Positions 1 to 64,000 of a stretch of 64,000 bases of DNA are shown piece by piece. Under the pieces are notes generated by a model that did not search any database, had not been told where the DNA came from, and saw nothing but the letters and a program-made list of their open reading frames with translations. Source of the DNA: Sphingomonas sp. (GTDB lineage: Bacteria; Pseudomonadota; Alphaproteobacteria; Sphingomonadales; Sphingomonadaceae); NCBI RefSeq assembly GCF_029239295.1, contig NZ_JAQZBC010000004.1:1-64000 (forward strand), in the 5' to 3' direction. The position numbers and the translations under genes are program-made. Positions within the stretch are counted from its first letter, which is position 1. Every line of letters begins with the position of its first letter.

Positions 1-301
1 CACCATGCGCCGCACCAACAGGTCGGACACATGGCCGCACCAACCAGCATTGCAGAGCAGATGTTCAAGCTTGCCAACGGAGGGCCGTCCACACATGGGC
101 GGTTCCTGCCGGCCCGCTTTCACGAGCGGTGACGGTTATAAAGCATTGCAGCATCTGATCGGTAAGCACCTATCACACCGAAGCCCCTGACGCCGCTTCG
201 GGCTTGTCCCGGCCTCGCGGCTGCCGCACAGATCGGCGGATGGTTTCCATGACATGGCGGCGCCCGGGGCGGCGGCGGAGTGACGCTCGGGGCGTGGCCT
301 G
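1..301. other. left-edge region without a clear gene
   Basis: No confident gene is seen in the first 301 bases. Frame +1 is open from the window edge to a TGA at 130-132, and an ATG at 31 would give a 33-residue peptide with plausible composition. A second frame continues to a stop at 188-190, so this could be the frameshifted tail of a gene that begins outside the window. A weak 7-bp inverted repeat (178-184 with 195-201) follows and might be a terminator stem, but it has no T-run. Nothing else is recognisable. Confidence 0.3.
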
Positions 302-943
302 ATGCTCGTCCTCGCCGGCATCGCGATCATCGCGCTCGGCTTCCTCTTGCGCTTCAATCCGATGTTGGTGATCGCTGCCTCTGCGCTCGTCACCGGGCTG
401 GCCGCGGGCATCGATCCGCTCGCGATTCTCGCCGCGTTTGGCAAGGCGTTCAACGACACGCGCTACGTTACCGCCATCTATATCGTGCTTCCCGTCATCG
501 GTCTGCTGGAGCGCAACGGCTTGCAGGCACGCGCGCGCTCACTGGTGGGCGGGCTGAAGGGGCTGACGACCGGGCGGCTGCTAATGGCCTATCTCGCCTT
601 TCGCCAGATCACGGCCGCGCTTGGCCTCACCTCCGTTGCCGGGCCGGCGCAGACCGTCCGCCCGCTGATTGCGCCCATGGCAGAGGCCGCGGCGGGGCAG
701 GCGCATGATCCCGAAAAGGTGAAGGCGATGGCCGCCGCCACCGACAATATCGGGCTGTTCTTCGGCGAGGACATCTTCATCGCGATCGGATCGATCCTGC
801 TGATGAAGGGCGTGCTGGAGGGCTACGGCATCTTCGTCGAGCCACTGCACATGTCGGTCTGGGCGATCCCCACCGCAATCGCCGCCTTCGCCATCCACGG
901 CACGCGGCTGTGGCTGCTCGATCGCAAGGCGCGCCGCGCATGA
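302..943 (+). CDS. DUF969 domain-containing membrane protein
   Basis: Integral membrane protein of 213 residues that matches the DUF969 family along its length. It is almost entirely hydrophobic, with about five to six membrane segments, and has a small-residue and proline-rich stretch near residues 109-125 (GLTSVAGPAQT) that resembles the re-entrant hairpins of secondary ion transporters. The stop overlaps the start of the DUF979 gene (ATGA at 940-943), so the two are translationally coupled. DUF969 and DUF979 genes nearly always occur together; from memory, in other bacteria they lie near 5-oxoproline and pyroglutamyl-peptide genes, which are not visible here. I infer that it is one half of a two-subunit transporter; the substrate is unknown. 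No strong ribosome binding site precedes the chosen ATG. Confidence 0.85.
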   Translation: MLVLAGIAIIALGFLLRFNPMLVIAASALVTGLAAGIDPLAILAAFGKAFNDTRYVTAIYIVLPVIGLLERNGLQARARSLVGGLKGLTTGRLLMAYLAFRQITAALGLTSVAGPAQTVRPLIAPMAEAAAGQAHDPEKVKAMAAATDNIGLFFGEDIFIAIGSILLMKGVLEGYGIFVEPLHMSVWAIPTAIAAFAIHGTRLWLLDRKARRA

Positions 944-1842
944 TCGGGCTGAACTTCGTCTATCTCGTCGCGGGGCTCACCTTCCTCGCCTTCGCGATCC
1001 TGTCTTTCACCGAGCGGCGCTGGGCCAACACCGGCTTCTACGGGCTGGTGGCGACGAGCTTCCTCGCCGGCGACTGGCTGGGCGACATCGGCAACGGTGT
1101 GCTCGTCCTCGCGCTGGTGGCGATCGCGGCGAGCGGGCGGATGAAGCGCCGCATACCCGCCGGTGAGCCCGCGGCGCGCGGCGCGATGGTGTTCGTGCCC
1201 GCGCTGGTGATCCCGGCGACCGCGCTGATCGGCACCTTCGTATTCAAGCAATTCCCGGCCGTGTTCGACGGCAAGCAGGCAACCTTGGTGGCGCTGGCGG
1301 CAGGCGTGCTGCTGGCGCTTGCGCTTTGCTACGCCTGGCTCCGGCCCGCGCCGGCCGAGCCGTTCCGCGCTGGCCGTGCATTGATGGACGATATCGGCTG
1401 GGCCGCGGTGCTGCCGCAGATGCTGGCGAGCCTCGGCGCGGTCTTCGCGCTGGCGGGCGTCGGCGAGGTGGTCGGCCGGCTGGTCGGTGTCGTCATCCCC
1501 ACCGGCAGCGTGCTCGGCGCCGTGCTCGCCTTCGGGCTCGGCATGGCGCTGTTCACGATGGTGATGGGCAATGCCTTTGCCGCTTTTCCGGTGATGGCCG
1601 CGGCGGTCGGCATTCCGCTTCTGGTCCAGGCCTATGGCGCGGATCCCGCACCGGTCGCGGCGGTCGGCATGCTGGCGGGCTTCTGCGGCACGCTGATGAC
1701 GCCGATGGCGGCGAACTTCAATCTCGTGCCCGCCGCACTGCTTGAGCTGAAGGATCGCAACGGCGTGATCCGTGCGCAGGTGCCGACGGCGCTGCCGCTG
1801 CTCGTGTTCAATGTGCTTTTGTTGTGGTGGATTGTTGCATGA
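940..1842 (+). CDS. DUF979 domain-containing membrane protein
   Basis: Integral membrane protein of 300 residues, DUF979 family, with roughly eight to nine hydrophobic segments. The start is taken at the ATG that overlaps the upstream stop (ATGA), rather than a GTG 30 bases earlier inside the DUF969 gene. The C-terminal third holds GFCGTLMTPMAANFN (around residues 245-260), a glycine/proline break in a membrane segment similar in kind to the one in the DUF969 partner. Such paired breaks are typical of inverted-repeat transporters, so the two proteins may form one heteromeric carrier. The stop overlaps the next start again (ATGA at 1839-1842), so all three genes form one coupled operon. The substrate is not known. 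Confidence 0.85.
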   Translation: MIGLNFVYLVAGLTFLAFAILSFTERRWANTGFYGLVATSFLAGDWLGDIGNGVLVLALVAIAASGRMKRRIPAGEPAARGAMVFVPALVIPATALIGTFVFKQFPAVFDGKQATLVALAAGVLLALALCYAWLRPAPAEPFRAGRALMDDIGWAAVLPQMLASLGAVFALAGVGEVVGRLVGVVIPTGSVLGAVLAFGLGMALFTMVMGNAFAAFPVMAAAVGIPLLVQAYGADPAPVAAVGMLAGFCGTLMTPMAANFNLVPAALLELKDRNGVIRAQVPTALPLLVFNVLLLWWIVA

Positions 1843-2822
1843 CCCTGACGCCCGATGTCGCCGCCGGCTTCGCCCGGCTAACGCTGGGCCACGTCGGGCA
1901 GCGTTATCCCTTCAAGCTTGATCAGGTGCTGACCGGGCCGGAGGATCTGCGCGAGCCGCATGAAATCCACCCGATCTTTCACGGTAGTTTCGATTGGCAC
2001 AGCTGCGTCCACGGCTGGTGGCAGCTGCTGACGATCGCGCGGCTGTTCCCGGATCTGCCTGAGGCCGCCGAGATCCACCGCCGCACAGACGAGATGCTGG
2101 TGCCGGAGAAGGTCGCCGGCGAACTGGCGGTGCTGGCGCGGCCGTACGCCGCCGGCTTCGAGCGGCCGTATGGCTGGGCCTGGGCGCTGGCGCTGCATGG
2201 CGAAGCGGGGCGGCATGACGCGGGCTGGGGCGCGGCGCTTGAGCCACTCGCGCGCGCCTTTGCCGAGCGCTTTCACCAGCATTTGCCCAAACTCACCTAT
2301 CCGATCCGCGTCGGCACCCACTACAACACCGCCTTCGCGCTGACGCTCGCGCGCGACTGGGGCCTGACGCATGATGCCGTGCTGGTGACGCTGATCGACG
2401 CGCGCGCGCGCGACTGGTTCGGCGAGGATCGCGGCTGCCAGGCATGGGAGCCGGGCGGCGACGAATTCCTGTCCTCCGCCTTGTGCGAGGCGCTGCTGAT
2501 GAGCCGCGTGCTCGGCGACGGCTTCGCCGGCTGGTTCGACGTCTTTCTGCCGGAGGCCGTGGCCGGTCGCCCGCAAAGCCTGTTCACCCCCGCCGTGGTC
2601 TCGGATCGCAGCGACGGGAAGATCGCGCATCTCGACGGCCTCAATCTCAGCCGCGCGTGGTGCTGGCGCTCGATCGCGGCCGCGCTGCCGACGCATCCGA
2701 TCGCGCCGGTAGCGCGTGCGGCGGCGGACGATCACCTGGGCGCCAGCCTGGCGCATCTCGCCGACGATTACATGGGCACGCACTGGCTGGCGACCTTTGC
2801 GCTCCTCGCACTCACTGTTTGA
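1839..2822 (+). CDS. DUF2891 family protein
   Basis: Soluble protein of 327 residues that matches DUF2891 across its length. Recognisable features are the early PIFHGSFDWHSCVHG block (about residues 48-62) rich in His, Trp and Cys, a YPIRVGTHYNTAF block near 150, and a CQAWEPGGDEFLSSALCEA block near 200. The pattern of conserved aromatic and acidic residues resembles alpha/alpha-barrel enzymes, but I know of no established biochemical function. No signal peptide is seen. The ATG at 1839 overlaps the stop of the DUF979 gene. Coupling to the membrane pair suggests that it processes the transported solute; this is inference only. Confidence 0.85.
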   Translation: MTLTPDVAAGFARLTLGHVGQRYPFKLDQVLTGPEDLREPHEIHPIFHGSFDWHSCVHGWWQLLTIARLFPDLPEAAEIHRRTDEMLVPEKVAGELAVLARPYAAGFERPYGWAWALALHGEAGRHDAGWGAALEPLARAFAERFHQHLPKLTYPIRVGTHYNTAFALTLARDWGLTHDAVLVTLIDARARDWFGEDRGCQAWEPGGDEFLSSALCEALLMSRVLGDGFAGWFDVFLPEAVAGRPQSLFTPAVVSDRSDGKIAHLDGLNLSRAWCWRSIAAALPTHPIAPVARAAADDHLGASLAHLADDYMGTHWLATFALLALTV

Positions 2823-2886
2823 AAGGGGCTAGCGTCAAGGCGCTGCTCGTGCGAACCCGACCTTCAAATTGGGACGGGAGAGGAAG

Positions 2887-3822
2887 ATGGCGTTGACGAC
2901 GCGCATCACGGAAATGCTCGGGATCGAGAAACCGATCATCCAGGCGGCGATGGGCTGGATCGCCCGATCGCATCTGTCATCGGCCGTGTCGAACGCCGGC
3001 GGCATGGGGATCATCGAGACCTCGTCGGGCGATCTGGAGGCCGTGCGCGGCGAAATCCTGAAAATGCGAGAGCTGACCGACAAGCCGTTCGGCGTGAACG
3101 TCGCGCAGGCGTTCGTGCGCGATCCGGGCATCGTCCAGTTCGTGATCGATCAGGGCATCCGCTTCGTCACCACCTCGGCGGGTGACCCGATGAAATATAC
3201 CGGCATGCTGAAGGCGGCGGGCCTCACCGTGTTCCACGTCGTCCCCAGCCTCGCGGGCGCGCTGCGCGCGGTGGAGGCGGGCGTCGATGGCCTGATCGTC
3301 GAAGGCGGCGAGGGTGGCGGTTTCAAGAACGCCAAGGACGTCTCTACCATGGTGCTGGTGCCCCAAGTGGTGGAAGCCGTCGACGTGCCGGTCGTCGCCG
3401 CCGGCGGGATCATGGACGGGCGGACGATGGCCGCGGCCTTTGCGCTGGGTGCGGAGGGCGTGCTGATGGGCACGCGCATCCTGTCCTCGGCCGAAAGCCC
3501 GGTGCACGAGAATTGGAAGACGGCGATCTTGGAGGCGGACTCGACCGACACCGTGTTCCTCAACCGCAGCGGCCCCGGCCCGGCGCTCCGCGCGCTGCGC
3601 ACCGAACGCACGACGCGGATCGAGAAGGAAGGGACGTCCAACATCTTCGGCGAATTCGCCGATACCCAAGCGGTCTATTTCGGCGGCGATCTGGAGGCTG
3701 GCATCGCGCTCACTGGTCAGGTCGCCGGCCGCATCCGCGACGTGAAGCCGATCGCGCAGATCTTCGATGAGACGATGGCGGAATATGAAGCGACGGTCGC
3801 GCGCCTGTCGCGGTCCGCGTGA
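2887..3822 (+). CDS. NAD(P)H-dependent flavin oxidoreductase / nitronate monooxygenase family
   Basis: A 311-residue FMN-dependent TIM-barrel protein of the nitronate monooxygenase / 2-nitropropane dioxygenase family. The N-terminal IEKPIIQAAMGWI segment, the GLIVEGGEGGGF phosphate-binding loop (about residue 135) and the AAGGIMDGRTMAAAFALG segment followed by GVLMGTR (about 175-200) are typical. The start is set at the ATG after a gggagaggaag ribosome binding site, six codons inside the longest frame. It lies 13 bases before an enoyl-CoA hydratase gene, and the pairing with beta-oxidation genes suggests a role as an enoyl or nitro compound oxidoreductase in catabolism rather than a proven nitronate oxygenase. 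No signal peptide; cytosolic. Confidence 0.88.
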   Translation: MALTTRITEMLGIEKPIIQAAMGWIARSHLSSAVSNAGGMGIIETSSGDLEAVRGEILKMRELTDKPFGVNVAQAFVRDPGIVQFVIDQGIRFVTTSAGDPMKYTGMLKAAGLTVFHVVPSLAGALRAVEAGVDGLIVEGGEGGGFKNAKDVSTMVLVPQVVEAVDVPVVAAGGIMDGRTMAAAFALGAEGVLMGTRILSSAESPVHENWKTAILEADSTDTVFLNRSGPGPALRALRTERTTRIEKEGTSNIFGEFADTQAVYFGGDLEAGIALTGQVAGRIRDVKPIAQIFDETMAEYEATVARLSRSA

Positions 3823-3835
3823 GGGGAGAGGAAGA

Positions 3836-4627
3836 ATGAGCGAAGACGTAACCTATGAAGTGTCCGACGGCGTCGCCACGCTGACGCTGAACCGCCCGGA
3901 GCGGATGAACACCATCTCCGGCCCGATGCTGGACGAGCTGACCCGCCTCTTGGTTAAGGCGGGCGAGGATCGCGAGGTGCGGGTGATCGTGCTGACCGGC
4001 ACCGGCCGCGCCTTTTGCGCCGGGCTGGATCTGAATGCCGCCTCGCAGGGCGAGGGGATCGGCTCTTCGTCGGCCACCTTCGGCGCGACGATCGACCTGC
4101 GCAACACGCCGCCAACGGTGCTTCACGCGCTCGACAAGCCGGTGATCGCAGCGCTCAACGGCTCGGCCGCCGGCTATGGCATGGATCTGGCGCTGGGCTG
4201 CGACATCCGCGTGATGGCGGCGGAGGCGAAGCTCGCTGCGGCCTTCGTGAAGCGCGGCGTACTGCCCGAATCGGGCGGCACCTGGTTCCTGCCGCGGATG
4301 ATCGGCTGGGCCAAGGCGGCGGAGATCGTCTTCACCGGCCGCACGCTGTCCGCCGAAGATTGCCTCAAGGAACGCCTCGTCAACGAAGTCGTGCCGGCCG
4401 ATCAGGTCGCCGCCCGCGCCCGGGAGCTGGCGCTGGAGATCGCTGCCAATGCGCCGATGGCGGTGCAGGGCGCCAAGCGGCTGATGCGTATGGGCATGGA
4501 GGAAACCTTCGATACCCATGTGCAGCACGTCTATCTTCAGCTGCTGCCCTTGTTCCAGAGCCAGGATTTCCGCGAGGGCATGGCAAGCTTCCTTGAGAAG
4601 CGCCCGGCGATGTTCACCGGAAAATAA
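3836..4627 (+). CDS. enoyl-CoA hydratase/isomerase family protein
   Basis: Crotonase-family protein of 263 residues. Family marks are the N-terminal VATLTLNRPERMN, the oxyanion-hole segment RAFCAGLDLN (about residue 62), the NGSAAGYGMDLALGCDIRV segment (about 105-122) and PESGGTWFLPRMIG (about 142). The second glutamate position is kept in PESGG, whereas the first is Asp in GYGMDLAL, as in several hydratases and isomerases of the superfamily, so the exact reaction is uncertain. The start is the ATG after gaggggagaggaag; a longer frame reaching into the upstream gene lacks this. It probably forms an operon with the flavin oxidoreductase 13 bases upstream. Confidence 0.88.
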   Translation: MSEDVTYEVSDGVATLTLNRPERMNTISGPMLDELTRLLVKAGEDREVRVIVLTGTGRAFCAGLDLNAASQGEGIGSSSATFGATIDLRNTPPTVLHALDKPVIAALNGSAAGYGMDLALGCDIRVMAAEAKLAAAFVKRGVLPESGGTWFLPRMIGWAKAAEIVFTGRTLSAEDCLKERLVNEVVPADQVAARARELALEIAANAPMAVQGAKRLMRMGMEETFDTHVQHVYLQLLPLFQSQDFREGMASFLEKRPAMFTGK

Positions 4628-4638
4628 ACGTATCAAAA

Positions 4639-4668
4639 CGGCGTCGCGGATACCGTCCCGCGGCGCCG
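4639..4668 (+). terminator. possible terminator hairpin after the enoyl-CoA hydratase gene
   Basis: Arms at 4639-4649 and 4658-4668 form an 11-bp GC-rich stem with one G-U pair and an 8-base loop, 11 bases after the stop codon. There is no clear T-run, so it may be a weak or Rho-assisted stop. Confidence 0.45.
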
Positions 4669-4731
4669 ATTGCGCGCGTTAACGATGACGGTTGATCGAT
4701 CGCTTACCATCGGCAGGCACGAGCTTGCCTC

Positions 4732-5289
4732 ATGCGCCATGATCGTTCCTTCCACCGCACCGCTCGTCGCCAGGCGACACCGATCTCCTTCTGGCCGGCG
4801 CAGCGGCGGCGGCGGAAGAAGCTGCCGTTTGTGGCGGCGCTGTTGGTGGCAATTGCCACCGGGCTGGCCTCCGGCGTGTGGCTTGTTCCCGATGCGACCA
4901 TGCCGGGCGCTGCCACCTCGACCAGCAGCGCCGGGGCGGCAGTTCGCCACTTCTCCCTGTGCCACACGGGCGGGGGCGAGAATTGCGTGGTCGATGGCGA
5001 CACGATCTGGATCGGCGGCGAGAAGGTGCGCCTGGCCGATATAGACACGCCTGAAACGCATCCGCCGCGCTGTGCCGAGGAGGCGGCGCTCGGCGAGCAG
5101 GCCACCCACCGGTTGCAGGAACTGCTCAACGCCGGCCCTGTCACGCTGGCTGACGCCGATCGCGCCACCGACCGTTATGGCCGACGTCTCGCCATCGTCA
5201 CGCGTAATGGCCAATCGCTGGGTGACGCGCTGGTCGAAGAAGGACTGGCCCGCCCGTGGGAGGGACGCCGCCGGCCCTGGTGCAACTGA
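4732..5289 (+). CDS. membrane-anchored thermonuclease-like (SNase) protein
   Basis: A 185-residue protein with a basic N-terminus, a single membrane or uncleaved signal segment (about residues 31-51), a short linker and a staphylococcal-nuclease-like domain (about 80-178). Visible family residues are the VVDGDT strand (87-91), VRLADIDTPET with Arg100 and the metal-binding acidic residues, acidic residues in the CAEEAALGEQA helix, and DRYGRR (148-152), which corresponds to the second catalytic arginine. These suggest a calcium-dependent phosphodiesterase acting in the periplasm, although many such proteins are uncharacterised. It stands alone between the enoyl-CoA hydratase gene and the convergent chorismate mutase gene. 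Confidence 0.85.
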   Translation: MRHDRSFHRTARRQATPISFWPAQRRRRKKLPFVAALLVAIATGLASGVWLVPDATMPGAATSTSSAGAAVRHFSLCHTGGGENCVVDGDTIWIGGEKVRLADIDTPETHPPRCAEEAALGEQATHRLQELLNAGPVTLADADRATDRYGRRLAIVTRNGQSLGDALVEEGLARPWEGRRRPWCN

Positions 5290-5330
5290 TCCGGCGCGTC
5301 CGTCCTGATCGCGGGCTGCACGCCGAATTG

Positions 5331-5609
5331 TCAGCCGCGCAGCCGCTCATGGTGACGGATCACTTCATCGATGATGAAGCGCAGGAATTTCTCGCTGAAT
5401 TCGGGATCGAGCTCGGCTTCCTCGGCCAAGGCGCGCAGCCGGGCAATCTGCGCGTCTTCGCGGCCGGGGTCTGCCGGGGGCAGACCGGCCTCGGCCTTGT
5501 GACGCCCGACAGCCTGGGTCACCTTGAACCGTTCGGCGAGCAGGCAGACGAGCGCTGCATCGATATTGTCGATGCTCTTGCGATAGCCCCTCAGCACCTC
5601 GTCTGTCAT
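5331..5609 (-). CDS. chorismate mutase (AroQ type)
   Basis: A 92-residue all-helical chorismate mutase of the AroQ class, converting chorismate to prephenate for phenylalanine and tyrosine synthesis. The sequence shows the typical first helix (YRKSIDNIDAALVCLLAERF), the KVTQAVGRHKAEAGLPPADPGRE connection with its conserved basic residues, and a C-terminal EVIRHHERLR helix. The start is the ATG preceded on its strand by gggagg; a longer frame to 5693 lacks a site and would run into the divergent prenyl synthase start. It is monofunctional and probably cytosolic. The gene is divergent from the polyprenyl diphosphate synthase gene, with only 66 bases between them. Confidence 0.9.
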   Translation of the reverse strand: MTDEVLRGYRKSIDNIDAALVCLLAERFKVTQAVGRHKAEAGLPPADPGREDAQIARLRALAEEAELDPEFSEKFLRFIIDEVIRHHERLRG

Positions 5610-5675
5610 TCGCGCCCTCCCATGACGTTCCCCGCAGTTGCGGCCTTGCTCGCGCGTCCGTAGAGGCTGTCGCAG

Positions 5676-6686
5676 ATGAGCGCCACCGTCCAACGCCTTG
5701 CCGGCACCCAGCCGTCGCTAGACCCGATGATTCACCTCGTCGCGGAAGACATGCTTCGCGTGAATGATGCGATCCGTAACCGGATGACGTCGCAGATACC
5801 GCTGATCCCCGAACTCGCCGGTCATCTGATCGCCGGGGGCGGCAAGCGGATGCGCCCGATGCTGACGCTCGCGAGCGCGCAGCTGGTCGGCTATTCGGGC
5901 AGCAAGCATCACGGGCTCGCCGCTGCGGTCGAATTCATCCACACCGCGACGCTGCTGCACGATGACGTGGTCGATGGATCGGACCTGCGGCGCGGCAAGC
6001 GCACTGCCAACACCATCTGGGGCAATCCCGCTAGCGTGCTGGTGGGCGATTTCCTTTTTTCGCGCTCGTTCGAGTTGATGGTGGAATCGGGCAGCCTGCG
6101 CGCGCTGAAGATCCTGTCCAACGCCAGCGCTGTGATCGCCGAGGGTGAGGTGAACCAGCTGACCGCCGCCCGCCGCGTTGATCTGGGCGAGGATCGTTAC
6201 CTCGAAATCATCAATGCGAAGACTGCTGCGCTGTTTGCGGCGGCCTGCCGCATTGCTGCGGTTGTGGCGGATCGCTCCGACGCGGAGGAGACCGCGCTCG
6301 ACGCTTACGGACGGAACCTGGGTATCGCGTTTCAGCTGGTCGACGACGCGATCGACTATACCTCTGACGCGGGCACCATGGGCAAGGACGCGGGCGACGA
6401 CTTCCGCGAGGGAAAGATGACGCTTCCGGTCATCCTTGCATATGCGCGCGGTGACGCGGAGCAGCGCGCCTTCTGGAAAGATGCGGTGGAGGGTCGGCGC
6501 GACAGCGACGAGGATTTCGCGCAGGCGATCGCCCTGGTCCGGTCGAGCCATGCGGTGGACGATACGATGGCGCGCGCGCGCCATTATGGGCAGCAGGCGA
6601 TCGACGCGATCGCGCCGTTCCCCGCGGGCGCGGCAAAGGACGCCATGATCGAGGCGGTCGAGTTCGCGGTGGCGCGCGCCTATTGA
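5676..6686 (+). CDS. ispB: polyprenyl diphosphate synthase (octaprenyl/decaprenyl type)
   Basis: All-trans polyprenyl diphosphate synthase of 336 residues, which makes the long isoprenoid side chain of ubiquinone by successive addition of isopentenyl diphosphate. The first aspartate-rich motif is DDVVD at 96-100, followed by RRGKRTAN; the second is DDAIDYTSD near 222-230 with GKDAGDDFREGK just after it. GGGKRMRP at 54-61 is the usual allylic diphosphate site. Small residues before the first motif fit a long product, in alphaproteobacteria normally decaprenyl, but chain length cannot be fixed from sequence. The start is the ATG at 5676; an agagg sits about ten bases upstream. Confidence 0.92.
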   Translation: MSATVQRLAGTQPSLDPMIHLVAEDMLRVNDAIRNRMTSQIPLIPELAGHLIAGGGKRMRPMLTLASAQLVGYSGSKHHGLAAAVEFIHTATLLHDDVVDGSDLRRGKRTANTIWGNPASVLVGDFLFSRSFELMVESGSLRALKILSNASAVIAEGEVNQLTAARRVDLGEDRYLEIINAKTAALFAAACRIAAVVADRSDAEETALDAYGRNLGIAFQLVDDAIDYTSDAGTMGKDAGDDFREGKMTLPVILAYARGDAEQRAFWKDAVEGRRDSDEDFAQAIALVRSSHAVDDTMARARHYGQQAIDAIAPFPAGAAKDAMIEAVEFAVARAY

Positions 6687-6728
6687 GGCGCCCGAGTCGC
6701 AGTCGCTGCGGCTAATCGTTACTGACGG

Positions 6729-7730
6729 CTAGACCGCCCCGTGCGGCTCCAGCACGCAAGGGGCCTCGCCCGTTTCGACCTGAAGCGTCGCGTGACCGAT
6801 GTTGAAGCGCTGACGCAGCATGTCCTGCGCCTCCGCGAGGAAGGCGTCACCGGGGTGACCCGCCGGCATCAATAGGTGCGCGGTCAGCACCGGTTCGGTC
6901 GTCGACATCGGCCAGATGTGCAGATCGTGGACCTGGATCACGCCCGGCAGTTCGCCCAGCGCGCCCCGCACACGATCATAATCGATTGCGCGGGGAACGG
7001 CGGCGAGACTCATCTCCACTGTCTCGCGCAGCAGCCCCCATGTCTGCCAGAAAATCAGCGCAGCGATGACGATGCTGACGACCGGGTCGATCCAGCCGAA
7101 GCCCGACATCCAGATGCCGATGCCGGCGATCACAACGCCTGCGGATACGGCCGCGTCGGCGAGCATGTGGAGATAGGCGCCGCGAATGTTCACGTCGCCC
7201 TTGCGCCCGCGGGCGAACAGCCAGGCCGTCAGGCCGTTGATCAGTATGCCTACCGCCGCCACCGCTGAAATCGTCAGGCCCGGCACCGGCGCCGGATCCG
7301 CAAAGCGTTGCGCGGCCTCAAGCACGATCGCGCCAAGCGCGACGAGCAACAGCAGCGCATTCGCCAGTGCCGCGAGGATCGTCGATCCCTTCAGCCCGTA
7401 GGTAAATCGCTTCGACGGCGGGGTGCGGGCCAGCGCTGCTCCTGCCCAGGCCACAGCCAGGCCGAGAACATCCGAAAGATTATGCCCGGCATCCGCCAGC
7501 AGCGCGACCGAGCCCGTCCATAGGCCGGCACCCGCCTCCGCCACCACGTAGATCAGGTTCAGCCCAATGCCGATCGCAAATGCCCGGTCCCAGGATGCTG
7601 GCGGCTCGGGATGATGGTGATGCCCGTGCCCGTGCCCGTGTCCGTGGCTATGCCCGTGGCCGTGATCCTGATCAGCGCCGTGGCCACCGGTTGCCGTATG
7701 CGCGTGTCCGTGGTGATGCGCGTGACCCAT
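6729..7730 (-). CDS. cation diffusion facilitator (CDF) metal exporter with His-rich N-terminus
   Basis: A 333-residue CDF family transporter, expected to export Zn(II) or a related divalent metal from the cytosol in exchange for protons. Six membrane segments follow an N-terminal tail (residues 3-40) that is about half histidine. The transport-site pairs are in ADAGHNLSD (His83, Asp87) on helix 2 and LHMLADA on helix 5, matching the H/D pattern of zinc-preferring members. The C-terminal ferredoxin-like cytosolic domain contains VHDLHIWPM, typical of the family. It converges on the polyprenyl synthase gene. The His-rich tail is probably a metal sensor or buffer. Metal specificity is inferred. 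Confidence 0.92.
   Translation of the reverse strand: MGHAHHHGHAHTATGGHGADQDHGHGHSHGHGHGHGHHHHPEPPASWDRAFAIGIGLNLIYVVAEAGAGLWTGSVALLADAGHNLSDVLGLAVAWAGAALARTPPSKRFTYGLKGSTILAALANALLLLVALGAIVLEAAQRFADPAPVPGLTISAVAAVGILINGLTAWLFARGRKGDVNIRGAYLHMLADAAVSAGVVIAGIGIWMSGFGWIDPVVSIVIAALIFWQTWGLLRETVEMSLAAVPRAIDYDRVRGALGELPGVIQVHDLHIWPMSTTEPVLTAHLLMPAGHPGDAFLAEAQDMLRQRFNIGHATLQVETGEAPCVLEPHGAV
7610..7723. repeat. short GTGCCC/GTGGCC-type repeat encoding the His-rich tail of the CDF protein
   Basis: Degenerate 6-base repeats (cccgtg, gtccgtg, gtggcc) encode alternating His-Gly residues. They form a low-complexity tract prone to length change. Confidence 0.6.
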
Positions 7731-7823
7731 GCGCTATCGTCTAGCAGCGGCCTGATCCGGTGACCAGAAGGGGCCAAAACGATGCCTACGTGGCCTTAAC
7801 GTCTGGGCTGTAAGGGGAAGTTG

Positions 7824-9008
7824 ATGCTTCGTGTACTAACGCTTTCCAGCCTGTTCCCCGACCAGACGCGGCCCAATTTTGGTGTGTTCGTGGAGCGCCA
7901 GACGCTGGGGCTTGCCGCTGCAGAGGACGTGGCCGTCAGGGTCGTTGCGCCGATCGGCATGCCGCCCTGGCCCGTGCGCCTGCATCGTCAATATCGCTCA
8001 TTTGCGGGCGTGCCCACCGCCGAGACCTGGAAGGGGATGCAGGTGCAGCGGCCCCGATTCACCACCTGGCCGGGAACACAGGGCCGGTTCCATGTGGCCG
8101 CCCTGACGCGAGCGCTGATCCCGCTGCTTGATGACATGCGCCGGGACTTCCCCTTCGATGTGATCGACGCGTCCTTCTTCTTCCCCGATGGCCCGGCAGC
8201 AATCACGCTGGGCAAGCGGTATGGCGTCCCTGTGTCGATCAAGGCGCGCGGCGCGGACATCCATTTCTGGGGAACACAGTCCGCGACGGCGGCTTCTGTC
8301 GTGGCGGCAGGAAGGGCAGCGGACGGGCTGCTCGCGGTTTCGGGCGCAATGCGGGACGACATGGTCTCGGCCGGCATGCTCAGTGAGCGCATCCGCGTGC
8401 ATCATACCGGGGTTGATCTAGACCGCTTTGCGCCGCTTGACCGATGCATTGCCAAGACCAGGTTTGGGGTGGAAGGGCCGCTGATCGTCTCGGTCGGGGC
8501 GCTGATCCCACGCAAGGGGCATGAGATTGTCGCCCGCGCGATGCAAAGCGTGCCGGACGCGACGCTGTTGATCGCCGGGGAGGGCCCGTCACGTGTCGCG
8601 ATCCAGGCCGCCGCCGCCAGCGCCGGGGTTGCCGACAGGGTGCGCCTGCTCGGATCAGTGCCGCACCGGGACTTGCCCTCGCTGATGGCGGCGGCAGACG
8701 TGATGGCGCTTGCCTCATCCTCGGAGGGGCTGGCCAATGCCTGGGTGGAGGCGCTGGCCTGTGGCACGCCGATCGTGATCACGGCCGCGGGCGGGGCACA
8801 GGAAGTGGTGACTGACCCCACCGCCGGGCGGATCGTGGAGCGAGACGCAGGCGCCTTGGCGGGGGCGATCAACGACCTTCTGACTGCCGCCGTACCGGCC
8901 GAGCAGGTCCGGGCACATGCTGCAGGATTTACCTGGAGCGCAAATACGGCGGCGCTCCGCGATCATCTGCTGGATCTGGTTGCACGCAAACGCGCCGCGG
9001 CAGCCTGA
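7824..9008 (+). CDS. glycosyltransferase family 4 protein
   Basis: A 394-residue GT-B glycosyltransferase (GT4-like) that probably transfers a sugar from a nucleotide donor during capsule, exopolysaccharide or lipid-glycan synthesis. The N-terminal MLRVLTLSSLFPDQTRPNFG segment is the usual acceptor-side start. The C-terminal domain has VSVGALIPRKGHEI (about 222-235), and SSSEGLANAWVEALACGTPIV (about 297-317), the donor-binding E-x7-E region. The ATG at 7824 follows taaggggaag; a TTG one codon upstream is less likely. It is monocistronic between the divergent CDF gene and the convergent ctrA gene. Acceptor and sugar are unknown. Confidence 0.87.
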   Translation: MLRVLTLSSLFPDQTRPNFGVFVERQTLGLAAAEDVAVRVVAPIGMPPWPVRLHRQYRSFAGVPTAETWKGMQVQRPRFTTWPGTQGRFHVAALTRALIPLLDDMRRDFPFDVIDASFFFPDGPAAITLGKRYGVPVSIKARGADIHFWGTQSATAASVVAAGRAADGLLAVSGAMRDDMVSAGMLSERIRVHHTGVDLDRFAPLDRCIAKTRFGVEGPLIVSVGALIPRKGHEIVARAMQSVPDATLLIAGEGPSRVAIQAAAASAGVADRVRLLGSVPHRDLPSLMAAADVMALASSSEGLANAWVEALACGTPIVITAAGGAQEVVTDPTAGRIVERDAGALAGAINDLLTAAVPAEQVRAHAAGFTWSANTAALRDHLLDLVARKRAAAA

Positions 9009-9029
9009 CGGGCCGGATAGACAAATAAA

Positions 9030-9064
9030 AAGCCGCGGCGCCCCCCGACGCCGCGGCTTCTTTC
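9030..9064. terminator. bidirectional intrinsic terminator between glycosyltransferase gene and ctrA
   Basis: A perfect 11-bp GC-rich stem (9030-9040 with 9049-9059) with an 8-base loop. The minus strand runs into tttttattt, a strong T-run ending ctrA transcription; the plus strand has only cttt. It serves the two convergent genes. Confidence 0.85.
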
Positions 9065-9082
9065 CCCATATTATGGGAAGCG

Positions 9083-9781
9083 TCAGGCGACCTTGGCGGG
9101 CACCTCGTCGAGTTCGCGCAGCACGTAGCCGCGGCCCCAGACCGTTTCGATGTAATTTTCGCCTTCGCACGCCATGCTGAGCTTCTTGCGCAGCTTGCAG
9201 ATAAAGACGTCGATGATCTTGAGTTCGGGCTCATCCATGCCGCCATAGAGATGGTTCAGGAACATCTCCTTGGTCAGCGTCGTGCCCTTGCGGAGCGACA
9301 GCAGCTCCAGCATCGCATATTCCTTGCCCGTCAGGTGAACGCGCGCGCCATCGACCTCGACGGTCTTGGCATCAAGGTTCACCGAGAGCTTGCCGGTGCG
9401 GATCACCGACTGGGAATGCCCCTTGGACCGGCGGATCACGGCGTGGATGCGCGCTACCAGTTCCTCGCGATGGAACGGCTTGGTCACGTAATCATCCGCG
9501 CCGAAGCCGAAGCTGCGGATCTTGGAGTCCATCTCGTTCACGCCGGACAGGATCAGCACCGGCGTAGACACTCGCGCAACGCGCAGCTTCTTCAGCACGT
9601 CATAGCCGTGCATATCCGGCAGGTTCAGGTCGAGCAGGATGATATCGTAATCGTAGAGCTTGCCGAGGTCCAAACCCTCTTCGCCCAGATCCGTCGAATA
9701 GACGTTGAACCCTTCGGCCGAAAGCATCAGGTCGATGGCCTTGGCGGTCGTCGGCTCGTCCTCGATCAACAGCACGCGCAT
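9083..9781 (-). CDS. ctrA: cell-cycle transcriptional regulator CtrA
   Basis: OmpR-family response regulator of 232 residues, the alphaproteobacterial master regulator of cell cycle, division and motility genes. The receiver domain has the acidic pair in LLIEDE, phosphoacceptor Asp51 in LLDLNLPDM and Lys in DYVTKPF. The winged-helix domain ends with the invariant [10 protein letters not shown] and [10 protein letters not shown] segments that distinguish CtrA from other OmpR-like regulators. The C-terminus ends in small residues (AKVA), resembling the Ala-rich ClpXP degradation tail known for CtrA. It is transcribed from the 95-base gap to the AI-2E family gene, where a CtrA-like box is found, so autoregulation is likely. 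Confidence 0.96.
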
Positions 9782-9865
9782 ACGTCAGTCCCCCGTTTGC
9801 GAGCGTGCGGTTGAACGACACACCCCAAGCGATCCATTAACCATTCAACATCTGAACGCAAAAGG

Positions 9866-9880
9866 TAAATAAGACATTAA
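9866..9880. promoter_or_regulatory. CtrA-type box upstream of ctrA
   Basis: On the minus strand the sequence reads TTAA, seven bases, TTTA, one base away from the known CtrA consensus TTAA-N7-TTAA. It lies 85-99 bases upstream of the ctrA start codon and overlaps the stop codon of the neighbouring permease gene. A further TTAA is at 9837-9840. An autoregulatory role is inferred. Confidence 0.45.
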
Positions 9881-10971
9881 TCCAGCTTTTCCGGCGAGTC
9901 GCGCTGATTTCCAGCGGAGTCGAAAAGTGTCCGGTGCCGCGAACGAGGGATATGCTCGCCCAGCGTATCACGCAGATAGAGGCTGCGGATCAGGGTGTAG
10001 ACCACCACCAGGATAGCGGCCGAGAAGAACAGGCCGAACAAGCCAAATACCGCACCGATCGCCAGGATCGCGAAAAGCGTGATCGCCGGCGGGATCGCCA
10101 CGACGCGGCTGGTGACGAAGGGCGTGATGAAGTTGGTCTGGATGACCCGGACGATTGCGAACACCCCCAGCGTCCACAGCACGTGGCTAATCGATTGAGT
10201 CGCGGCGAGGCCGAGCGCCGGCACCATTGCGGCGACCGGCCCGACATAGGGAATGAACTCACTGAGGCCGGTCAACAGGCCAAGCGCGGGAGCGGAGGGG
10301 ACACCCAGCCACCAGAGGCCCAGACCGACGAGGACGCCCATGGTCGTCATCTGGATCAGCTGCGCGCGGAGCCACAGGCGAAGCGTGGAAGCGGTATCGA
10401 GAAGCGCGTCCTCGACCACCGCTCGCTTCGAGGGCGGCATCAGCAAGAGGAAGCCGCGCTCATACACCTTGGGATCCACCGCGAAGAAGATCGCCCCGAC
10501 CAGGACCAGGAGAGCGTTCAGCACGAACTGCCCGGCGCCTTCCGCGATGCCGCCAATATCCTGCGCGACGCGACTACCGGCGAATGCCGCGCGCACCGCG
10601 TCGACCACCTTGGCGCCCACCGGCGATACCGATAGCTGATCGCCAATCTCGTTCAGAATGCCCGGCAATCGCGTGACGAGGACGTTGACCTGCGTCCGGA
10701 ACTCGACGCCGAACAGCCAGCCCAGAAAGACGATCAGCGCTAGAACCGTGATGATCGCGGTGATCAGCGCGGGTCGTGTCGGGATACGCAGCCGCTCTTC
10801 GTAGATCTCGGCAATCGCGTGAATGACGATCGCGCCCAGGATCGATCCGAACGCGAGGATCAGCAAGTCGCCGGTGAAGTAAAGGATCGCGGTCAGGGCC
10901 GCGACGGCGACGGTCAGAAAAAGGCGACGTACAAAGCGCGCATCGTCGTCGTCGGGAGCTAGCCGGTTCAT
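9877..10971 (-). CDS. AI-2E family transporter (PerM-like permease)
   Basis: An integral membrane protein of 364 residues of the AI-2E exporter / PerM family, with two N-terminal membrane segments (about 15-60), a polar periplasmic stretch, and four to five C-terminal segments. The family signature is in LLTGLSEFIPYVGPVAAMVPA (about 240-260), followed by FITPFVTSRVVAIPPAITLFAI. Known members export autoinducer-2 or act as Na+/H+ antiporters; most are uncharacterised, so the substrate is open. ATG at 10971 is preferred to a TTG three codons earlier. It is upstream of ctrA on the same strand, and its stop lies within the putative ctrA control region. Confidence 0.88.
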   Translation of the reverse strand: MNRLAPDDDDARFVRRLFLTVAVAALTAILYFTGDLLILAFGSILGAIVIHAIAEIYEERLRIPTRPALITAIITVLALIVFLGWLFGVEFRTQVNVLVTRLPGILNEIGDQLSVSPVGAKVVDAVRAAFAGSRVAQDIGGIAEGAGQFVLNALLVLVGAIFFAVDPKVYERGFLLLMPPSKRAVVEDALLDTASTLRLWLRAQLIQMTTMGVLVGLGLWWLGVPSAPALGLLTGLSEFIPYVGPVAAMVPALGLAATQSISHVLWTLGVFAIVRVIQTNFITPFVTSRVVAIPPAITLFAILAIGAVFGLFGLFFSAAILVVVYTLIRSLYLRDTLGEHIPRSRHRTLFDSAGNQRDSPEKLD

Positions 10972-11023
10972 TGCCGGCAACTCTGGCAGGATCGGCAGGC
11001 TTCCGCCAGATCAGGTCAACAGA

Positions 11024-11611
11024 TCAGCCGCGCGCGCCTGGCTGAACCTTGGGTTCGCTCACGAGCCAGTCGCTGAGCGACAAGTCGCTGGTCGGGCGGG
11101 TCTCTGCGCTCATGCCGTTTTCCATCATCTCGAGCGCCCAATGTGCGCGCTCACCATGCTGAGAGGCGACGGCATCGCTCGGCACCCACAGATCATATTC
11201 GCGCATATGAGCGTCTGCCGCAGTGAACAGGACGCAGATGTCCGCCGCAACGCCGATCAGCACAAGTCGCGAGACGCCCAGCCGCGGCAGCAGCGCGGGA
11301 AGCGTGGTGGCATAGAAGCCGGAGGATTCCGGCTTGATGACGAAATAGTCGTCCGGCCCAGGCTTCAGTTGATCGAGAAGGTCGCCGCCCTTTCCTGCGG
11401 CGACATGGGCGACCAGCTGATGCGGTTCGTCATGCCAGCGACCGTAATTGTCGTTGACGAAGATGACCGGAACGTCAGCCTCGGCAGCCTGGCGACGAAG
11501 CGAGGTAACCGGTTCCACCATATCGGCAACAGCTTGCTTCAATTTGTCCCCGCCGTCGAAGTCGAACGTATTGAGAAGGTCGATGGCGAGGATGGCGGCG
11601 TTGTTGCTCAT
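11024..11611 (-). CDS. isochorismatase-family cysteine hydrolase
   Basis: A 195-residue protein of the isochorismatase-like hydrolase superfamily. The catalytic triad pattern is visible: Asp in ILAIDLLNTFDF (about residue 10), Lys in FVIKPESSGFYAT (about 91), and the Cys in GVAADICVLFTAADA (about 121) with the preceding cis-peptide-type AA pair. These enzymes hydrolyse amides, ureides or nicotinamide-like compounds; the substrate here is unknown. The chosen ATG has gaaagg very close upstream; a GTG three codons earlier (11620) is the alternative. The gene is downstream of the structured RNA region at 11702-11919 on the same strand. Confidence 0.85.
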   Translation of the reverse strand: MSNNAAILAIDLLNTFDFDGGDKLKQAVADMVEPVTSLRRQAAEADVPVIFVNDNYGRWHDEPHQLVAHVAAGKGGDLLDQLKPGPDDYFVIKPESSGFYATTLPALLPRLGVSRLVLIGVAADICVLFTAADAHMREYDLWVPSDAVASQHGERAHWALEMMENGMSAETRPTSDLSLSDWLVSEPKVQPGARG

Positions 11612-11701
11612 GCCTTTCACCGTAATGGCGGCGACGTGGCGAACAACGATCTAGATCAGGACAAGATGATTTAGTGGTGCGCTTGGTTGCCGCCATTGCT
11701 G

Positions 11702-11919
11702 CAAAAGGAAACGCCCGGATCGTTTCCGATCCGGGCGCCTGCGTGACGATTGCTCGTCAGCCCCCTTGTGCTACCGCCCGCGCGCCTCAACCAAGAGGCG
11801 GGGCAGAAAGCTTCCCCGAACCACGGCCTTTGCCTGTGTGCCAGTAGCCTGTTGCTACGTGCTCCTTGGTTAGGCGTCCACGAAAATGAACGCCAGCTAA
11901 ACAGATTGATCGGGGGCTG
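11702..11919 (-). ncRNA. candidate structured non-coding RNA of unknown family
   Basis: This gene-free region folds into a nested set of perfect stems: outer stem 11912-11919 with 11758-11765 (8 bp); inner stem 11865-11875 with 11784-11795 (11 bp, one bulge); hairpins 11844-11848/11854-11858 and 11799-11803/11814-11818; hairpin 11744-11749/11754-11759 with a GCAA loop on the minus strand; and an 11-bp terminator-like hairpin 11712-11722/11727-11737 with a GAAA loop, followed on the minus strand by tttccttttg. The tetraloops and T-rich tail favour the minus strand. It is not recognisable as 6S, tmRNA, SRP, RNase P or a common riboswitch. It could be a free small RNA or a leader of the hydrolase gene 90 bases downstream; a lolC leader on the plus strand is the alternative. 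Confidence 0.55.
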
Positions 11920-11977
11920 TGATGATTCCGCAACAGCAACGTTGCCAGTGTGAAGCCGCGCCGATAGAGCGGGGGCC

Positions 11978-13228
11978 ATGATCCTGTCGCGCTACGAACG
12001 AATGATCGCGCGGCGCTATCTGCTTCCCGGGCGCGGCGAACGCTTCATTGTCCTCGTGGCCGGGTTCAGCCTCGGCGCGGTGATGCTGGGTGTTGCGGCG
12101 CTCGTGATCGTGATGAGCGTCATGAATGGCTTCCGGGCCGAACTGTTCGACAAGATCGTCGGGCTCAATGGCCATGCGGTGGTGCAGGGTGTCGGCGGGC
12201 GACTGACTGACTGGCGCGACGTGGTGCGCGAGGCTGATGCCACGCCGGGCGTGATCAGCGCCGTGCCGTTGGTCGAACAGCCGCTGATGTCGACCTATAA
12301 CGGCCGTGTCGAGGCGGTGCTGGTGCGCGGTATGCGCGTGCAGGATATCCGGTCGAACACGACCATCGGTAGCAAGGTGATCACGGGCACGCTCAGTTCG
12401 CTGACGCCCGGGGCCGGACGCGTCGCGATCGGATCGCGGCTCGCCGAATCGCTAGGTGCGACCGTCGGTTCTGAGATCACGCTGATCAATCCGGCAGGGC
12501 AGACGACGCCGTTCGGTACAGTGCCGCGCTACGTCAACTACACGGTTTCTTCCGTGTTCGAGATCGGCGTGTACGATTTCGACAAGGCGTACGTCATCAT
12601 GCCGATGGAGGATGCGCAGACGCTGCTGCTGCTCGGCGACGCGGTGGGCATGATTGAGCTGGAAACTGTGGATGCAGATCGCGTCGGCCAGATACTGGCG
12701 CCGCTGGCGCAGAAGGTCAGCCGCTTTGCCGTGATCAGCGACTGGCGCCAGATGAACGCGCAATTGTTCGAGGCGCTGGCGGTGGAGCGGATCGCGATGT
12801 TCGTGGTGCTGTGCATCATCATCCTGGTCGCGGCGTTCAACATCGCGTCCTCGCTGATCATGCTGGTACGGGCGAAGACGCGCGACATTGCCATCCTGCG
12901 CACGATGGGCGCGACGCGCGGCGCGATGATGCGGATTTTTATGACGGTGGGCGTGACGATCGGCACGCTCGGCATTGTGGCAGGCCTGGTCTTGGGCGCG
13001 CTGTTCCTGTTCTATCGCCAGGCGGTGGTGAATTTCGTTCAGTTCGTCACCGGGCAGGAGCTGTGGGATCCCTCGATCCGCTACCTGACCGAGCTCCCGT
13101 CCAAGCCGGACCCTGTGGAGATCGTTGCGATCGTGGTCATCACTGCGCTCATGACGCTGCTCGCCACCATCTACCCGGCGTTCAAGGCGGCGAGCACCGA
13201 TCCGGTGCAGGTGCTGCGTTATGAGTAA
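11978..13228 (+). CDS. lolC: lipoprotein-releasing ABC transporter permease (LolC/LolE family)
   Basis: A 416-residue permease of the Lol system, which extracts outer-membrane lipoproteins from the inner membrane and passes them to LolA. It has one N-terminal membrane segment (about 22-50) with the conserved [14 protein letters not shown] motif, a large periplasmic domain (about 55-265), and three C-terminal segments in an FtsX-like domain containing [15 protein letters not shown]-like sequence. A single LolC/E-type gene followed by lolD is usual in alphaproteobacteria, where one permease may replace the LolC-LolE pair. The start follows a gggggcc site, and the stop overlaps lolD by eight bases. 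Confidence 0.92.
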
Positions 13229-13913
13229 TTCGTCGATGACCGCCGTTCTGCAGACCGAAGGGCTTTCGCGCAGCTTCACCCAGGGCGAGGAAACGATTGA
13301 GGTGCTCCGCGGCGTCGACCTGTCGGTCGGGCCGGGAGAGATCGTCGCGCTGCTGGGCCCGTCAGGCTCGGGCAAGTCCACGCTGCTTCAGGCCGTCGGT
13401 TTGCTGGAGGGCGGCTTCGACGGCTCGATCCGCATCGCGGGGGAGGAAGCAGCGAAGCTCGACGCGAACGGACGGACGCAGGTGCGCCGCGATCAATTGG
13501 GCTTCGTGTACCAGTTCCATCACCTGTTACCCGATTTCAACGCGATCGAGAATGTCGTGCTGCCGCAGCTGATTCATGGCGCGACCACCGAGGCAGCGAC
13601 GGCGCGTGCCACGACCTTGCTGACCGCGCTTGGCCTGGGCCATCGGCTGACCCACCGTCCCAGCCAATTGTCGGGCGGCGAGCAGCAGCGCGTAGCCGTG
13701 GCGCGCGCGCTGGCGAACCGGCCAGCGCTGGTGCTCGCGGATGAGCCGACCGGCAATCTCGACGAACAAACCGCCGATCGCGTGCTGGGCGAATTTCTGA
13801 AGCTGGTGCGCGGCGAGGGATCAGCGGCGTTGATCGCCACCCACAACGAACGGCTGGCGAGCAAGATGGACCGGGTGGTGCGCCTGCACGACGGCGTGAT
13901 CGAGCCTGCTTGA
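13221..13913 (+). CDS. lolD: lipoprotein-releasing ABC transporter ATP-binding protein LolD
   Basis: ABC ATPase of 230 residues that powers lipoprotein release. Walker A is GPSGSGKS (46-53), the Q-loop lies in [20 protein letters not shown], the signature is [15 protein letters not shown], and Walker B is [13 protein letters not shown]. The FHHLLPDF segment after the Q-loop is characteristic of LolD, which contacts the permease. Its start lies inside the end of the lolC frame, so the two are co-translated, giving an expected complex of LolD2 with two permease subunits. Confidence 0.94.
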
Positions 13914-13973
13914 GTTTGCTGCCGGTTTGAGGGACGCTTCGCACGAAGCAACAGGTAACAGGGAGAGGGGCTG

Positions 13974-14453
13974 ATGGCTGCGATCACCGATTTCGAGGTG
14001 AAGACCGCGGATGGCGCAACGGCCTCGCTGGCGGACTACCGCGGCAAGGTGCTGCTGATCGTCAACACCGCCTCCAAATGCGGCTTCACCCTGCAGTATG
14101 AGGGATTGGAGACGCTGCACCGCGACTATGGCGAACGCGGGTTCGAGGTGCTTGGCTTCCCCTGCAACCAATTCGGCGCTCAGGAGCCTGGCGACGCTGC
14201 GGAAATCGCCAACTTCTGTTCGCTGACCTACGATGTGACCTTCCCGGTCTTCGCGAAGGTCGAGGTGAACGGGCCAAACGCCGATCCGCTGTTCGAACGC
14301 CTCAAGGCCGAGGCACCGGGCGTGCTCGGATCCAAGGCGATCAAGTGGAACTTCACCAAATTCCTGGTCGATCGCGAGGGAGCGGTGGTGCATCGTTATG
14401 CGCCGACGACCAAGCCCGAGGATATCCGGAAGGATATCGAAAAGCTGCTTTGA
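13974..14453 (+). CDS. glutathione peroxidase (cysteine type)
   Basis: Thiol peroxidase of 159 residues in the glutathione peroxidase family, reducing hydrogen or lipid hydroperoxides. Catalytic Cys36 in NTASKCGFT, Gln in FPCNQFGAQEPG (about 66-70) and Trp125 in KWNFTKF form the usual active site. A second Cys in the FPCNQFG block is also typical. Bacterial Cys-type members often use thioredoxin rather than glutathione, so the reductant is uncertain. No signal peptide; cytosolic. The start follows gggagagggg. It is not closely coupled to lolD (60 bases apart). Confidence 0.93.
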   Translation: MAAITDFEVKTADGATASLADYRGKVLLIVNTASKCGFTLQYEGLETLHRDYGERGFEVLGFPCNQFGAQEPGDAAEIANFCSLTYDVTFPVFAKVEVNGPNADPLFERLKAEAPGVLGSKAIKWNFTKFLVDREGAVVHRYAPTTKPEDIRKDIEKLL

Positions 14454-14476
14454 CCTCAGCGCTGCTGTAGGCGGTG

Positions 14477-14505
14477 CAGCTCCGGCGTCGCAACGTCCGG
14501 AGCTG
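14477..14505. terminator. hairpin between convergent glutathione peroxidase and HdeD-like genes
   Basis: Arms 14477-14485 and 14497-14505 pair perfectly (9 bp) and extend inward by three further pairs. No T-run is present. The position between two convergent genes supports a shared transcription end. Confidence 0.5.
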
Positions 14506-14526
14506 ACTGCTCAGCTCCTCAGCCTC

Positions 14527-15108
14527 TCACCCCGGGAAGGTGAAGGCCGATGCATTGCTGCGATGGTCGATGCCGGCCATGATCGCGGTGATCCCGCCGA
14601 GCAGGAAGCTGATCCCCAGGATGAAGCCTGGCAGGGTGAGCGCGGACATGGGCACTGTCGCCACGATCAGCATGGCGAGCAGGATGTTGACGATCCCCAG
14701 CACGATCATCAGCCAGCGCTGGCGCCGGAAGCGGATGCCGAACACGATCTCCATCACGCCGCGCACCATCAACCAGGCTGCAACGATGACGGTCAGCGAA
14801 ATGGCACCGGTCAGCGGTTGAGCCACCATGATCCCGCCGGCGACCAGCGACAAAAGCCCGAGCAGGATCGAATAAACGCGGCTTTCGGAGCCGGTGCCGC
14901 GGATGCCGGCGATCAGCGAGAACACGCCTGAAACCACGAAGCCGAAGGCGATCACCATCGTGGCGGCGAGGGTAGCGGGAAACGGCCAGATGAGCGCCGC
15001 AATGCCCAGCAGGGTAGATACCACGCCATAAGCGACTAGCCAGCCCCAGCCGCCCCCGACCCTGCCTGTGTTGCCGAACATCGTTTCGCTTTGCCGGGTG
15101 TCGGTCAT
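14527..15108 (-). CDS. HdeD-like (DUF308) membrane protein
   Basis: A 193-residue membrane protein with six predicted segments arranged as two similar DUF308 repeats, as in HdeD of Escherichia coli, which is linked to acid resistance at high cell density. The glycine-rich first segment (LVAYGVVSTLLGIAALIWP) and the later LVAGGIMVAQPLTGAISLTV and IVLGIVNILLAMLI segments fit. The biochemical role is unknown even in E. coli. The ATG follows an aggag site. It is divergent from dnaE with 94 bases between the starts. Confidence 0.85.
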   Translation of the reverse strand: MTDTRQSETMFGNTGRVGGGWGWLVAYGVVSTLLGIAALIWPFPATLAATMVIAFGFVVSGVFSLIAGIRGTGSESRVYSILLGLLSLVAGGIMVAQPLTGAISLTVIVAAWLMVRGVMEIVFGIRFRRQRWLMIVLGIVNILLAMLIVATVPMSALTLPGFILGISFLLGGITAIMAGIDHRSNASAFTFPG

Positions 15109-15202
15109 GGCTGGATGCTCCTGATCCTGCGCGTCGAAAGAACGCTAGAGTGCCATCGCGCTGCCGCTGGTCGAATCAGGACAATTACGGTAGCCTTCGG
15201 TA

Positions 15203-18200
15203 ATGCCGCATTCCGGGTTCGTTCCGCTCCGCATCTTCTCCTCCTACACGATGCTCGACGGGGCGATCGAGCCGAAGGAAATCGCCAAGCGGGCGGCCAA
15301 ACGCGGCTTTCCCGCGGCTGCCCTCACCGATCGCAACGGGCTGTACGCGGCCATGGCGTTTTCCGACGCGGCGTTCGCCGAAGGGGTCCAGCCGGTCATC
15401 GGCACGATGCTGGGCGTGGCGCGTCCTGACCTGCCGGATGGGGTGGCGCCAATGGTCGACTGGCTGGCGCTCTATGCGCAGGATGAACGCGGTTACGACA
15501 ATCTTTGTGAACTTGTGAGCCGCGCGCACCTCGATCGGCCAATCGATCTCGCGCCGCATGTCGACCTCGCCACTCTCGCGCGCTTCACCGATGGTCTGAT
15601 CGCGCTAACGGCTGGGGGTGAGGGGACGCTGGCGCGATTGTTCGCGGAAGATCAGCCGGCACGTGCGCTCGCCTATGCGGAACGGCTCAGCGAGCTGTTC
15701 GGTGATCGGCTGTACGTCGAACTCAGTCGCCGCGGCAACGAGGTGGAGGAGCGCGCGGAAACAGCGTTGATCGACCTGGCGTACGACAAGGATCTGCCGC
15801 TCGTCGCCACCAATCCTTGCTGCTTTGCCGAGCGCGGCTTCGGGCCGGCGCACGACGCGATGTTGTGCATCGCTCACTCGACCTATGTCGAAAGCGATGA
15901 CCGGCCGCGCAGCTCGCCGGACGCCTGGATGAAGCCGGCGGAGGAAATGAAGGCGCTGTTCGCGGATCTTCCGGAAGCCATCGCCAATACGTTGATCGTG
16001 GCGCAGCGCTGCGCCGTCGCCGCCCCCAAGCGCAAGCCGATCCTGCCCAGCCTTGCCGGTGATCGCGAAGGCGAGGCGACGATGCTGCGCGAACGGTCCC
16101 ACGCCGGGCTGGACGCGCGGCTGAAGCGGATCGCCGAACTGGCCACGGAGCCACTCGCCGATGGCTGGCAGGATGCCTATCGAAAGCGGCTGGACTTTGA
16201 GCTGGATGTCATCATCCAGATGGGGTTCCCGGGCTACTTCCTGATCGTCGCTGACTTCATCCAATGGGCGAAGTCTAATGACATTCCGGTGGGTCCGGGG
16301 CGTGGTTCGGGCGCAGGATCGGTCGTTGCCTGGGCGTTGACGATCACTGATCTCGATCCGCTGCATCTCGGCCTGCTGTTCGAACGCTTCCTCAATCCCG
16401 AGCGCGTGTCGATGCCGGACTTTGACATCGATTTCTGCGAAACGCGGCGCGGCGAGGTGATCCGCTACGTGCAGGAGAAATACGGCCGCGATCAGGTGGC
16501 GCAGATCATCACCTTCGGTAAGCTCAAGGCACGCGCCGTTCTGAAGGACACCGGCCGTGTCCTTCAGATGAGCTACGGTCAGGTCGATCGTCTGGCCAAG
16601 CTGGTTCCCAATCACCCGACTGATCCGTGGACGCTGAAGCGCGCGATCGACGGCGTGGCCGAACTGCACCGTGAGTACGCCAACGACAATCAGGTCCGCC
16701 ATCTGCTGGATTTGGCGATGCAGCTGGAGGGGTTGCCGCGCCACTCATCCACCCATGCCGCGGGTGTTGTGATCGGCGATCGTCCACTGTCGCAGCTCGT
16801 CCCGCTATATCGCGATCCGCGGTCGGACATGCCGGTCACTCAGTTCGACATGAAATATGTCGAGGGTGCGGGCCTGGTGAAGTTCGACTTCCTGGGACTG
16901 AAGACGCTGTCGGTGCTGAAGCGCGCGGTGCAGCTGCTCGACAAGCGCGGCATTCGTGTCGATCTGGATGCCCTGTCCTGGGATGACGAGGCGGTCTACG
17001 CGCTGCTCCAGAAGGGTGACACGGTTGGCGTGTTCCAGCTGGAATCGGAGGGCATGCGGCGCACGCTGTCCGCGGTGCGGCCGACGAACTTCGGCGACAT
17101 CATCGCGCTCGTTTCGCTTTATCGTCCCGGCCCGATGGACAATATCCCGTCGTTCGGCCGCCGTAAGCAGGGAACGGAGGCGATCGATTATCCCCATCCG
17201 CTGCTGGAGCCGATCCTCGCCGAGACCTACGGGATTTTCGTCTATCAGGAACAGGTGATGCAGGCCGCACAGGTGCTGGCCGGCTATTCGCTCGGCGGCG
17301 CAGACCTGTTGCGGCGCGCCATGGGCAAGAAGATCAAGGCAGAGATGGACGCCCAGCGCGCGACCTTCGTCGAAGGCTGCGCGAACCATAATCAGATACC
17401 CGCCGATCGAGCGAATGCACTATTCGACTTGATCGACAAGTTCGCCGGATACGGTTTCAACAAGAGCCACGCCGCGGCCTATGCGCTGCTCGCCTATCAG
17501 ACGGCGTGGCTGAAGGCGCACTACCCGCACGAATTCTTCGCGGCGTCGATGGCGTATGACATTCATCAGACCGACAAGCTGGCGATCTTCTGCGACGACA
17601 TGCGTCGAATGCAGGTTCGCGTGCTGCCGCCCGACATCAATCGCAGTCAGGCCGACTTCGATGTCGAGATCGATGAGGACGGGCCAGCCGTAAGATATGC
17701 GCTGGCGGCGCTGAAATCCGTCGGCGAGGGCGCGATGGAGCGGCTGGTAGCCGAGCGTGATGCAGGCGGGCCGTTTGCCCGGCTCGACGACCTAGCCCAT
17801 CGTGTCGACCCGCGGCTGATCAACAAGCGGCAGCTGGAAACGCTGGCGGCGGCCGGCGCATTCGATGAGATCGAGCCCAATCGGGCTGGCGTCCATGCCG
17901 TGGCGGAGACGATGCTGGCGGTCGCCGCGCGAACGCACGATGCCAAGATCAGCGGGCAAGGCGGACTGTTTGGTGATGCCGAGCCCGCTGGCGACGCGAT
18001 CAAGCTTCCCGCATCGGCACGCTGGAGCATGTCGGAACGGATGGAGCAGGAAAAGGAAGCGTTCGGCTTCTACTTTTCCGCGCATCCGGTTGATCGGCAC
18101 GCCCATCTGGCTAAATCCCACGGCGCCCGACTTTACACGGCGCTTGCCGAACTCGCGATCCCGGACGATGGAACGCGCGCCGGTGCCACCATGGCGGTTC

Positions 18201-18709
18201 TGGTCGAGGACGCGCGCTGGAGAACGTCGGCGCGGGGTAAGCGATATCTCATGGCAACGCTTAGCGATCAGAGCGGTCAGTTCGTCGCCACATGCTTCGA
18301 CGATGCCGTGGCCGGCGATCTGGAGGAAGCGGCGCGCGCGGGTGGCTGTGGGCTCGCCACAGTCGAGCTGGACCGGCGGCCGGGCGAGGAAACGCCGCGG
18401 GTGACGGTGAAGCGCCTTCAGCCGTTCGAGACGCTTGCATCTCAGGCCAGGTTCGTCGTCGAGGTCGTGGTGCAATCCGCGTCCGCATTGCCGGCGCTAG
18501 CGGCGCTGCTTGAACATCAGCGCGGCGCGCGCGGTGAAGTGATCCTGCGGGCGCCCGTTGGTGACGACGTCGCGGCGGGCAAAGCGACGCTGTTGTTGGG
18601 CCGGGATTTCCTTCTTGATCTGGAACTGGTGCACCGGATCGAGGAACTGCCTGGCGTTGACACAGTGACATTGCGCCAGTCCGAAACACGGCTCTCGTTG
18701 GTCGGATGA
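15203..18709 (+). CDS. dnaE: DNA polymerase III subunit alpha
   Basis: Replicative polymerase of 1168 residues (C-family, DnaE1 type). In order: PHP domain (about 5-275), palm with PDFDIDF (about 408-414), fingers and a helix-hairpin-helix region, OB fold (about 990-1070) and C-terminal domain. GPGRGSGAGSVVAWAL near 370 is the conserved nucleotide-binding segment. A beta-clamp motif QGGLF lies near residue 918. The PHP metal ligands are lost (Phe12 in place of His, Arg44 after TD, and ATNPCC at 202-207), so intrinsic PHP exonuclease activity is not expected and proofreading should rely on DnaQ. Length is normal for the family. Confidence 0.97.
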   Translation: MPHSGFVPLRIFSSYTMLDGAIEPKEIAKRAAKRGFPAAALTDRNGLYAAMAFSDAAFAEGVQPVIGTMLGVARPDLPDGVAPMVDWLALYAQDERGYDNLCELVSRAHLDRPIDLAPHVDLATLARFTDGLIALTAGGEGTLARLFAEDQPARALAYAERLSELFGDRLYVELSRRGNEVEERAETALIDLAYDKDLPLVATNPCCFAERGFGPAHDAMLCIAHSTYVESDDRPRSSPDAWMKPAEEMKALFADLPEAIANTLIVAQRCAVAAPKRKPILPSLAGDREGEATMLRERSHAGLDARLKRIAELATEPLADGWQDAYRKRLDFELDVIIQMGFPGYFLIVADFIQWAKSNDIPVGPGRGSGAGSVVAWALTITDLDPLHLGLLFERFLNPERVSMPDFDIDFCETRRGEVIRYVQEKYGRDQVAQIITFGKLKARAVLKDTGRVLQMSYGQVDRLAKLVPNHPTDPWTLKRAIDGVAELHREYANDNQVRHLLDLAMQLEGLPRHSSTHAAGVVIGDRPLSQLVPLYRDPRSDMPVTQFDMKYVEGAGLVKFDFLGLKTLSVLKRAVQLLDKRGIRVDLDALSWDDEAVYALLQKGDTVGVFQLESEGMRRTLSAVRPTNFGDIIALVSLYRPGPMDNIPSFGRRKQGTEAIDYPHPLLEPILAETYGIFVYQEQVMQAAQVLAGYSLGGADLLRRAMGKKIKAEMDAQRATFVEGCANHNQIPADRANALFDLIDKFAGYGFNKSHAAAYALLAYQTAWLKAHYPHEFFAASMAYDIHQTDKLAIFCDDMRRMQVRVLPPDINRSQADFDVEIDEDGPAVRYALAALKSVGEGAMERLVAERDAGGPFARLDDLAHRVDPRLINKRQLETLAAAGAFDEIEPNRAGVHAVAETMLAVAARTHDAKISGQGGLFGDAEPAGDAIKLPASARWSMSERMEQEKEAFGFYFSAHPVDRHAHLAKSHGARLYTALAELAIPDDGTRAGATMAVLVEDARWRTSARGKRYLMATLSDQSGQFVATCFDDAVAGDLEEAARAGGCGLATVELDRRPGEETPRVTVKRLQPFETLASQARFVVEVVVQSASALPALAALLEHQRGARGEVILRAPVGDDVAAGKATLLLGRDFLLDLELVHRIEELPGVDTVTLRQSETRLSLVG

Positions 18710-19551
18710 TGCTCTTAGGCGCGCTCCTGCTACTCGCTGCAGCCGATGCAGGGCCGCCTCCAGAGCAAGTGGAGCAGGAAGCGCGCCCTACGGTGCGGTA
18801 TTCCTTGTCCCGCCCGACTCCTCCGGCGGAGCTGCGTTCGTTCAACCCCGACCGGCCGAACGTCACCGAAAGCCCCTATACGGTTGATCCGGGGCATGTT
18901 CAGCTCGAGCTGAGCGCGGCGGAATATACGCTGGGGCGTGATCGCAGCCGCACGCTGGACGTCGCCCCGGTGGAAATCCGGGTCGGCGTACTCCATCAGC
19001 TAGAACTTGAGTTGTTCTTCACGCCTTACCAGCGGGTGCGCGGCGACGACGGAGTGGAGGCCGGGATCGGCGACGAGACGCTGCTGCGCTTCAAGGTCAA
19101 CCTGCAGGGGAATGACGGGGACGGCGTGGCGCTGGGAATCATTCCCTATATCAAGGTGCCGACCGGAACGGGCGGCTTGTCGAACGGCCATGTCGAGGGC
19201 GGCCTGATCTTTCCGGTGGCGGTTGATCTGCCGGGGGATTTCAACCTGGGGACGATGATAGAGGCCGATCTCGTCTATCACGACGATCAACATCAATACG
19301 GCATCGATCTGGTTCACACCGCATCGCTGGGTCACAGCATCGCCGGCCCGCTATCCGGCTACATCGAATATGTCGGCATCGTGCGGGAGGGGGCAGGCGG
19401 CGGCCGTGCGGGTGCCTATCAGGCGATTGCATCGACAGGGTTCACCTGGCTGCTCGAGGAGAATGTGATGCTCGATGCGGGTACCCGCATCGGGTTCAGC
19501 GGTGATGCCGATCGGGCGACGATCTTCCTGGGCGCTACCACCCGGTTCTGA
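18706..19551 (+). CDS. outer-membrane beta-barrel protein, transporter/MetA-pathway-like family
   Basis: An exported protein of 281 residues with a short signal peptide (about 1-15, ending near AAADA), a proline-rich linker, then alternating polar/hydrophobic strands from about residue 50 to the end. The RPNVTESPYTVDPGHVQLE opening and LGDETLLRFK-type strands resemble the phenol-degradation MetA / transporter-like outer-membrane family. The protein ends in an aromatic residue (TTRF), the usual beta-signal for barrel insertion. Its ATG overlaps the dnaE stop (ATGA), so it is translationally coupled to the polymerase gene, an odd partnership that may be mere gene packing. Function unknown. Confidence 0.75.
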   Translation: MMLLGALLLLAAADAGPPPEQVEQEARPTVRYSLSRPTPPAELRSFNPDRPNVTESPYTVDPGHVQLELSAAEYTLGRDRSRTLDVAPVEIRVGVLHQLELELFFTPYQRVRGDDGVEAGIGDETLLRFKVNLQGNDGDGVALGIIPYIKVPTGTGGLSNGHVEGGLIFPVAVDLPGDFNLGTMIEADLVYHDDQHQYGIDLVHTASLGHSIAGPLSGYIEYVGIVREGAGGGRAGAYQAIASTGFTWLLEENVMLDAGTRIGFSGDADRATIFLGATTRF

Positions 19552-19566
19552 GCGGCCACGGCCGGC

Positions 19567-20664
19567 TCAGCCGAACAATTCACCCTGAGCACCAGCGGGC
19601 GGCCGGAATAGATCGGTGGTCAGCCCAAGGCGCCGCGCACGGCGCGTAATGCCGTGCCGCTTGCGGGCGATGTCAAAACGGGTCCTGAGAAGGTCCGCCC
19701 ACGGCCCTTGCCCGCGCATACGCGTGAAGAAGCCAGGATCATTGTCCCTGCCGCCGCGCATGGCGGCGATCGTCGCCATCACCTTGCCCGCGCGGTCCGG
19801 AAAGTGTTCGTCCAGCCATGCGCGGAATAGCGGAGCAACCTCCCAGGGCAGGCGCACCGGAATGAATGAGACGTCGAGCGCGCCCGCGGCCGCCGCGCGC
19901 GCAACGATCGTTTCTACCTCATGGTCCGTGAGCGCCGGGATGACGGGAGCCATGTTGACGTAGGTCGGAATGCCTGCGGCGGTCAGTTGCGTCACGGCCT
20001 TGAGCCGCCGTTCCGGATGCGGTGCGCGCGGTTCGATGGTCAGCCCGACGCGCGGATCAAGCGAGGTGATCGAGATGGCGACGCTAACGAGATTACGCTC
20101 GGCCATCGGCGCCAGCAGGTCGATGTCCCTGACCACCCGGTCGGATTTGGTCGTGATTACAAGCGGATGGTTGCAGGCGGCGAGCACCTCGATGATGCCG
20201 CGCATGACCTGCCATTGTGCCTCGATCGGCTGATAAGGATCGGTGTTGGTACCCAGCGCGATGGGGACGCAGCGGTAGCTGGGTTTGGCCAGTTCCTCGC
20301 GCAGCAGCCGGGGGGCATCCGGTTTCACGAAGAGCTTTGTCTCGAAGTCCAGCCCAGGGGAGAGATCGTGGAAGGCGTGGGAGGGGCGGGCGAAGCAATA
20401 GATGCAGCCATGTTCACATCCAACGTACGGATTGATGCTGCGTTCGAACGGCACGTCGGGGCTTTTGTTGTGCGAAATGATGGTCTTAGGCGACAGACGC
20501 TGGACGGTGGTGCGGGTCGCAGGCGGGGGCCCATCGATCGCGTCGCGCGCATCGAGCCAGTCGCCGTCCAACTCTCTGGAGGCGAGATTGAAGCGCTCGC
20601 TGACCGGGTTGATGGTCGCGCCGCGGTGGGGGCGTGGTTTCCGCATAATCGATTCTACGATCAT
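19567..20664 (-). CDS. PA0069 family radical SAM protein
   Basis: A 365-residue radical S-adenosylmethionine protein of the PA0069 (SplB-like) family. The 4Fe-4S cluster motif is in GCEHGCIYCFAR (about 103-114), a C-x3-C-x2-C arrangement, preceded by the family-typical SPKTIISHNKSPDVPFERSINPY. Downstream are LGTNTDPYQPIE and ITTKSDRVVRDIDLL, shared with spore photoproduct lyase-like proteins. The reaction is not established for the family. The start could also be the ATG at 20646. It converges on the dnaE-linked outer-membrane gene with 15 bases between. Confidence 0.9.
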   Translation of the reverse strand: MIVESIMRKPRPHRGATINPVSERFNLASRELDGDWLDARDAIDGPPPATRTTVQRLSPKTIISHNKSPDVPFERSINPYVGCEHGCIYCFARPSHAFHDLSPGLDFETKLFVKPDAPRLLREELAKPSYRCVPIALGTNTDPYQPIEAQWQVMRGIIEVLAACNHPLVITTKSDRVVRDIDLLAPMAERNLVSVAISITSLDPRVGLTIEPRAPHPERRLKAVTQLTAAGIPTYVNMAPVIPALTDHEVETIVARAAAAGALDVSFIPVRLPWEVAPLFRAWLDEHFPDRAGKVMATIAAMRGGRDNDPGFFTRMRGQGPWADLLRTRFDIARKRHGITRRARRLGLTTDLFRPPAGAQGELFG

Positions 20665-20788
20665 GTTAGCGGAACAAAAGCGGAACAGAAAGGGTGGTTT
20701 ACGGAGAGAAGCGGCCTGCTGGCGGAGAAGATCGGCCTCGTTTGATCAGCCTATGGCCAGATCGTCGGTGAGGGGCCGCCGCCGCGAC

Positions 20789-20995
20789 TTAGCGCCAGCG
20801 GCCAGTCTCCATCCAGCGCAGCAGCGGCTTCAGCGGGGTGATCCAGATGATGCCGGTGACGACGTAAAACAGCGCCTGCACCAGCGCGTGCCACTGGCTG
20901 ACGGTGTTGGAAAAGCTGACGATCAGTCCGCACCAGACGGCGATGAGGAGGAGGATGGCGAGCATCCCCACCGGCTTGCGCCAAGACGGCGTCAT
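20789..20995 (-). CDS. DUF2842 small membrane protein
   Basis: A 68-residue protein with two membrane segments (about 10-30 and 39-58) and a basic C-terminus (LRWMETGRWR), matching DUF2842, a family of small alphaproteobacterial inner-membrane proteins of unknown role. The ATG at 20995 overlaps the stop of fau (ATGA), which fixes the start and makes the pair an operon. A longer frame to 21046 overlaps fau and lacks support. Confidence 0.8.
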   Translation of the reverse strand: MTPSWRKPVGMLAILLLIAVWCGLIVSFSNTVSQWHALVQALFYVVTGIIWITPLKPLLRWMETGRWR

Positions 20996-21543
20996 GAGGT
21001 GATCCATTCCTGTTCGGTGATGATCGCATGGAGCGGCACGTCCCACGGATCGGTCGGCAGCCGTTCGACCTCCTGCACCGAAAAGGCAACCCCGATGCGT
21101 CGCGCAGCCGGATGGGCGGCAAAGGCGCGATCATAGTGGCCGGCGCCCTGACCGAGCCGCGCGAGCGTTCGATCAAAGGCGACGAGCGGTGTGAGGATCA
21201 GGTCGGGCGATGCGACGCCAGCCACCGCATCCGGTTGGCGGAGGTTGAACGGGCCGGTTGTGAGCGGCGTGCCGGGTTCCCAATACAGAAAGCGCATCGG
21301 CGTTTCGTGATCGACGACATGGGGAAGCGCGATCCGGCAACCGGCCGCGATTGCAGCGTCGACCAAAGGCTGCGGGTCTGCCTCGCTTCCCACTGGCGCA
21401 TAGCTGGCCACCGTCATGCCCGGCACAAGCAGCGCGGCGAGTTCCGCACGGGGTGTGATGACGGGAGGAGGTGAATCGAGCGCCTGACGCGCCGAGCGGG
21501 CGGCGCGGCGCAATGCCTGCTTGTCGAGCGGCGCTTCGTTCAT
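20992..21543 (-). CDS. fau: 5-formyltetrahydrofolate cyclo-ligase
   Basis: A 183-residue enzyme that converts 5-formyltetrahydrofolate to 5,10-methenyltetrahydrofolate with ATP. It has the N-terminal basic ALRRAARSARQAL helix and the substrate/phosphate loop GQGAGHYDRAFA (about 130-141), the family's GxGxGYYDR with His for the first Tyr. Placement directly downstream of the 6S RNA gene, itself behind zapA, reproduces the zapA-ssrS-fau order common in proteobacteria, where cotranscription is known. It is coupled to the DUF2842 gene. Confidence 0.93.
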   Translation of the reverse strand: MNEAPLDKQALRRAARSARQALDSPPPVITPRAELAALLVPGMTVASYAPVGSEADPQPLVDAAIAAGCRIALPHVVDHETPMRFLYWEPGTPLTTGPFNLRQPDAVAGVASPDLILTPLVAFDRTLARLGQGAGHYDRAFAAHPAARRIGVAFSVQEVERLPTDPWDVPLHAIITEQEWITS

Positions 21544-21554
21544 GATGCGAGGAG

Positions 21555-21724
21555 GCGGGTGACGGGACCGCCATGGCCGTTTGCCGGGATATCCACTGAC
21601 GCACGGTACGTCAGGTGGGGACCATGTACGTCGGACCAGGGTCCGGGCAGGGACAGCCCCCTTTGGATGATGAATAGCCTCAGGGATATTAAGGGCTCGT
21701 ACCGGGCAGTACCCGTCACGCCTG
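21555..21724 (-). ncRNA. ssrS: 6S RNA
   Basis: The roughly 170-base gap between zapA and fau holds no reading frame but has the shape of 6S RNA: 5' and 3' ends pair in a long closing stem. Plus-strand positions 21712-21719 pair with 21559-21566 (8 bp, GTGACGGG with CCCGTCAC), and the stem continues inward with five more pairs after a small bulge. 6S RNA binds housekeeping RNA polymerase and slows transcription in stationary phase. The call relies on the conserved zapA-ssrS-fau order plus the closing stem; exact ends are estimates. Confidence 0.75.
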
Positions 21725-21726
21725 AT

Positions 21727-22209
21727 CTAGTCATTCCCGCCGTGTTGCTCAAGGGCCTGTGCCAAACCCTCCAGCCGTTCCGCGATGGCGACCAGCGTAT
21801 CGAGATCGACGCCGCCGTCGGGCGCCGCTTCCGGCGCGGTGGACCGGGCTTCAATCCGGGCCGACTGATCGCTGAACTGCGCGGTCTGTGCGTCGAGCAG
21901 CGCGGATTGTTCCTCCAGCTGCGCCGTCTGCGCGTCGATCAGCGCGGATTGCTCCTCGATCTGCACCGATTGAGATTCGAGGCGCGCGGTCTGATCCGCC
22001 AGCGCCGCCTGCGCCTCGCTCAGTTCATCGGCGAGCATCAGCGCGGTGAGCAGCAGCGCCTGCGGGATACCGCCGTCGCCGGCCGCGCGAAGCGCCGTCG
22101 GCCAGCGTTCGGCAACGATGCCGCCGAGGCGATTCACCTCCGCCTCGCCGCCATCGCGGGTGTTCACCGTCCAGCGCGTGCCGCCGATATCGAGAGTTAC
22201 GCGCGCCAT
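21727..22209 (-). CDS. zapA: cell division protein ZapA with heptad-repeat extension
   Basis: A 160-residue ZapA, which bundles FtsZ protofilaments at the division site. Residues 1-70 are the usual ZapA head (VTLDIGGTRWTVNT; VNRLGGIVAERW; ALLLTALMLADEL). The normal short coiled coil is replaced by an array of eight seven-residue units (about 70-125) of the form [L/I/F]-x-x-Q-[S/T]-[A/V]-x, with an alternating pair EEQSAL / DAQTAQ. A final helix (about 134-156) follows. Typical ZapA proteins are about 100 residues. The start overlaps the stop of the upstream small coiled-coil gene, and 6S RNA follows directly. Confidence 0.92.
   Translation of the reverse strand: MARVTLDIGGTRWTVNTRDGGEAEVNRLGGIVAERWPTALRAAGDGGIPQALLLTALMLADELSEAQAALADQTARLESQSVQIEEQSALIDAQTAQLEEQSALLDAQTAQFSDQSARIEARSTAPEAAPDGGVDLDTLVAIAERLEGLAQALEQHGGND
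21835..22002. repeat. 21-base repeats encoding the ZapA heptads
   Basis: Eight degenerate 21-base units, several arranged as 42-base pairs, encode the heptad array in zapA. The near-identical EEQSAL and DAQTAQ units suggest growth by recent duplication. Confidence 0.75.
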
Positions 22210-22415
22210 CAGCGAGCGTCCGGCGCGGCGGAGGCGTCAGCGCCGTCTTGCGCCGCGACGAGCGTGTCGATGGCGGCGACCGCCTGGGCCACTTCGTCGC
22301 GCAAGGCGGCATGCCGCTTGCGCAGCGCCTCTGTCTGCTGCTCACGACTATCGATGGCTGCCTCGATGCGCCTGATCGCGGCGTGGATCCGCGTCACAGC
22401 GTCACTTTGTGTCAT
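22209..22415 (-). CDS. small coiled-coil protein upstream of zapA
   Basis: A 68-residue, mostly helical protein with charged heptads (about 8-55) and a disordered Ala/Asp tail. Its stop overlaps the zapA ATG, so the pair is co-translated. In other alphaproteobacteria a small coiled-coil gene is often found at this place; a ZapB-like division role is possible but rests only on position and shape. No enzyme motif is present. Confidence 0.75.
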   Translation of the reverse strand: MTQSDAVTRIHAAIRRIEAAIDSREQQTEALRKRHAALRDEVAQAVAAIDTLVAAQDGADASAAPDAR

Positions 22416-22554
22416 GCATCAGGATTAGGATCGCGGTGCCGCAACGGCAACCCCCGCGCTTCCGCGTAAACCACAGCTGTCGCTGCTCCGGTTGACGCAT
22501 CATGCTTCTCTTGCAACAGCGCGCCAAAATCTGAACGAGAGGTGAGTCGGCATT

Positions 22555-23559
22555 ATGACGAAGGTTGCGATCAACGGCTTCGGCCGCATCGGACGCTTGG
22601 TGGCACGTGCGATGCTGGAGCGGGGCGGCAGCGATCTCGAGCTGGTGACGATCAACGATCTCGCTGATGCCAAGTCGAATGCCTGGCTGTTCAGCCGCGA
22701 CAGCGTCCATGGCAAGTATCCGGGCACCGTCGAGGCGGTCGGCAACGACCTGGTGATCGACGGCAAGCACATCCGCGTGACCGCAGAGCGCGACCCGGCG
22801 AACCTGCCGCACAAGGAACTGGGCGTCGACCTGGTGCTGGAGTGCACCGGCTTCTTCACCGATCGTGCATCGTGCGAGAAGCACATCGCCGCCGGCGCCA
22901 AGAAGGTGCTGATCTCCGCCCCGGGCAAGCACGTCGACCTGACCGTCGTCTATGGCGTGAACCACGACAAGCTGGAGGCCGGCCACACGATCGTGTCGAA
23001 CGCATCGTGCACCACCAACTGCCTGGCGCCGGTCGCCAAGGTGCTGAATGATTCGATCGGCATCGAGCGAGGCCTGATGACCACCGTTCACGCCTATACC
23101 AACGACCAGAAGATCCTGGATCAGATCCATCCCGACCTGCGCCGTGCCCGCGCCGCGGCGATGAGCATGATCCCGACGACCACGGGCGCTGCACGTGCGG
23201 TGGGCGAAGTGCTGCCGGAGCTGAAGGGCAAGCTGGACGGTTCGGCGATCCGCGTGCCGGTGCCGGACGGCAGCCTTGTCGACCTGACCTTCACGCCGAA
23301 GCGCGACACCAGCGCCGAGGAAGTCAACGCGCTGCTGAAGGCAGCGGCGGAGGGCCCGATGAAGGGCGTGCTGCACTTCTCGGACGAGCCGCTGGTGTCG
23401 ATCGACATCGTTCACACGCCCTATTCGTCGACCGTCGACAGCCTGGAAACGGCCGTGATCGACGGCAAGCTGGTGCGTGTCGTCAGCTGGTACGACAATG
23501 AGTGGGGCTTCTCCAACCGCATGGTCGACACCGCGACGCTGATGGCGAAGCTGGGCTAA
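22555..23559 (+). CDS. gap: type I glyceraldehyde-3-phosphate dehydrogenase
   Basis: A glycolytic/Entner-Doudoroff enzyme of 334 residues that oxidises glyceraldehyde 3-phosphate to 1,3-bisphosphoglycerate. The NAD site is [15 protein letters not shown] (about 3-17), the catalytic Cys lies in [12 protein letters not shown] (about 150-161), and the catalytic His is in the downstream [10 protein letters not shown]. The ATG follows an agaggtgag stretch. Gene order gap-MOSC-pgk is local; the tkt gene commonly found between zapA and gap in alphaproteobacteria is absent. The gene is divergent from the zapA operon with a 139-base control region. Confidence 0.96.
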
Positions 23560-23565
23560 CACGTG

Positions 23566-23596
23566 TGGTCGTCCCGGCGATGTGCCGGGGCGACCA
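23566..23596 (+). terminator. hairpin between gap and the MOSC gene
   Basis: A 13-bp stem (23566-23578 with 23584-23596) with one G-U pair and a 5-base loop starts six bases after the gap stop and ends 12 bases before the MOSC start. It lacks a T-run, so it may be a partial terminator or an mRNA 3'-end stabiliser lowering downstream expression. Confidence 0.5.
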
Positions 23597-23608
23597 GGCG
23601 ACCTGTGC

Positions 23609-24142
23609 ATGGCAAACGGGATCCTCATCGGAATCGCGCGCCATGCGCGATCGCGAGCGCCCATGGAGTTGCTGACCAGTGCCGAGGTGACGCCGGAAGG
23701 CGGGATTGTCGGCGATTTTCGCGGCGCGATGAAGGGCAAGCCGCACAAGCGGCAGATCACCCTGCTGGAGCGCGGCGACTGGGATCAGGCGATGACCGAG
23801 GTCGCGCACAGTATCGGCTGGGAAGAGCGCCGGGCCAACCTGCTGGTCGACGGGTTCGACCTGCCCCAGACGGCGGGTTGCCGCGTGCGGATCGGCGACG
23901 ACGTGATCCTGGAGATCACGCGCGAATGCGATCCGTGCGAGCGGATGGAAGCACTGGCCGAGGGGCTTCGCGCCGCGTTGACACCGGATTGGCGCGGCGG
24001 CGCATGCGCAATGGTGATACAGGGCGGCCATATTGCCGTCGGTGATGAAATCAGGATCGAGGAATCATGGCCAAATCATTCCGCACGCTCGACGACATCG
24101 GTGACGTCCGCGGCAAGCGGGTTCTCGTCCGCGAGGACCTGA
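23609..24142 (+). CDS. MOSC domain-containing protein
   Basis: A 177-residue stand-alone MOSC protein, related to the sulfurase C-terminal domain of molybdenum cofactor enzymes. Visible landmarks are [13 protein letters not shown] (about 31-43), [25 protein letters not shown] and the Cys-bearing [12 protein letters not shown] (about 102-113), whose Cys is the likely sulfur-carrying residue. It probably handles sulfur or metal-cofactor transfer; the substrate is unknown. The last 25 residues are Ser/Ala-rich and are encoded within the first 76 bases of pgk, probably after loss of the original stop. The start chosen is MANGIL. Confidence 0.85.
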
Positions 24143-25257
24143 ACGTCCCGTTCGCCGACGGGCAGGTCACCGACGACACGCGGCTGCGCGCCACGGTGCC
24201 GACCGTCAGCGAACTGTCCGACAAGGGCGCGATCGTGCTGATCCTGGCGCATTTCGGCCGGCCCAAAGGCGTTCCGAACCCGGAAATGTCGCTCGCGCAG
24301 ATCGTGAAGCCTTATGAGGCGGTGCTCGGCCGCCCGGTACGCTACGTCGATTGGGAAGGCGACGCGGCGAATGTCGCCACGCTTCAGCCCGGCGATATCG
24401 CGGTGCTGGAGAATACCCGCTTCTTCGGTGGCGAAGAGAAGAACGATCCGCAGGTCGTGGACCGCTTCGCGGCGCTGGGCGACCTGTACGTCAACGACGC
24501 CTTTTCCGCCGCGCATCGCGCCCACGCGTCGACCGAGGGTCTGGCGCATAAGCTGCCGGCCTACGCTGGCCGTGCGATGGAGGCCGAGCTGGACGCGCTG
24601 CAAAAGGCGCTGGGCGAGCCGGAGCACCCGGTGGCGGCGGTGGTCGGCGGCGCCAAGGTGTCGACGAAGCTGGCGGTGCTGAAGCATCTGGTCGGCAAGG
24701 TCGATCACCTGATCATCGGCGGCGGGATGGCGAACACCTTCCTCGCGGCGCGCGGCGTCAATGTCGGCAAGAGCCTGTGCGAGCATGACCTGACCGGCAC
24801 GGCCGACGAGATCATGGAAGCGGCCGACCGCGCCGGCTGCACTGTGCACCTGCCCTATGACGTGGTGGTGGCGAAGGAGTTCAAGCCGAACCCGCCGACG
24901 CGCACGGTGAACGTGCATGAGGTCGCGGCGGATGAGATGATCCTGGACGTCGGGCCTGCCGCGGTCGAGGCGCTGGGCGATGTGCTGAAGAATTGCCGCA
25001 CGCTGGTGTGGAACGGCCCGCTGGGCGCGTTCGAGACGCCGCCGTTCGACACCGCGACAGTCGCGCTGGCCAAGACGGCGGCGGCGCTGACGGTGGACGG
25101 CAGCCTGGTATCGGTTGCCGGTGGCGGCGACACGGTGGCCGCGCTGAACCACGCCGGGGTGGGGGACGATTTCACCTTTGTCTCGACCGCTGGCGGCGCC
25201 TTCCTGGAATGGATGGAAGGGCGCGAGCTTCCGGGCGTTGCCGCACTGATGCAGTAA
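24067..25257 (+). CDS. pgk: phosphoglycerate kinase
   Basis: A 396-residue glycolytic kinase that makes ATP from 1,3-bisphosphoglycerate. The N-domain has [11 protein letters not shown] (about 19-29) and [10 protein letters not shown] (about 59-68); the middle has [12 protein letters not shown] (about 145) and GGAKVSTKL (about 195); the C-domain has WNGPLGAFE and GGGDTVAAL near the end, the nucleotide-binding segments. The ATG follows gatcgagga. Its 5' end overlaps the extended end of the MOSC gene in another frame. A 13-bp hairpin closes the gene. Confidence 0.96.
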
Positions 25258-25264
25258 TCCGACT

Positions 25265-25297
25265 GGCCGCTCCCCGGGGAATATCCGGGGAGCGGCC
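25265..25297. terminator. hairpin between convergent pgk and GMC oxidoreductase genes
   Basis: A perfect 13-bp GC-rich stem (25265-25277 with 25285-25297) with a 7-base loop, eight bases after the pgk stop and ten before the end of the opposing gene. It has no T-run on either strand but is well placed to stop both. Confidence 0.6.
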
Positions 25298-25307
25298 GAA
25301 CGGCTGA

Positions 25308-26924
25308 TCAGGCCGCGAGCGCGGCTGGTTTTTCGATGCCGCGGATCATGTCGGCGGCCTTTTCGGCGATCATGATCGTCGGCGCATTGGTGTTCGATCC
25401 CACCAGCGTCGGCATGACCGAGGCGTCGACCACACGCAGGCCGCTGAGGCCGCGCACGCGCAGCTGTTCATCGACGACCGCCATTGGATCGCCATCGGTC
25501 CCCATCTTGCACGTGCCGACCGGGTGATAGATCGTTTCCGCATTGGCGCGGATCCAGGCGTCGATCTGATCATCCGTCTGGATATCGCGGCCGGGCGCAT
25601 ATTCCGCGCCGCGATAGGGATCGAGCGCCGCCTGATAGGCGATCTCGCGGCCCATATGGACGCAATCGCGCATGACGCGTCGGTCGACCTCGCTCGCCAG
25701 ATAATTAGCGTGGATCAGCGGATCGGCGTTGGGATCGGTCGACGAGATGCTGATCCGACCACGGCTTTCCGGGCGCAGCTGGCAGAGGTGAAGCGAGAAG
25801 CCATCCGACTTCACCCGCGTCCGGCCATGATCCTTCATGATCGCCAGCACGCCGTGGATCTGCACGTCGGGACGCGAGAGCCCCTCGCGCGAGCAGAGGA
25901 ACGCGCCTGATTCCAGGAACTGCTGCCGGCCGAGACCAGTACCGCGCAGCATATATTCCAGGCCCACGCGCAGCTGCCCGAGACCCTTGGTCTGCGAATA
26001 AGCGGTGAGCAGGCCCTTGCTGTGCCAGCTCATGATGATGTCGAGATGGTCCTGCAGGTTTTCGCCGACACCCGGAAGATCATGGACTGGCCGCACGCCG
26101 ACGTCGCGTAGCTGCGCTGCATTGCCGATGCCCGAGAGCTGCAGGGTTTGTGGGCTCTGCACCGCGCCGGCGCACAGAATGACCTCGCGGGCGGCCTCGA
26201 CACGCTCCTGATGCGACCCGAGGAGGTAATTGACCGCCACGGCGCGCCCGCCCGATACGGCGATGCCGGTGGTGCGTGCGTCGGTGATCACGGTCAAATT
26301 CTTGCGGTGCTCGACCGGGCGCAGATAGGCCGCGGCGGTTGACCAGCGCTGCCCGTTGGAAATGGTCAGGTCGTAGCGGCCGAAGCCTTCCTGGTCGGCG
26401 CCGTTGAAATTGTCACAGGAGCGATAGCCGGCCTGCACGCCCGCCTCGACCAGCGCATCGTGGAACGGGCTGTCGCTCTCACCGCCGGAGATGGTGAGCG
26501 GGCCCTCTGCACCGTGATAATCGCCGCCGCGGTGATGCCCCTCCAGCTTGCGGAAATAGGGCAGCACGTCGGACCAGGACCAGCCGGTCAGCCCCATCTG
26601 GCGCCATTCGTCGAAATCCTGCGGGTGGCCGCGGGTATAGACCATGCCGTTGATCGAGGACGATCCGCCCAGCCCCTTGCCGCGCGGCCACCACAAGCGG
26701 CGGTTGTCGAGATGCGGCTCCGGTTCGGTCCAGAAACCCCAATTGTGCTTGCCCTTGGCCTTGATCAGGCTGCCGACGCCGGCGGGCATCCGCACCAGCA
26801 GTTCCTTGTTCGCGCCGCCCGCTTCGAGCAGGCAGACGCTGACCGCGGGATCCTCACTGAGCCGTGCCGCCAGCGCACAGCCGGCCGAACCCCCGCCGAT
26901 GATGACGTAATCGAAACCGGGCAT
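25308..26924 (-). CDS. GMC family FAD-dependent oxidoreductase (choline dehydrogenase-like)
   Basis: A 538-residue glucose-methanol-choline family flavoenzyme oxidising an alcohol to an aldehyde or acid. The FAD fold begins with [16 protein letters not shown] (7-22); the first GMC signature is [18 protein letters not shown] (about 78-95), and the second is [15 protein letters not shown] (about 252-266). The catalytic His is in [10 protein letters not shown] (about 467) and the Asn in [16 protein letters not shown] near the C-terminus. Although close to BetA, the substrate cannot be assigned; no betaine aldehyde dehydrogenase gene is adjacent. The start follows gagaggcaag. It precedes the catabolic genes downstream and may belong with them. 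Confidence 0.92.
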
Positions 26925-27041
26925 CTTGCCTCTCCACTTTTCTGTTCTGTGACCCCGTTTGGGCGGGATTCTTGTTGCTGCGATGATGCTATAAAAGTCG
27001 CCGGGTGGACGCCAGCCGGAAGGTGGGCCGGCGCCGCACGA

Positions 27042-28001
27042 TCATGGCACGAGCACGATTTTTCCGACCATGTCGCTGCGCGCCATCGCGTCGAACGCGG
27101 CGCGCCAGTCGGCGAGCGGATATTCGGCGTGGACGCGCGGCCGGATGCGGCCTTCGTTGGCCAGCGCCCAGATCGCTTCCTGGTTTTCGCGGCCTCTTTC
27201 GGGGAACTGCCGGCCATATTCGCCCGCGCGTACGCCGACCACCGAGAACCCCTTGATCAGCGGCATGTTGGTGGAGACGGTGGCGATACGCCCCGAGGTG
27301 AAGCCGATGACGCACAGCCGCCCGCCAAAGGCGATTGAACGCACCGATTCATCGAACACGTCGCCGCCGACCGGATCGTAGATGACGTCGGCGCCGCCGC
27401 CGGTGAGTTCCTTTACCGCATCCCGGAAGCCCGGGGCGGGGAGGGTGGCGTCGACCCCATATTCCTCCGCCACGACCTTCAGCTTTTCAGGTGAGCGGGA
27501 GGTGGCGATCACGCGGGCGCCAAGCCCCTTGGCCAGATCGACCGCTGCCAGGCCGACACCGCCCGTCGCGCCATGGATAAGCACCCATTCGCCGGCCTCC
27601 ACCCGCGCCAGCCGGACCAGCGCCACATAAGCGGTGAGATACGCCGCGCCGACGCCAGCGGCCTGGGCGAAGGAGAGATGCGCCGGCTTCCGCCGAACGG
27701 CGGCGGCATCGACCGCCACCACATCGGCAAAGCCGCCGAGCCGCGTTCCGGCAACCACTTCGTCACCGGGCGCAAAGCCATCACCGCTGATGACCTCTCC
27801 GGCCACTTCCATCCCCGGCGAAAAGGGGAGGGGCGGTTTCAGCTGATATTCGCCCTTGGTCATCAGCAGGTCAGGGAAGTTGAGCGCTGCGGCCTTTACC
27901 CGGATCAGCACCTTTCCCGGCGTCGCCGCAGGCTCCGGCATTTCGATGAGGGCGGTGCCCGACAGATCGGGCGAAAGCTGGGATACGACCAATGCCCTCA
28001 C
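27042..28001 (-). CDS. NADPH:quinone oxidoreductase family protein
   Basis: A zinc-free medium-chain dehydrogenase/reductase of 319 residues, quinone oxidoreductase type. It has the N-terminal GroES-like fold with PFSPGMEVAGEV (about 60-71), then the nucleotide fold with WVLIHGATGGVGLAAVDLAKGLGARV (about 138-163), and Cys/His zinc ligands are absent. The start is a GTG that overlaps the stop of the upstream tetR-type gene (GTGA), so the two are co-translated. It may act on enones or quinones formed during substrate breakdown; the exact substrate is unknown. Confidence 0.9.
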   Translation of the reverse strand: MRALVVSQLSPDLSGTALIEMPEPAATPGKVLIRVKAAALNFPDLLMTKGEYQLKPPLPFSPGMEVAGEVISGDGFAPGDEVVAGTRLGGFADVVAVDAAAVRRKPAHLSFAQAAGVGAAYLTAYVALVRLARVEAGEWVLIHGATGGVGLAAVDLAKGLGARVIATSRSPEKLKVVAEEYGVDATLPAPGFRDAVKELTGGGADVIYDPVGGDVFDESVRSIAFGGRLCVIGFTSGRIATVSTNMPLIKGFSVVGVRAGEYGRQFPERGRENQEAIWALANEGRIRPRVHAEYPLADWRAAFDAMARSDMVGKIVLVP

Positions 28002-28579
28002 GGACGCGCCACCAGGATATCCAGCAGCGATTCGAACAGGCTCGACATTTCGAGGTGAGGCGCATGCACCTTGCTGAGGCCGAGCGTGATGAGGCCGTAG
28101 GCGCGCACCTCCGCCTCCTCGCGGCTGAAGCCGATGGCCGTCAGGTTTCGGGCCAGGAAATCCAGCATCAGTTCGTCATGCCGTTCGACGGCAAGGCGGG
28201 CGCGCGGATCGCTTTCCGCCCAGGCACGCATCGCCACCGCGAGTCGGGACGAGCCGCGCCGACGGACGGTCTGTCCCAGCAACCGGATGCGGTCGATCGG
28301 CTCGGGCGTGGCCCGTTCCAGCGCGGCGATCAGATCACTGACCTGATCCTCCGCGAAATAGGCCGCAAGCTTCCCCTGGTAATCGTCGAAATCGCGGAAG
28401 TGGTGGTAGAAGCTGCCGGTCGAAACCTTCAGCTCCTCCGCCAGCGGGCGCAGCTTCAGGGCGCGCAGACCGCCGCGGCGCAGCAGCGACTGCCCCGCCT
28501 CCAGCCAGTCGCGCGGTGTGAGATCGGGGGAGCGTGACGCGAGCACTGGTCCTGTGGCGGCTGGCGGCACGCTTGACAT
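27998..28579 (-). CDS. TetR family transcriptional regulator
   Basis: A 193-residue TetR-type repressor. The helix-turn-helix lies at about 21-60 (ALKLRPLAEELKVSTGSFYHHFRDFDDYQGKL, typical recognition helix), followed by an all-helical ligand domain. It is co-translated with the quinone oxidoreductase gene and divergent from the thiolase gene. A 16-base perfect palindrome at 28589-28604 lies just upstream of the chosen ATG and is its likely operator. An ATG four codons earlier (28591) would lie within the palindrome, so the shorter start is preferred. The ligand may be an acyl-CoA or the pathway substrate. Confidence 0.87.
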   Translation of the reverse strand: MSSVPPAATGPVLASRSPDLTPRDWLEAGQSLLRRGGLRALKLRPLAEELKVSTGSFYHHFRDFDDYQGKLAAYFAEDQVSDLIAALERATPEPIDRIRLLGQTVRRRGSSRLAVAMRAWAESDPRARLAVERHDELMLDFLARNLTAIGFSREEAEVRAYGLITLGLSKVHAPHLEMSSLFESLLDILVARP

Positions 28580-28588
28580 CCTGTCTAC

Positions 28589-28604
28589 CATAACGAAGGT
28601 TATG
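28589..28604. promoter_or_regulatory. palindromic operator between tetR-type and thiolase genes
   Basis: CATAAC-GAAG-GTTATG, with perfect 6-base arms around a 4-base centre. It lies ten bases from the regulator start and 62 bases from the thiolase start, well placed for a TetR dimer to control both directions. Confidence 0.6.
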
Positions 28605-28665
28605 CCGGAAATCCGCGCCGGTAAAGGGCCGGTCGGGGTGGGATATCTGGAGAGGTTTGGAAGCA

Positions 28666-29925
28666 ATGGCCGACGCTTACATCATCGACGCCGTTCGTAC
28701 GCCGCGCGGGATCGGCAAGCAGGGCAAGGGTGCGCTGGCGCACATGCACCCGCAGCATCTTGCCGCCACGGTTCTGAAGGCGCTGAAAGAGCGCAACAAC
28801 CTGAATACTGCCGAAGTGGACGACATCATCTGGTCGACCAGCTCGCAGCGCGGCAAGCAGGGCGGCGACATGGGCCGCATGGCGGCGCTGGACGCCGGCT
28901 ATGACGTCAAGGCATCGGGCACCACGCTCGACCGCTTCTGCGGCGGCGGCATCACCGCGGTGAACTTCGCCGCGGCGCAGATCATGAGCGGCATGGAAGA
29001 TTGCGTCATCGCCGGTGGTACCGAGATGATGAGCCTGACCGCAGCGATGGGCCAGGAAGACATGGAAAGCGGCAAGCCGCCGCTGGGCATGGGTTCGGGC
29101 AACGAGCGCCTGAACATCAACCACCCGCAGTCGCACCAGGGCATTTGCGGCGACGCGATCGCCAGCATGGAAGGCTTCACGCGCGAGCAGCTCGACAATG
29201 CCGGCCTCGAAAGCCAGCAGAAGGCAGCGAAGGCGATTGCCGAGGGCCGGTTCAACAAGTCGATCGTGCCGGTGGTGGACGATGAGGGCAATGTCGTCCT
29301 CGACCATGACGAATTCCCGCGCCCGCAGACCACCGCCGAAGGGCTTGCGAGCCTGAAGCCGTCGTTCGCGGCGCTGGCCGACGTGCCGTACAACAAGTCG
29401 GGCGACACGTTCCGCAAGCAGATCAACCGCAAGTATCCGGACCTGGAGATCCAGCATTTCCACCACGCCGGCAATTCGTCGGGCGTGGTCGATGGTGCGG
29501 CGGCGGTGCTGCTGGCATCCAAGGAATATGCCGAGAAGATGGGCTGGAAGCCGCGCGCGCGCATCGTTGCGATGGCGAACATCGGTGACGATCCCACGCT
29601 GATGCTGAACGCGCCGGTGCCGGCGGCGAAGAAGGTGCTGGAGAAGGCGGGCCTCAAGAAGGAGGACATCGACCTTTGGGAGATCAACGAGGCGTTTGCC
29701 GTGGTGTCCGAGAAGTTCATCCGCGACCTCGAACTGCCGCGTGACAAGGTGAACGTGAACGGCGGCTCGATCGCGCTCGGCCACCCGATCGGCGCGACCG
29801 GATCGATCCTGATCGGCACGATCGTCGACGAACTGGAGCGCCAGGAAAAGCGCTACGGCCTCGTCACCATGTGTGCCGCAGGTGGCATGGCGCCGGCGAT
29901 CATCGTCGAACGCCTGGCCGCCTGA
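28666..29925 (+). CDS. acetyl-CoA C-acetyltransferase (thiolase)
   Basis: A 419-residue thiolase, which cleaves a 3-ketoacyl-CoA to acetyl-CoA and a shortened acyl-CoA. The acylated Cys92 is in DRFCGGG, His373 in ALGHPIGATGS and the second catalytic Cys403 in MCAAGGMAP. The N-terminal YIIDAVRTPRG is standard. The rather long N-half and the following two ligase genes resemble clusters for steroid side-chain or fatty-acid-like substrates, but no specific substrate can be claimed. The ATG at 28666 follows ggagagg; a TTG three codons earlier is less likely. Confidence 0.92.
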   Translation: MADAYIIDAVRTPRGIGKQGKGALAHMHPQHLAATVLKALKERNNLNTAEVDDIIWSTSSQRGKQGGDMGRMAALDAGYDVKASGTTLDRFCGGGITAVNFAAAQIMSGMEDCVIAGGTEMMSLTAAMGQEDMESGKPPLGMGSGNERLNINHPQSHQGICGDAIASMEGFTREQLDNAGLESQQKAAKAIAEGRFNKSIVPVVDDEGNVVLDHDEFPRPQTTAEGLASLKPSFAALADVPYNKSGDTFRKQINRKYPDLEIQHFHHAGNSSGVVDGAAAVLLASKEYAEKMGWKPRARIVAMANIGDDPTLMLNAPVPAAKKVLEKAGLKKEDIDLWEINEAFAVVSEKFIRDLELPRDKVNVNGGSIALGHPIGATGSILIGTIVDELERQEKRYGLVTMCAAGGMAPAIIVERLAA

Positions 29926-29983
29926 TCCAAGCAGAAGCAAGACCGCGAGCGGGCCGATAGCGCCCGCCGCGGCGGAGAGAATG

Positions 29984-31572
<1,589 letters not shown>

Positions 31573-31576
<4 letters not shown>

Positions 31577-33165
31577 GCTTCAACTTCGGTGACCTGATCG
31601 AGGCGGTCGAGGCCGCAGTGCCGGGTGACCGGGTGGCGCTGGCCCATGGCGACCAGGTGATCGACTGGAACGCGCTGCGTATCCAGTCGAACAATCTGGC
31701 GCGCGCTCTGATCGAACGCGGGCTGAAACCGGGCGACCGGTTCGCCTTCTATGCCTATAATTCGGCCGACTATCTTGTCGCGCTGATGGCGTGCTGGAAG
31801 GCGCGCGGCACGCACGTCAACGTCAACTATCGCTATGTCGCCGAGGAACTGGCCTATATCCTGGCCGACAGCGATGCGACGGTGCTGGTCTATGATGCGC
31901 GGTTGCGCGATTGCGTGGCGGAGGTCGTGGATCGATCGCCACACGTGCGCAGCTATGTCGAGATCGGCGGAGAGCCGGGCGATTTGCCGTCGTTCGCCGA
32001 GGCGTTCGAGGATCTGGTCGCCGGCAGCGGCGAGGCGGTGGCCGTGGGGCGCGATCCGCAGGACCGGTTCTTCATCTATACCGGCGGGACGACGGGCATG
32101 CCCAAGGGCGTGGTGTGGACCCATGCCGACTTGAACGCCATTGCGCATGGCGCGGCGGCGGCGGCGGGCCTGCCGGTGCCGACCACCGTTCAGGAGGCGG
32201 CAGCGATGGCGGCGGCCAATCCCGATTATCCGCGTACCGTGTGCGGCCCCCCGCTGATGCACGGCACCGGCCTGCTGACATCCTACGGATCGTTGCTCGC
32301 GGGCGGCTTCGTCGCGACGCTGCCGAGCCGCAGCTTCCGCGCGGAAGAGGCGCTGGACGCGATCGATCGCTGGCAGGCGAACCGGCTGGTGGTGGTGGGC
32401 GACGCCTTTGCCCGCCCGATCCTGGAGGCGCTGGATGCGGAGCCCCAGCGTTGGGACGTGTCGGCGATGCGGCTGATCAATTCGTCGGGCGTGATGTGGA
32501 CGCAAGGCGTGAAGGACGGGCTGATCCGGCACATGCCCGAGGCGACGTGCCAGGACAATTTCAGCTCCTCCGAGGCGATCGGCATGGGCGTGTCACTGAC
32601 CAGCAAGGACGGTACGGTCGAGACCGCGAAGTTCGTCGTGGGACCGCGCTGCCGGGTGCTGGACGATGACGACAAGGATGTGGTGCCCGGGTCGGGCGTG
32701 ACCGGCAAGGTCGTGCTGGGGCCTCCCAACCCGGTGGAATATCACAAGGACGCCGAGAAGAGCGCGCGGACGTTCCGCCTGATCGATGGCGTGCGCTACA
32801 CCGTGTCCGGCGATTATGCGCAGGTCGCGGAGGATGGCAGCGTCATCCTGCTGGGCCGCGGATCGGCGTGCATCAATTCGGCCGGCGAGAAGATTTTCCC
32901 CGAGGAGGTCGAGGAAGCGCTGAAATTATGTCCCAAGGTGGATGACGCGCTGGTATTCGGCGTGCCGGATCCGAAATGGGGGCAAGCGGTGGCCGCCGTC
33001 GTCCAGTCCGAAGGCTTTGACGAGGATGCGGCGCGCGACGTGTTGCGACACCGCCTGGCGGGGTACAAACTGCCCAAGATGATCGTCGCGACCAACCAGT
33101 CGCTTCGGGCGCCCAATGGCAAGGCGGATTATGCCAAGGCGAAGGCGCTCGCCGGCGTCGCCTGA
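31573..33165 (+). CDS. acyl-CoA synthetase (AMP-forming), second of a tandem pair
   Basis: A second ANL CoA ligase, also exactly 530 residues but clearly divergent from its neighbour. It carries FIYTGGTTGMPKGV (about 164-177), SSEAIGMG in the adenylate region, and GKADYAKAK near the C-terminus with the catalytic Lys. It lacks the usual YG-tyrosine of some fatty-acid ligases, as in FadD3/FadD17-like enzymes. Coupling through an overlapping ATGA suggests the two act on different acids of the same pathway, for example substrate and a later intermediate. This is inference. Confidence 0.92.
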
Positions 33166-33521
33166 TCTGGCGAGCTGGGGCGGGCGTTTCGCGCCAGGTC
33201 ATTTGTCCGGGGCAGCCTAGGTCGAGGCCGCGCACGTCGGCTGGCCGTCCGCCGGCGCCCTGCGGAGCGACAGGACCGCTAAGCTCATCAGCCTGGCAAA
33301 TCGTCAGGCTGCTAGTGTGATCGGTTGCCGCCTTGTCGGAATTACACGTCACCAATGGTGCGTGGTTCACGCGAACAAGGATTGCTACCGGCATCGGCAA
33401 GTCGTCGCCAATTCTTTCATAATGCTGTCTGCTGCATTCAGCCGGTATTCGCCACGGCTCGCCTAATCGTTCGTCATAGGCAGGGCCGGCGTTGTGTGTC
33501 GGCGATGGAGTAGATCAGATC
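33166..33521. other. intergenic stretch of 356 bases, no gene seen
   Basis: No credible reading frame. A 7-bp inverted repeat (33289-33295 with 33305-33311) may be a weak end signal for the ligase operon. The right part should hold the promoter of the RcnB-like gene; no clear -35/-10 pair is obvious. Confidence 0.4.
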
Positions 33522-34523
33522 ATGGCCAGGAAGTTGATGGCGGCGCTCATGGCGGCCGCGGCGCTGGTTCCCGGGATCGCCACCGCGCAGGATCGCGGTG
33601 GCGGCAATCGTGGACCACGCGCCGAACGCGCGCAATCGGGCGGCTGGCAGGCCCGTCAGGGCGGCCAGCCGCGCGGAGACTGGCAGCAGCGCCAGGCCGG
33701 GCAGCCCGGTGGCGGATGGCAGCAGCGCCAGGGCGGCCAGTCGCGCGGCGATGGGCAGCCCCGCGCCCAGCGTCCTGCGCCAGCACCGCGACCAGCCCAG
33801 CCCGATGTTGGTGGTCCAGAGAGCTGGCAGCGTGCGCAGCAGCAGGCGCCGACCCGCAACTACCGGCCGATCCGCCCGGCGCAGGGAGCCGAAGGCCCGC
33901 GTCCCGGTGCGAACGTGGGGCAGGTCCGACCCGATCGCGACTCGCTGCGTGGCCGCGAGGATTGGCGGCGCGGTGAGGCGGGCAATCGACGCAATGAAGG
34001 GCCGCGTAACGGCCTTGGCAGCGGGTTCGACCGAAACGAGCAGGCGCGCGATGCCGCCCGCCGCGCGGAATGGAACGACCAGCGCCGCAACGACGGCCAG
34101 CGTGGCTGGAACGGCCGGGACGATCGCGACGGGTGGCAGCGCAACAGCTGGCGGGCCGGCAATTTCGATCGCGGCTATCGTAACGACCGCGGCTATCGCA
34201 ACGATCGCGGGGGCTGGAACCGTGATTGGCGGCGCGACACGCGCTATGACTGGTCAGGCTGGCGCAACAGCAACCGCAATGCCTTCCGCCTGCCGCGCTA
34301 TTATGCGCCCTACGGCTGGAACCAGGGATATCGCCCGTTCGGGATCGGCGCGGTCCTTTCGGCCGGCCTGTTCGCGCAAAGCTACTGGATCAACGATCCA
34401 TGGGCCTATCGCCTGCCCGAGGCGTATGACGACTTCCGCTGGGTACGTTATTACAACGATGCGCTGTTGGTCGACGTCTATTCCGGCGAGGTCGTCGACG
34501 TGATCCAGAACATCTTCTGGTAA
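33522..34523 (+). CDS. RcnB family periplasmic protein with Gln/Arg/Gly-rich repeats
   Basis: An exported protein of 333 residues: signal peptide about 1-23 (LVPGIATAQ), a long disordered region (24-270) rich in Arg, Gly, Gln, Asn and Trp, and a C-terminal RcnB-like domain ending WVRYYNDALLVDVYSGEVVDVIQNIFW-type sequence. RcnB in Escherichia coli is a periplasmic protein for nickel/cobalt homeostasis; here the domain is family-like but the role is unknown. Residues 42-77 are three 12-residue repeats (WQQRQGGQxRGD), and further on come RNDRGY repeats. ATG at 33522 begins the signal peptide. Confidence 0.85.
   Translation: MARKLMAALMAAAALVPGIATAQDRGGGNRGPRAERAQSGGWQARQGGQPRGDWQQRQAGQPGGGWQQRQGGQSRGDGQPRAQRPAPAPRPAQPDVGGPESWQRAQQQAPTRNYRPIRPAQGAEGPRPGANVGQVRPDRDSLRGREDWRRGEAGNRRNEGPRNGLGSGFDRNEQARDAARRAEWNDQRRNDGQRGWNGRDDRDGWQRNSWRAGNFDRGYRNDRGYRNDRGGWNRDWRRDTRYDWSGWRNSNRNAFRLPRYYAPYGWNQGYRPFGIGAVLSAGLFAQSYWINDPWAYRLPEAYDDFRWVRYYNDALLVDVYSGEVVDVIQNIFW
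33645..33752 (+). repeat. three 36-base tandem repeats in the RcnB-like gene
   Basis: Three in-frame 36-base units encode WQARQGGQPRGD, WQQRQAGQPGGG and WQQRQGGQSRGD. A shorter 18-base repeat (about 34173-34211) encodes RNDRGY units later in the gene. Confidence 0.8.
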
Positions 34524-34530
34524 CATAAAC

Positions 34531-34567
34531 CGGGGCGGATGGTCGATCCATCCGCCCCGTTGTGTTT
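34531..34567. terminator. bidirectional intrinsic terminator
   Basis: A perfect stem (34531-34542 with 34548-34559, about 12 bp) with a 5-base loop, followed by ttgtgttt on the plus strand. It lies between the convergent RcnB-like and SDR genes. Confidence 0.8.
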
Positions 34568-34584
34568 GGGAGCAGCAGGCGCCG

Positions 34585-35373
34585 TCAGGCGTCCACGCTG
34601 GTCCCCAAGGCCGCGTTCACCAGCCCGCCGTCGACCACCAGCGTATCGCCAACGACGTAATCGCTGGCGCGACTCGCGAGGAAGATCGCGGCGCCGGCCA
34701 TGTCCTCGAAATTGCCGATCCGCTGCATCGGGATGCCCTTTGCCACCGTGTCGCCGTGATCGCGGGCGGCGCGGTTCATCTCGCTGGCGAAGGCGCCGGG
34801 CGCAAGGCTGGTGACGATGATCCCGTCCTTGATCAGCCGCGCGGCCATCCGCTTCGTCAGGTAGATCAGCGCCGCCTTCGACGCGTGATAGCTGTAGGTG
34901 TCCCACGGGTTGAGGCGGATGCCGTCGATCGAGGTGATGTTGATCACCTTTGACGGCCGGTCATGGCTGGCCTTCACCTTCAGCAGATCATGCAGTGCCT
35001 GGGTCAGGAAGAACGGCGATTTGACGTTGAGGTCCATGACCTTGTCCCAGCCGCTTTCCGGGAACTCCTCGAACGGCACGCCCCAGGCGGCGCCGGCATT
35101 GTTCACCAGAATGTCGAGATGGTCCTCGCGTTCGGCCAGCGCCGCGGCAAGCGCCCGGCAGCCCTCGACGGTGCCGACATCCATCGGCAGCGGAATGCAC
35201 TTCGGACCGAGTTCGGCGGCGGTTTCCTCGCAGGCCGCGGCCTTGCGCGACGAGATGTAGACCGTCGCGCCCTGTTCGACGAACGCGTTGGCAATGATCT
35301 TGCCAATGCCGCGACTTCCGCCGGTGATCAGCGCCGTGCGCCCTTCAAGGCTGAAAAGATTGTTCAGGCTCAT
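34585..35373 (-). CDS. SDR family NAD(P)-dependent oxidoreductase
   Basis: A classical short-chain dehydrogenase/reductase of 262 residues. The cofactor loop is ITGGSRGIGK (about 16-25), NNAGAAWG stabilises the fold, the catalytic Ser lies in NITSIDG, and Tyr/Lys in YSYHASKAAL. The segment SSRKAAAC after beta-2 (Arg) suggests NADP preference. The ATG at 35373 has aggagg seven bases upstream; the ATG two codons earlier is too close. It likely acts on a hydroxy/keto intermediate of the nearby pathway. It is divergent from the second SDR gene. Confidence 0.9.
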   Translation of the reverse strand: MSLNNLFSLEGRTALITGGSRGIGKIIANAFVEQGATVYISSRKAAACEETAAELGPKCIPLPMDVGTVEGCRALAAALAEREDHLDILVNNAGAAWGVPFEEFPESGWDKVMDLNVKSPFFLTQALHDLLKVKASHDRPSKVINITSIDGIRLNPWDTYSYHASKAALIYLTKRMAARLIKDGIIVTSLAPGAFASEMNRAARDHGDTVAKGIPMQRIGNFEDMAGAAIFLASRASDYVVGDTLVVDGGLVNAALGTSVDA

Positions 35374-35513
35374 CGTCATCCCTCCTCGTTTGCAGCGGGG
35401 CTAGCGAGCGGGTCTGACGACGGCAAGCGGCCTACCGCTTTTTCGAACAGGTTATGATTGACGAAGGGCAGCGCCATACTATGCTGCCGAAAACAGAAAG
35501 ACAGGACGAGAGG

Positions 35514-36332
35514 ATGCGCTTTTCGGGTAAGCGTGCCGTTGTAACAGGCGGCGCGTCCGGTATCGGTCGCGCGACTGCGCTGCGGCTGGCGGAAGAAGGA
35601 GCCGACGTCTGGATCGGCGACATCGACGAGGCCGGGGGCGAGGAGCTCGCGAGTACCTCCAACGGCAAGATCCATTTCCGACGATGCGACGTTACCAGCG
35701 AGAGTGACATCAAGGCACTGATCGAGGCGCCGGGTGAATTGGACGTCCTGTTCAACAATGCCGGTGCGGGCGGCGCCCCGGAAAAGATCGATGAAATGCC
35801 GGCCGATGCCTGGGATCGTACCCAGTCGCTGCTGCTTCGATCGGTGGCGCTGGGCATCCGCTATGCAGCCCCGCTGATGGCGAAGCGCGGCGGCGGATCG
35901 ATCGTCAACACATCGTCCGTGTCGGCCCTGGGCACCGGCTATGCGCCGATCGCCTATTCGACCGCCAAGGCAGGGGTTCTGCACCTCTCCAAGCTGGCGG
36001 CGGCGGACCTGGCGAAGGACAATATCCGCGTCAACGCGGTGATCCCGGGCTTCATCACCACCAACATCTTCACCCGGCATCTGAACGTGCCCGCCGACAA
36101 GCTGGACCTGGCCAACCGTGCGATTGCCCATGTGGCCGCAGGTGCGCAGCCGGTGAAGCGGGCGGGGCGCCCGGAGGACATCGCGGCGGCCGTCGCGTTC
36201 CTGCTCAGCGACGAGGCAGGGTTCGTCACGGGAACCCATCTCGTCGTGGATGGCGGCATCACCATCGGCACCCGGCAAAGCTGGGATCCCGACCAGCCGG
36301 GACTGTTCGCTGCACTGGAGGCATTCCAATGA
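35514..36332 (+). CDS. SDR family oxidoreductase
   Basis: A second short-chain dehydrogenase of 272 residues. TGGASGIGRAT (about 10-20) is the cofactor loop, and an Asp at the end of beta-2 (IGDIDEA) indicates NAD preference; NNAGAGG, the catalytic Ser in NTSSVSA and YSTAKAGV complete the active site. The ATG follows gacgagagg, and longer starts lack a site. The stop overlaps the start of the GPH transporter gene (ATGA), which suggests that the enzyme oxidises the imported compound. Confidence 0.9.
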   Translation: MRFSGKRAVVTGGASGIGRATALRLAEEGADVWIGDIDEAGGEELASTSNGKIHFRRCDVTSESDIKALIEAPGELDVLFNNAGAGGAPEKIDEMPADAWDRTQSLLLRSVALGIRYAAPLMAKRGGGSIVNTSSVSALGTGYAPIAYSTAKAGVLHLSKLAAADLAKDNIRVNAVIPGFITTNIFTRHLNVPADKLDLANRAIAHVAAGAQPVKRAGRPEDIAAAVAFLLSDEAGFVTGTHLVVDGGITIGTRQSWDPDQPGLFAALEAFQ

Positions 36333-37861
36333 ACGCCACGATCGCCAGCACCGGGACCGTCGCGGTACCCGGCGCTGCACCGGCGGGCGCCGCCCCGCCA
36401 GCCCGCCGCCTGCGCCCGAGGACGATGGCCAGCTATGGCTTCGGCGCTGCGGCCTATGGGGTGAAGGATTCCGGCTTCGGCACGTTCTTGCTCCTGTTCT
36501 ACAATCAGGTGATCGGCGTGCCCGCCGCAACGGTGGGCTTCGTCATCATGATGGCGTTGATCATCGACGCCTTCGTCGATCCGACGATCGGCTTCCTGTC
36601 GGATCGTACGCGCACCCGGTGGGGCCGGCGGCATCCCTGGCTGTACGGCTCAGCGCTGCCGATCATGCTCGGTTGGATCATGCTGTGGAACCCGCCGCAA
36701 TCGTCACAGGCCGCGACGCTGGGCTGGCTGTTCGCGATGGCGGTGCTCGTGCGCAGCGCGGTGAGCGCCTATGAGGTGCCCAGCCAGGCGATGGCCGCGG
36801 AACTGAGCGCCGATTATGACGAGCGGACGCGGATCATGGCCTATCGCTACCTGTTCGGCTGGGCCGGCGGGCTGGTGATGCTGATCGCCGCCTATTGGGT
36901 GTTCCTGGCGCCGACGCCGGAATATCCCAACGGGCTGCTCAACCCCAATGGGTACAAGAGCTTCGCCGTCGCGGGCGCGATCTTCATGGGAATTGCGATC
37001 CTGACATCGGCAATGGGGACGCATCGCGAGATCCCGAACCTGCCGGCGCCGGTGATCGAGAAGCAATCGTTGAAGCGCAATTTCGCCGAGCTGCTGGAGA
37101 CGCTGAACAACAAGGCGTTCGTGATCCTGATGATCGCCGGCCTGTTCGTCTTCACCAACCAGGGGATCACCTATGCGATCTCCAATTACCTCTACACTTA
37201 TGTGTGGGGCTTCACGACGGTGCCGTTCTTCGGGCTGACGGTGCCGACGTTCGTGCCGTTGAGCATGGTGCTGTTTGGCGGCGTGCTGGTGGCGTTTGTC
37301 ATTGCGCCGCGGATCGGGGCGGTGACGAGCAAGCCCAAGGCGGCGTCGACGGCGGCGATCCTGGCGATCATCATTGGCACGACGCCTTACTGGTTGCGGC
37401 TGGCGGGCGTATTCCCGGGCCCCGACAATCCGATGATGCTGCCGCTGCTGTTCGGCATGCTGGCGGCGGGCACCGCGGCGAGCGTGACGGCGCACATCCT
37501 GGGCGCCTCGATGATGGCCGACGTGGTGGAAGATTCGGAGCAGCGCACCGGGCGGCGCTCGGAAGGCGTGTTCTTCGCCGGCAGTTTCTTCATCCAGAAA
37601 TGCACCAGTGGCGTGGGGATCTTTGCCACCGGGCTGATCCTGGCGGCGGCGAACTTCCCGGCCAAGGCGGTGCCCGGCCAGGTACCCGTCGAAGTGCTGG
37701 ATCGCCTGACGGTGATCTACATCATCGCCGCCACGGTGCTCGCGCTGGTCGCCGCGTTCACCTATCGCGCCTTCCCGTTCGGCCGGGCGGAGCATACCGC
37801 GCGGCTGGAGGCCTTGCGGCTGCAGGCGCTTGACGCGGAGCGTATCGAGCCGGTGCCTTGA
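36329..37861 (+). CDS. MFS transporter of the glycoside-pentoside-hexuronide (GPH) type
   Basis: A 510-residue transporter with 12 predicted segments, GPH:cation symporter class. The family mark DPTIGFLSDRTRTRWGRRHPWL (about residues 84-105) is clear, followed by VPSQAMAAELSADYDERT. GPH members import sugars or glycosides with H+ or Na+, although in sphingomonads many lie in aromatic or terpenoid pathways. Coupled by ATGA overlap to the upstream SDR gene. A good terminator follows 34 bases downstream. The substrate is unknown. Confidence 0.92.
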   Translation: MNATIASTGTVAVPGAAPAGAAPPARRLRPRTMASYGFGAAAYGVKDSGFGTFLLLFYNQVIGVPAATVGFVIMMALIIDAFVDPTIGFLSDRTRTRWGRRHPWLYGSALPIMLGWIMLWNPPQSSQAATLGWLFAMAVLVRSAVSAYEVPSQAMAAELSADYDERTRIMAYRYLFGWAGGLVMLIAAYWVFLAPTPEYPNGLLNPNGYKSFAVAGAIFMGIAILTSAMGTHREIPNLPAPVIEKQSLKRNFAELLETLNNKAFVILMIAGLFVFTNQGITYAISNYLYTYVWGFTTVPFFGLTVPTFVPLSMVLFGGVLVAFVIAPRIGAVTSKPKAASTAAILAIIIGTTPYWLRLAGVFPGPDNPMMLPLLFGMLAAGTAASVTAHILGASMMADVVEDSEQRTGRRSEGVFFAGSFFIQKCTSGVGIFATGLILAAANFPAKAVPGQVPVEVLDRLTVIYIIAATVLALVAAFTYRAFPFGRAEHTARLEALRLQALDAERIEPVP

Positions 37862-37894
37862 GCGCCTGATCGACGCCGCGCCAGCGACGACCTG

Positions 37895-37935
37895 AAAGGG
37901 CCTCGGGGGTTAAACCTCCGGGGCCTTTTTCTTTC
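37895..37935 (+). terminator. intrinsic terminator after the GPH transporter gene
   Basis: A GC-rich stem of about 15 bp with two G-U pairs, starting near 37895 and with its 3' arm ending in a T-run (cctttttcttt, to 37935). It ends the SDR-transporter operon. Confidence 0.85.
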
Positions 37936-38179
37936 GAATCAGATGGTTTTTGACGGCCGGAGGCAGGGGGCGAGGCAGGCATTTCCGCGAGCAATCCCGG
38001 GCGAAAGACAATGCAGTGCGGCCACTGCGCAGGCGCAGAAATGGTTAAAATTCGCGCGCTATTGCTGTTCATCGGCGCCGCAACACCGTTCATCGGGTTT
38101 GGTTCCCGCAGCTATTGGTATTCCGCCGGACTCCCCGTAGCCGGACTGCAACGAACGTCGGTTTGGCCGGGGGGTCGCA

Positions 38180-38758
38180 ATGAAATTCAAGTCTTTAGCA
38201 GCGCGTTTTGCGCTGGTGGTGTCGTGCGGTCTGATGACGGCGACTGCAGCAAATGCTCAGTTCTGGCAGTGCGCGCCCTATGCGCGTGAGATCTCGGGCA
38301 TCAAGATCCATGGCAACGCCAACACCTGGTGGGGCCAGGCGGCCGGCCGGTACGAACGCGGCAATGCGCCCAAGGTTGGCGCCGTGCTTTCCTTCCAGCC
38401 GACGCGCCGGATGCGGGTGGGCCATGTCGCCATGGTCAGCCAGGTTGTCAGCGATCGCGAAGTTCGCCTGACGCATGCCAACTGGTCGCGCCGCGGCCAG
38501 ATCGAGCGCGACGTTCGCGCCATCGACGTGTCGCCGGCGGGCGACTGGAGCATGGTGAAGGTGTGGTATGCGCCGAACGGCGGCCTCGGCACCTCCGACT
38601 ACCCGACCAACGGCTTCATCTACGCCGACGGCAATGCCGGTGCGCCGATGATCCGCGGCGGCGAAGGCGAAGGTTCGGACGAAACGCGCCTGGCCAATCT
38701 GGCGATCGCGTCGGCCGCTTCGGTCCCCGTCAGCGGCGGCATTTCGGTTACGCAGTAA
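38180..38758 (+). CDS. secreted CHAP domain protein
   Basis: A 192-residue exported protein: signal peptide 1-26 (ending ATAANA), then a CHAP-type cysteine peptidase/amidase domain with Cys31 in QCAPYAREIS and His82 in VGHVAMV; NANTWWGQAAGRY is also typical. Such domains cleave peptidoglycan cross-bridges, so a cell-wall remodelling role is likely. The C-terminal 50 residues are low-complexity. It is monocistronic with a 245-base gap upstream beyond the terminator. Confidence 0.88.
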   Translation: MKFKSLAARFALVVSCGLMTATAANAQFWQCAPYAREISGIKIHGNANTWWGQAAGRYERGNAPKVGAVLSFQPTRRMRVGHVAMVSQVVSDREVRLTHANWSRRGQIERDVRAIDVSPAGDWSMVKVWYAPNGGLGTSDYPTNGFIYADGNAGAPMIRGGEGEGSDETRLANLAIASAASVPVSGGISVTQ

Positions 38759-38818
38759 GTCTGTCGGTCGGGCGGCGCCGAGCGAGTTGCGCGATCGCCT
38801 GAACGCCAGCGCCGGGCA

Positions 38819-39310
38819 TCATACGGCGCGAAACTGCATCGCGACCCCATTCATGCAGTAACGCTTGCCAGTAGGCGGCGGGCCATCATCAAAGACATGA
38901 CCGAGGTGCCCGCCGCAGCGCGCGCAATGCACCTCCGTTCGCGGGATGCCGAGCGCGAAGTCGCGCCGCGTGCCGATCGCATTCTTCATCGGCGCATAGA
39001 AGCTCGGCCAGCCAGTGCCGCTGTCGAATTTTGTGCGCGATGAAAAGAGCGGCTGATCGCAGCCGGCACAGCCGAAGACGCCGGCGCGTTTCTCCTTGTC
39101 GAGCGGGCTGGAGAAGGGGCGTTCGGTCGCCTCCTCGCGCAGCACGCGATAGGCCGCGGGGGTGAGGCGCTTGCGCCATTGCTCATCGCTGAACCGGACC
39201 GGAAAGCTTTCAGCAGTGGCGGGTGATGCGCGGCAGGCGCCGAGCGCCGTCGCCACGAAACCCGCACCGAGCACGCCCAGCATTCGCCGTCGATCGACTG
39301 ACTGTCCCAT
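38819..39310 (-). CDS. msrB: exported peptide-methionine (R)-S-oxide reductase
   Basis: A 163-residue MsrB that repairs methionine-R-sulfoxide. Zinc site Cys81/Cys84 (CAGC) and Cys129/Cys132 (CARC), and catalytic Cys152 in RYCMN are all present. The N-terminus has a twin-arginine-like RRRMLG (7-12) and a lipobox-like LGAC (23-26), so the protein is probably exported by Tat, perhaps as a lipoprotein, and works in the periplasm. Bacterial MsrB enzymes are usually cytosolic, or fused as MsrA/B. The recycling partner is not in view. Confidence 0.92.
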   Translation of the reverse strand: MGQSVDRRRMLGVLGAGFVATALGACRASPATAESFPVRFSDEQWRKRLTPAAYRVLREEATERPFSSPLDKEKRAGVFGCAGCDQPLFSSRTKFDSGTGWPSFYAPMKNAIGTRRDFALGIPRTEVHCARCGGHLGHVFDDGPPPTGKRYCMNGVAMQFRAV

Positions 39311-39711
39311 GCGCCTCGATATAGGGAGGAGCAGCTTCGCCTCACAGAGGGAGAGCGGGACGGTCGGCCGGCTTGCGAGGCGAAGATTGAAGATCTTGAG
39401 CCATCGAGCAGATCATGGCGAGCATAGGCGCCAGTTGTTGGCTAGCGCCCCGGAATGCGATCCTTGATCGGTCTTAACCGGGCTGTTCCACAGTGGAGCG
39501 ACTTTCGAGCTGACGCACTCTCTTGCGCCTGCTGGTCGCGCGAGTGGCGCGGTCGGGCGGGGTGAAGCGTCCCCGGGGAGCGGCGGGGAGGGCGATTACG
39601 GTCGCCGACGGGTCACCGGGCAGGCAGCGGAATGTGCACGTGTCCTGCTGACCATTTGTTGGCGGGCGCACCTACTCGTCCGCCGCATCCCGGCATGGTA
39701 GAAGCGACGCC
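39311..39711. other. intergenic stretch of 401 bases, no gene seen
   Basis: No credible reading frame; small minus-strand frames here have poor composition. A 9-bp inverted repeat (39335-39343 with 39377-39385) with a long loop is present, with no T-run. The proA promoter must lie in the right part. Confidence 0.4.
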
Positions 39712-40971
39712 ATGTTGGACCCGCAATCCCCATCTGCCCTGATCGCCGAACTTGCGACAAAGGCGCGCGCTGCTCAGCGCGTACTGTCGCAAACCACGAC
39801 CGACGAGCGGCGTGGCGGGCTTCGCCACGTTGCGCGCGCGATGCGGGCGGCATCGGACGCGATCCTGGACGCCAATGAGGATGATGTAGCGCGCGCGGAG
39901 GCTGCCGGCCTGTCGGGCGCGATGCTGGATCGGCTGCGGCTGGATGCGGGGCGTGTCGCGGCGATGGCGGACGCGGTGGAAGCGGTGGCGGGCCTGGCGG
40001 ATCCGCTGGGCCAAGTGATCGACAGCACGACGCGGCCAAACGGCCTGCACCTGTCACGAGTGCGGGTGCCAATCGGCGTGATCGGGATCATCTACGAAAG
40101 CCGGCCCAATGTGACCGCCGACGCGGCTGCCCTGTGCGTCATGTCCGGCAATGCCGTGCTTCTGCGTGGTGGATCGGAGGCGCGGGAAAGCAGCGCGGCG
40201 ATTCACCGTGCCTTTTGCGAGGGGCTGGCGGCGGGCGGGCTGCCGGCCGATGCGGTCCAGCGGGTCGCGACCACGGATCGTGCGGCCGTCGGTGCCATGC
40301 TGGCGGCCGATGGCTTGATCGACATGATCGTACCGCGCGGGGGAAAGAGCCTTGTCGCCCGGGTCCAGGCGGAGGCACGGGTACCGGTGCTGGCGCATCT
40401 GGACGGCATCAACCACCTGTTCGTCCATCAGTCTGCCGACCTGGCGATGGCAGAGCGGATCGTGGTGGACGCGAAGATGCGCCGCACCGGCATTTGCGGT
40501 GCAACGGAGACGCTGCTGATCGACGCCGCCTACGCCGATCCGGCAGGGTTGATCGCCGCGCTCACGGATGCCGGCTGCGAAGTTCGGGGCGACGCGCGGG
40601 TCCGGGCTGCTGCGGAGGTCGAGCCGGCCAGTGAGGCGGACTGGGATACCGAGTATCTCGACGCGATCTGCTCGGCCGCGATGGTGGACGGGCTGGACGG
40701 CGCGCTGGCGCATATTGCGCAGCATAGCTCGCACCACACCGACGCGATCGTCGCGTCCGACGAGGCGGTGGCGCGGCGCTTCCTGACCGAGGTCGATTCC
40801 GCGATCGTACTGTGGAACGCGTCGACTCAGTTCGCGGATGGTGGCGAATTCGGGCTGGGTGCCGAGATCGGCATTGCTACCGGGCGGCTTCATGCGCGCG
40901 GGCCGGTCGCGCTGGAGGGGCTGACGACCTACAAATGGATTGGCGTCGGTACCGGCCAGATCCGCGGCTGA
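39712..40971 (+). CDS. proA: glutamate-5-semialdehyde dehydrogenase (gamma-glutamyl phosphate reductase)
   Basis: A 419-residue NADPH-dependent reductase of proline synthesis, converting glutamyl 5-phosphate to glutamate 5-semialdehyde. Landmarks are [31 protein letters not shown] (about 124-154), PRGGKSLV, and the catalytic Cys in [13 protein letters not shown] (about 262); the C-terminus [14 protein letters not shown] is typical. The proB gene is not adjacent in the window. The convergent ICMT-like gene ends three bases away. Confidence 0.95.
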
Positions 40972-40974
40972 CGC

Positions 40975-42255
40975 CTAACGCCCGCCGATCCAGCGGAAGA
41001 ACCGCGGTACCGGGGCGTTGCGGCTCATCCAGGCGCTGTAATCCTGATAGACTGGATCGGCGGACAAATGGCGCTCCTCCGTCCGGGCGCGCCAGTAATA
41101 GACGCCGCTGACCGCTGCCAGGATCAGGGTGGCGCGAGCGGCATCGGCCAGCGACCCTGTCGAAAGCAGCGGCACAGTGGAAAGCCACCAGAACAGGTTC
41201 TTCGTCAGATAGGCCGGGTGGCGCGACCATGCGTAGGGGCCGTGCGTCAGGATGCCGCGGTGCGTGAGATTGGAGAAGCGGAGCCCGAAGGCGACCGTGG
41301 CCCAGGCGTAAATGCCGGTCAGGATGACCAGGATCGCACCGACCAGCGCCAGCAGCATCGGATGGCCGTCCAGCCAATAGGTCCAGTCGGCGGTGCCGGG
41401 ATGATAATCCAGCGGGCCGCCGGTATCCATGAGGATGAAGGGCGGATAGCAGATCAGGGCCGCGGCCCAGCCGGCGGCATAGGGATTGGCGCTGCGGATA
41501 TGGGCATCCAGCGGGCGCATCGTCAGAATGTAGCCGACCGTCGCGAAAGCCACGTCGATCACGAACATGAAGGTGATCAGCCAGTTCGCCAGCCTGACCG
41601 GATCGGCAAGGATCCCGAACGTGGGCGTGCGGATGAAATCGGCGAAGCCGGGCGGCACGATCGCGAGCATGAAGGCGAGGAAGAACGCCTTCACCGCCCA
41701 GGCACGCAGATGGCCATAGATCGCCTCGGGCGCCGGGCTGCCCGTGCTGGTAAGCCAGGCACCCAGCGCCCAGGCGCCATCGCGCGGGTCAACCAGATAG
41801 CGGTCGAGCCACAGGACGTAGGGAATTGAGAGCAGGAAGAGGAACGGGGCCGCCGTCCCGAGGCACCACATGGCAAAGGCGAAATTGCCGTCCCAATAGA
41901 AGCGGCCGGTGGCGTAGATTAGCGCGATGCCGGCCCATGTGGCCCAGAGGCCAGCCAGTTTTACCAGGCTGATGTCGAGCGTTTCACGCCATGGCCGCCG
42001 CGATGCCCAGTCGATCCCGGTCGATGCCCGGCGGTGCACCTTGTCCACCAGGATCGACCAGGCGATCATCGGGATGCCGCAGGCGAGGACATTGACCAGC
42101 GCCGCGTAGGGGCCGTCCATGCCATAGGCGCGAGCGACCGCGATCCACACGATCACCCCGACCAGGCCGGCGAGGCCAACGCCATGCGACACGGCGGAGG
42201 CCGGGCGGGAATCGGCGCGATCGGCAGTGGCCACGATGGAATCGGCAGTCATCAT
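40975..42255 (-). CDS. isoprenylcysteine carboxyl methyltransferase-like membrane protein
   Basis: A 426-residue polytopic protein with about ten to eleven hydrophobic segments. The last 110 residues match the ICMT/PEMT-type phospholipid or protein methyltransferase fold: LTHRGILTHGPYAWSRHPAYLTKN (SAM-binding R-HP-Y), then YYWRARTEERHLSADPVYQDY, with the conserved E-R and Y. The N-terminal 270 residues are an additional membrane domain of unknown role, so it is much longer than simple ICMT proteins (about 170-200). The substrate is unknown; prenylated protein targets are unlikely in bacteria. The start is uncertain by a codon (42252 or 42255). Confidence 0.8.
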   Translation of the reverse strand: MMTADSIVATADRADSRPASAVSHGVGLAGLVGVIVWIAVARAYGMDGPYAALVNVLACGIPMIAWSILVDKVHRRASTGIDWASRRPWRETLDISLVKLAGLWATWAGIALIYATGRFYWDGNFAFAMWCLGTAAPFLFLLSIPYVLWLDRYLVDPRDGAWALGAWLTSTGSPAPEAIYGHLRAWAVKAFFLAFMLAIVPPGFADFIRTPTFGILADPVRLANWLITFMFVIDVAFATVGYILTMRPLDAHIRSANPYAAGWAAALICYPPFILMDTGGPLDYHPGTADWTYWLDGHPMLLALVGAILVILTGIYAWATVAFGLRFSNLTHRGILTHGPYAWSRHPAYLTKNLFWWLSTVPLLSTGSLADAARATLILAAVSGVYYWRARTEERHLSADPVYQDYSAWMSRNAPVPRFFRWIGGR

Positions 42256-42335
42256 ACCCGCATAGCGCAACAATGGTAAGCGGCGCATGAAGGAAGCCCC
42301 TCGCGCTGGTTCGCCGCGGCGCCTACATCGCGCGC

Positions 42336-42818
42336 ATGTATCAGTTCGATATCACCGCCGGCGAGAAGGCCGAGCTTTACCGTGACATCCTGTCGGCGCT
42401 GGACGCGCTGACCGCCGATGAGCCCGATGCGGTTGCCAACATGGCCAATGCGGCGGCGCTGCTGTGGCAATATCTGCCTGACCTGAACTGGTCGGGATTC
42501 TATCGCATGGTGGATGACACGCTGGTGCTTGGCCCGTTTCAGGGGAAGCCGGCGTGTATCCGCATCGCGGTGGGTGCGGGCGTCTGCGGCACGGCGGCGG
42601 CGACGCGCGAGACCCAGCTGGTGGCCGATGTCCATGCCTTCACCGGGCACATCGCGTGCGACGCGGCGAGCGCGTCCGAGCTGGTGGTGCCGATTTGTAG
42701 CGGCGATCGCCTGATCGGGGTTCTGGATCTCGATAGCCCCATCGCGGGACGGTTTGACGAGCAGGACGCGCAAGGGTGCGAGGCGATCGCCGCCTTGCTT
42801 GCACCGCGCATCGCCTGA
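42336..42818 (+). CDS. msrC: free methionine-(R)-sulfoxide reductase (GAF domain)
   Basis: A 160-residue GAF-fold enzyme that reduces free methionine-R-sulfoxide. Cys74, Cys84 and Cys108 have the same spacing (10 and 24) as the catalytic cysteines of the Escherichia coli enzyme, and LNWSGFYR, GVCGTAA and IGVLDLDSP are family segments. Cytosolic, needs thioredoxin. It complements the exported MsrB at 38819-39310, so the region serves two methionine sulfoxide pools. No close operon neighbour. Confidence 0.92.
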   Translation: MYQFDITAGEKAELYRDILSALDALTADEPDAVANMANAAALLWQYLPDLNWSGFYRMVDDTLVLGPFQGKPACIRIAVGAGVCGTAAATRETQLVADVHAFTGHIACDAASASELVVPICSGDRLIGVLDLDSPIAGRFDEQDAQGCEAIAALLAPRIA

Positions 42819-42957
42819 CTGCCAAAACCAACCTGTTCCGCCTGCATCATTACGGGACAATGCCCGCGGTGGCGAGCGAACGCCCGGTTTGATACCCCGC
42901 GCCTATACCGTCGCCGGCTGCTGCCTGGCTGGATGGCGAGTTCGGGGAGATTGAACG

Positions 42958-44118
42958 ATGTGGGCACTCTTGGCGACTTCGGCAGTGCTGTCGATGGCGA
43001 CGGGTGCGGCGGCGACCGCTGCAGATCGTCCCGATCTGCGCGACGCAGCAGCGCAGCGATCGAGCGGTCCGCGCGTGCCGCCGCCGCCCGGCAGCCGGCG
43101 CGCCGCGGAAGCGCGGCCGGCCGCCAGCGCATCAGCGGCAGCACCCGCCGTGCGGCGTCGGCGGTGGGGCGAGAGCACCGGCGCGCGCTGGTGGGCGGGC
43201 GATCGCGCGCCGGGCGGATGGGAGGCCTATCGTCGCCCGCTGCGTGGCTGGGCGCTACCGACCTATTGGGTATCGCCCGACTGGAGGGTGAACGATTGGG
43301 CCACCTATGGCCTGCCCCGCCCGCCGGAAGGCTATGTCTGGTCGCGCCATTACGATGACGCGGTGCTCATCGATCCGCGTGGGTCGGTGTACGACACGAT
43401 CGGCGGCGTCGAGTGGGACCAGCATGACGATGTCGTGCTCGACTATGTGAACGTTCGCGATCTGCCGGGATATGACGGGCTGGCCTATTCCACTGCCGCT
43501 GCCGCCCCGGGGACTTCCTATGACGCCCCGCGTCCGTCCCGCGCAGCGGCGCGGGATAGCTGTGCAGGCGGGGCTGCCATCGGTGCCGCGGCGGGCGGCG
43601 TGGCAGGCGCCGCCGTCGCTGGAGGCGGCAACCGCGTAGGCGGCGCATTGATCGGCGGCGGCGTGGGCGCCGCGACAGGCTATGCGGTGGACAAGGCGGA
43701 GGATCGCGGCCGCGTGCCGCCGCCGCCGCCGCCGCCGCCGCAAACGCAGCCGCGTTATGGCGCTGATTATCCGCCGCCGCCGAGCGGTTATGTCCCGCCG
43801 TTGAGCGGCTATGCGCCCGAGCCGGGCGGCTATCCGCCTGCGGTCGCGACGCGCGCCACATCCTACCCGCCGGCGGTCGCGTCGCGCGCTCCTGCTTATC
43901 CACCCGCAGTTCCGCCGGCGCCGGCGGGCCCGGTGGTAACGGCGGGCCCCGGTACGCGCGTGATCAGCACGACCACCACCACGCCCGCCCCGGGCTATTA
44001 TGCCGATGGCTATTATTATCCCGGAACGAGCATCACGACGATCACGGTGGAAAGCCAGCCAGTGACGTCCGGACCGACGACGACGAGGACGACGACCACC
44101 ACCACCGGCGTCCGCTAA
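42958..44118 (+). CDS. RcnB-like / glycine-zipper envelope protein
   Basis: An exported protein of 386 residues: signal peptide 1-22; low-complexity Ala/Arg/Pro region; RcnB-like domain (about 85-145; RGWALPTYWVSPDWRVNDWATYGLPRPP and DAVLIDPRG); glycine-zipper membrane hairpin (about 200-250; GGAAIGAAAGGVAGAAVAGGG); then a Pro/Tyr-rich tail with eight consecutive Pro and Thr-rich end. This three-part fusion is unusual. The glycine zipper suggests outer-membrane or periplasmic insertion. ATG follows cggggagattga. Function unknown. Confidence 0.78.
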   Translation: MWALLATSAVLSMATGAAATAADRPDLRDAAAQRSSGPRVPPPPGSRRAAEARPAASASAAAPAVRRRRWGESTGARWWAGDRAPGGWEAYRRPLRGWALPTYWVSPDWRVNDWATYGLPRPPEGYVWSRHYDDAVLIDPRGSVYDTIGGVEWDQHDDVVLDYVNVRDLPGYDGLAYSTAAAAPGTSYDAPRPSRAAARDSCAGGAAIGAAAGGVAGAAVAGGGNRVGGALIGGGVGAATGYAVDKAEDRGRVPPPPPPPPQTQPRYGADYPPPPSGYVPPLSGYAPEPGGYPPAVATRATSYPPAVASRAPAYPPAVPPAPAGPVVTAGPGTRVISTTTTTPAPGYYADGYYYPGTSITTITVESQPVTSGPTTTRTTTTTTGVR

Positions 44119-44194
44119 CCCCGCCTGCGCCGCTCGCCGTCGGAATGCCGTTGAATGGGCATTCGCGCGGCGGGTGGGGGTGTGAACGGGTGGC

Positions 44195-44647
44195 TCAGCT
44201 CAGCCGGTCGATCGCCTCACGATCCAGATTGCCCGGGATGATCATCAGCGGGACGGGCAGCGTGCCGGCCTGACCGGCGAAGTGGGTGACGAGTGGGCCG
44301 GGCGGGCCATCGGCGGCTGCGCCAAGCACCAGCGCGGCGACTTCCGGGTTGGCGGCGAGCAGTTCGCGGATGATCTTGGGCCCATCGCCCTGGCGGACCG
44401 TGATCGAAGGGCGCAGCCCCGATTCTTCGAGCAGCGTCCCGGCCGCCTTTGCCACCAGCCCCTCCGCATGGCGGCGGGCCTCATCCTCGATCGTTGCCTG
44501 GACGCCGCCAAAGGCGATGAACTCCTGCTGCTCCACCAGCGCCAGGATCTCCACGCCGCCGCCGGTCTTGACGGCGCGACGCGCGGAGAAGCGAAGCGCG
44601 ATCTCCGCCTCCGGAGTTTCATCAATCACGGTGAGATAAATGCGCAT
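44195..44647 (-). CDS. universal stress protein (UspA family)
   Basis: A 150-residue Usp-domain protein: N-terminal [20 protein letters not shown], then a helical middle and a C-terminal [23 protein letters not shown] region resembling the nucleotide-binding G-2x-G-9x-G(S/T), which here is modified (Gly-Pro-rich). ATP binding is therefore uncertain. The ATG is chosen at MRIYLT. It is divergent from pdhC with 108 bases between the starts. Confidence 0.82.
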
Positions 44648-44755
44648 TATATTGTCATCGCCCCTGTAAGGCGCCACTTATCCGCCTGCGGGGTTGACCG
44701 CGCAAGGCCTCGGCGCAAGAGACGGGCGCCCCGCCAGGAACCGCTGAGGACCTTC

Positions 44756-46090
44756 ATGTCGATCGAAATCAAGATGCCCGCGCTCTCCCCCACGATGGAG
44801 GAAGGCACGCTGGCGAAATGGCTGGTGAAGGAAGGCGATACCGTCAAGGCGGGCGACCTCATGGCCGAGATCGAGACCGACAAGGCGACGATGGAATTCG
44901 AAGCCGTTGACGAAGGCGTGGTCGGCAAGCTGGTGGTGCCCGAGGGGACTGACGGCGTGAAGGTCGGCACGGTCATCATGCTGCTCGAGGGTGAAGGCGA
45001 GGAAAGCACGCCGGCGAAGAAGGAGGCGCCTGCCCAGCAGGAAACGGCCGCCGAGCCGGCTGCGCCTGCACCTGCGAAGGAGCAGGTCGACGCGCCGGTC
45101 GATCGTGAGACCGGCGAGCCTGTTGCGGCGGACAATCCCGAGACGAAGCCGGCCGCTGCACAGCCACAGCAGCCTGCAACGCGCAATGGCGAACGCGTGA
45201 AGGCCAGCCCGCTGGCGCGGCGTATCGCCGCCGAGAAGGGTGTCGACATCGCGACGCTGACGGGATCGGGTCCGAACGGCCGCATCGTGAAGGCCGATGT
45301 GGAAGGCGCGCAGCCGGGCGCCGCTGCCGCCGCCCCGCAGGCTGCCAGTGCACCGGCCGCCGCGCCGAGCGCCGCGCCGGCCGCTGTCCAGATCCCCGAC
45401 ATTCCGCACGAGACGACGAAGCTCAGCAACATGCGCAAGACGATTGCGCGTCGCCTGACGGAATCGAAGCAGCAGGTGCCGCACATCTACCTGACGGTGG
45501 ACGTGCGCCTCGACAAGCTGCTGAAGCTGCGCAGCGAATTGAACGAGAGCCTGAGCGCGCGGGGCGTGAAGCTCTCGGTCAACGACCTGATGATCAAGGC
45601 GCTGGCGGTTGCGCTGATCCAGGTGCCCAAGTGCAATGTGATGTACACGCCGAACGAGCTCGTCACGTTCCAGCGCGCCGACATCTCGGTCGCCGTGTCG
45701 ACGCCCGAGGGGCTGATCACGCCAGTGATCACCGAGGCGGATTCGGCGTCGCTTTCGTCCATCTCGACGCGGATGAAGGATCTGGCCGCGCGCGCCCGCG
45801 ACAAGAAGCTGAAGCCGGAGGAGTTCACCGGCGGCACCGCATCGCTGAGCAACATGGGCATGTACGGGATCAAGCAGTTCGAGGCGGTGATCAATCCGCC
45901 GCAGGGCATGATCCTTGCGGTCGGCGCCGGCGAGAAGCGCCCCTATGTGATCGACGACGCGCTGGGCATCGCCACGGTGATGAGCGCGACCGGCAGTTTC
46001 GACCATCGCGCGATCGACGGTGCCGACGGTGCCGAACTGATGCAGGCGTTCAAGGCGCTGTGCGAGAACCCGCTGGGCATGCTGGCCTGA
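44756..46090 (+). CDS. pdhC: pyruvate dehydrogenase complex dihydrolipoamide acetyltransferase (E2)
   Basis: A 444-residue E2 core of the pyruvate dehydrogenase complex. One lipoyl domain (2-78) with lipoylated Lys43 in ETDKATM, an Ala/Pro-rich linker, E3/E1-binding domain (about 143-178; [16 protein letters not shown]), a second linker and the catalytic acyltransferase domain (about 215-444) with [15 protein letters not shown] near the end (His and Asp catalytic). The start follows gctgagga; a frame 158 codons longer overlaps the usp gene and is rejected. E1 genes are not in this operon; lpdA follows. Confidence 0.96.
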
Positions 46091-46091
46091 C

Positions 46092-46289
46092 ATGACCCGC
46101 GCGGCTGCCGTCGAGCTGATCTACCTCGCCATCGGGCTGGTGGCGACGCAAGCGGTCTTCCGCGCGGCGATCTGGTCCTATCCGCAGGGCGCCGGTTCGT
46201 TGGAGCCGGTGAGCTGGGCGGTGATGCTGGCATTGCTGGCGATGAGCGTGCCGGCGCTGATGAAAGCCGCGCGCAAACCAAGGAACTGA
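46092..46289 (+). CDS. small two-segment membrane protein between pdhC and lpdA
   Basis: A 65-residue protein with two hydrophobic segments (about 8-28 and 40-58) and a basic tail (MKAARKPRN). It starts two bases after the pdhC stop and ends three before lpdA, so it is in the operon. I do not recognise it. It may be a local filler or a membrane partner of the pyruvate dehydrogenase genes. Confidence 0.7.
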   Translation: MTRAAAVELIYLAIGLVATQAVFRAAIWSYPQGAGSLEPVSWAVMLALLAMSVPALMKAARKPRN

Positions 46290-46292
46290 ACA

Positions 46293-47693
46293 GTGGCAGA
46301 CACTTATGATCTCGTCGTCCTCGGCTCGGGGCCGGGGGGATATGTGGCGGCAATCCGCGGCGCGCAGCTGGGGCTGAAGGTCGCGATCGTCGAGCGCGAA
46401 CTGCTGGGCGGCATCTGCCTCAACTGGGGCTGCATTCCGACCAAGGCGCTGCTGCGATCGGCGGAGGTGTTCCACCTGATGAGCCATGCCAAGGACTATG
46501 GCCTGAAGGCGGACGGCATCGTCGCCGATCTGGAGGCGGTGGTGAAGCGGTCGCGCGGCGTCGCCAAGCAGCTCAATCAGGGCGTGACGCACCTGATGAA
46601 GAAGAACAAGATCGCCGTCCACATGGGCACGGGCAAGCTGACCGGGAAGAACAAGCTGACCGTCACCGCCGAGGACGGCAAGGCGACCGAGATCCAGTAC
46701 AAGAACATCATCGTTGCGACGGGCGCGCGTGCGCGCGACCTGCCGTTTGCCAAGGCCGACGGAAAGCGCATCTGGACCTATCGCCACGCGATGACGCCGC
46801 CCGAAATGCCGAAGAAGCTGCTGGTCATCGGATCGGGTGCGATCGGGATCGAGTTCGCCAGCTTCTACAACGACATGGGCGCCGACGTGACGGTCGTCGA
46901 GATGCTCGACCGACTGGTGCCGGTAGAGGATGCGGACATTTCCGCGCATCTGGAGAAGGCGCTGAAGAAGCAGGGCATGACGATCATGACCTCTGCCGGG
47001 GTCAGCGCGGTGGACGTCAGCGACAAGGGCGTCACCGCCAAGCTGAAGGACCAATCGGGCAAGGAAGTGACCGCCGAGTTCAGCCATGTCATCGTAGCGG
47101 TCGGGATCGTGCCGAACACGGAGAATATCGGCCTGAAGGAGCTGGGCGTCGAGATGGACGACCGCGGCTTCCTGAAGACCGATGCGATGTGCCGCACCAA
47201 TGTCGCCGGGGTGTGGGCGATCGGCGATATCACGGCGCCGCCATGGCTGGCGCACAAGGCGAGCCATGAGGGCGTGATCGCGGCCGAGGCGATCGCCGGC
47301 GGACACCCGCATGCGATGGACCCGCGGAACATACCGGGCTGCACCTACTGCCGGCCGCAGATCGCCAGTGTCGGCCTGACCGAAGCGAAGGCGAAGGAAG
47401 CCGGATATGAGGTGAAGGTCGGCAACTTCCCCTTCATCGGCAACGGCAAGGCGATTGCGCTGGGTGAGCCGGAGGGCTTCGTGAAGACGGTGTTTGATGC
47501 AAAGACCGGCGAGCTGCTGGGCGCGCACATGATCGGCGCCGAAGTGACCGAGATGATCCAGGGCTATACCGTCGGCAAGACGCTGGAGACGACCGAGGCG
47601 GAGTTGATGGAAACGGTGTTCCCGCACCCGACGATCAGCGAAGCGATGCATGAATCGGTGCTGAGCGCCTATGGTCGCGCGCTGCACATCTGA
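46293..47693 (+). CDS. lpdA: dihydrolipoyl dehydrogenase (E3)
   Basis: A 466-residue flavoprotein that reoxidises the lipoyl arms of the dehydrogenase complexes with NAD+. The FAD loop is VLGSGPGGYVAAIRG (about 8-22), the redox disulfide is in GICLNWGCIPTKALL (about 43-57), the NAD loop is LVIGSGAIGIEFASF (about 175-189), and the C-terminal HPTISEAMHESV has the catalytic His-Glu. The start is GTG at 46293 after aaggaact; no ATG fits. It is the last gene of the pdhC operon, with a strong terminator following. Confidence 0.96.
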   Translation: MADTYDLVVLGSGPGGYVAAIRGAQLGLKVAIVERELLGGICLNWGCIPTKALLRSAEVFHLMSHAKDYGLKADGIVADLEAVVKRSRGVAKQLNQGVTHLMKKNKIAVHMGTGKLTGKNKLTVTAEDGKATEIQYKNIIVATGARARDLPFAKADGKRIWTYRHAMTPPEMPKKLLVIGSGAIGIEFASFYNDMGADVTVVEMLDRLVPVEDADISAHLEKALKKQGMTIMTSAGVSAVDVSDKGVTAKLKDQSGKEVTAEFSHVIVAVGIVPNTENIGLKELGVEMDDRGFLKTDAMCRTNVAGVWAIGDITAPPWLAHKASHEGVIAAEAIAGGHPHAMDPRNIPGCTYCRPQIASVGLTEAKAKEAGYEVKVGNFPFIGNGKAIALGEPEGFVKTVFDAKTGELLGAHMIGAEVTEMIQGYTVGKTLETTEAELMETVFPHPTISEAMHESVLSAYGRALHI

Positions 47694-47708
47694 TCGCAGC
47701 AGCGCTAT

Positions 47709-47748
47709 GAAAAGGGGCGGCCGGAGGAAACCTCCGCCGCCCCTTTTT
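47709..47748. terminator. intrinsic terminator after lpdA
   Basis: A long stem starting with aaaaggggcggc and ending with gccgccccttttt, with one bulged base and an aaa loop; T-run on the plus strand, and an A-rich arm that gives one on the minus strand too. It lies between convergent lpdA and hydrolase genes. Confidence 0.85.
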
Positions 47749-47761
47749 CGTGGAGTGAGGA

Positions 47762-48586
47762 TCAGCGGCTGAGGAAGGTCAGCAGATCCTCCGTCAGGCG
47801 ATCGCTCTCAGTGGCGAACAGGCCGTGGGGTGCGCCATCATATTCGACCAGCTGGCTGGCCGCGATACCGGCAGCGGCGGCGCGCCCGGTCGCGTCGATC
47901 GGCACCGTCTTGTCGCCGGTGCCGTGGATGACGAGCGTCGGCACGCGAAAGGCCGGAAGGTCAGGCCGGAAGTCGGTGAAGCTGAAGCTCTTCGCGCATT
48001 CCAGGGTCGAGCGGAGCGAGGCCTGCATGGCAATACGCCAGGCCCATTCAAGCATCGGCTGGCTGACCGGACTGGTGACATAGCCGACGCCGAAGAAATC
48101 CTTGAAGAAATTGTGGAAGAAGTTCGGCCGGTCTTCCTTGATACCCTCCGCGATCTGCAGCAGCTGATGCTCCGGCACGCCGTGCGGATTGTCGTCCGTC
48201 TTGAGCATGTAGGGCACGACCGAACCGACGAGCACGGCGGAATTGACGCCCCGGCCGTCATGGCGGCTCATGTAGCGGGCGACCTCTCCGCCGCCCATCG
48301 AGAAGCCGACCAGCGTTGCATCCTGTTCGACACCGGCGGCCTTCATCACATCGGCCAGATCATCGGTGAGTGTATCGTAATCGTAGCCCGACCACGGCTG
48401 GCTGGAGCGACCGAAGCCACGCCGATCATAGGAAATGACGCGATAGCCGGCCTCTGCCAGCGCAACGGCCTGCGGATCCCAGCTGTCGGCCGACAGCGGC
48501 CAGCCGTGGATCAGCACGACGGGTCGACCCTCGCCCCAATCCTTCACGAAGATGTCCGCTCCATCACGTGTCTTGACGTAGGGCAT
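47762..48586 (-). CDS. alpha/beta hydrolase
   Basis: A 274-residue alpha/beta hydrolase close to the non-haem chloroperoxidase/esterase group. The oxyanion region is LIHGWPLSADSWD (about 26-38), the nucleophile Ser in GFSMGGGEVARY (about 94-105), the acid Asp in HGTGDKTVP (about 226), and the His in YDGAPHGLF (about 253-261). It acts on esters or peracids; the natural substrate is unknown. The ATG follows ccggagttactc. It is a lone gene, divergent from nothing, and 56 bases from the neighbouring MFS gene on the same strand. Confidence 0.9.
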   Translation of the reverse strand: MPYVKTRDGADIFVKDWGEGRPVVLIHGWPLSADSWDPQAVALAEAGYRVISYDRRGFGRSSQPWSGYDYDTLTDDLADVMKAAGVEQDATLVGFSMGGGEVARYMSRHDGRGVNSAVLVGSVVPYMLKTDDNPHGVPEHQLLQIAEGIKEDRPNFFHNFFKDFFGVGYVTSPVSQPMLEWAWRIAMQASLRSTLECAKSFSFTDFRPDLPAFRVPTLVIHGTGDKTVPIDATGRAAAAGIAASQLVEYDGAPHGLFATESDRLTEDLLTFLSR

Positions 48587-48641
48587 GAGTAACTCCGGTT
48601 AGTGTCGTCGCGTGAACGAGCGGACGGCACCCGCGTTCCGG

Positions 48642-50048
48642 TCAGCGCGGCTGGCGGAGCGTCGGCACTTCCTCGCGTATCTCGGCTATGTCGGGGCTGC
48701 GCATCGAGGGGCGCAGCCGCGCGACGCTGCACAGGCCGGCGACGAGCGCGAGACCCGCGGCGACCAGCGGAGGGACGGCCCCGGTGCCCACGCCGCCGGC
48801 GAGCAGCGCGGCCACCAGTGTGGCGCCGATCGTCTGCCCCGTCAGCCGCAGCGTGGAGATGAGGCCGCCCGCCGCCGCCGCGCGGTGCGGTGGTGCAGAG
48901 CCGACCACCAGCCGCGCATTGGGCGAAAGGTACAATCCGAAGCCGGAGCCGCATAAGGCCATGCGCCACGCGACGTCGAGCAAACCGGGATCTGCCGGCA
49001 GGGTGGCGAGAAGCGCGAGAGCGGTCAGCGTCACCGCCATGCCGATCCCACCCAGAATCCCCGCCGGTACCCGGTCCGACAGTACGCCCGACAGCGGCGC
49101 GACGAACATGTTGGTCAGTGGCCAGGGCGCGATGCAGGTACCGATCTGCGCCGGGGTAAAACCCAGCGCGGCGAGCCGGAAGGGTGTGGAGACCAGCACC
49201 GTCATCGAGGCCATGAAGGCGGTAAGGTTCCCGATCGCTGACAAGGCGATGATTGGCCGGGCGAGCAGATCAACCGGCAGGATCGGTGCGGCAATGCCCA
49301 ATTCGCGGCGGACGAAGAACCAGCCGATCACCGCGCCGGCAGCGACGACGGCGGCGCTCACCACCGGGCTGTCGCCGTGAACGAAGCTTTCCGCGCCACC
49401 GATGATCAACCCGAACATCGCCGCGCACATGATCGCGCCAGGCAGATCAAGTCGCGTGAGGCGCGGCGCCGGATCGGGAAGCCAGCGGCCGAGCACGAGG
49501 CTGATGAGTGCCGGCGGGATGGTGCAGGCGAACACCCATGGCCAGGGTGCCACCGCCAGCACCAGGCCGCCGATCGTCGGCGCGGCGGCGGCAGCGCTGG
49601 TGACCACCACCGCGTTGATCCCGAGGCCACGACCGAGCTGCCGTGCGGGATAGGTCTGGCGGATCAGCGCCGAGGAGACGCTGAGCACGCCAGCCGCCCC
49701 GATCGCCTGCATGGCGCGAACGATCAGTAGGAAGGGCAGGCTTTCGGCGAAGAAGCAGAGCAGCGTCGCCAGGGTGAAGACGATCTGTCCGGCCTGATAC
49801 GTCCGTTTGAGGCCGATGCGCTCGGCGATCCCGGAGAAGGGCAGGAGCAGCATCACCAGCGTGACCTGGTAAACGGTGACGATCGACACGACGGCGCTCG
49901 ATGCGACGCCGAGATCGCGCGCGATGGTCGGCAGGGCCACGTTGGCGATGGTGCCATCGATGATCACCAGCGCCGATCCGCAACCGAGCGCGCCGATCGC
50001 GAGAAGGCGGCGGGGAAGCGGCAGGCCGTCGGACATCGCGATGGTCAT
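48642..50048 (-). CDS. MFS transporter, DHA2 (EmrB/QacA-like) type
   Basis: A 468-residue exporter with about 14 membrane segments and the DHA2-type opening (IDGTIANVALPTIARDLG, about 26-43), the motif of EmrB/QacA drug/H+ antiporters. QTYPARQLGRGLGINAVV is the segment after helix 5. No EmrA-type membrane fusion protein is adjacent, so it probably works alone at the inner membrane against lipophilic compounds. The start may alternatively be the ATG at 50036. The substrate is unknown. Confidence 0.88.
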   Translation of the reverse strand: MTIAMSDGLPLPRRLLAIGALGCGSALVIIDGTIANVALPTIARDLGVASSAVVSIVTVYQVTLVMLLLPFSGIAERIGLKRTYQAGQIVFTLATLLCFFAESLPFLLIVRAMQAIGAAGVLSVSSALIRQTYPARQLGRGLGINAVVVTSAAAAAPTIGGLVLAVAPWPWVFACTIPPALISLVLGRWLPDPAPRLTRLDLPGAIMCAAMFGLIIGGAESFVHGDSPVVSAAVVAAGAVIGWFFVRRELGIAAPILPVDLLARPIIALSAIGNLTAFMASMTVLVSTPFRLAALGFTPAQIGTCIAPWPLTNMFVAPLSGVLSDRVPAGILGGIGMAVTLTALALLATLPADPGLLDVAWRMALCGSGFGLYLSPNARLVVGSAPPHRAAAAGGLISTLRLTGQTIGATLVAALLAGGVGTGAVPPLVAAGLALVAGLCSVARLRPSMRSPDIAEIREEVPTLRQPR

Positions 50049-50282
50049 AAGCCGATGGAAGACGCGGACAAGCGGCCGATTGCGGGAAAATCGCCCGCGG
50101 AGATTTCGGAAGGCACCGGGGGGAACGCGTTCGGTGTTGGACGTCGAGAGTTGCGAGCGTGCACCCGCGGGCCGACGTGGATCGATGCGATGAGCATGGG
50201 GTTCACCTACCCCGCGCGAGATGCCGGTTTTTGACTACGACAGGGCTGTTACATCGAGCCCGCGCACCATATTTAGCGGCGG

Positions 50283-52397
50283 ATGAAGACCAATCGCGTT
50301 GTGAAACATCTTGTGGCTGTCGCTCTGGGAGCGCTTGCGGCGACGGGAAGTGTCGCCCAAATCGCTCCCATGACGAACGATCCGTACATCTGGCTTGAGG
50401 ACAAGGACGGTGCGCGCGCGCTGGCTTGGGTGGAAGCTGAAAACGCCAGGACGCTCGCGCGGCTGGAGAGCGACCCGCGCTATCGCACGTTCTACGACGA
50501 GGCGCTGGCGATCGCGTCGGCGCAGGACCGTATCGCGATGCCCGAGATGCTGGGCGACCGGATCTTCAATTTCTGGCGCGATCAGAAGCACCCGCAGGGG
50601 ATCTGGCGCTGGACGACGGCGAAGGATTACGCGACCGCGACGCCGCGCTGGCAGACGCTGATCGATGTCGACGCGCTGTCGCAGGCGGAAGGCAAGAAGT
50701 GGGTGTGGAAGGGCGTAGTCTGCCTGGAACCCGGCGAGCGCCGCTGCCTGATCACGCTGAGCGAGGGTGGCGAGGACGCGACGTCGCTGCGCGAGTTCGA
50801 TCTGGTCGACGGCCGGTTCGTGAAGGACGGCTTTTCGCTGCCGACGTCCAAGCAGAATGCCGGTTGGATCGACAACGACACGCTGATCCTGTCGCGCGAC
50901 TGGGGCGAGGGCACGCTGAGCAAGTCGGGCTATCCGTTCGTGGTCAAGATCCTGAAGCGTGGGCAGCCGTTGAGCGAGGCGCGCGAGATCTATCGCGGGA
51001 CCAGCGACGACATCGGTGTGTTTCCATCGGTGATCGTGGACGCCGATGGCAATCGCGCGGTGGTGATCACCCGCGCCAAGACGTTCTTTACCTCCGAAAC
51101 CCTGCTGTGGGACGGCAAAACGGCGAAGAAGATCGCTATGCCGGACAAGGTGGAATCGGTCGGACTGGTCAAGGGCCGGCTGATCTTCCGTACCAGCGAG
51201 CCGTGGGGCGCGGTGCCTGAGGGGGCGCTTGCCTCCTTGCCGCTGAAGGACGCGCTGGCGGGAACGGGGACGCCGACCGTGATCTTCGCGCCGGCGGCAC
51301 GCCAATCCGTCGAGGGCGGTAACGTGCGGGTGACGCGCAATGCGGTGGTCGCGGCAATTTACGACAATGTGCGCGGCCGCGCGATGGTATTTACGCCGTC
51401 GGGCGAGGCGTGGAGCAGCCGGAGCCTCAAGCTGCCCGACAATCTTTCGGTCGACATGGTGGCCACCGATATTGCCAGCGACGACGGCTACCTCGCGGTG
51501 TCGGGCTTCACCACGCCGACACTACTGATGGCGTTCAACACCGCGAGCGATGCAGCGCCGGTGACGGTCAAGTCGGCACCGGCACGCTTCGATGCCACTG
51601 GCCTTGTGGTAGAGCAGCATGAGGCGCCGTCGTCCGACGGCACCAAGATCCCGTATTTCGTCGTTCGCCGGTCCGATACGCCGCTGAACGGCAGCACGCC
51701 GACGCTGATGACGGCTTATGGCGGGTTCGCGGTGTCCAACACGCCCTATTATTCGGGCATCACCGGCAAGCTGTGGCTGGAGCGGGGCGGCGCGTTCGTG
51801 CTCGCGAACATCCGCGGCGGGGGCGAATTCGGGCCGGCCTGGCACGAGGCGGGCCGCAAGACACGCCGCCAGCTGATCTTCGACGATTTCGCCAACATCG
51901 CGCGTGATCTGTTCGCGCGCGGGATCACCAGTGCGTCACGCCTGGGCATCTATGGCGGGTCGAACGGTGGCTTGCTGATGGGCGTCGAGATGACCCAGCA
52001 TCCGGAGCTGTGGGGGGCGGTGACGATCCAGGTGCCGCTGCTGGACATGCTGCGCTACGAAGGCATTGCAGCAGGCGCGTCGTGGGTGGACGAATATGGC
52101 TCGGTCAGCGTGCCCGAGGAGCGCGCGTTTCTCGAGCGGATCTCGCCTTATCATGCGCTACGTCGCGACGGGCGGTACCCGGAGCCGTATATCTGGACGA
52201 CGACAAAGGACGATCGCGTCGGGCCGCAGCATGCGCGCAAATTTGCCGCTCGGATGCACGAATACGGACTGCCATATCTGTTCTACGAGGATACGGCCGG
52301 CGGCCATTCGGGCGATGCCGACATTGCGCAGGGTGCGCGGCTGCAAGCGTTGCAAATGACGTATTTCGCGCGAAAGCTGATGCCGACCGCGGATTGA
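50283..52397 (+). CDS. prolyl oligopeptidase family serine peptidase
   Basis: A 704-residue S9A-type peptidase with a signal peptide (about 1-22). The beta-propeller (about 75-410) is followed by the catalytic alpha/beta-hydrolase domain: Ser in GIYGGSNGGLL (about 557-567), Asp in TTKDDRVGPQHA (about 643), His in AGGHSGDAD (about 675). It cleaves short peptides after proline or similar residues in the periplasm. The N-terminus after the signal (DPYIWLEDKDGARALAWVE) is typical. The gene is divergent from the DHA2 transporter; 234 bases lie between. Confidence 0.93.
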   Translation: MKTNRVVKHLVAVALGALAATGSVAQIAPMTNDPYIWLEDKDGARALAWVEAENARTLARLESDPRYRTFYDEALAIASAQDRIAMPEMLGDRIFNFWRDQKHPQGIWRWTTAKDYATATPRWQTLIDVDALSQAEGKKWVWKGVVCLEPGERRCLITLSEGGEDATSLREFDLVDGRFVKDGFSLPTSKQNAGWIDNDTLILSRDWGEGTLSKSGYPFVVKILKRGQPLSEAREIYRGTSDDIGVFPSVIVDADGNRAVVITRAKTFFTSETLLWDGKTAKKIAMPDKVESVGLVKGRLIFRTSEPWGAVPEGALASLPLKDALAGTGTPTVIFAPAARQSVEGGNVRVTRNAVVAAIYDNVRGRAMVFTPSGEAWSSRSLKLPDNLSVDMVATDIASDDGYLAVSGFTTPTLLMAFNTASDAAPVTVKSAPARFDATGLVVEQHEAPSSDGTKIPYFVVRRSDTPLNGSTPTLMTAYGGFAVSNTPYYSGITGKLWLERGGAFVLANIRGGGEFGPAWHEAGRKTRRQLIFDDFANIARDLFARGITSASRLGIYGGSNGGLLMGVEMTQHPELWGAVTIQVPLLDMLRYEGIAAGASWVDEYGSVSVPEERAFLERISPYHALRRDGRYPEPYIWTTTKDDRVGPQHARKFAARMHEYGLPYLFYEDTAGGHSGDADIAQGARLQALQMTYFARKLMPTAD

Positions 52398-52485
52398 GCG
52401 TACCCCGACAGGTGCAATTGCGGAACGCAGGGTTGCACAAAACGAATGTTGCTGCGGTGCAGCAGGGTGGATATTGCCGTTGAAC

Positions 52486-52833
52486 ATGAAGCTGAATACC
52501 GACCAGGATCAGGTCGCCCCGCCGCCGCCGCCCGCCACCATGCCCGTCGTCTTCGAGGCCATCGTCAAGCAGCAGGCGCTGGCCGCGACCTATAACCGGG
52601 GCGAGGTGACCATCGCGCCGCACATCGTCTACACCAAACATGGTGAATATTACCTCGACGCGGTGACACTGGAACGCGACGGCAAGCCCCCGCGCGAGCC
52701 CAAGATCGGTGCATTCAAGATCGTCGGGCTGGGTGGCATGCGCGTAACCCCGCGGCGGTTCACCCCGAGTGAACTCTTCAACCCGCGCGAAGAGCGTTAC
52801 GACGGGGTGACCCTGCTGGCGGTCGAAGGCTGA
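52486..52833 (+). CDS. conserved hypothetical protein
   Basis: A 115-residue soluble, acidic-to-neutral protein of unknown family. It has a Pro-rich opening (APPPPPATMP), then a beta-rich core with HIVYTKHGEYYLDAVTLERDGKPPREPKIG, in which a charged ExxxD/GKPPREPK stretch resembles WYL-like or SH3-like sensor folds. A TTG four codons upstream (52474) has agggtgg close by and is an alternative start. No enzyme motif is seen and no function can be given. Confidence 0.7.
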   Translation: MKLNTDQDQVAPPPPPATMPVVFEAIVKQQALAATYNRGEVTIAPHIVYTKHGEYYLDAVTLERDGKPPREPKIGAFKIVGLGGMRVTPRRFTPSELFNPREERYDGVTLLAVEG

Positions 52834-52883
52834 TCCTGCTCTTGCGCTGGCGCCGTCCATTCGGGCAGCGTTAGCGCCGCCGG

Positions 52884-53402
52884 TCAGCGGCAGCGGATCT
52901 GCTGATTGCTTTGATCGACCGCGCGGCCGGCCAGCGCGCCGGCAGCACCGCCCAGCAGCGTACCCACCGTGCGGCTGCGGCCACCGTCAATGACATTGCC
53001 GAGCACGCCGCCGAGTGCGCCGCCGACGATCAGGCCAGTGGTGCCGTCCGAGCGCCGGCAATAATAGCGGCCGTCAGAGCCGGAATAGACGCGATCATTG
53101 GGGCCGAGCGCGCGTTCCTGGCCGGACGGGCGATAATAGCGGCTGGGGTCATAATCGCCTTCGTCGCGCCATTGCGCGTCGTCGTAGCGGGGGTCGGCCG
53201 GTGCCGGTCTGTATCCGCTGCCGGGCACGCGTCGTACCGACTGATAGCGATCATATTCGCTGCGGAATGTATCCAGTTCACGCTCGAACCGTTCCTGCGC
53301 GGCGCGGAATCGCGCGTCGTCTGCGGCGGATTGCGCCAGCGCCGGGGCGCCGAGTCCGGCGGTTGCGGCACCCATGATGATTGCGAAGTGACGAAGCGAC
53401 AT
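52884..53402 (-). CDS. glycine-zipper 2TM domain envelope protein
   Basis: A 172-residue exported protein: signal peptide 1-23 (ending APALAQ), charged helix (about 28-56), Tyr/Pro/Arg-rich middle with RYDDAQWRDEGDYDPSRYY, a Cys-bearing YYCRRSDGTTG (about 112), and a glycine-zipper pair (about 122-163; IVGGALGGVLGNVIDGG and GGAAGALAGRAVD). The C-terminal Cys may pair with the internal Cys. These proteins are thought to insert in the outer membrane or periplasm. Function unknown. Confidence 0.83.
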   Translation of the reverse strand: MSLRHFAIIMGAATAGLGAPALAQSAADDARFRAAQERFERELDTFRSEYDRYQSVRRVPGSGYRPAPADPRYDDAQWRDEGDYDPSRYYRPSGQERALGPNDRVYSGSDGRYYCRRSDGTTGLIVGGALGGVLGNVIDGGRSRTVGTLLGGAAGALAGRAVDQSNQQIRCR

Positions 53403-53500
53403 GTCGCGATCCTCTCCCGACCCTAAAAGGGGCGCCCACGATCGGGCAAAGCGGATACGGTTGCGCGGGCGTATCGTTCCCGACGATCAGGAGGATGGTG

Positions 53501-53893
53501 ATGGACGAGGAGAGCGGCGCCAGGCGCGTGGCGCGCTGGTTTTTGATGGCGTTCTACCTGATCGCCGGCATCGGCCATCTGGTGTTTACGGATGCGATGG
53601 TACGGATCGTGCCGTCGTTCGTACCAGCGCCGCGCCTGGTGGTGCTGGCGACCGGGTTGGCGGAGCTGGTCGGTGTGATCGGGCTTGCCCTTCCGCGATG
53701 GCGCCGCGCGGCCGGCTGGGCCCTTGCGGCCTATGCGCTGTGCGTTTGGCCAGCAAATGTGCAGCACGCAGTGATCGACCTGTCGAGCGGCACGGGGCTG
53801 CCGATCGGCTATCACGCATCACGCCTGCTGTTGCAGCCGCTGATCATCTGGTGGGCGCTGTGGGCGAGTGGCGCGGTACGGGTGAGACGCTAG
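53501..53893 (+). CDS. DoxX-like small membrane protein
   Basis: A 130-residue protein with four membrane segments (about 12-30, 42-62, 67-87 and 104-123) and the LIAGIGHLVFTDAMVRIVP opening of the DoxX family. DoxX-type proteins are linked to quinone or thiol redox chemistry, but most are uncharacterised. The ATG at 53501 has aggagg six bases upstream; an ATG two codons earlier abuts that site. The stop overlaps the end of the convergent hydroxylase gene by four bases. Confidence 0.82.
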   Translation: MDEESGARRVARWFLMAFYLIAGIGHLVFTDAMVRIVPSFVPAPRLVVLATGLAELVGVIGLALPRWRRAAGWALAAYALCVWPANVQHAVIDLSSGTGLPIGYHASRLLLQPLIIWWALWASGAVRVRR

Positions 53894-55041
53894 CCCTGGT
53901 CGACCATTTGCGGGCCATAGGCGTCGATCGCTTCGAACAGCCGGGTGAGATCGGCGCGCTCGTCGGGCGCGATCTCCGGCTTCCAGATCTCGAACAACAA
54001 AACCGTTCGGGTCGATGTGCCGCGATTCCACGCCTCATGTTCGTAGGAATCATCGAAGATGACCAGTTCGCCCTCGCGCCACTCGTGCGTGTCGGCGCCC
54101 ACTCGCAGGCCGCAGCCGGGAGGCGCGATGATCGGAAGATGACAGATCAGCCGAGTGTTGAGCAGCCCATGATGCGGCTGGATGTGCGCGCCGGGCGTCA
54201 GCCGCGAGAACAAGGCCATTGGCGAACGGCCGGCGATGCGCGGGATCGGCAGCTTTGCCAACGCGGCCATGGTGACCGGAAAGCGTGCGGCATTTTCCGG
54301 GACGATGTCTCCGCTGCGCCATAGATGGAGCGCGCTCCAGGCCGGATCATCGAGCAGCGGGTTGTTCGGTAGCGGGCGGTTGGGATCGCCCTCCACATAG
54401 GGACGAAAACCCTCGGTCATCGCTTCCAGTTCAGCGCGGATCGCCGGGGTCGCGGCCTCCAGCTCCGCCACCCATTCGAACTCATCGCGGCGGTAGAAGG
54501 GGCGCTGCGGCAGTCCTTCGAAATAGAACATCGAGGGTTGTTGCAGGTGCAGTTCGCGCCGCCCGAGCAGAAGGTCGACGGACTGCGCCACGCGGCCGGA
54601 CGGAAGCGCGCCGACTGCCGCCTCAACATGGTCGGCGAACCGCCCGGCGCTTTCCTGTTTGAACGCCTCCGCCTGACGCAGCATCGGATGGAGCGAGGCG
54701 GGTACCTCACGGGTAGCCGCCGCCTGATTGAGCGCGGCGGTGTAGAAGACGGTCGCGGCGCGATCGTCGCCATCCAGCCGCTTGCGATCACCCATCAGCA
54801 ACAACCCGGCGAGGTGGCGCGGTTGTTCCCGAAGGAGCGCCTGCAACGCCGTAGTTTCGGCCGCCGTATCCCCCGTCAGCCTGCATGCCTGGGCAAGCGG
54901 CAGCCACGGGCGCGGCACGTCGGCCGGGGCGTCCGTCGCCAGCCGGTCGAAGATCATGCGCGCGCGCGCGCCGTCGCCATTGCGAAGAGCATCCAGTCCC
55001 TGTCGGGCGAGATTGTCGGCGTCAGCACGCGGAAGGGCCAT
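53890..55041 (-). CDS. TPR-containing aspartyl/asparaginyl beta-hydroxylase family protein
   Basis: A 383-residue protein: N-terminal TPR-like helices (about 1-150) and a C-terminal Asp/Asn beta-hydroxylase (2-oxoglutarate/Fe) fold. Fe ligands are likely His in GAHIQPHHGLLNTRLICHLPI (about 282-301) and His in FDDSYEHEAWNRG (about 330-342), with Arg in STRTVLLFEIW for 2-oxoglutarate. The combination resembles human-type AspH, which also couples TPRs to this fold. It probably hydroxylates a protein or lipid A substrate; the target is unknown. The 3' end overlaps the DoxX-like gene. Confidence 0.85.
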   Translation of the reverse strand: MALPRADADNLARQGLDALRNGDGARARMIFDRLATDAPADVPRPWLPLAQACRLTGDTAAETTALQALLREQPRHLAGLLLMGDRKRLDGDDRAATVFYTAALNQAAATREVPASLHPMLRQAEAFKQESAGRFADHVEAAVGALPSGRVAQSVDLLLGRRELHLQQPSMFYFEGLPQRPFYRRDEFEWVAELEAATPAIRAELEAMTEGFRPYVEGDPNRPLPNNPLLDDPAWSALHLWRSGDIVPENAARFPVTMAALAKLPIPRIAGRSPMALFSRLTPGAHIQPHHGLLNTRLICHLPIIAPPGCGLRVGADTHEWREGELVIFDDSYEHEAWNRGTSTRTVLLFEIWKPEIAPDERADLTRLFEAIDAYGPQMVDQG

Positions 55042-55088
55042 CGCCCAACTATTGCGGCTTCATCTGCGCAGGTAAAGCGCGCTGGCGG

Positions 55089-57404
55089 TCATGGGATGGT
55101 GACGAAGCTGTCCATCACCCGCTTGCGCCCGGCCTTTTCGAATTCAATCTCCAGCTTGTTGCCTTCGATTTCCTCGATCGTGCCATAGCCGAACTTCTGG
55201 TGGAACACCCGCTGGCCCACCGACAGGTCGGTGCGGCCCTTGTTGCCGAGGCCGACGGCCGGGACGCGGCTTTCCACCACCCGCGACGGTTCGCGTGAGA
55301 AGGTGCGGCTTTGCCAGTCTCCGCCGGGCTTGCCGCCAAGCGCCCCGGCCGCGCGCTGCCAGCCGGGTCCACGGCCGGTGCCACGCCCGACATCGGCGAA
55401 GGGATCAGCGCGTTCGGACCAGTTCGCGCGCCAGAGGCTTTCGCCGCCGGACATGGTCGTTTCCGTCTCGACGTGATCGTCGGGCAGCTCCGCGACGAAG
55501 CGCGAGGGGATGGAGCTGGTCCACTGCCCGTAGATGCGGCGGTTGGCGGCGTGGAGGATTGTTGCCTGCCGCCGCGCACGCGTGATTGCGACGTAGGCGA
55601 GGCGCCGTTCCTCCTCGAGCCCGCGGGTGCCGGTTTCATCCAGCGAACGCTGCGACGGGAAGAGGCCCTCTTCCCAACCGACGAGGAACACCGTGTCATA
55701 TTCGAGGCCCTTGGCGGCGTGGATCGTCATGATCGTCACCTTGGGATCCTCGCGGGCGCCCTCATTGTCCATGACGAGGCTGACGTGTTCGAGGAACGCG
55801 CCCAGGCTCTCATATTCCTCCATCGCGCGGACGAGTTCGCTGAGGTTTTCGAGGCGACCGGCTGCCTCGGCCGACTTTTCCGCCTGCCACATGGCGGTGT
55901 AGCCGGATTCGTCGAGGATCTGCCGCGCCAGTTCGGGGTGCGGGAGATCGCGCGCCATGTCGCGCCACCGCGAGATGTCGCCGACGAAATTGCCCAGCGC
56001 GCGGCGGGCCTGTGGCGTAAGTTCGTCGGTATCGAGGATGCGTGCGGCGGCGAAGCTGAGTGGCAGCCCTTCCGCCCGGGCAAGTTGGTGAAGCTTGGCG
56101 ATTGCCTTATCACCCAAGCCGCGTTTGGGCGTATTGACGATCCGTTCGAACGCCAGGTCATCCGCGGGCTGATTGACGATGCGAAGATAGGCGAGCGCGT
56201 CGCGAATTTCCTGCCGTTCGTAGAAGCGGAAGCCGCCGACGATGCGATAGGGGAGGCCGATGGCGATGAAGCGGTCTTCGAACTCGCGGGTCTGGTGCTG
56301 GGCGCGCACGAGGATCGCCATGTCGTCCAGGCTCTTGCCGGCGCGCTGACACGATTCGATCTCGTCAGCGACGCGGCGTGCCTCTTCCGGGCCATCCCAC
56401 ACGCCGATGACGCGCACCTTTTCGCCCACATCGAGTTCGGTCCACAGCGACTTGCCCAGCCGGCCGGTGTTGTTGCCGATGACGCCGCCGGCCGCGCCGA
56501 GAATGTGCGGGGTGGAGCGGTAATTCTGCTCGAGCCGGATCACCTTCGCGCCCGGGAAGTCCTTTTCGAACTTTAGGATATTCTCCACCTGCGCCCCGCG
56601 CCACGAATAGATCGACTGATCATCGTCGCCGACGCAGCAGATGTTGCGCCGTTCCTGCGCCAGCAGCCGCAGCCACAGGTACTGGACCGCGTTGGTGTCC
56701 TGATATTCGTCCACCATGATGTAGCGGAAGCGCTGCTGATATTGCTCCAGCACCTCCCGATTGGTCTTCAGGATGGTGAGGACGTGGAGCAGGAGATCGC
56801 CGAAATCGCACGCGTTCACCGCGCGTAGCCGCGCCTGATATTGCTCGTACAGCTCCCCGCCGCGACCATTGGCGTAGCGCTCGCTTTCGCCGGCATCGAT
56901 CTCTCTCGGGGTGAGTCCCTTGTTCTTCCATTCGTCGATCAGCCCGGCGAGGCTGCGTGCGGGAAACCGCTTTTCATCGATGTCGGCCGCAAGGACCAGC
57001 TGCTTCAGCAAGCGCAGCTGATCGTCGGTATCTAGAATGGTGAAGTTGGTCTGCAAGCCGACGAGTTCGGCATGGCGACGCAGCATCTTTGCCCCGATCG
57101 CGTGGAACGTGCCGAGCCAGGGCATGCCCTCCACGGCGTCGCCCACCAGACGGCCAACCCGCTCCCGCATCTCGCGCGCGGCCTTGTTGGTGAAGGTCAC
57201 CGCCAGGATTTCGCTAGGGTAAGCACGGCGGGTGTAGAGAAGATGCGCCAGCCGCGCGGTGAGCGCCGCAGTCTTGCCCGTGCCGGCGCCCGCGAGCACC
57301 AGAACGGGACCGTCGGTGGTCAAGACAGCGTCCCGCTGCGGCGGGTTCAGGCCGGAAAGATAGGGCGGTTCGCTGGGCGGGGTCTGCGTCGACAATTCGG
57401 TCAC
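55089..57404 (-). CDS. uvrD: UvrD/PcrA-type 3'-5' DNA helicase
   Basis: An SF1A helicase of 771 residues for nucleotide-excision and mismatch repair or replication restart. Motif Q/I: LNPPQRDAVLTTDG and VLAGAGTGKTAALTARL (about 32-48); motif II: VDEYQDTN; motif III: VGDDDQSIYSWRGAQ; motif IV: RLEQNYRS; motif V: TIHAAKGLEY; motif VI: VAITRARR. The C-terminal region with VGQRVFHQKFGYGTI is the Tudor-like fold shared by PcrA. The start is taken as GTG at 57404 preceded by ggcaggc; frames reaching to 57485 would overlap the divergent GFA gene. Divergent from that gene. Confidence 0.95.
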   Translation of the reverse strand: MTELSTQTPPSEPPYLSGLNPPQRDAVLTTDGPVLVLAGAGTGKTAALTARLAHLLYTRRAYPSEILAVTFTNKAAREMRERVGRLVGDAVEGMPWLGTFHAIGAKMLRRHAELVGLQTNFTILDTDDQLRLLKQLVLAADIDEKRFPARSLAGLIDEWKNKGLTPREIDAGESERYANGRGGELYEQYQARLRAVNACDFGDLLLHVLTILKTNREVLEQYQQRFRYIMVDEYQDTNAVQYLWLRLLAQERRNICCVGDDDQSIYSWRGAQVENILKFEKDFPGAKVIRLEQNYRSTPHILGAAGGVIGNNTGRLGKSLWTELDVGEKVRVIGVWDGPEEARRVADEIESCQRAGKSLDDMAILVRAQHQTREFEDRFIAIGLPYRIVGGFRFYERQEIRDALAYLRIVNQPADDLAFERIVNTPKRGLGDKAIAKLHQLARAEGLPLSFAAARILDTDELTPQARRALGNFVGDISRWRDMARDLPHPELARQILDESGYTAMWQAEKSAEAAGRLENLSELVRAMEEYESLGAFLEHVSLVMDNEGAREDPKVTIMTIHAAKGLEYDTVFLVGWEEGLFPSQRSLDETGTRGLEEERRLAYVAITRARRQATILHAANRRIYGQWTSSIPSRFVAELPDDHVETETTMSGGESLWRANWSERADPFADVGRGTGRGPGWQRAAGALGGKPGGDWQSRTFSREPSRVVESRVPAVGLGNKGRTDLSVGQRVFHQKFGYGTIEEIEGNKLEIEFEKAGRKRVMDSFVTIP

Positions 57405-57477
57405 GCCTGCCACGTAGGCAGGGTTGCACGACAGCGCAATGCATGAGAACAAAGGCGAAACGATCGGGAGCGATGGG

Positions 57478-57879
57478 ATGGGCACGACTGGACGCTGTCA
57501 TTGCGGGGCCGTCACATGGACGGCGGAGGGAGAGCCGCAGCACCACGCTGTGTGTCATTGCGAGGATTGCCGGCGCTGGTCGGGCGCGCCGATGGTCGGG
57601 TGGATCGCATGGCAGGACGATCAGCTGACGGTCGAAGGTGCGACGACGCGCTATCATTCGTCGCAGCACGGCACGCGTGAGTTCTGCAGCGCCTGCGGTA
57701 CCGGGCTATTCTATCGCAATCCCGAGACGCTGCCGGGGATTGTCGATATCCAGTCCGGCACGCTGGATGATCCGGAAAGCTTGCCGCCGGGCGCGCAGAT
57801 CATGGTAAAGGAACGGCTCGGCTGGTCCACAGGGCTGGCCGATCTGCCGGCGTTCAACACCTATCCGGGCATGGACTGA
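57478..57879 (+). CDS. GFA (CENP-V/GFA domain) family protein
   Basis: A 133-residue Mss4-like zinc protein of the glutathione-dependent formaldehyde-activating family. Zinc-binding Cys lie in GRCHCGAV (about 6-8), CHCEDCRR (about 26-31) and FCSACGTGLFYR (about 69-72). The domain may bind a thiol adduct; most members have no known activity. The start is the ATG after gggagcgatgg. Upstream ATGs give longer products without site support. The gene is followed 66 bases later by the acetyltransferase gene. Confidence 0.88.
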   Translation: MGTTGRCHCGAVTWTAEGEPQHHAVCHCEDCRRWSGAPMVGWIAWQDDQLTVEGATTRYHSSQHGTREFCSACGTGLFYRNPETLPGIVDIQSGTLDDPESLPPGAQIMVKERLGWSTGLADLPAFNTYPGMD

Positions 57880-57945
57880 CGCGCAGTCAAGGGCGATAGT
57901 CCGGCTGCCACTTGTCGTCACCGACGGCAGGGACAAGGACCAAGG

Positions 57946-58467
57946 ATGATGTCGAAACCGCCAGCATTGATGATCCGGCGCTTTGTCGAAAGCGACGTCC
58001 CGGCCGCGCTGACCATTCAGGCCGCCAGCTTTCCCGCCTTCCTGCTGGAAGACGAGCCTGCCTTTGCCAGCAGGGTCAGGCTGGCGAGTTCATGTTGCTT
58101 TGTGGCGATGCAAGGGGCGACCATGGCGGGGTATGTGCTGGCGCACGGCTGGCCGACCGGGTCGCCGCCGCCGGTGGGCGCGGTGCTTGCCGACCCGCCG
58201 CGCACCGACGTGTTGTTCATTCACGATCTGGCGGTGTCGCCGAGTGCCCGGGGCCTTTCAGCAGGACGGGAGCTGGTCGAGGCGGCGTTCATGTGCGCGG
58301 CGCGACAGGGCCTGCGTCAGGCGGAGTTGATCGCGGTGGAGGGCGCCGTAACCTACTGGCGCGCGATGGGGTTCTCAGAGGTGGAGATATCCGGGACGCT
58401 GGCGGAGAAAGTGGCCGGCTATGGCGCCGACGCGCGATGGATGACGTCCGCCATTCCGGCACATTGA
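57946..58467 (+). CDS. GNAT family N-acetyltransferase
   Basis: A 173-residue acetyltransferase with a GNAT fold. IRRFVESDVPAALTIQAASF is the N-terminal strand/helix, FIHDLAVSPSARGLSAGRELVE (about 91-112) holds the acetyl-CoA pyrophosphate-binding motif A (RGLSAG for Q/RxxGxG/A), and AVTYWRAMGF (about 134-143) is motif B. The acceptor amine is unknown. ATG at 57946 (or 57949) with aagg upstream. No operon with the GFA gene can be shown. Confidence 0.88.
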   Translation: MMSKPPALMIRRFVESDVPAALTIQAASFPAFLLEDEPAFASRVRLASSCCFVAMQGATMAGYVLAHGWPTGSPPPVGAVLADPPRTDVLFIHDLAVSPSARGLSAGRELVEAAFMCAARQGLRQAELIAVEGAVTYWRAMGFSEVEISGTLAEKVAGYGADARWMTSAIPAH

Positions 58468-58489
58468 CCGGCGCACGGCTGGGCGGCGC

Positions 58490-60013
58490 TCAATAATTCC
58501 ACTGCAATTGAGCGCGGATCACATCGCCCTCCGCGCGGCCAAAGCGCCGTTCATCTGCCTCCCGCCGGGTCATGTCGGCGTAGGCGAGCGTCAGCTCCAG
58601 CTCCTCGATCGGCTGGAATTCGATGCCCAGCTCGATCTCGTCGGTTTCCAGCCGTGGCGCATTGACGATCGCCTTCCATCCGCCGCGATACCGCTGCCAG
58701 CGAAGGTAGGGCATGAATGGTCCGAGCGGACTTTGGCGCACACGTCCTATCGCCTGAACATAGCCGCCGCTCAGCCCGCGCGTGCGGATGGTGCCGAACA
58801 CGGGGTCGAACTCGGGCCCGCGGCCCCAATTCCATTCAGCCTGGAGCCCGAAAGGCTGGGGATAAAGGATCAGGTGGACGCCGACCCGATCGTCGCGGAA
58901 GCTGGCGTCGCTGACACCGCCGGTGCGCACCTCGGGCCGGACGCGGTTGCGCATCGCGGATGCGCCCAACTCCAGCACCTGACCGTCGAACGTGTCGCCG
59001 AGTCCGTCCAGTTCGAAGGGCCACGTCGCCATGGCGACGCTCATCAGGCCGTTGTTGCGTTCCGGCCGGTTGACGCCCTGGCCATTGAAGACGCCCAAGC
59101 CAAAGGCGCCGTAATTGCCGAACAGCTTCTGACCATCGTCTTCCAGTCGATCCCAGATCTGCTGCACCGGCGTCGGCGTGAAATAGGCGACGACACCCAG
59201 ATCGCGTTCGCCGGGGATCGCGCTGTTGATCCCGTCAGACCGGTCGAGCGTCAGCCGGTTGGAGGAGGATTGCAGATTTTCCCATCCAAAGGGCACTTTC
59301 GACTGGCCAAAGCGCAGGCGAAAGCGGCGATCGGCCCAGGGTGACCAGTCGACATAGGCGTCGCGTAGCTGGGCAAACCCCTCGCGCCGTTCGTCTGCCG
59401 ACTGGTTGCTGACCGCCACCGCGAAGTCGGGTTGGAAGTAGAAGGATACCGAGTCGGACAGATCCCCCGAGAAGACGAGGCGGATGCGACGGAAGGTGAA
59501 ATTGCCCTGATCGGTGATTCCGCCATCGCCTGGCGAGCGTAGCCGCGAGCGGCCATCGGGGGCCGTGGCGTCACCCGAGACGATCTCATTCAAGCGGAGC
59601 TGTGCATAGCCGCGCACGTTGATCTGCTCGTACCACGGCTTTGCAGGAGACGCAGCGTTCGCTGACGCCAGCGCCACCGGCGGGGTGGGCGTGCTGACCG
59701 GCGCAGGAGCGGGCGCTTGCGGCGCCGTTCGCGCGACCTGGGTATCGGCGGCGTGATCCGTCGATGGCGCGCCAGGCGGAGCGGCAGAAGCCGCGACCGA
59801 GGAGGAGGCTGCCGCACTTGGGCTTGCGGTTGCGGTGCGCTGATTCTCCGTCAGCACGCGGATCTGCGCCTTCAGCTCGTCAATCTGGCGCTGCAGATCC
59901 TCGACCGTCGGCGACTTGGCCTGAGCGAATGCCTGCGCGGGTGACACCAACGCACCCAGCGCCAGCACGCCAATCCGCAGACGGCGACGGAACGTGGCTC
60001 GTTCCTCCCTCAT
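58490..60013 (-). CDS. OprP/OprO-like porin with N-terminal coiled coil
   Basis: An outer-membrane protein of 507 residues: signal peptide (about 1-31, ending AQAFA), a coiled coil (about 35-57; VEDLQRQIDELKAQIRVLTENQ), an Ala/Pro-rich linker, and a barrel of about 16 strands from about 130 to the end (QLQWNY, an aromatic beta-signal). The pattern matches phosphate-selective porins OprP/OprO; these take up phosphate or polyphosphate, but in sphingomonads specificity varies. The ATG at 60013 is preferred to a TTG. It is divergent from a BCCT transporter, with 145 bases between. Confidence 0.87.
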   Translation of the reverse strand: MREERATFRRRLRIGVLALGALVSPAQAFAQAKSPTVEDLQRQIDELKAQIRVLTENQRTATASPSAAASSSVAASAAPPGAPSTDHAADTQVARTAPQAPAPAPVSTPTPPVALASANAASPAKPWYEQINVRGYAQLRLNEIVSGDATAPDGRSRLRSPGDGGITDQGNFTFRRIRLVFSGDLSDSVSFYFQPDFAVAVSNQSADERREGFAQLRDAYVDWSPWADRRFRLRFGQSKVPFGWENLQSSSNRLTLDRSDGINSAIPGERDLGVVAYFTPTPVQQIWDRLEDDGQKLFGNYGAFGLGVFNGQGVNRPERNNGLMSVAMATWPFELDGLGDTFDGQVLELGASAMRNRVRPEVRTGGVSDASFRDDRVGVHLILYPQPFGLQAEWNWGRGPEFDPVFGTIRTRGLSGGYVQAIGRVRQSPLGPFMPYLRWQRYRGGWKAIVNAPRLETDEIELGIEFQPIEELELTLAYADMTRREADERRFGRAEGDVIRAQLQWNY

Positions 60014-60158
60014 TTCTCGCAAGCAACTCCGGCCAGTGAACGTCCGCGGCTGCCCTATGCCCGTTCAAAAAGCGTGGCAATCAGCGACGCCACGGTCGGC
60101 TGATCAACATCAATGATATGGATGGGCGAAAACGCGCCTTGTGCGTTCACCAGCCTTG

Positions 60159-62066
60159 ATGATGAAGACCAAGATTGTGCCGCGCGTTTTCTGGGGGGCG
60201 TCGCTGGTCGTTGCCGCACTGCTGGCAACGACATTGCTGATGCCGGGCCGAGCCGATCTGGCGTTCAAGGCCGCACAGGCATGGACGATCGACACGTTCG
60301 GCTGGTTCTACATCGCGTCGGTGGCCGCGTTTCTGGTGATCGTGCTGATCCTGGGCTTCGGTCCCGCCGGGAAACTGAAGCTGGGACCGGACGATGCGGA
60401 ACCTGACTTTCCCTATGTGTCCTGGCTGGCAATGCTCTTCGCCGCCGGGATGGGCATCGGGCTGATGTATTTCGCCGTTGCCGAGCCGATCCAGCACTAT
60501 ATCTCGCCGCCCGATGTGGAGAGTGGAACGATCCTCGCCGCGCGGGAGGCGATGGCGATCACGTTTCATCATTACGGCGTTCATGCCTGGGCGATCTACG
60601 CGTTGGTCGGCCTGAGCCTGGCGTTCTTCACCTATCGGAAGGGAATGCCGCTGACCTTGCGGTCCGGGCTGTCTCCGATTTTGGGCAAGCGGATCAACGG
60701 CCCGTTGGGCGATGCTATCGACATATTCGCCGTCTGCGGTACGGTGTTCGGGATCGCGACCTCGCTCGGCTTCGGCGTGTCGCAGATGACCGCCGGGCTG
60801 GCCTATAACTATGGCGTGCCCGACACGACATTCACGAAGGTTGTCGTGATCGTCGTGGTAATGGGGGCCGCGACATTGTCCGCTCTGAGCGGCGCCGACC
60901 GCGGCGTGCGGCGGCTGTCGGAGCTGAATCTGGTTCTGGCCGTACTGCTGATGCTGTTCGTGCTGGCGGTGGGGCCCACGCTGTTCCTGCTACGCGCGCT
61001 GATCCAGAATTTCGGCCTGTACCTCGATCACTTCGTGCAGCGTACTTTCACGCTTTATGCCTATGAGCCGCGCGCCTGGATGGCCGACTGGACCTTGTTC
61101 TACTGGGCCTGGTGGATCGCCTGGTCGCCATTCGTCGGTATGTTCATCGCCCGTATTTCCCGCGGGCGGACGGTGCGCGAGTTCGTGGCGGGCGTGCTGT
61201 TCGTGCCGACGGCGTTCACCTTTATCTGGATGACCGTGTTCGGCAACACGGCGATCTCTCTCGACCTGGGTGTCGCTGGAGGCGGGATCGCCGATGCGGT
61301 GCAGGCCAATCTGTCGACCGCGCTGTTCAAGTTCCTCGAATATCTGCCGGGCGCCGGCTTCACATCGACGTTGGCGATCGTGCTGGTCGGCGTATTCTTC
61401 GTCACCTCGGCGGACTCGGGCGCGCTGGTGATCGATACGTTGACGTCGGGCGGGGCCGAGGATACGCCGCGGTGGCAGCGCGTCTATTGGTGCCTGTTGC
61501 TTGGCGCGACGGCGACCCTGTTGCTGGTCGCGGGCGGGCTTGGCGGCCTCCAGGCGGCGACGCTGATCGCTGCGCTGCCGTTCTGCTTCATCATGCTGTT
61601 GCTGGCGGTCGGGCTGATCCGGCAGGCGAATGCTGATCTGAAAGGCGTCACCCTCTCAGACGATGCGGCCCCGGTCAGCGAGCGGCTGAAGAGGTTGTTC
61701 GTGCCGGCACGTCGCGGCGAGATCATCCGGCAACTGGAGCAGCAGGGGGAGCCTGCGCTTCGATCCGTTTACGATGCCCTTCAACAGGAAACGCCGAGCG
61801 AAAGCCGCTTGGACGTAGAGGAGGGTAAGATCGTGCTGACGGTGGGACCAGACGCCGGTCGTTCGTTCGTTTATCGCCTGTTGCCTCGTGCCCGCCCGCT
61901 TGCCGCGTATACTGCGCTGGAGGCACCGGAAAGCCGACGAAGCGTCACCTGGACGCTCGCGGCGCAAACCAACAACGATCAGCGGTTTCGCGATCTCACC
62001 GACTTTTCACAGGATCAGATCGCTGGCGATGTGCTGGCGCAGCTGAAGCGGTGGCGCCTCGGCTGA
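60159..62066 (+). CDS. BCCT family transporter
   Basis: A 635-residue betaine/choline/carnitine-type transporter with 12 predicted segments and a soluble C-terminal domain (about 500-635). The Gly-rich helix motif is MGIGLMYFAVAEP (about 97-109), and the conserved Trp box is WWIAWSPFVGMFIARISRG (about 318-336). It likely imports glycine betaine, choline or carnitine with Na+ or H+. The long C-tail may be a regulatory osmosensor. Start ATG 60159 (or 60162). Divergent from the porin, so the pair may serve one uptake route. Confidence 0.92.
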   Translation: MMKTKIVPRVFWGASLVVAALLATTLLMPGRADLAFKAAQAWTIDTFGWFYIASVAAFLVIVLILGFGPAGKLKLGPDDAEPDFPYVSWLAMLFAAGMGIGLMYFAVAEPIQHYISPPDVESGTILAAREAMAITFHHYGVHAWAIYALVGLSLAFFTYRKGMPLTLRSGLSPILGKRINGPLGDAIDIFAVCGTVFGIATSLGFGVSQMTAGLAYNYGVPDTTFTKVVVIVVVMGAATLSALSGADRGVRRLSELNLVLAVLLMLFVLAVGPTLFLLRALIQNFGLYLDHFVQRTFTLYAYEPRAWMADWTLFYWAWWIAWSPFVGMFIARISRGRTVREFVAGVLFVPTAFTFIWMTVFGNTAISLDLGVAGGGIADAVQANLSTALFKFLEYLPGAGFTSTLAIVLVGVFFVTSADSGALVIDTLTSGGAEDTPRWQRVYWCLLLGATATLLLVAGGLGGLQAATLIAALPFCFIMLLLAVGLIRQANADLKGVTLSDDAAPVSERLKRLFVPARRGEIIRQLEQQGEPALRSVYDALQQETPSESRLDVEEGKIVLTVGPDAGRSFVYRLLPRARPLAAYTALEAPESRRSVTWTLAAQTNNDQRFRDLTDFSQDQIAGDVLAQLKRWRLG

Positions 62067-62090
62067 CCATAGTGCGGCCAAGAAAAAGCA

Positions 62091-62118
62091 GGGGCAGCCG
62101 CTAACGATCGACTGCCCC
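62091..62118. terminator. hairpin after the BCCT transporter gene
   Basis: A 7-bp stem (62091-62097 with 62112-62118) with a 14-base loop. The T-run (gctttttctt) is on the minus strand, so it is imperfect for the plus-strand gene. Confidence 0.4.
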
Positions 62119-62290
62119 GCAGTTCAGGGAGTGCCGAGACCGATGGTCTACGGCTGCCGGTGTCAGATAGGGGGCTGGACCGACTTCTTCGTTCTACCGG
62201 ACCGATGTTGCGCAATTATGTCTCGTCGCGACAAAGATGTTGCGCAGCCGCCGTGTTGACGCCGGAGGGGCGCGGGGGGAGAGAAAGGCC

Positions 62291-63589
62291 ATGAGCACCA
62301 TCGTTTCCGGCGGCAATTCGTCGCGCCGTGTCCTTCTGGCCAGCTTCGTCGGGACGGGCGTCGAATTCTACGATTTCTACATCTATGCGACGGCGGCGAG
62401 CCTGGTGTTCGGCCAGATATTCTTTCCGGTTGCGGCGCCCGGGATGCAGCAGATGGCGAGTTTCGCCACGCTGGCAGTGGCGTTCTTTGCCCGACCGATC
62501 GGTGCGGCGTTCTTCGGGCATTTCGGTGATCGGATCGGTCGGAAATCGACGCTGGTCGCCAGCCTGTTGACGATGGGGGTGTCGACGACGCTGATCGCCT
62601 TCCTTCCCACCTATGCCCAAGCGGGATGGTGGGCACCGTTCATCCTGTGTCTGCTGCGATTCGGTCAGGGCTTTGGCCTGGGCGGCGAATGGGGCGGGGC
62701 GGCGCTGCTGGCGGTGGAGAATGCGCCGCCGGGATGGCGCGCACGGTTCGGCTGCGCGCCGCAGATGGGCGCGCCCGCAGGCTTCATCGCCGCCAACGGC
62801 TTGTTCCTGCTGCTGGGCCTGTGGCTGACGCCCGAGCAGTTCCGTGACTGGGGCTGGCGTATTCCGTTCCTGGTCAGTGCGCTGCTGGTCGGGCTGGGGC
62901 TGTGGATCCGCCTGAAGCTGACGGAAACCGCGGAATTTGCGGCCGCGCTGGAGGAGGCGCCGCCGCCCGCCGTGCCCTTCGCCGAACTGCTGCGGCATCA
63001 TGGTCTGGCGACGTTGGCAGGGACGGTCGGGGCGATCGCGTGCTTCGCGCTCTATTATATCGCGACCGCCTTTGCGCTGGGCTACGGCACCAAGACGCTG
63101 GGCTATTCAATGCAGTCCATGCTGCTGGTGCAGCTTGGTGCGATCCTGTTCATGGCGGTGGGCATCTATGCCTCCGCTTGGCTGGCGGACAAGAAGTTCG
63201 ATGAGCGGCGTGTGCTCGCCGGCGGCTGTGTCGCGGTGGTATTCGCCGGGTTCCTGCTGGGGCCAATGATGGGCGCTGGTTCGCTGGCGCTGGTATTCGC
63301 CTTCCTGGCGCTGGCGCTGCTGTTGATGGGGTTCGTCTATGGGCCGTTGGGAGCGTGGCTGCCCGGCCTGTTTCCGCCGCGCGTGCGCTACACCGGCGCA
63401 TCGATGGCGTTCAACGTTGCGGGCGTGCTGGGCGGCGGCCTGACCCCGCTGTTCGCGCAGGCGCTGGCGGAGAATGTCGGCCTGTCTGCGGTCGGCTGGT
63501 ATGGCAGCGTGGCCGCGGCGCTGAGCCTGGTGGCGCTGATCGCCACCCGCCCGCGGCCGCGCGTCCACGCCGTGGTACTGGAGCCCTGA
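62291..63589 (+). CDS. MFS transporter, metabolite:H+ symporter (MHS) type
   Basis: A 432-residue proton symporter with 12 segments. MHS landmarks: ASFVGTGVEFYDFYIYATAASLVF (about 17-40), GHFGDRIGRKSTL (about 77-89), and LRFGQGFGLGGEWGGAAL (about 120-137). MHS members import small organic acids, such as citrate, shikimate, or betaine/proline. The start follows agaaaggcc; a GTG 18 codons earlier is unlikely. The substrate is not known. It converges on rsmD with nine bases between the stops. Confidence 0.92.
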   Translation: MSTIVSGGNSSRRVLLASFVGTGVEFYDFYIYATAASLVFGQIFFPVAAPGMQQMASFATLAVAFFARPIGAAFFGHFGDRIGRKSTLVASLLTMGVSTTLIAFLPTYAQAGWWAPFILCLLRFGQGFGLGGEWGGAALLAVENAPPGWRARFGCAPQMGAPAGFIAANGLFLLLGLWLTPEQFRDWGWRIPFLVSALLVGLGLWIRLKLTETAEFAAALEEAPPPAVPFAELLRHHGLATLAGTVGAIACFALYYIATAFALGYGTKTLGYSMQSMLLVQLGAILFMAVGIYASAWLADKKFDERRVLAGGCVAVVFAGFLLGPMMGAGSLALVFAFLALALLLMGFVYGPLGAWLPGLFPPRVRYTGASMAFNVAGVLGGGLTPLFAQALAENVGLSAVGWYGSVAAALSLVALIATRPRPRVHAVVLEP

Positions 63590-63598
63590 GCGACCGGG

Positions 63599-64000
63599 TC
63601 AGGCCGTGCGCAGCAGCGTGATCTTCGCCTTGCCGTAGACACGGGTCGCGTCGACGACGAAGCCCTTCAGCTCCACATCCTCCTGCTTGGCAGTCTCAAT
63701 CGAGATCCAGGTTGCGGGACCAGCCCAGCCGAGCCGGCCGAGCTTGTCGAGGGCCACCGCGCCGGCGCCGGTGCCATAGGGCGGATCCATCATGATGAGG
63801 TCGAGCGGCTGAGGCGTGGGGCCGAGCGCCATCACGCTGCCGGCGCGAACCTCCGCCGCGGATGTCCGCAACGCGGCGATATTGGCGCGCAGCGCGTCGA
63901 GCGCCGCGCGATCCTGCTCCACGAACAGGCACGACGCCGCCCCGCGCGAGAGCGCCTCAAGCCCCAGCGCGCCCGATCCGGCGAACAGATCCGCTACCGC
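63599..64000 (-). CDS. rsmD: 16S rRNA (guanine(966)-N(2))-methyltransferase RsmD, 5' end missing
   Basis: The C-terminal 133 residues of RsmD; the gene continues past the window edge. The SAM motif AVADLFAGSGALGLEALSRGA is read at 63938-64000 in this frame, and the catalytic DPPYGTG motif lies at about 63765-63785. RsmD methylates G966 of 16S rRNA in the 30S subunit. The Asp-Pro-Pro-Tyr is the N2-methyltransferase mark. The end is convergent with the MHS transporter. Confidence 0.9.
   Translation of the reverse strand, partial: AVADLFAGSGALGLEALSRGAASCLFVEQDRAALDALRANIAALRTSAAEVRAGSVMALGPTPQPLDLIMMDPPYGTGAGAVALDKLGRLGWAGPATWISIETAKQEDVELKGFVVDATRVYGKAKITLLRTA

Follow-up and report, generated by a model that had tools for sequence, protein, structure and literature searches.

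Does the 357 bp intergenic gap that separates a minus-strand hydrolase gene from plus-strand lolC in this Sphingomonas genome (3.47 Mb) hold an RNA gene, and if so, what kind of RNA does it encode? The gap lies in a window of 64,000 nucleotides, by which the whole stretch of DNA that was analysed is meant. It is flanked downstream by an isochorismatase-family hydrolase gene (positions 11024–11620, minus strand, identified with Pfam and not conserved as a neighbour) and on the other side by the divergent gene of an FtsX/MacB permease (11978–13228, plus strand, identified with Pfam and by synteny), which we take to be lolC. The initial annotation had placed a structured non-coding element of nested stems at 11702–11919 and had proposed a small RNA or a leader of the hydrolase gene. 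Comparison with homologous loci confirmed that the element is real and corrected its size and fold, since it is smaller, about 144 nt, and is folded differently. We consider it nearly certain that a genuine RNA gene is present, apparently belonging to a conserved small-RNA family of Sphingomonadaceae that is new as a family and known in kind, with transcription predicted from sequence.

Limits and fold of the RNA gene

The gene was placed on the minus strand at 11702–11845, according to a covariance model match (11701–11847), the conservation profile and, for the 5' end, the position of promoter-like boxes. In the aligned homologous loci the conserved block runs from about 11837, where conservation climbs, to about 11708, after which it falls. 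The 5' end first proposed was not upheld by the homologues. A -35-like box (GTGGAC, 11876–11881) and a -10-like box (TAGCAA, 11852–11857) were recognised on the minus strand by comparison with homologues, most of which carry a -35-like box (e.g. TGACA) and a -10-like box (e.g. TAGC) approximately 17–18 bp apart. A -35-like box followed by TANN was found upstream in 69 of 76 rows, 56 of these (56/76 homologues) with TGACA, and the looser promoter boxes were missing in the other seven. A strict sigma-70 consensus scan of 11600–12050 returned no promoter, so the boxes rest on comparison. From their position we infer transcription from the gene's own promoter with a start near 11845, the exact nucleotide being part of the same prediction.

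At the 3' end, the perfect 11 bp terminator-like hairpin with a GAAA loop that had been reported for the minus strand is present in the letters (P4, 11712–11737, with arms at 11712–11722/11727–11737). Its pairs are formed in 100% of cells, both in the 30 sequences of the genus and in 26 further sequences, with compensatory changes in homologues, and it is followed by the T-rich tail TTTCCTTTTG (11702–11711, minus strand). An intrinsic terminator kept among homologues is what is expected of a stand-alone bacterial small RNA. The tail of the RNA has no long U-run, which makes Hfq binding uncertain.

Upstream of the terminator, three hairpins were defined on the minus strand: P1 (11816–11844), from a single-sequence fold and compensatory pairs, P2 (11770–11811), long and variable in sequence, from folds of 30 homologues and compensatory pairs, and P3 (11744–11759, UGACGA-GCAA-UCGUCA), whose arms are invariant in 30/30 congeneric sequences, and therefore show no covariation inside the genus, with few changes elsewhere. 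Folded alone, the P2 segment formed a hairpin in each of the 30 homologues; a GGGG/CCCC hairpin in the first RNAalifold consensus was replaced by P2, because single-sequence folds showed the latter to be the better hairpin. The P2 segments are 43 to 56 nt long and do not vary in steps of three, so there is no conserved ORF and a coding function was rejected.

The pairing was evaluated on three alignments. In a MAFFT alignment of the 30 sequences, from which the P1–P4 structure had itself been partly derived, 89.4% of cells were paired, 20 of 44 pairs changed on both sides and the covariation score was 0.246, against at most 0.107 for slid structures. A model-fitted alignment of 77 rows, which leans toward the model structure, gave 91.5% paired cells, with 34/44 pairs varying in both partners and a covariation score of 0.331, slid structures reaching no more than 0.089; it includes one spurious row (L003 1695–1811, minus strand), which is counted in the 77-row tallies and dropped from the 76-row tallies. 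The third alignment was sequence-only and consisted of 26 sequences outside the model, drawn from 46 held-out rows. RNAalifold by itself recovered P3 and P4 from it, and not P1 or P2. With P1, P3 and P4 imposed on the same 26 sequences, 93.6% of cells were paired (P1 83.8%), seven of 27 pairs changed on both sides (two in P1, five in P4) and the covariation score was 0.228 against at most 0.072; the pair-type count was weaker, being reached by 41 of 500 shuffles. P2 was compared with 50 shuffles in 39 of the 46 held-out rows, the other seven having no recognisable block patterns. It beat all shuffles in 23 rows and all but one to three in eight, and in the remaining eight 6 to 20 of the 50 shuffles folded as well.

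The predicted hairpins P1, P2 and P4 are thus supported by compensatory changes, and P3 by conservation only. A conserved secondary structure with such changes is a further mark of a stand-alone bacterial small RNA, and it was in part on compensatory changes, now seen in hairpin 1, hairpin 2 and the terminator, that the initial annotation had made its claim depend. The conserved element, its conserved fold and its 3'-side limits are results of computation. Part of the earlier fold was lost in the process. The outer 8 bp stem (11758–11765/11912–11919) is a perfect repeat in the letters, and the inner 11 bp stem forms 11/11 pairs with one bulge in the window; in 29 homologous loci, the window's own excluded, the outer stem kept 8/8 pairs in none (mean 5.1, with three loci keeping 7/8) and the inner stem reached at least 9 of 11 pairs in none (mean 2.7). 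The 5' arms of both lie in 11865–11919, upstream of the conserved block. Both stems, never intact among the 29 homologues, were rejected as biological. Among the three smaller hairpins that had been described, the one with the GCAA loop (GACGA-GCAA-UCGUC) is conserved, within an element that folds differently overall.

Genomic setting and distribution

The position of the gene is constant. lolC adjoins the RNA divergently in 30/30 congeneric loci, for most of which about 1.5 kb of flank was available on each side. In 39 further loci (L033–L071, of which L034 duplicates L013), the gene beside the RNA is lolC in 26 and proS in 10, with neither within the stretch in three, and the RNA is divergent from lolC or proS in 36/39. 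Where all of them were seen (L075, L076 and L081; L213 and L214), their order is pyrG, RNA, proS, lolC, which suggests to us an old arrangement from which proS departed in the window's genus. At these other loci the names comF, hisI, tpiA, secG, pyrG, proS and thrS were given from reading translations and not from a family search. In one genus (g50, L041 approximately 1501–1655) the RNA lies away from lolC as well as from proS, near a gene recognised by eye as threonyl-tRNA synthetase-like.

A composite site, TGTKGC-N8-CACAG-N8-CAATC, lies further upstream on the minus strand (11904–11935), about 59–90 bp before the RNA start and upstream of the aligned rows. Its first part, TGTKGC-N8-CACA, was found upstream in 74 of the 77 aligned rows, and the spurious row is among the three exceptions. 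The site is 85–90 bp from the RNA in most rows and 29–207 bp from lolC or proS; it probably belongs to the RNA gene, because the spacing is kept to the RNA and not to lolC or proS. With at most one mismatch the site occurred in 35 of 41 genomes of the genus (reversed control 0), as a single match in 28 of the 35 and as two or three matches in seven; in one genome (G026) the sole match lies away from the RNA locus. Exact matches numbered 28, with 25 at the RNA locus, one elsewhere (G029, contig 19) and two unplaced (G799, G801). The site is thus found mainly at the RNA locus. Judged from sequence, it is probably bound by a postulated regulator that controls the RNA gene.

DNA homologues were detected in 35 of 37 same-genus genomes, including the window's own, and the two without are 83–84% complete. 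A DNA search of 24 genomes from other families of the order gave a best E value of 0.138. The covariance model (R1) matched 256 of 397 family genomes at an E value of 0.1 or better, the weak matches often covering only the terminator. Matches of at least 40 bits were obtained in 120/397 family genomes and 30/96 genera (row count), and in none outside the family among the genomes sampled. Outside the family, the highest score was 21.4 bits among the 147 genomes of the order sample and 33.4 bits among the 289 of the class sample (model R2); both samples also include members of the family. Eight of 20 weak or distant matches lie beside proS or lolC (L072–L077, L081, L083), and such low-scoring copies (e.g. 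L077, L081, L083) are probably true homologues, so the 40-bit threshold undercounts. The other 12 score approximately 20–39 bits, a range shared with chance matches that end in a terminator.

A pattern search for the second G-run and P3 in named genomes gave at least 120 stretches. Among the matches listed (80), most are from Sphingomonas, with single ones from Stakelama, Hephaestia, Sphingosinithalassobacter and Parasphingopyxis, and two are off-taxon (a Streptomyces and an actinobacterium), probably by chance. G-rich RNA candidates were also seen in other genera between comF-like and hisI-like genes (L215 approximately 5390–5546, L216 approximately 5450–5612, L217 approximately 4802–4964), with UUCAGGG or similar, GAUGAGGGA, GGGGG, UUCGUCACG and then a terminator. 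They score up to 40.4 bits in a scan of 30 genomes that were chosen for weak or no earlier matches, and may be distant relatives of the RNA.

Possible modes of action

The reading we prefer is that of a stand-alone minus-strand small-RNA gene with its own promoter, whose product acts by base pairing in trans via its G-runs; as a whole, we give it a probability of about one in two. The gene would be transcribed from about 11845 to 11702, divergently from lolC and under the control of a regulator bound to the far-upstream site, and the intrinsic terminator would end the transcript. In the folded RNA, short G-runs would separate P1, P2, P3 and the terminator hairpin. Pairing in trans would take place between these G-runs, possibly joined by the invariant UCGUCACGC, and C-rich stretches in partner RNAs, whose translation or stability would change as a result. 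The minus-strand small RNA of the initial annotation has gained from the promoter-like upstream region, the terminator kept among homologues and the compensatory changes. The pairing step, taken separately, is held at slightly less than an even chance, lowered from even when the frequency of unpaired G-runs was counted again.

The G-runs themselves are well conserved. GGGGA precedes P2, AAGGGGG precedes P3 and UCGUCACGC, at and after P3, is invariant. Linker 1 on the minus strand consists of GGAA, the end of a G-run (11812–11815), with UUCGGGGA in 59 of 77 aligned rows; in linker 2 (ACAAGGGGG, 11761–11769, minus strand) all 30 congeneric sequences share an identical GGGGG, and this run stands before the P3 arm in 71/77 rows. 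In single-sequence folds, linker 1 had a mean unpaired probability of 0.41 and exceeded 0.5 in 23 of 73 rows; for linker 2 the mean was 0.51, with 36 of 72 rows above 0.5. In 18 of 76 rows, every G-run stayed at or below an unpaired probability of 0.5. In the window's own fold, AAGG pairs with the tail. Ten genomes were scanned for targets with one seed pattern, the second run's complement placed no more than 30 nt ahead of an ATG. There was no excess, the 18 matches comparing with 36 in the reversed control; two of the 18 matches are the same string, which in the window is antisense of 6S.

The RNA could instead bind a protein or have a structural role, in the manner of 6S, SRP or Y RNA, with the conserved segments serving as a protein site and not as pairing seeds. 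We regard this as doubtful. UCGUCACGC and the arms of P3 vary less than a seed usually does, and the string AAGGGGGCTG is common to the 6S RNA of the same window; however, no Rfam family matches, the 6S gene lies elsewhere, and the patchy detection (30/96 genera at 40 bits) is unlike that of a housekeeping RNA, with the reservation that the model may miss distant copies.

Also unlikely is a multivalent decoy, or sponge, whose two or three G-runs would sequester either a small RNA rich in C or a G-run-binding protein; it would form a new class of decoys controlled by its own far-upstream site. There are two conserved G-runs, and a third was found in the P2 loop in 23 of 30 sequences from other genera, where dinucleotide shuffles gave an expectation of 5.9; this pattern had caught our attention before the test, which used the same sequences, and the shuffles take no account of their relatedness. 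P2 was scored in 69 of 76 rows. Copies in low-G+C genomes also show three G-runs. In the window's own genus there are as a rule only two runs, the third occurring in 6/39 sequences without enrichment (4.4 expected), and in single-sequence folds the G-runs have an unpaired probability of only about one half. The third G-run still points to the G-runs as acting parts. The partner of a decoy is hypothetical, and it would have to be new, because CsrA, the known reader of such G-rich motifs, was not found in family genomes: a search for PF02599, positive in 3 of 14 control genomes, returned 0/21 relatives and 0/119 family genomes of 96 genera. A decoy of CsrA itself was rejected on this count. If the G-runs do act as a decoy, an RNA-binding partner awaits discovery in a family without CsrA.

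It is very improbable that the gap holds no RNA gene and is an intergenic control region acting in both directions and containing a terminator, with folds that simply follow from its G+C-rich sequence. Folding energy gives this explanation some ground. A 226-nt stretch of the minus strand folded better than shuffles (z -5.83, 0/200), and the plus strand did so too, less strongly (z -3.86, 0/200). For the 144-nt RNA z was -4.87, and without the terminator it was an unexceptional -1.28, with 23 of 200 shuffles as good, so that much of the excess comes from the terminator. The strict promoter scan was likewise negative. The case for an RNA gene therefore rests on comparison and not on energy: there are compensatory changes in P1 and P2, the layout from the upstream site to the terminator is kept across genera, and the position is constant though the downstream neighbour changes. 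The earlier argument that nested stems would be unlikely by chance holds in this altered form, through conservation and covariation and not through folding energy alone.

The initial annotation's other proposal, a leader of the hydrolase gene (isochorismatase family), which would act as riboswitch or attenuator, was rejected as the least probable reading. The RNA is on the same strand as that gene, whose start lies about 80 nt past the RNA end in the window. The hydrolase gene is next to the RNA in only 2 of 30 congeneric loci, the usual neighbour being divergent lolC or proS, and the RNA ends in a terminator that is fully paired in each of the 30. Independence from the hydrolase is a computed result.

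For this RNA gene, a single deletion strain would be informative, because the structure has been corrected, the limits are defined, the place is constant and an upstream site is present.

Relation to known RNAs

The statement that the element belongs to no known family was borne out against Rfam 15, with no match in the window at gathering score and a permissive scan of 11600–12000 reaching at best 19 bits against a cut-off of 50, which is chance level only. The loci L212, L213 and L215–L217 gave no Rfam matches. For 6S (RF00013) there was no match in 11600–12000 up to an E value of 5; for tmRNA, ARAGORN found none in L001, L007 and L029, and the window had no Rfam tmRNA match. 6S, tmRNA and other Rfam families were rejected on the basis of these scans and of the separate 6S gene. 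Apparently, then, a widely conserved RNA gene is missing from Rfam 15.

The 6S RNA of the window was located at 21561–21715 on the minus strand, between zapA and the 5-formyltetrahydrofolate cyclo-ligase gene, as the sole genome match up to an E value of 10. It scores 43.7 bits (E 8.1e-8) against a gathering score of 46.4, so that a scan at gathering score overlooks it. Over both strands, the window has just two copies of AAGGGGG, at 11767 in the present RNA and at 21663 in 6S, each on the minus strand and followed by CTG. The two RNAs share the string AAGGGGGCTG, a similar length and the same window; they are separate genes, and unlike 6S the present RNA does not form one long hairpin with a central bubble.

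In the parts of the literature available to us, the nearest documented RNAs are the Zms small RNAs of Zymomonas mobilis (PMC6970203, PMC7064620, PMC7566282). In low-G+C, 2-Mb genomes of the family the RNA has a pyrG-like gene on one side and proS on the other, with a tpiA-like gene a few kb away, and from G+C and gene order our guess is that these are Zymomonas. Zms6 is listed at ZM4 454669–454972 in PMC6970203, and ZMO0465 is given as triosephosphate isomerase in PMC7210963, so Zms6 and ZMO0465 may be close neighbours. Zms6 may thus resemble the present RNA in rough map position, with the place of ZMO0465 on the ZM4 map estimated from gene numbering, and differs in being longer, 304 nt by its listed ends; compared by position only, it could be the same gene. 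In the open-licence PMC literature, no paper describing this RNA was found, and little on small RNAs of these bacteria apart from Zymomonas.

Decoys of the CsrB/CsrC/RsmX/Y/Z type carry several G-rich motifs in the loops and linkers between hairpins, and CsrB soaks up CsrA. The present RNA is built alike in this respect; unlike in those decoys, the motif is GGGGA/AAGGGGG, linker 2 has no GGA and CsrA is found in 0/119 family genomes.

Intergenic trans-acting small RNAs of bacteria are 100–200 nt long, with several hairpins, an intrinsic terminator and short conserved segments. The present RNA differs from them in its G-runs and long invariant UCGUCACGC, in its short U-run and in having no Rfam match. 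It is like them in its promoter-like boxes, its size, its several hairpins, its terminator and its short conserved segments, and it is most likely a trans-acting small RNA.
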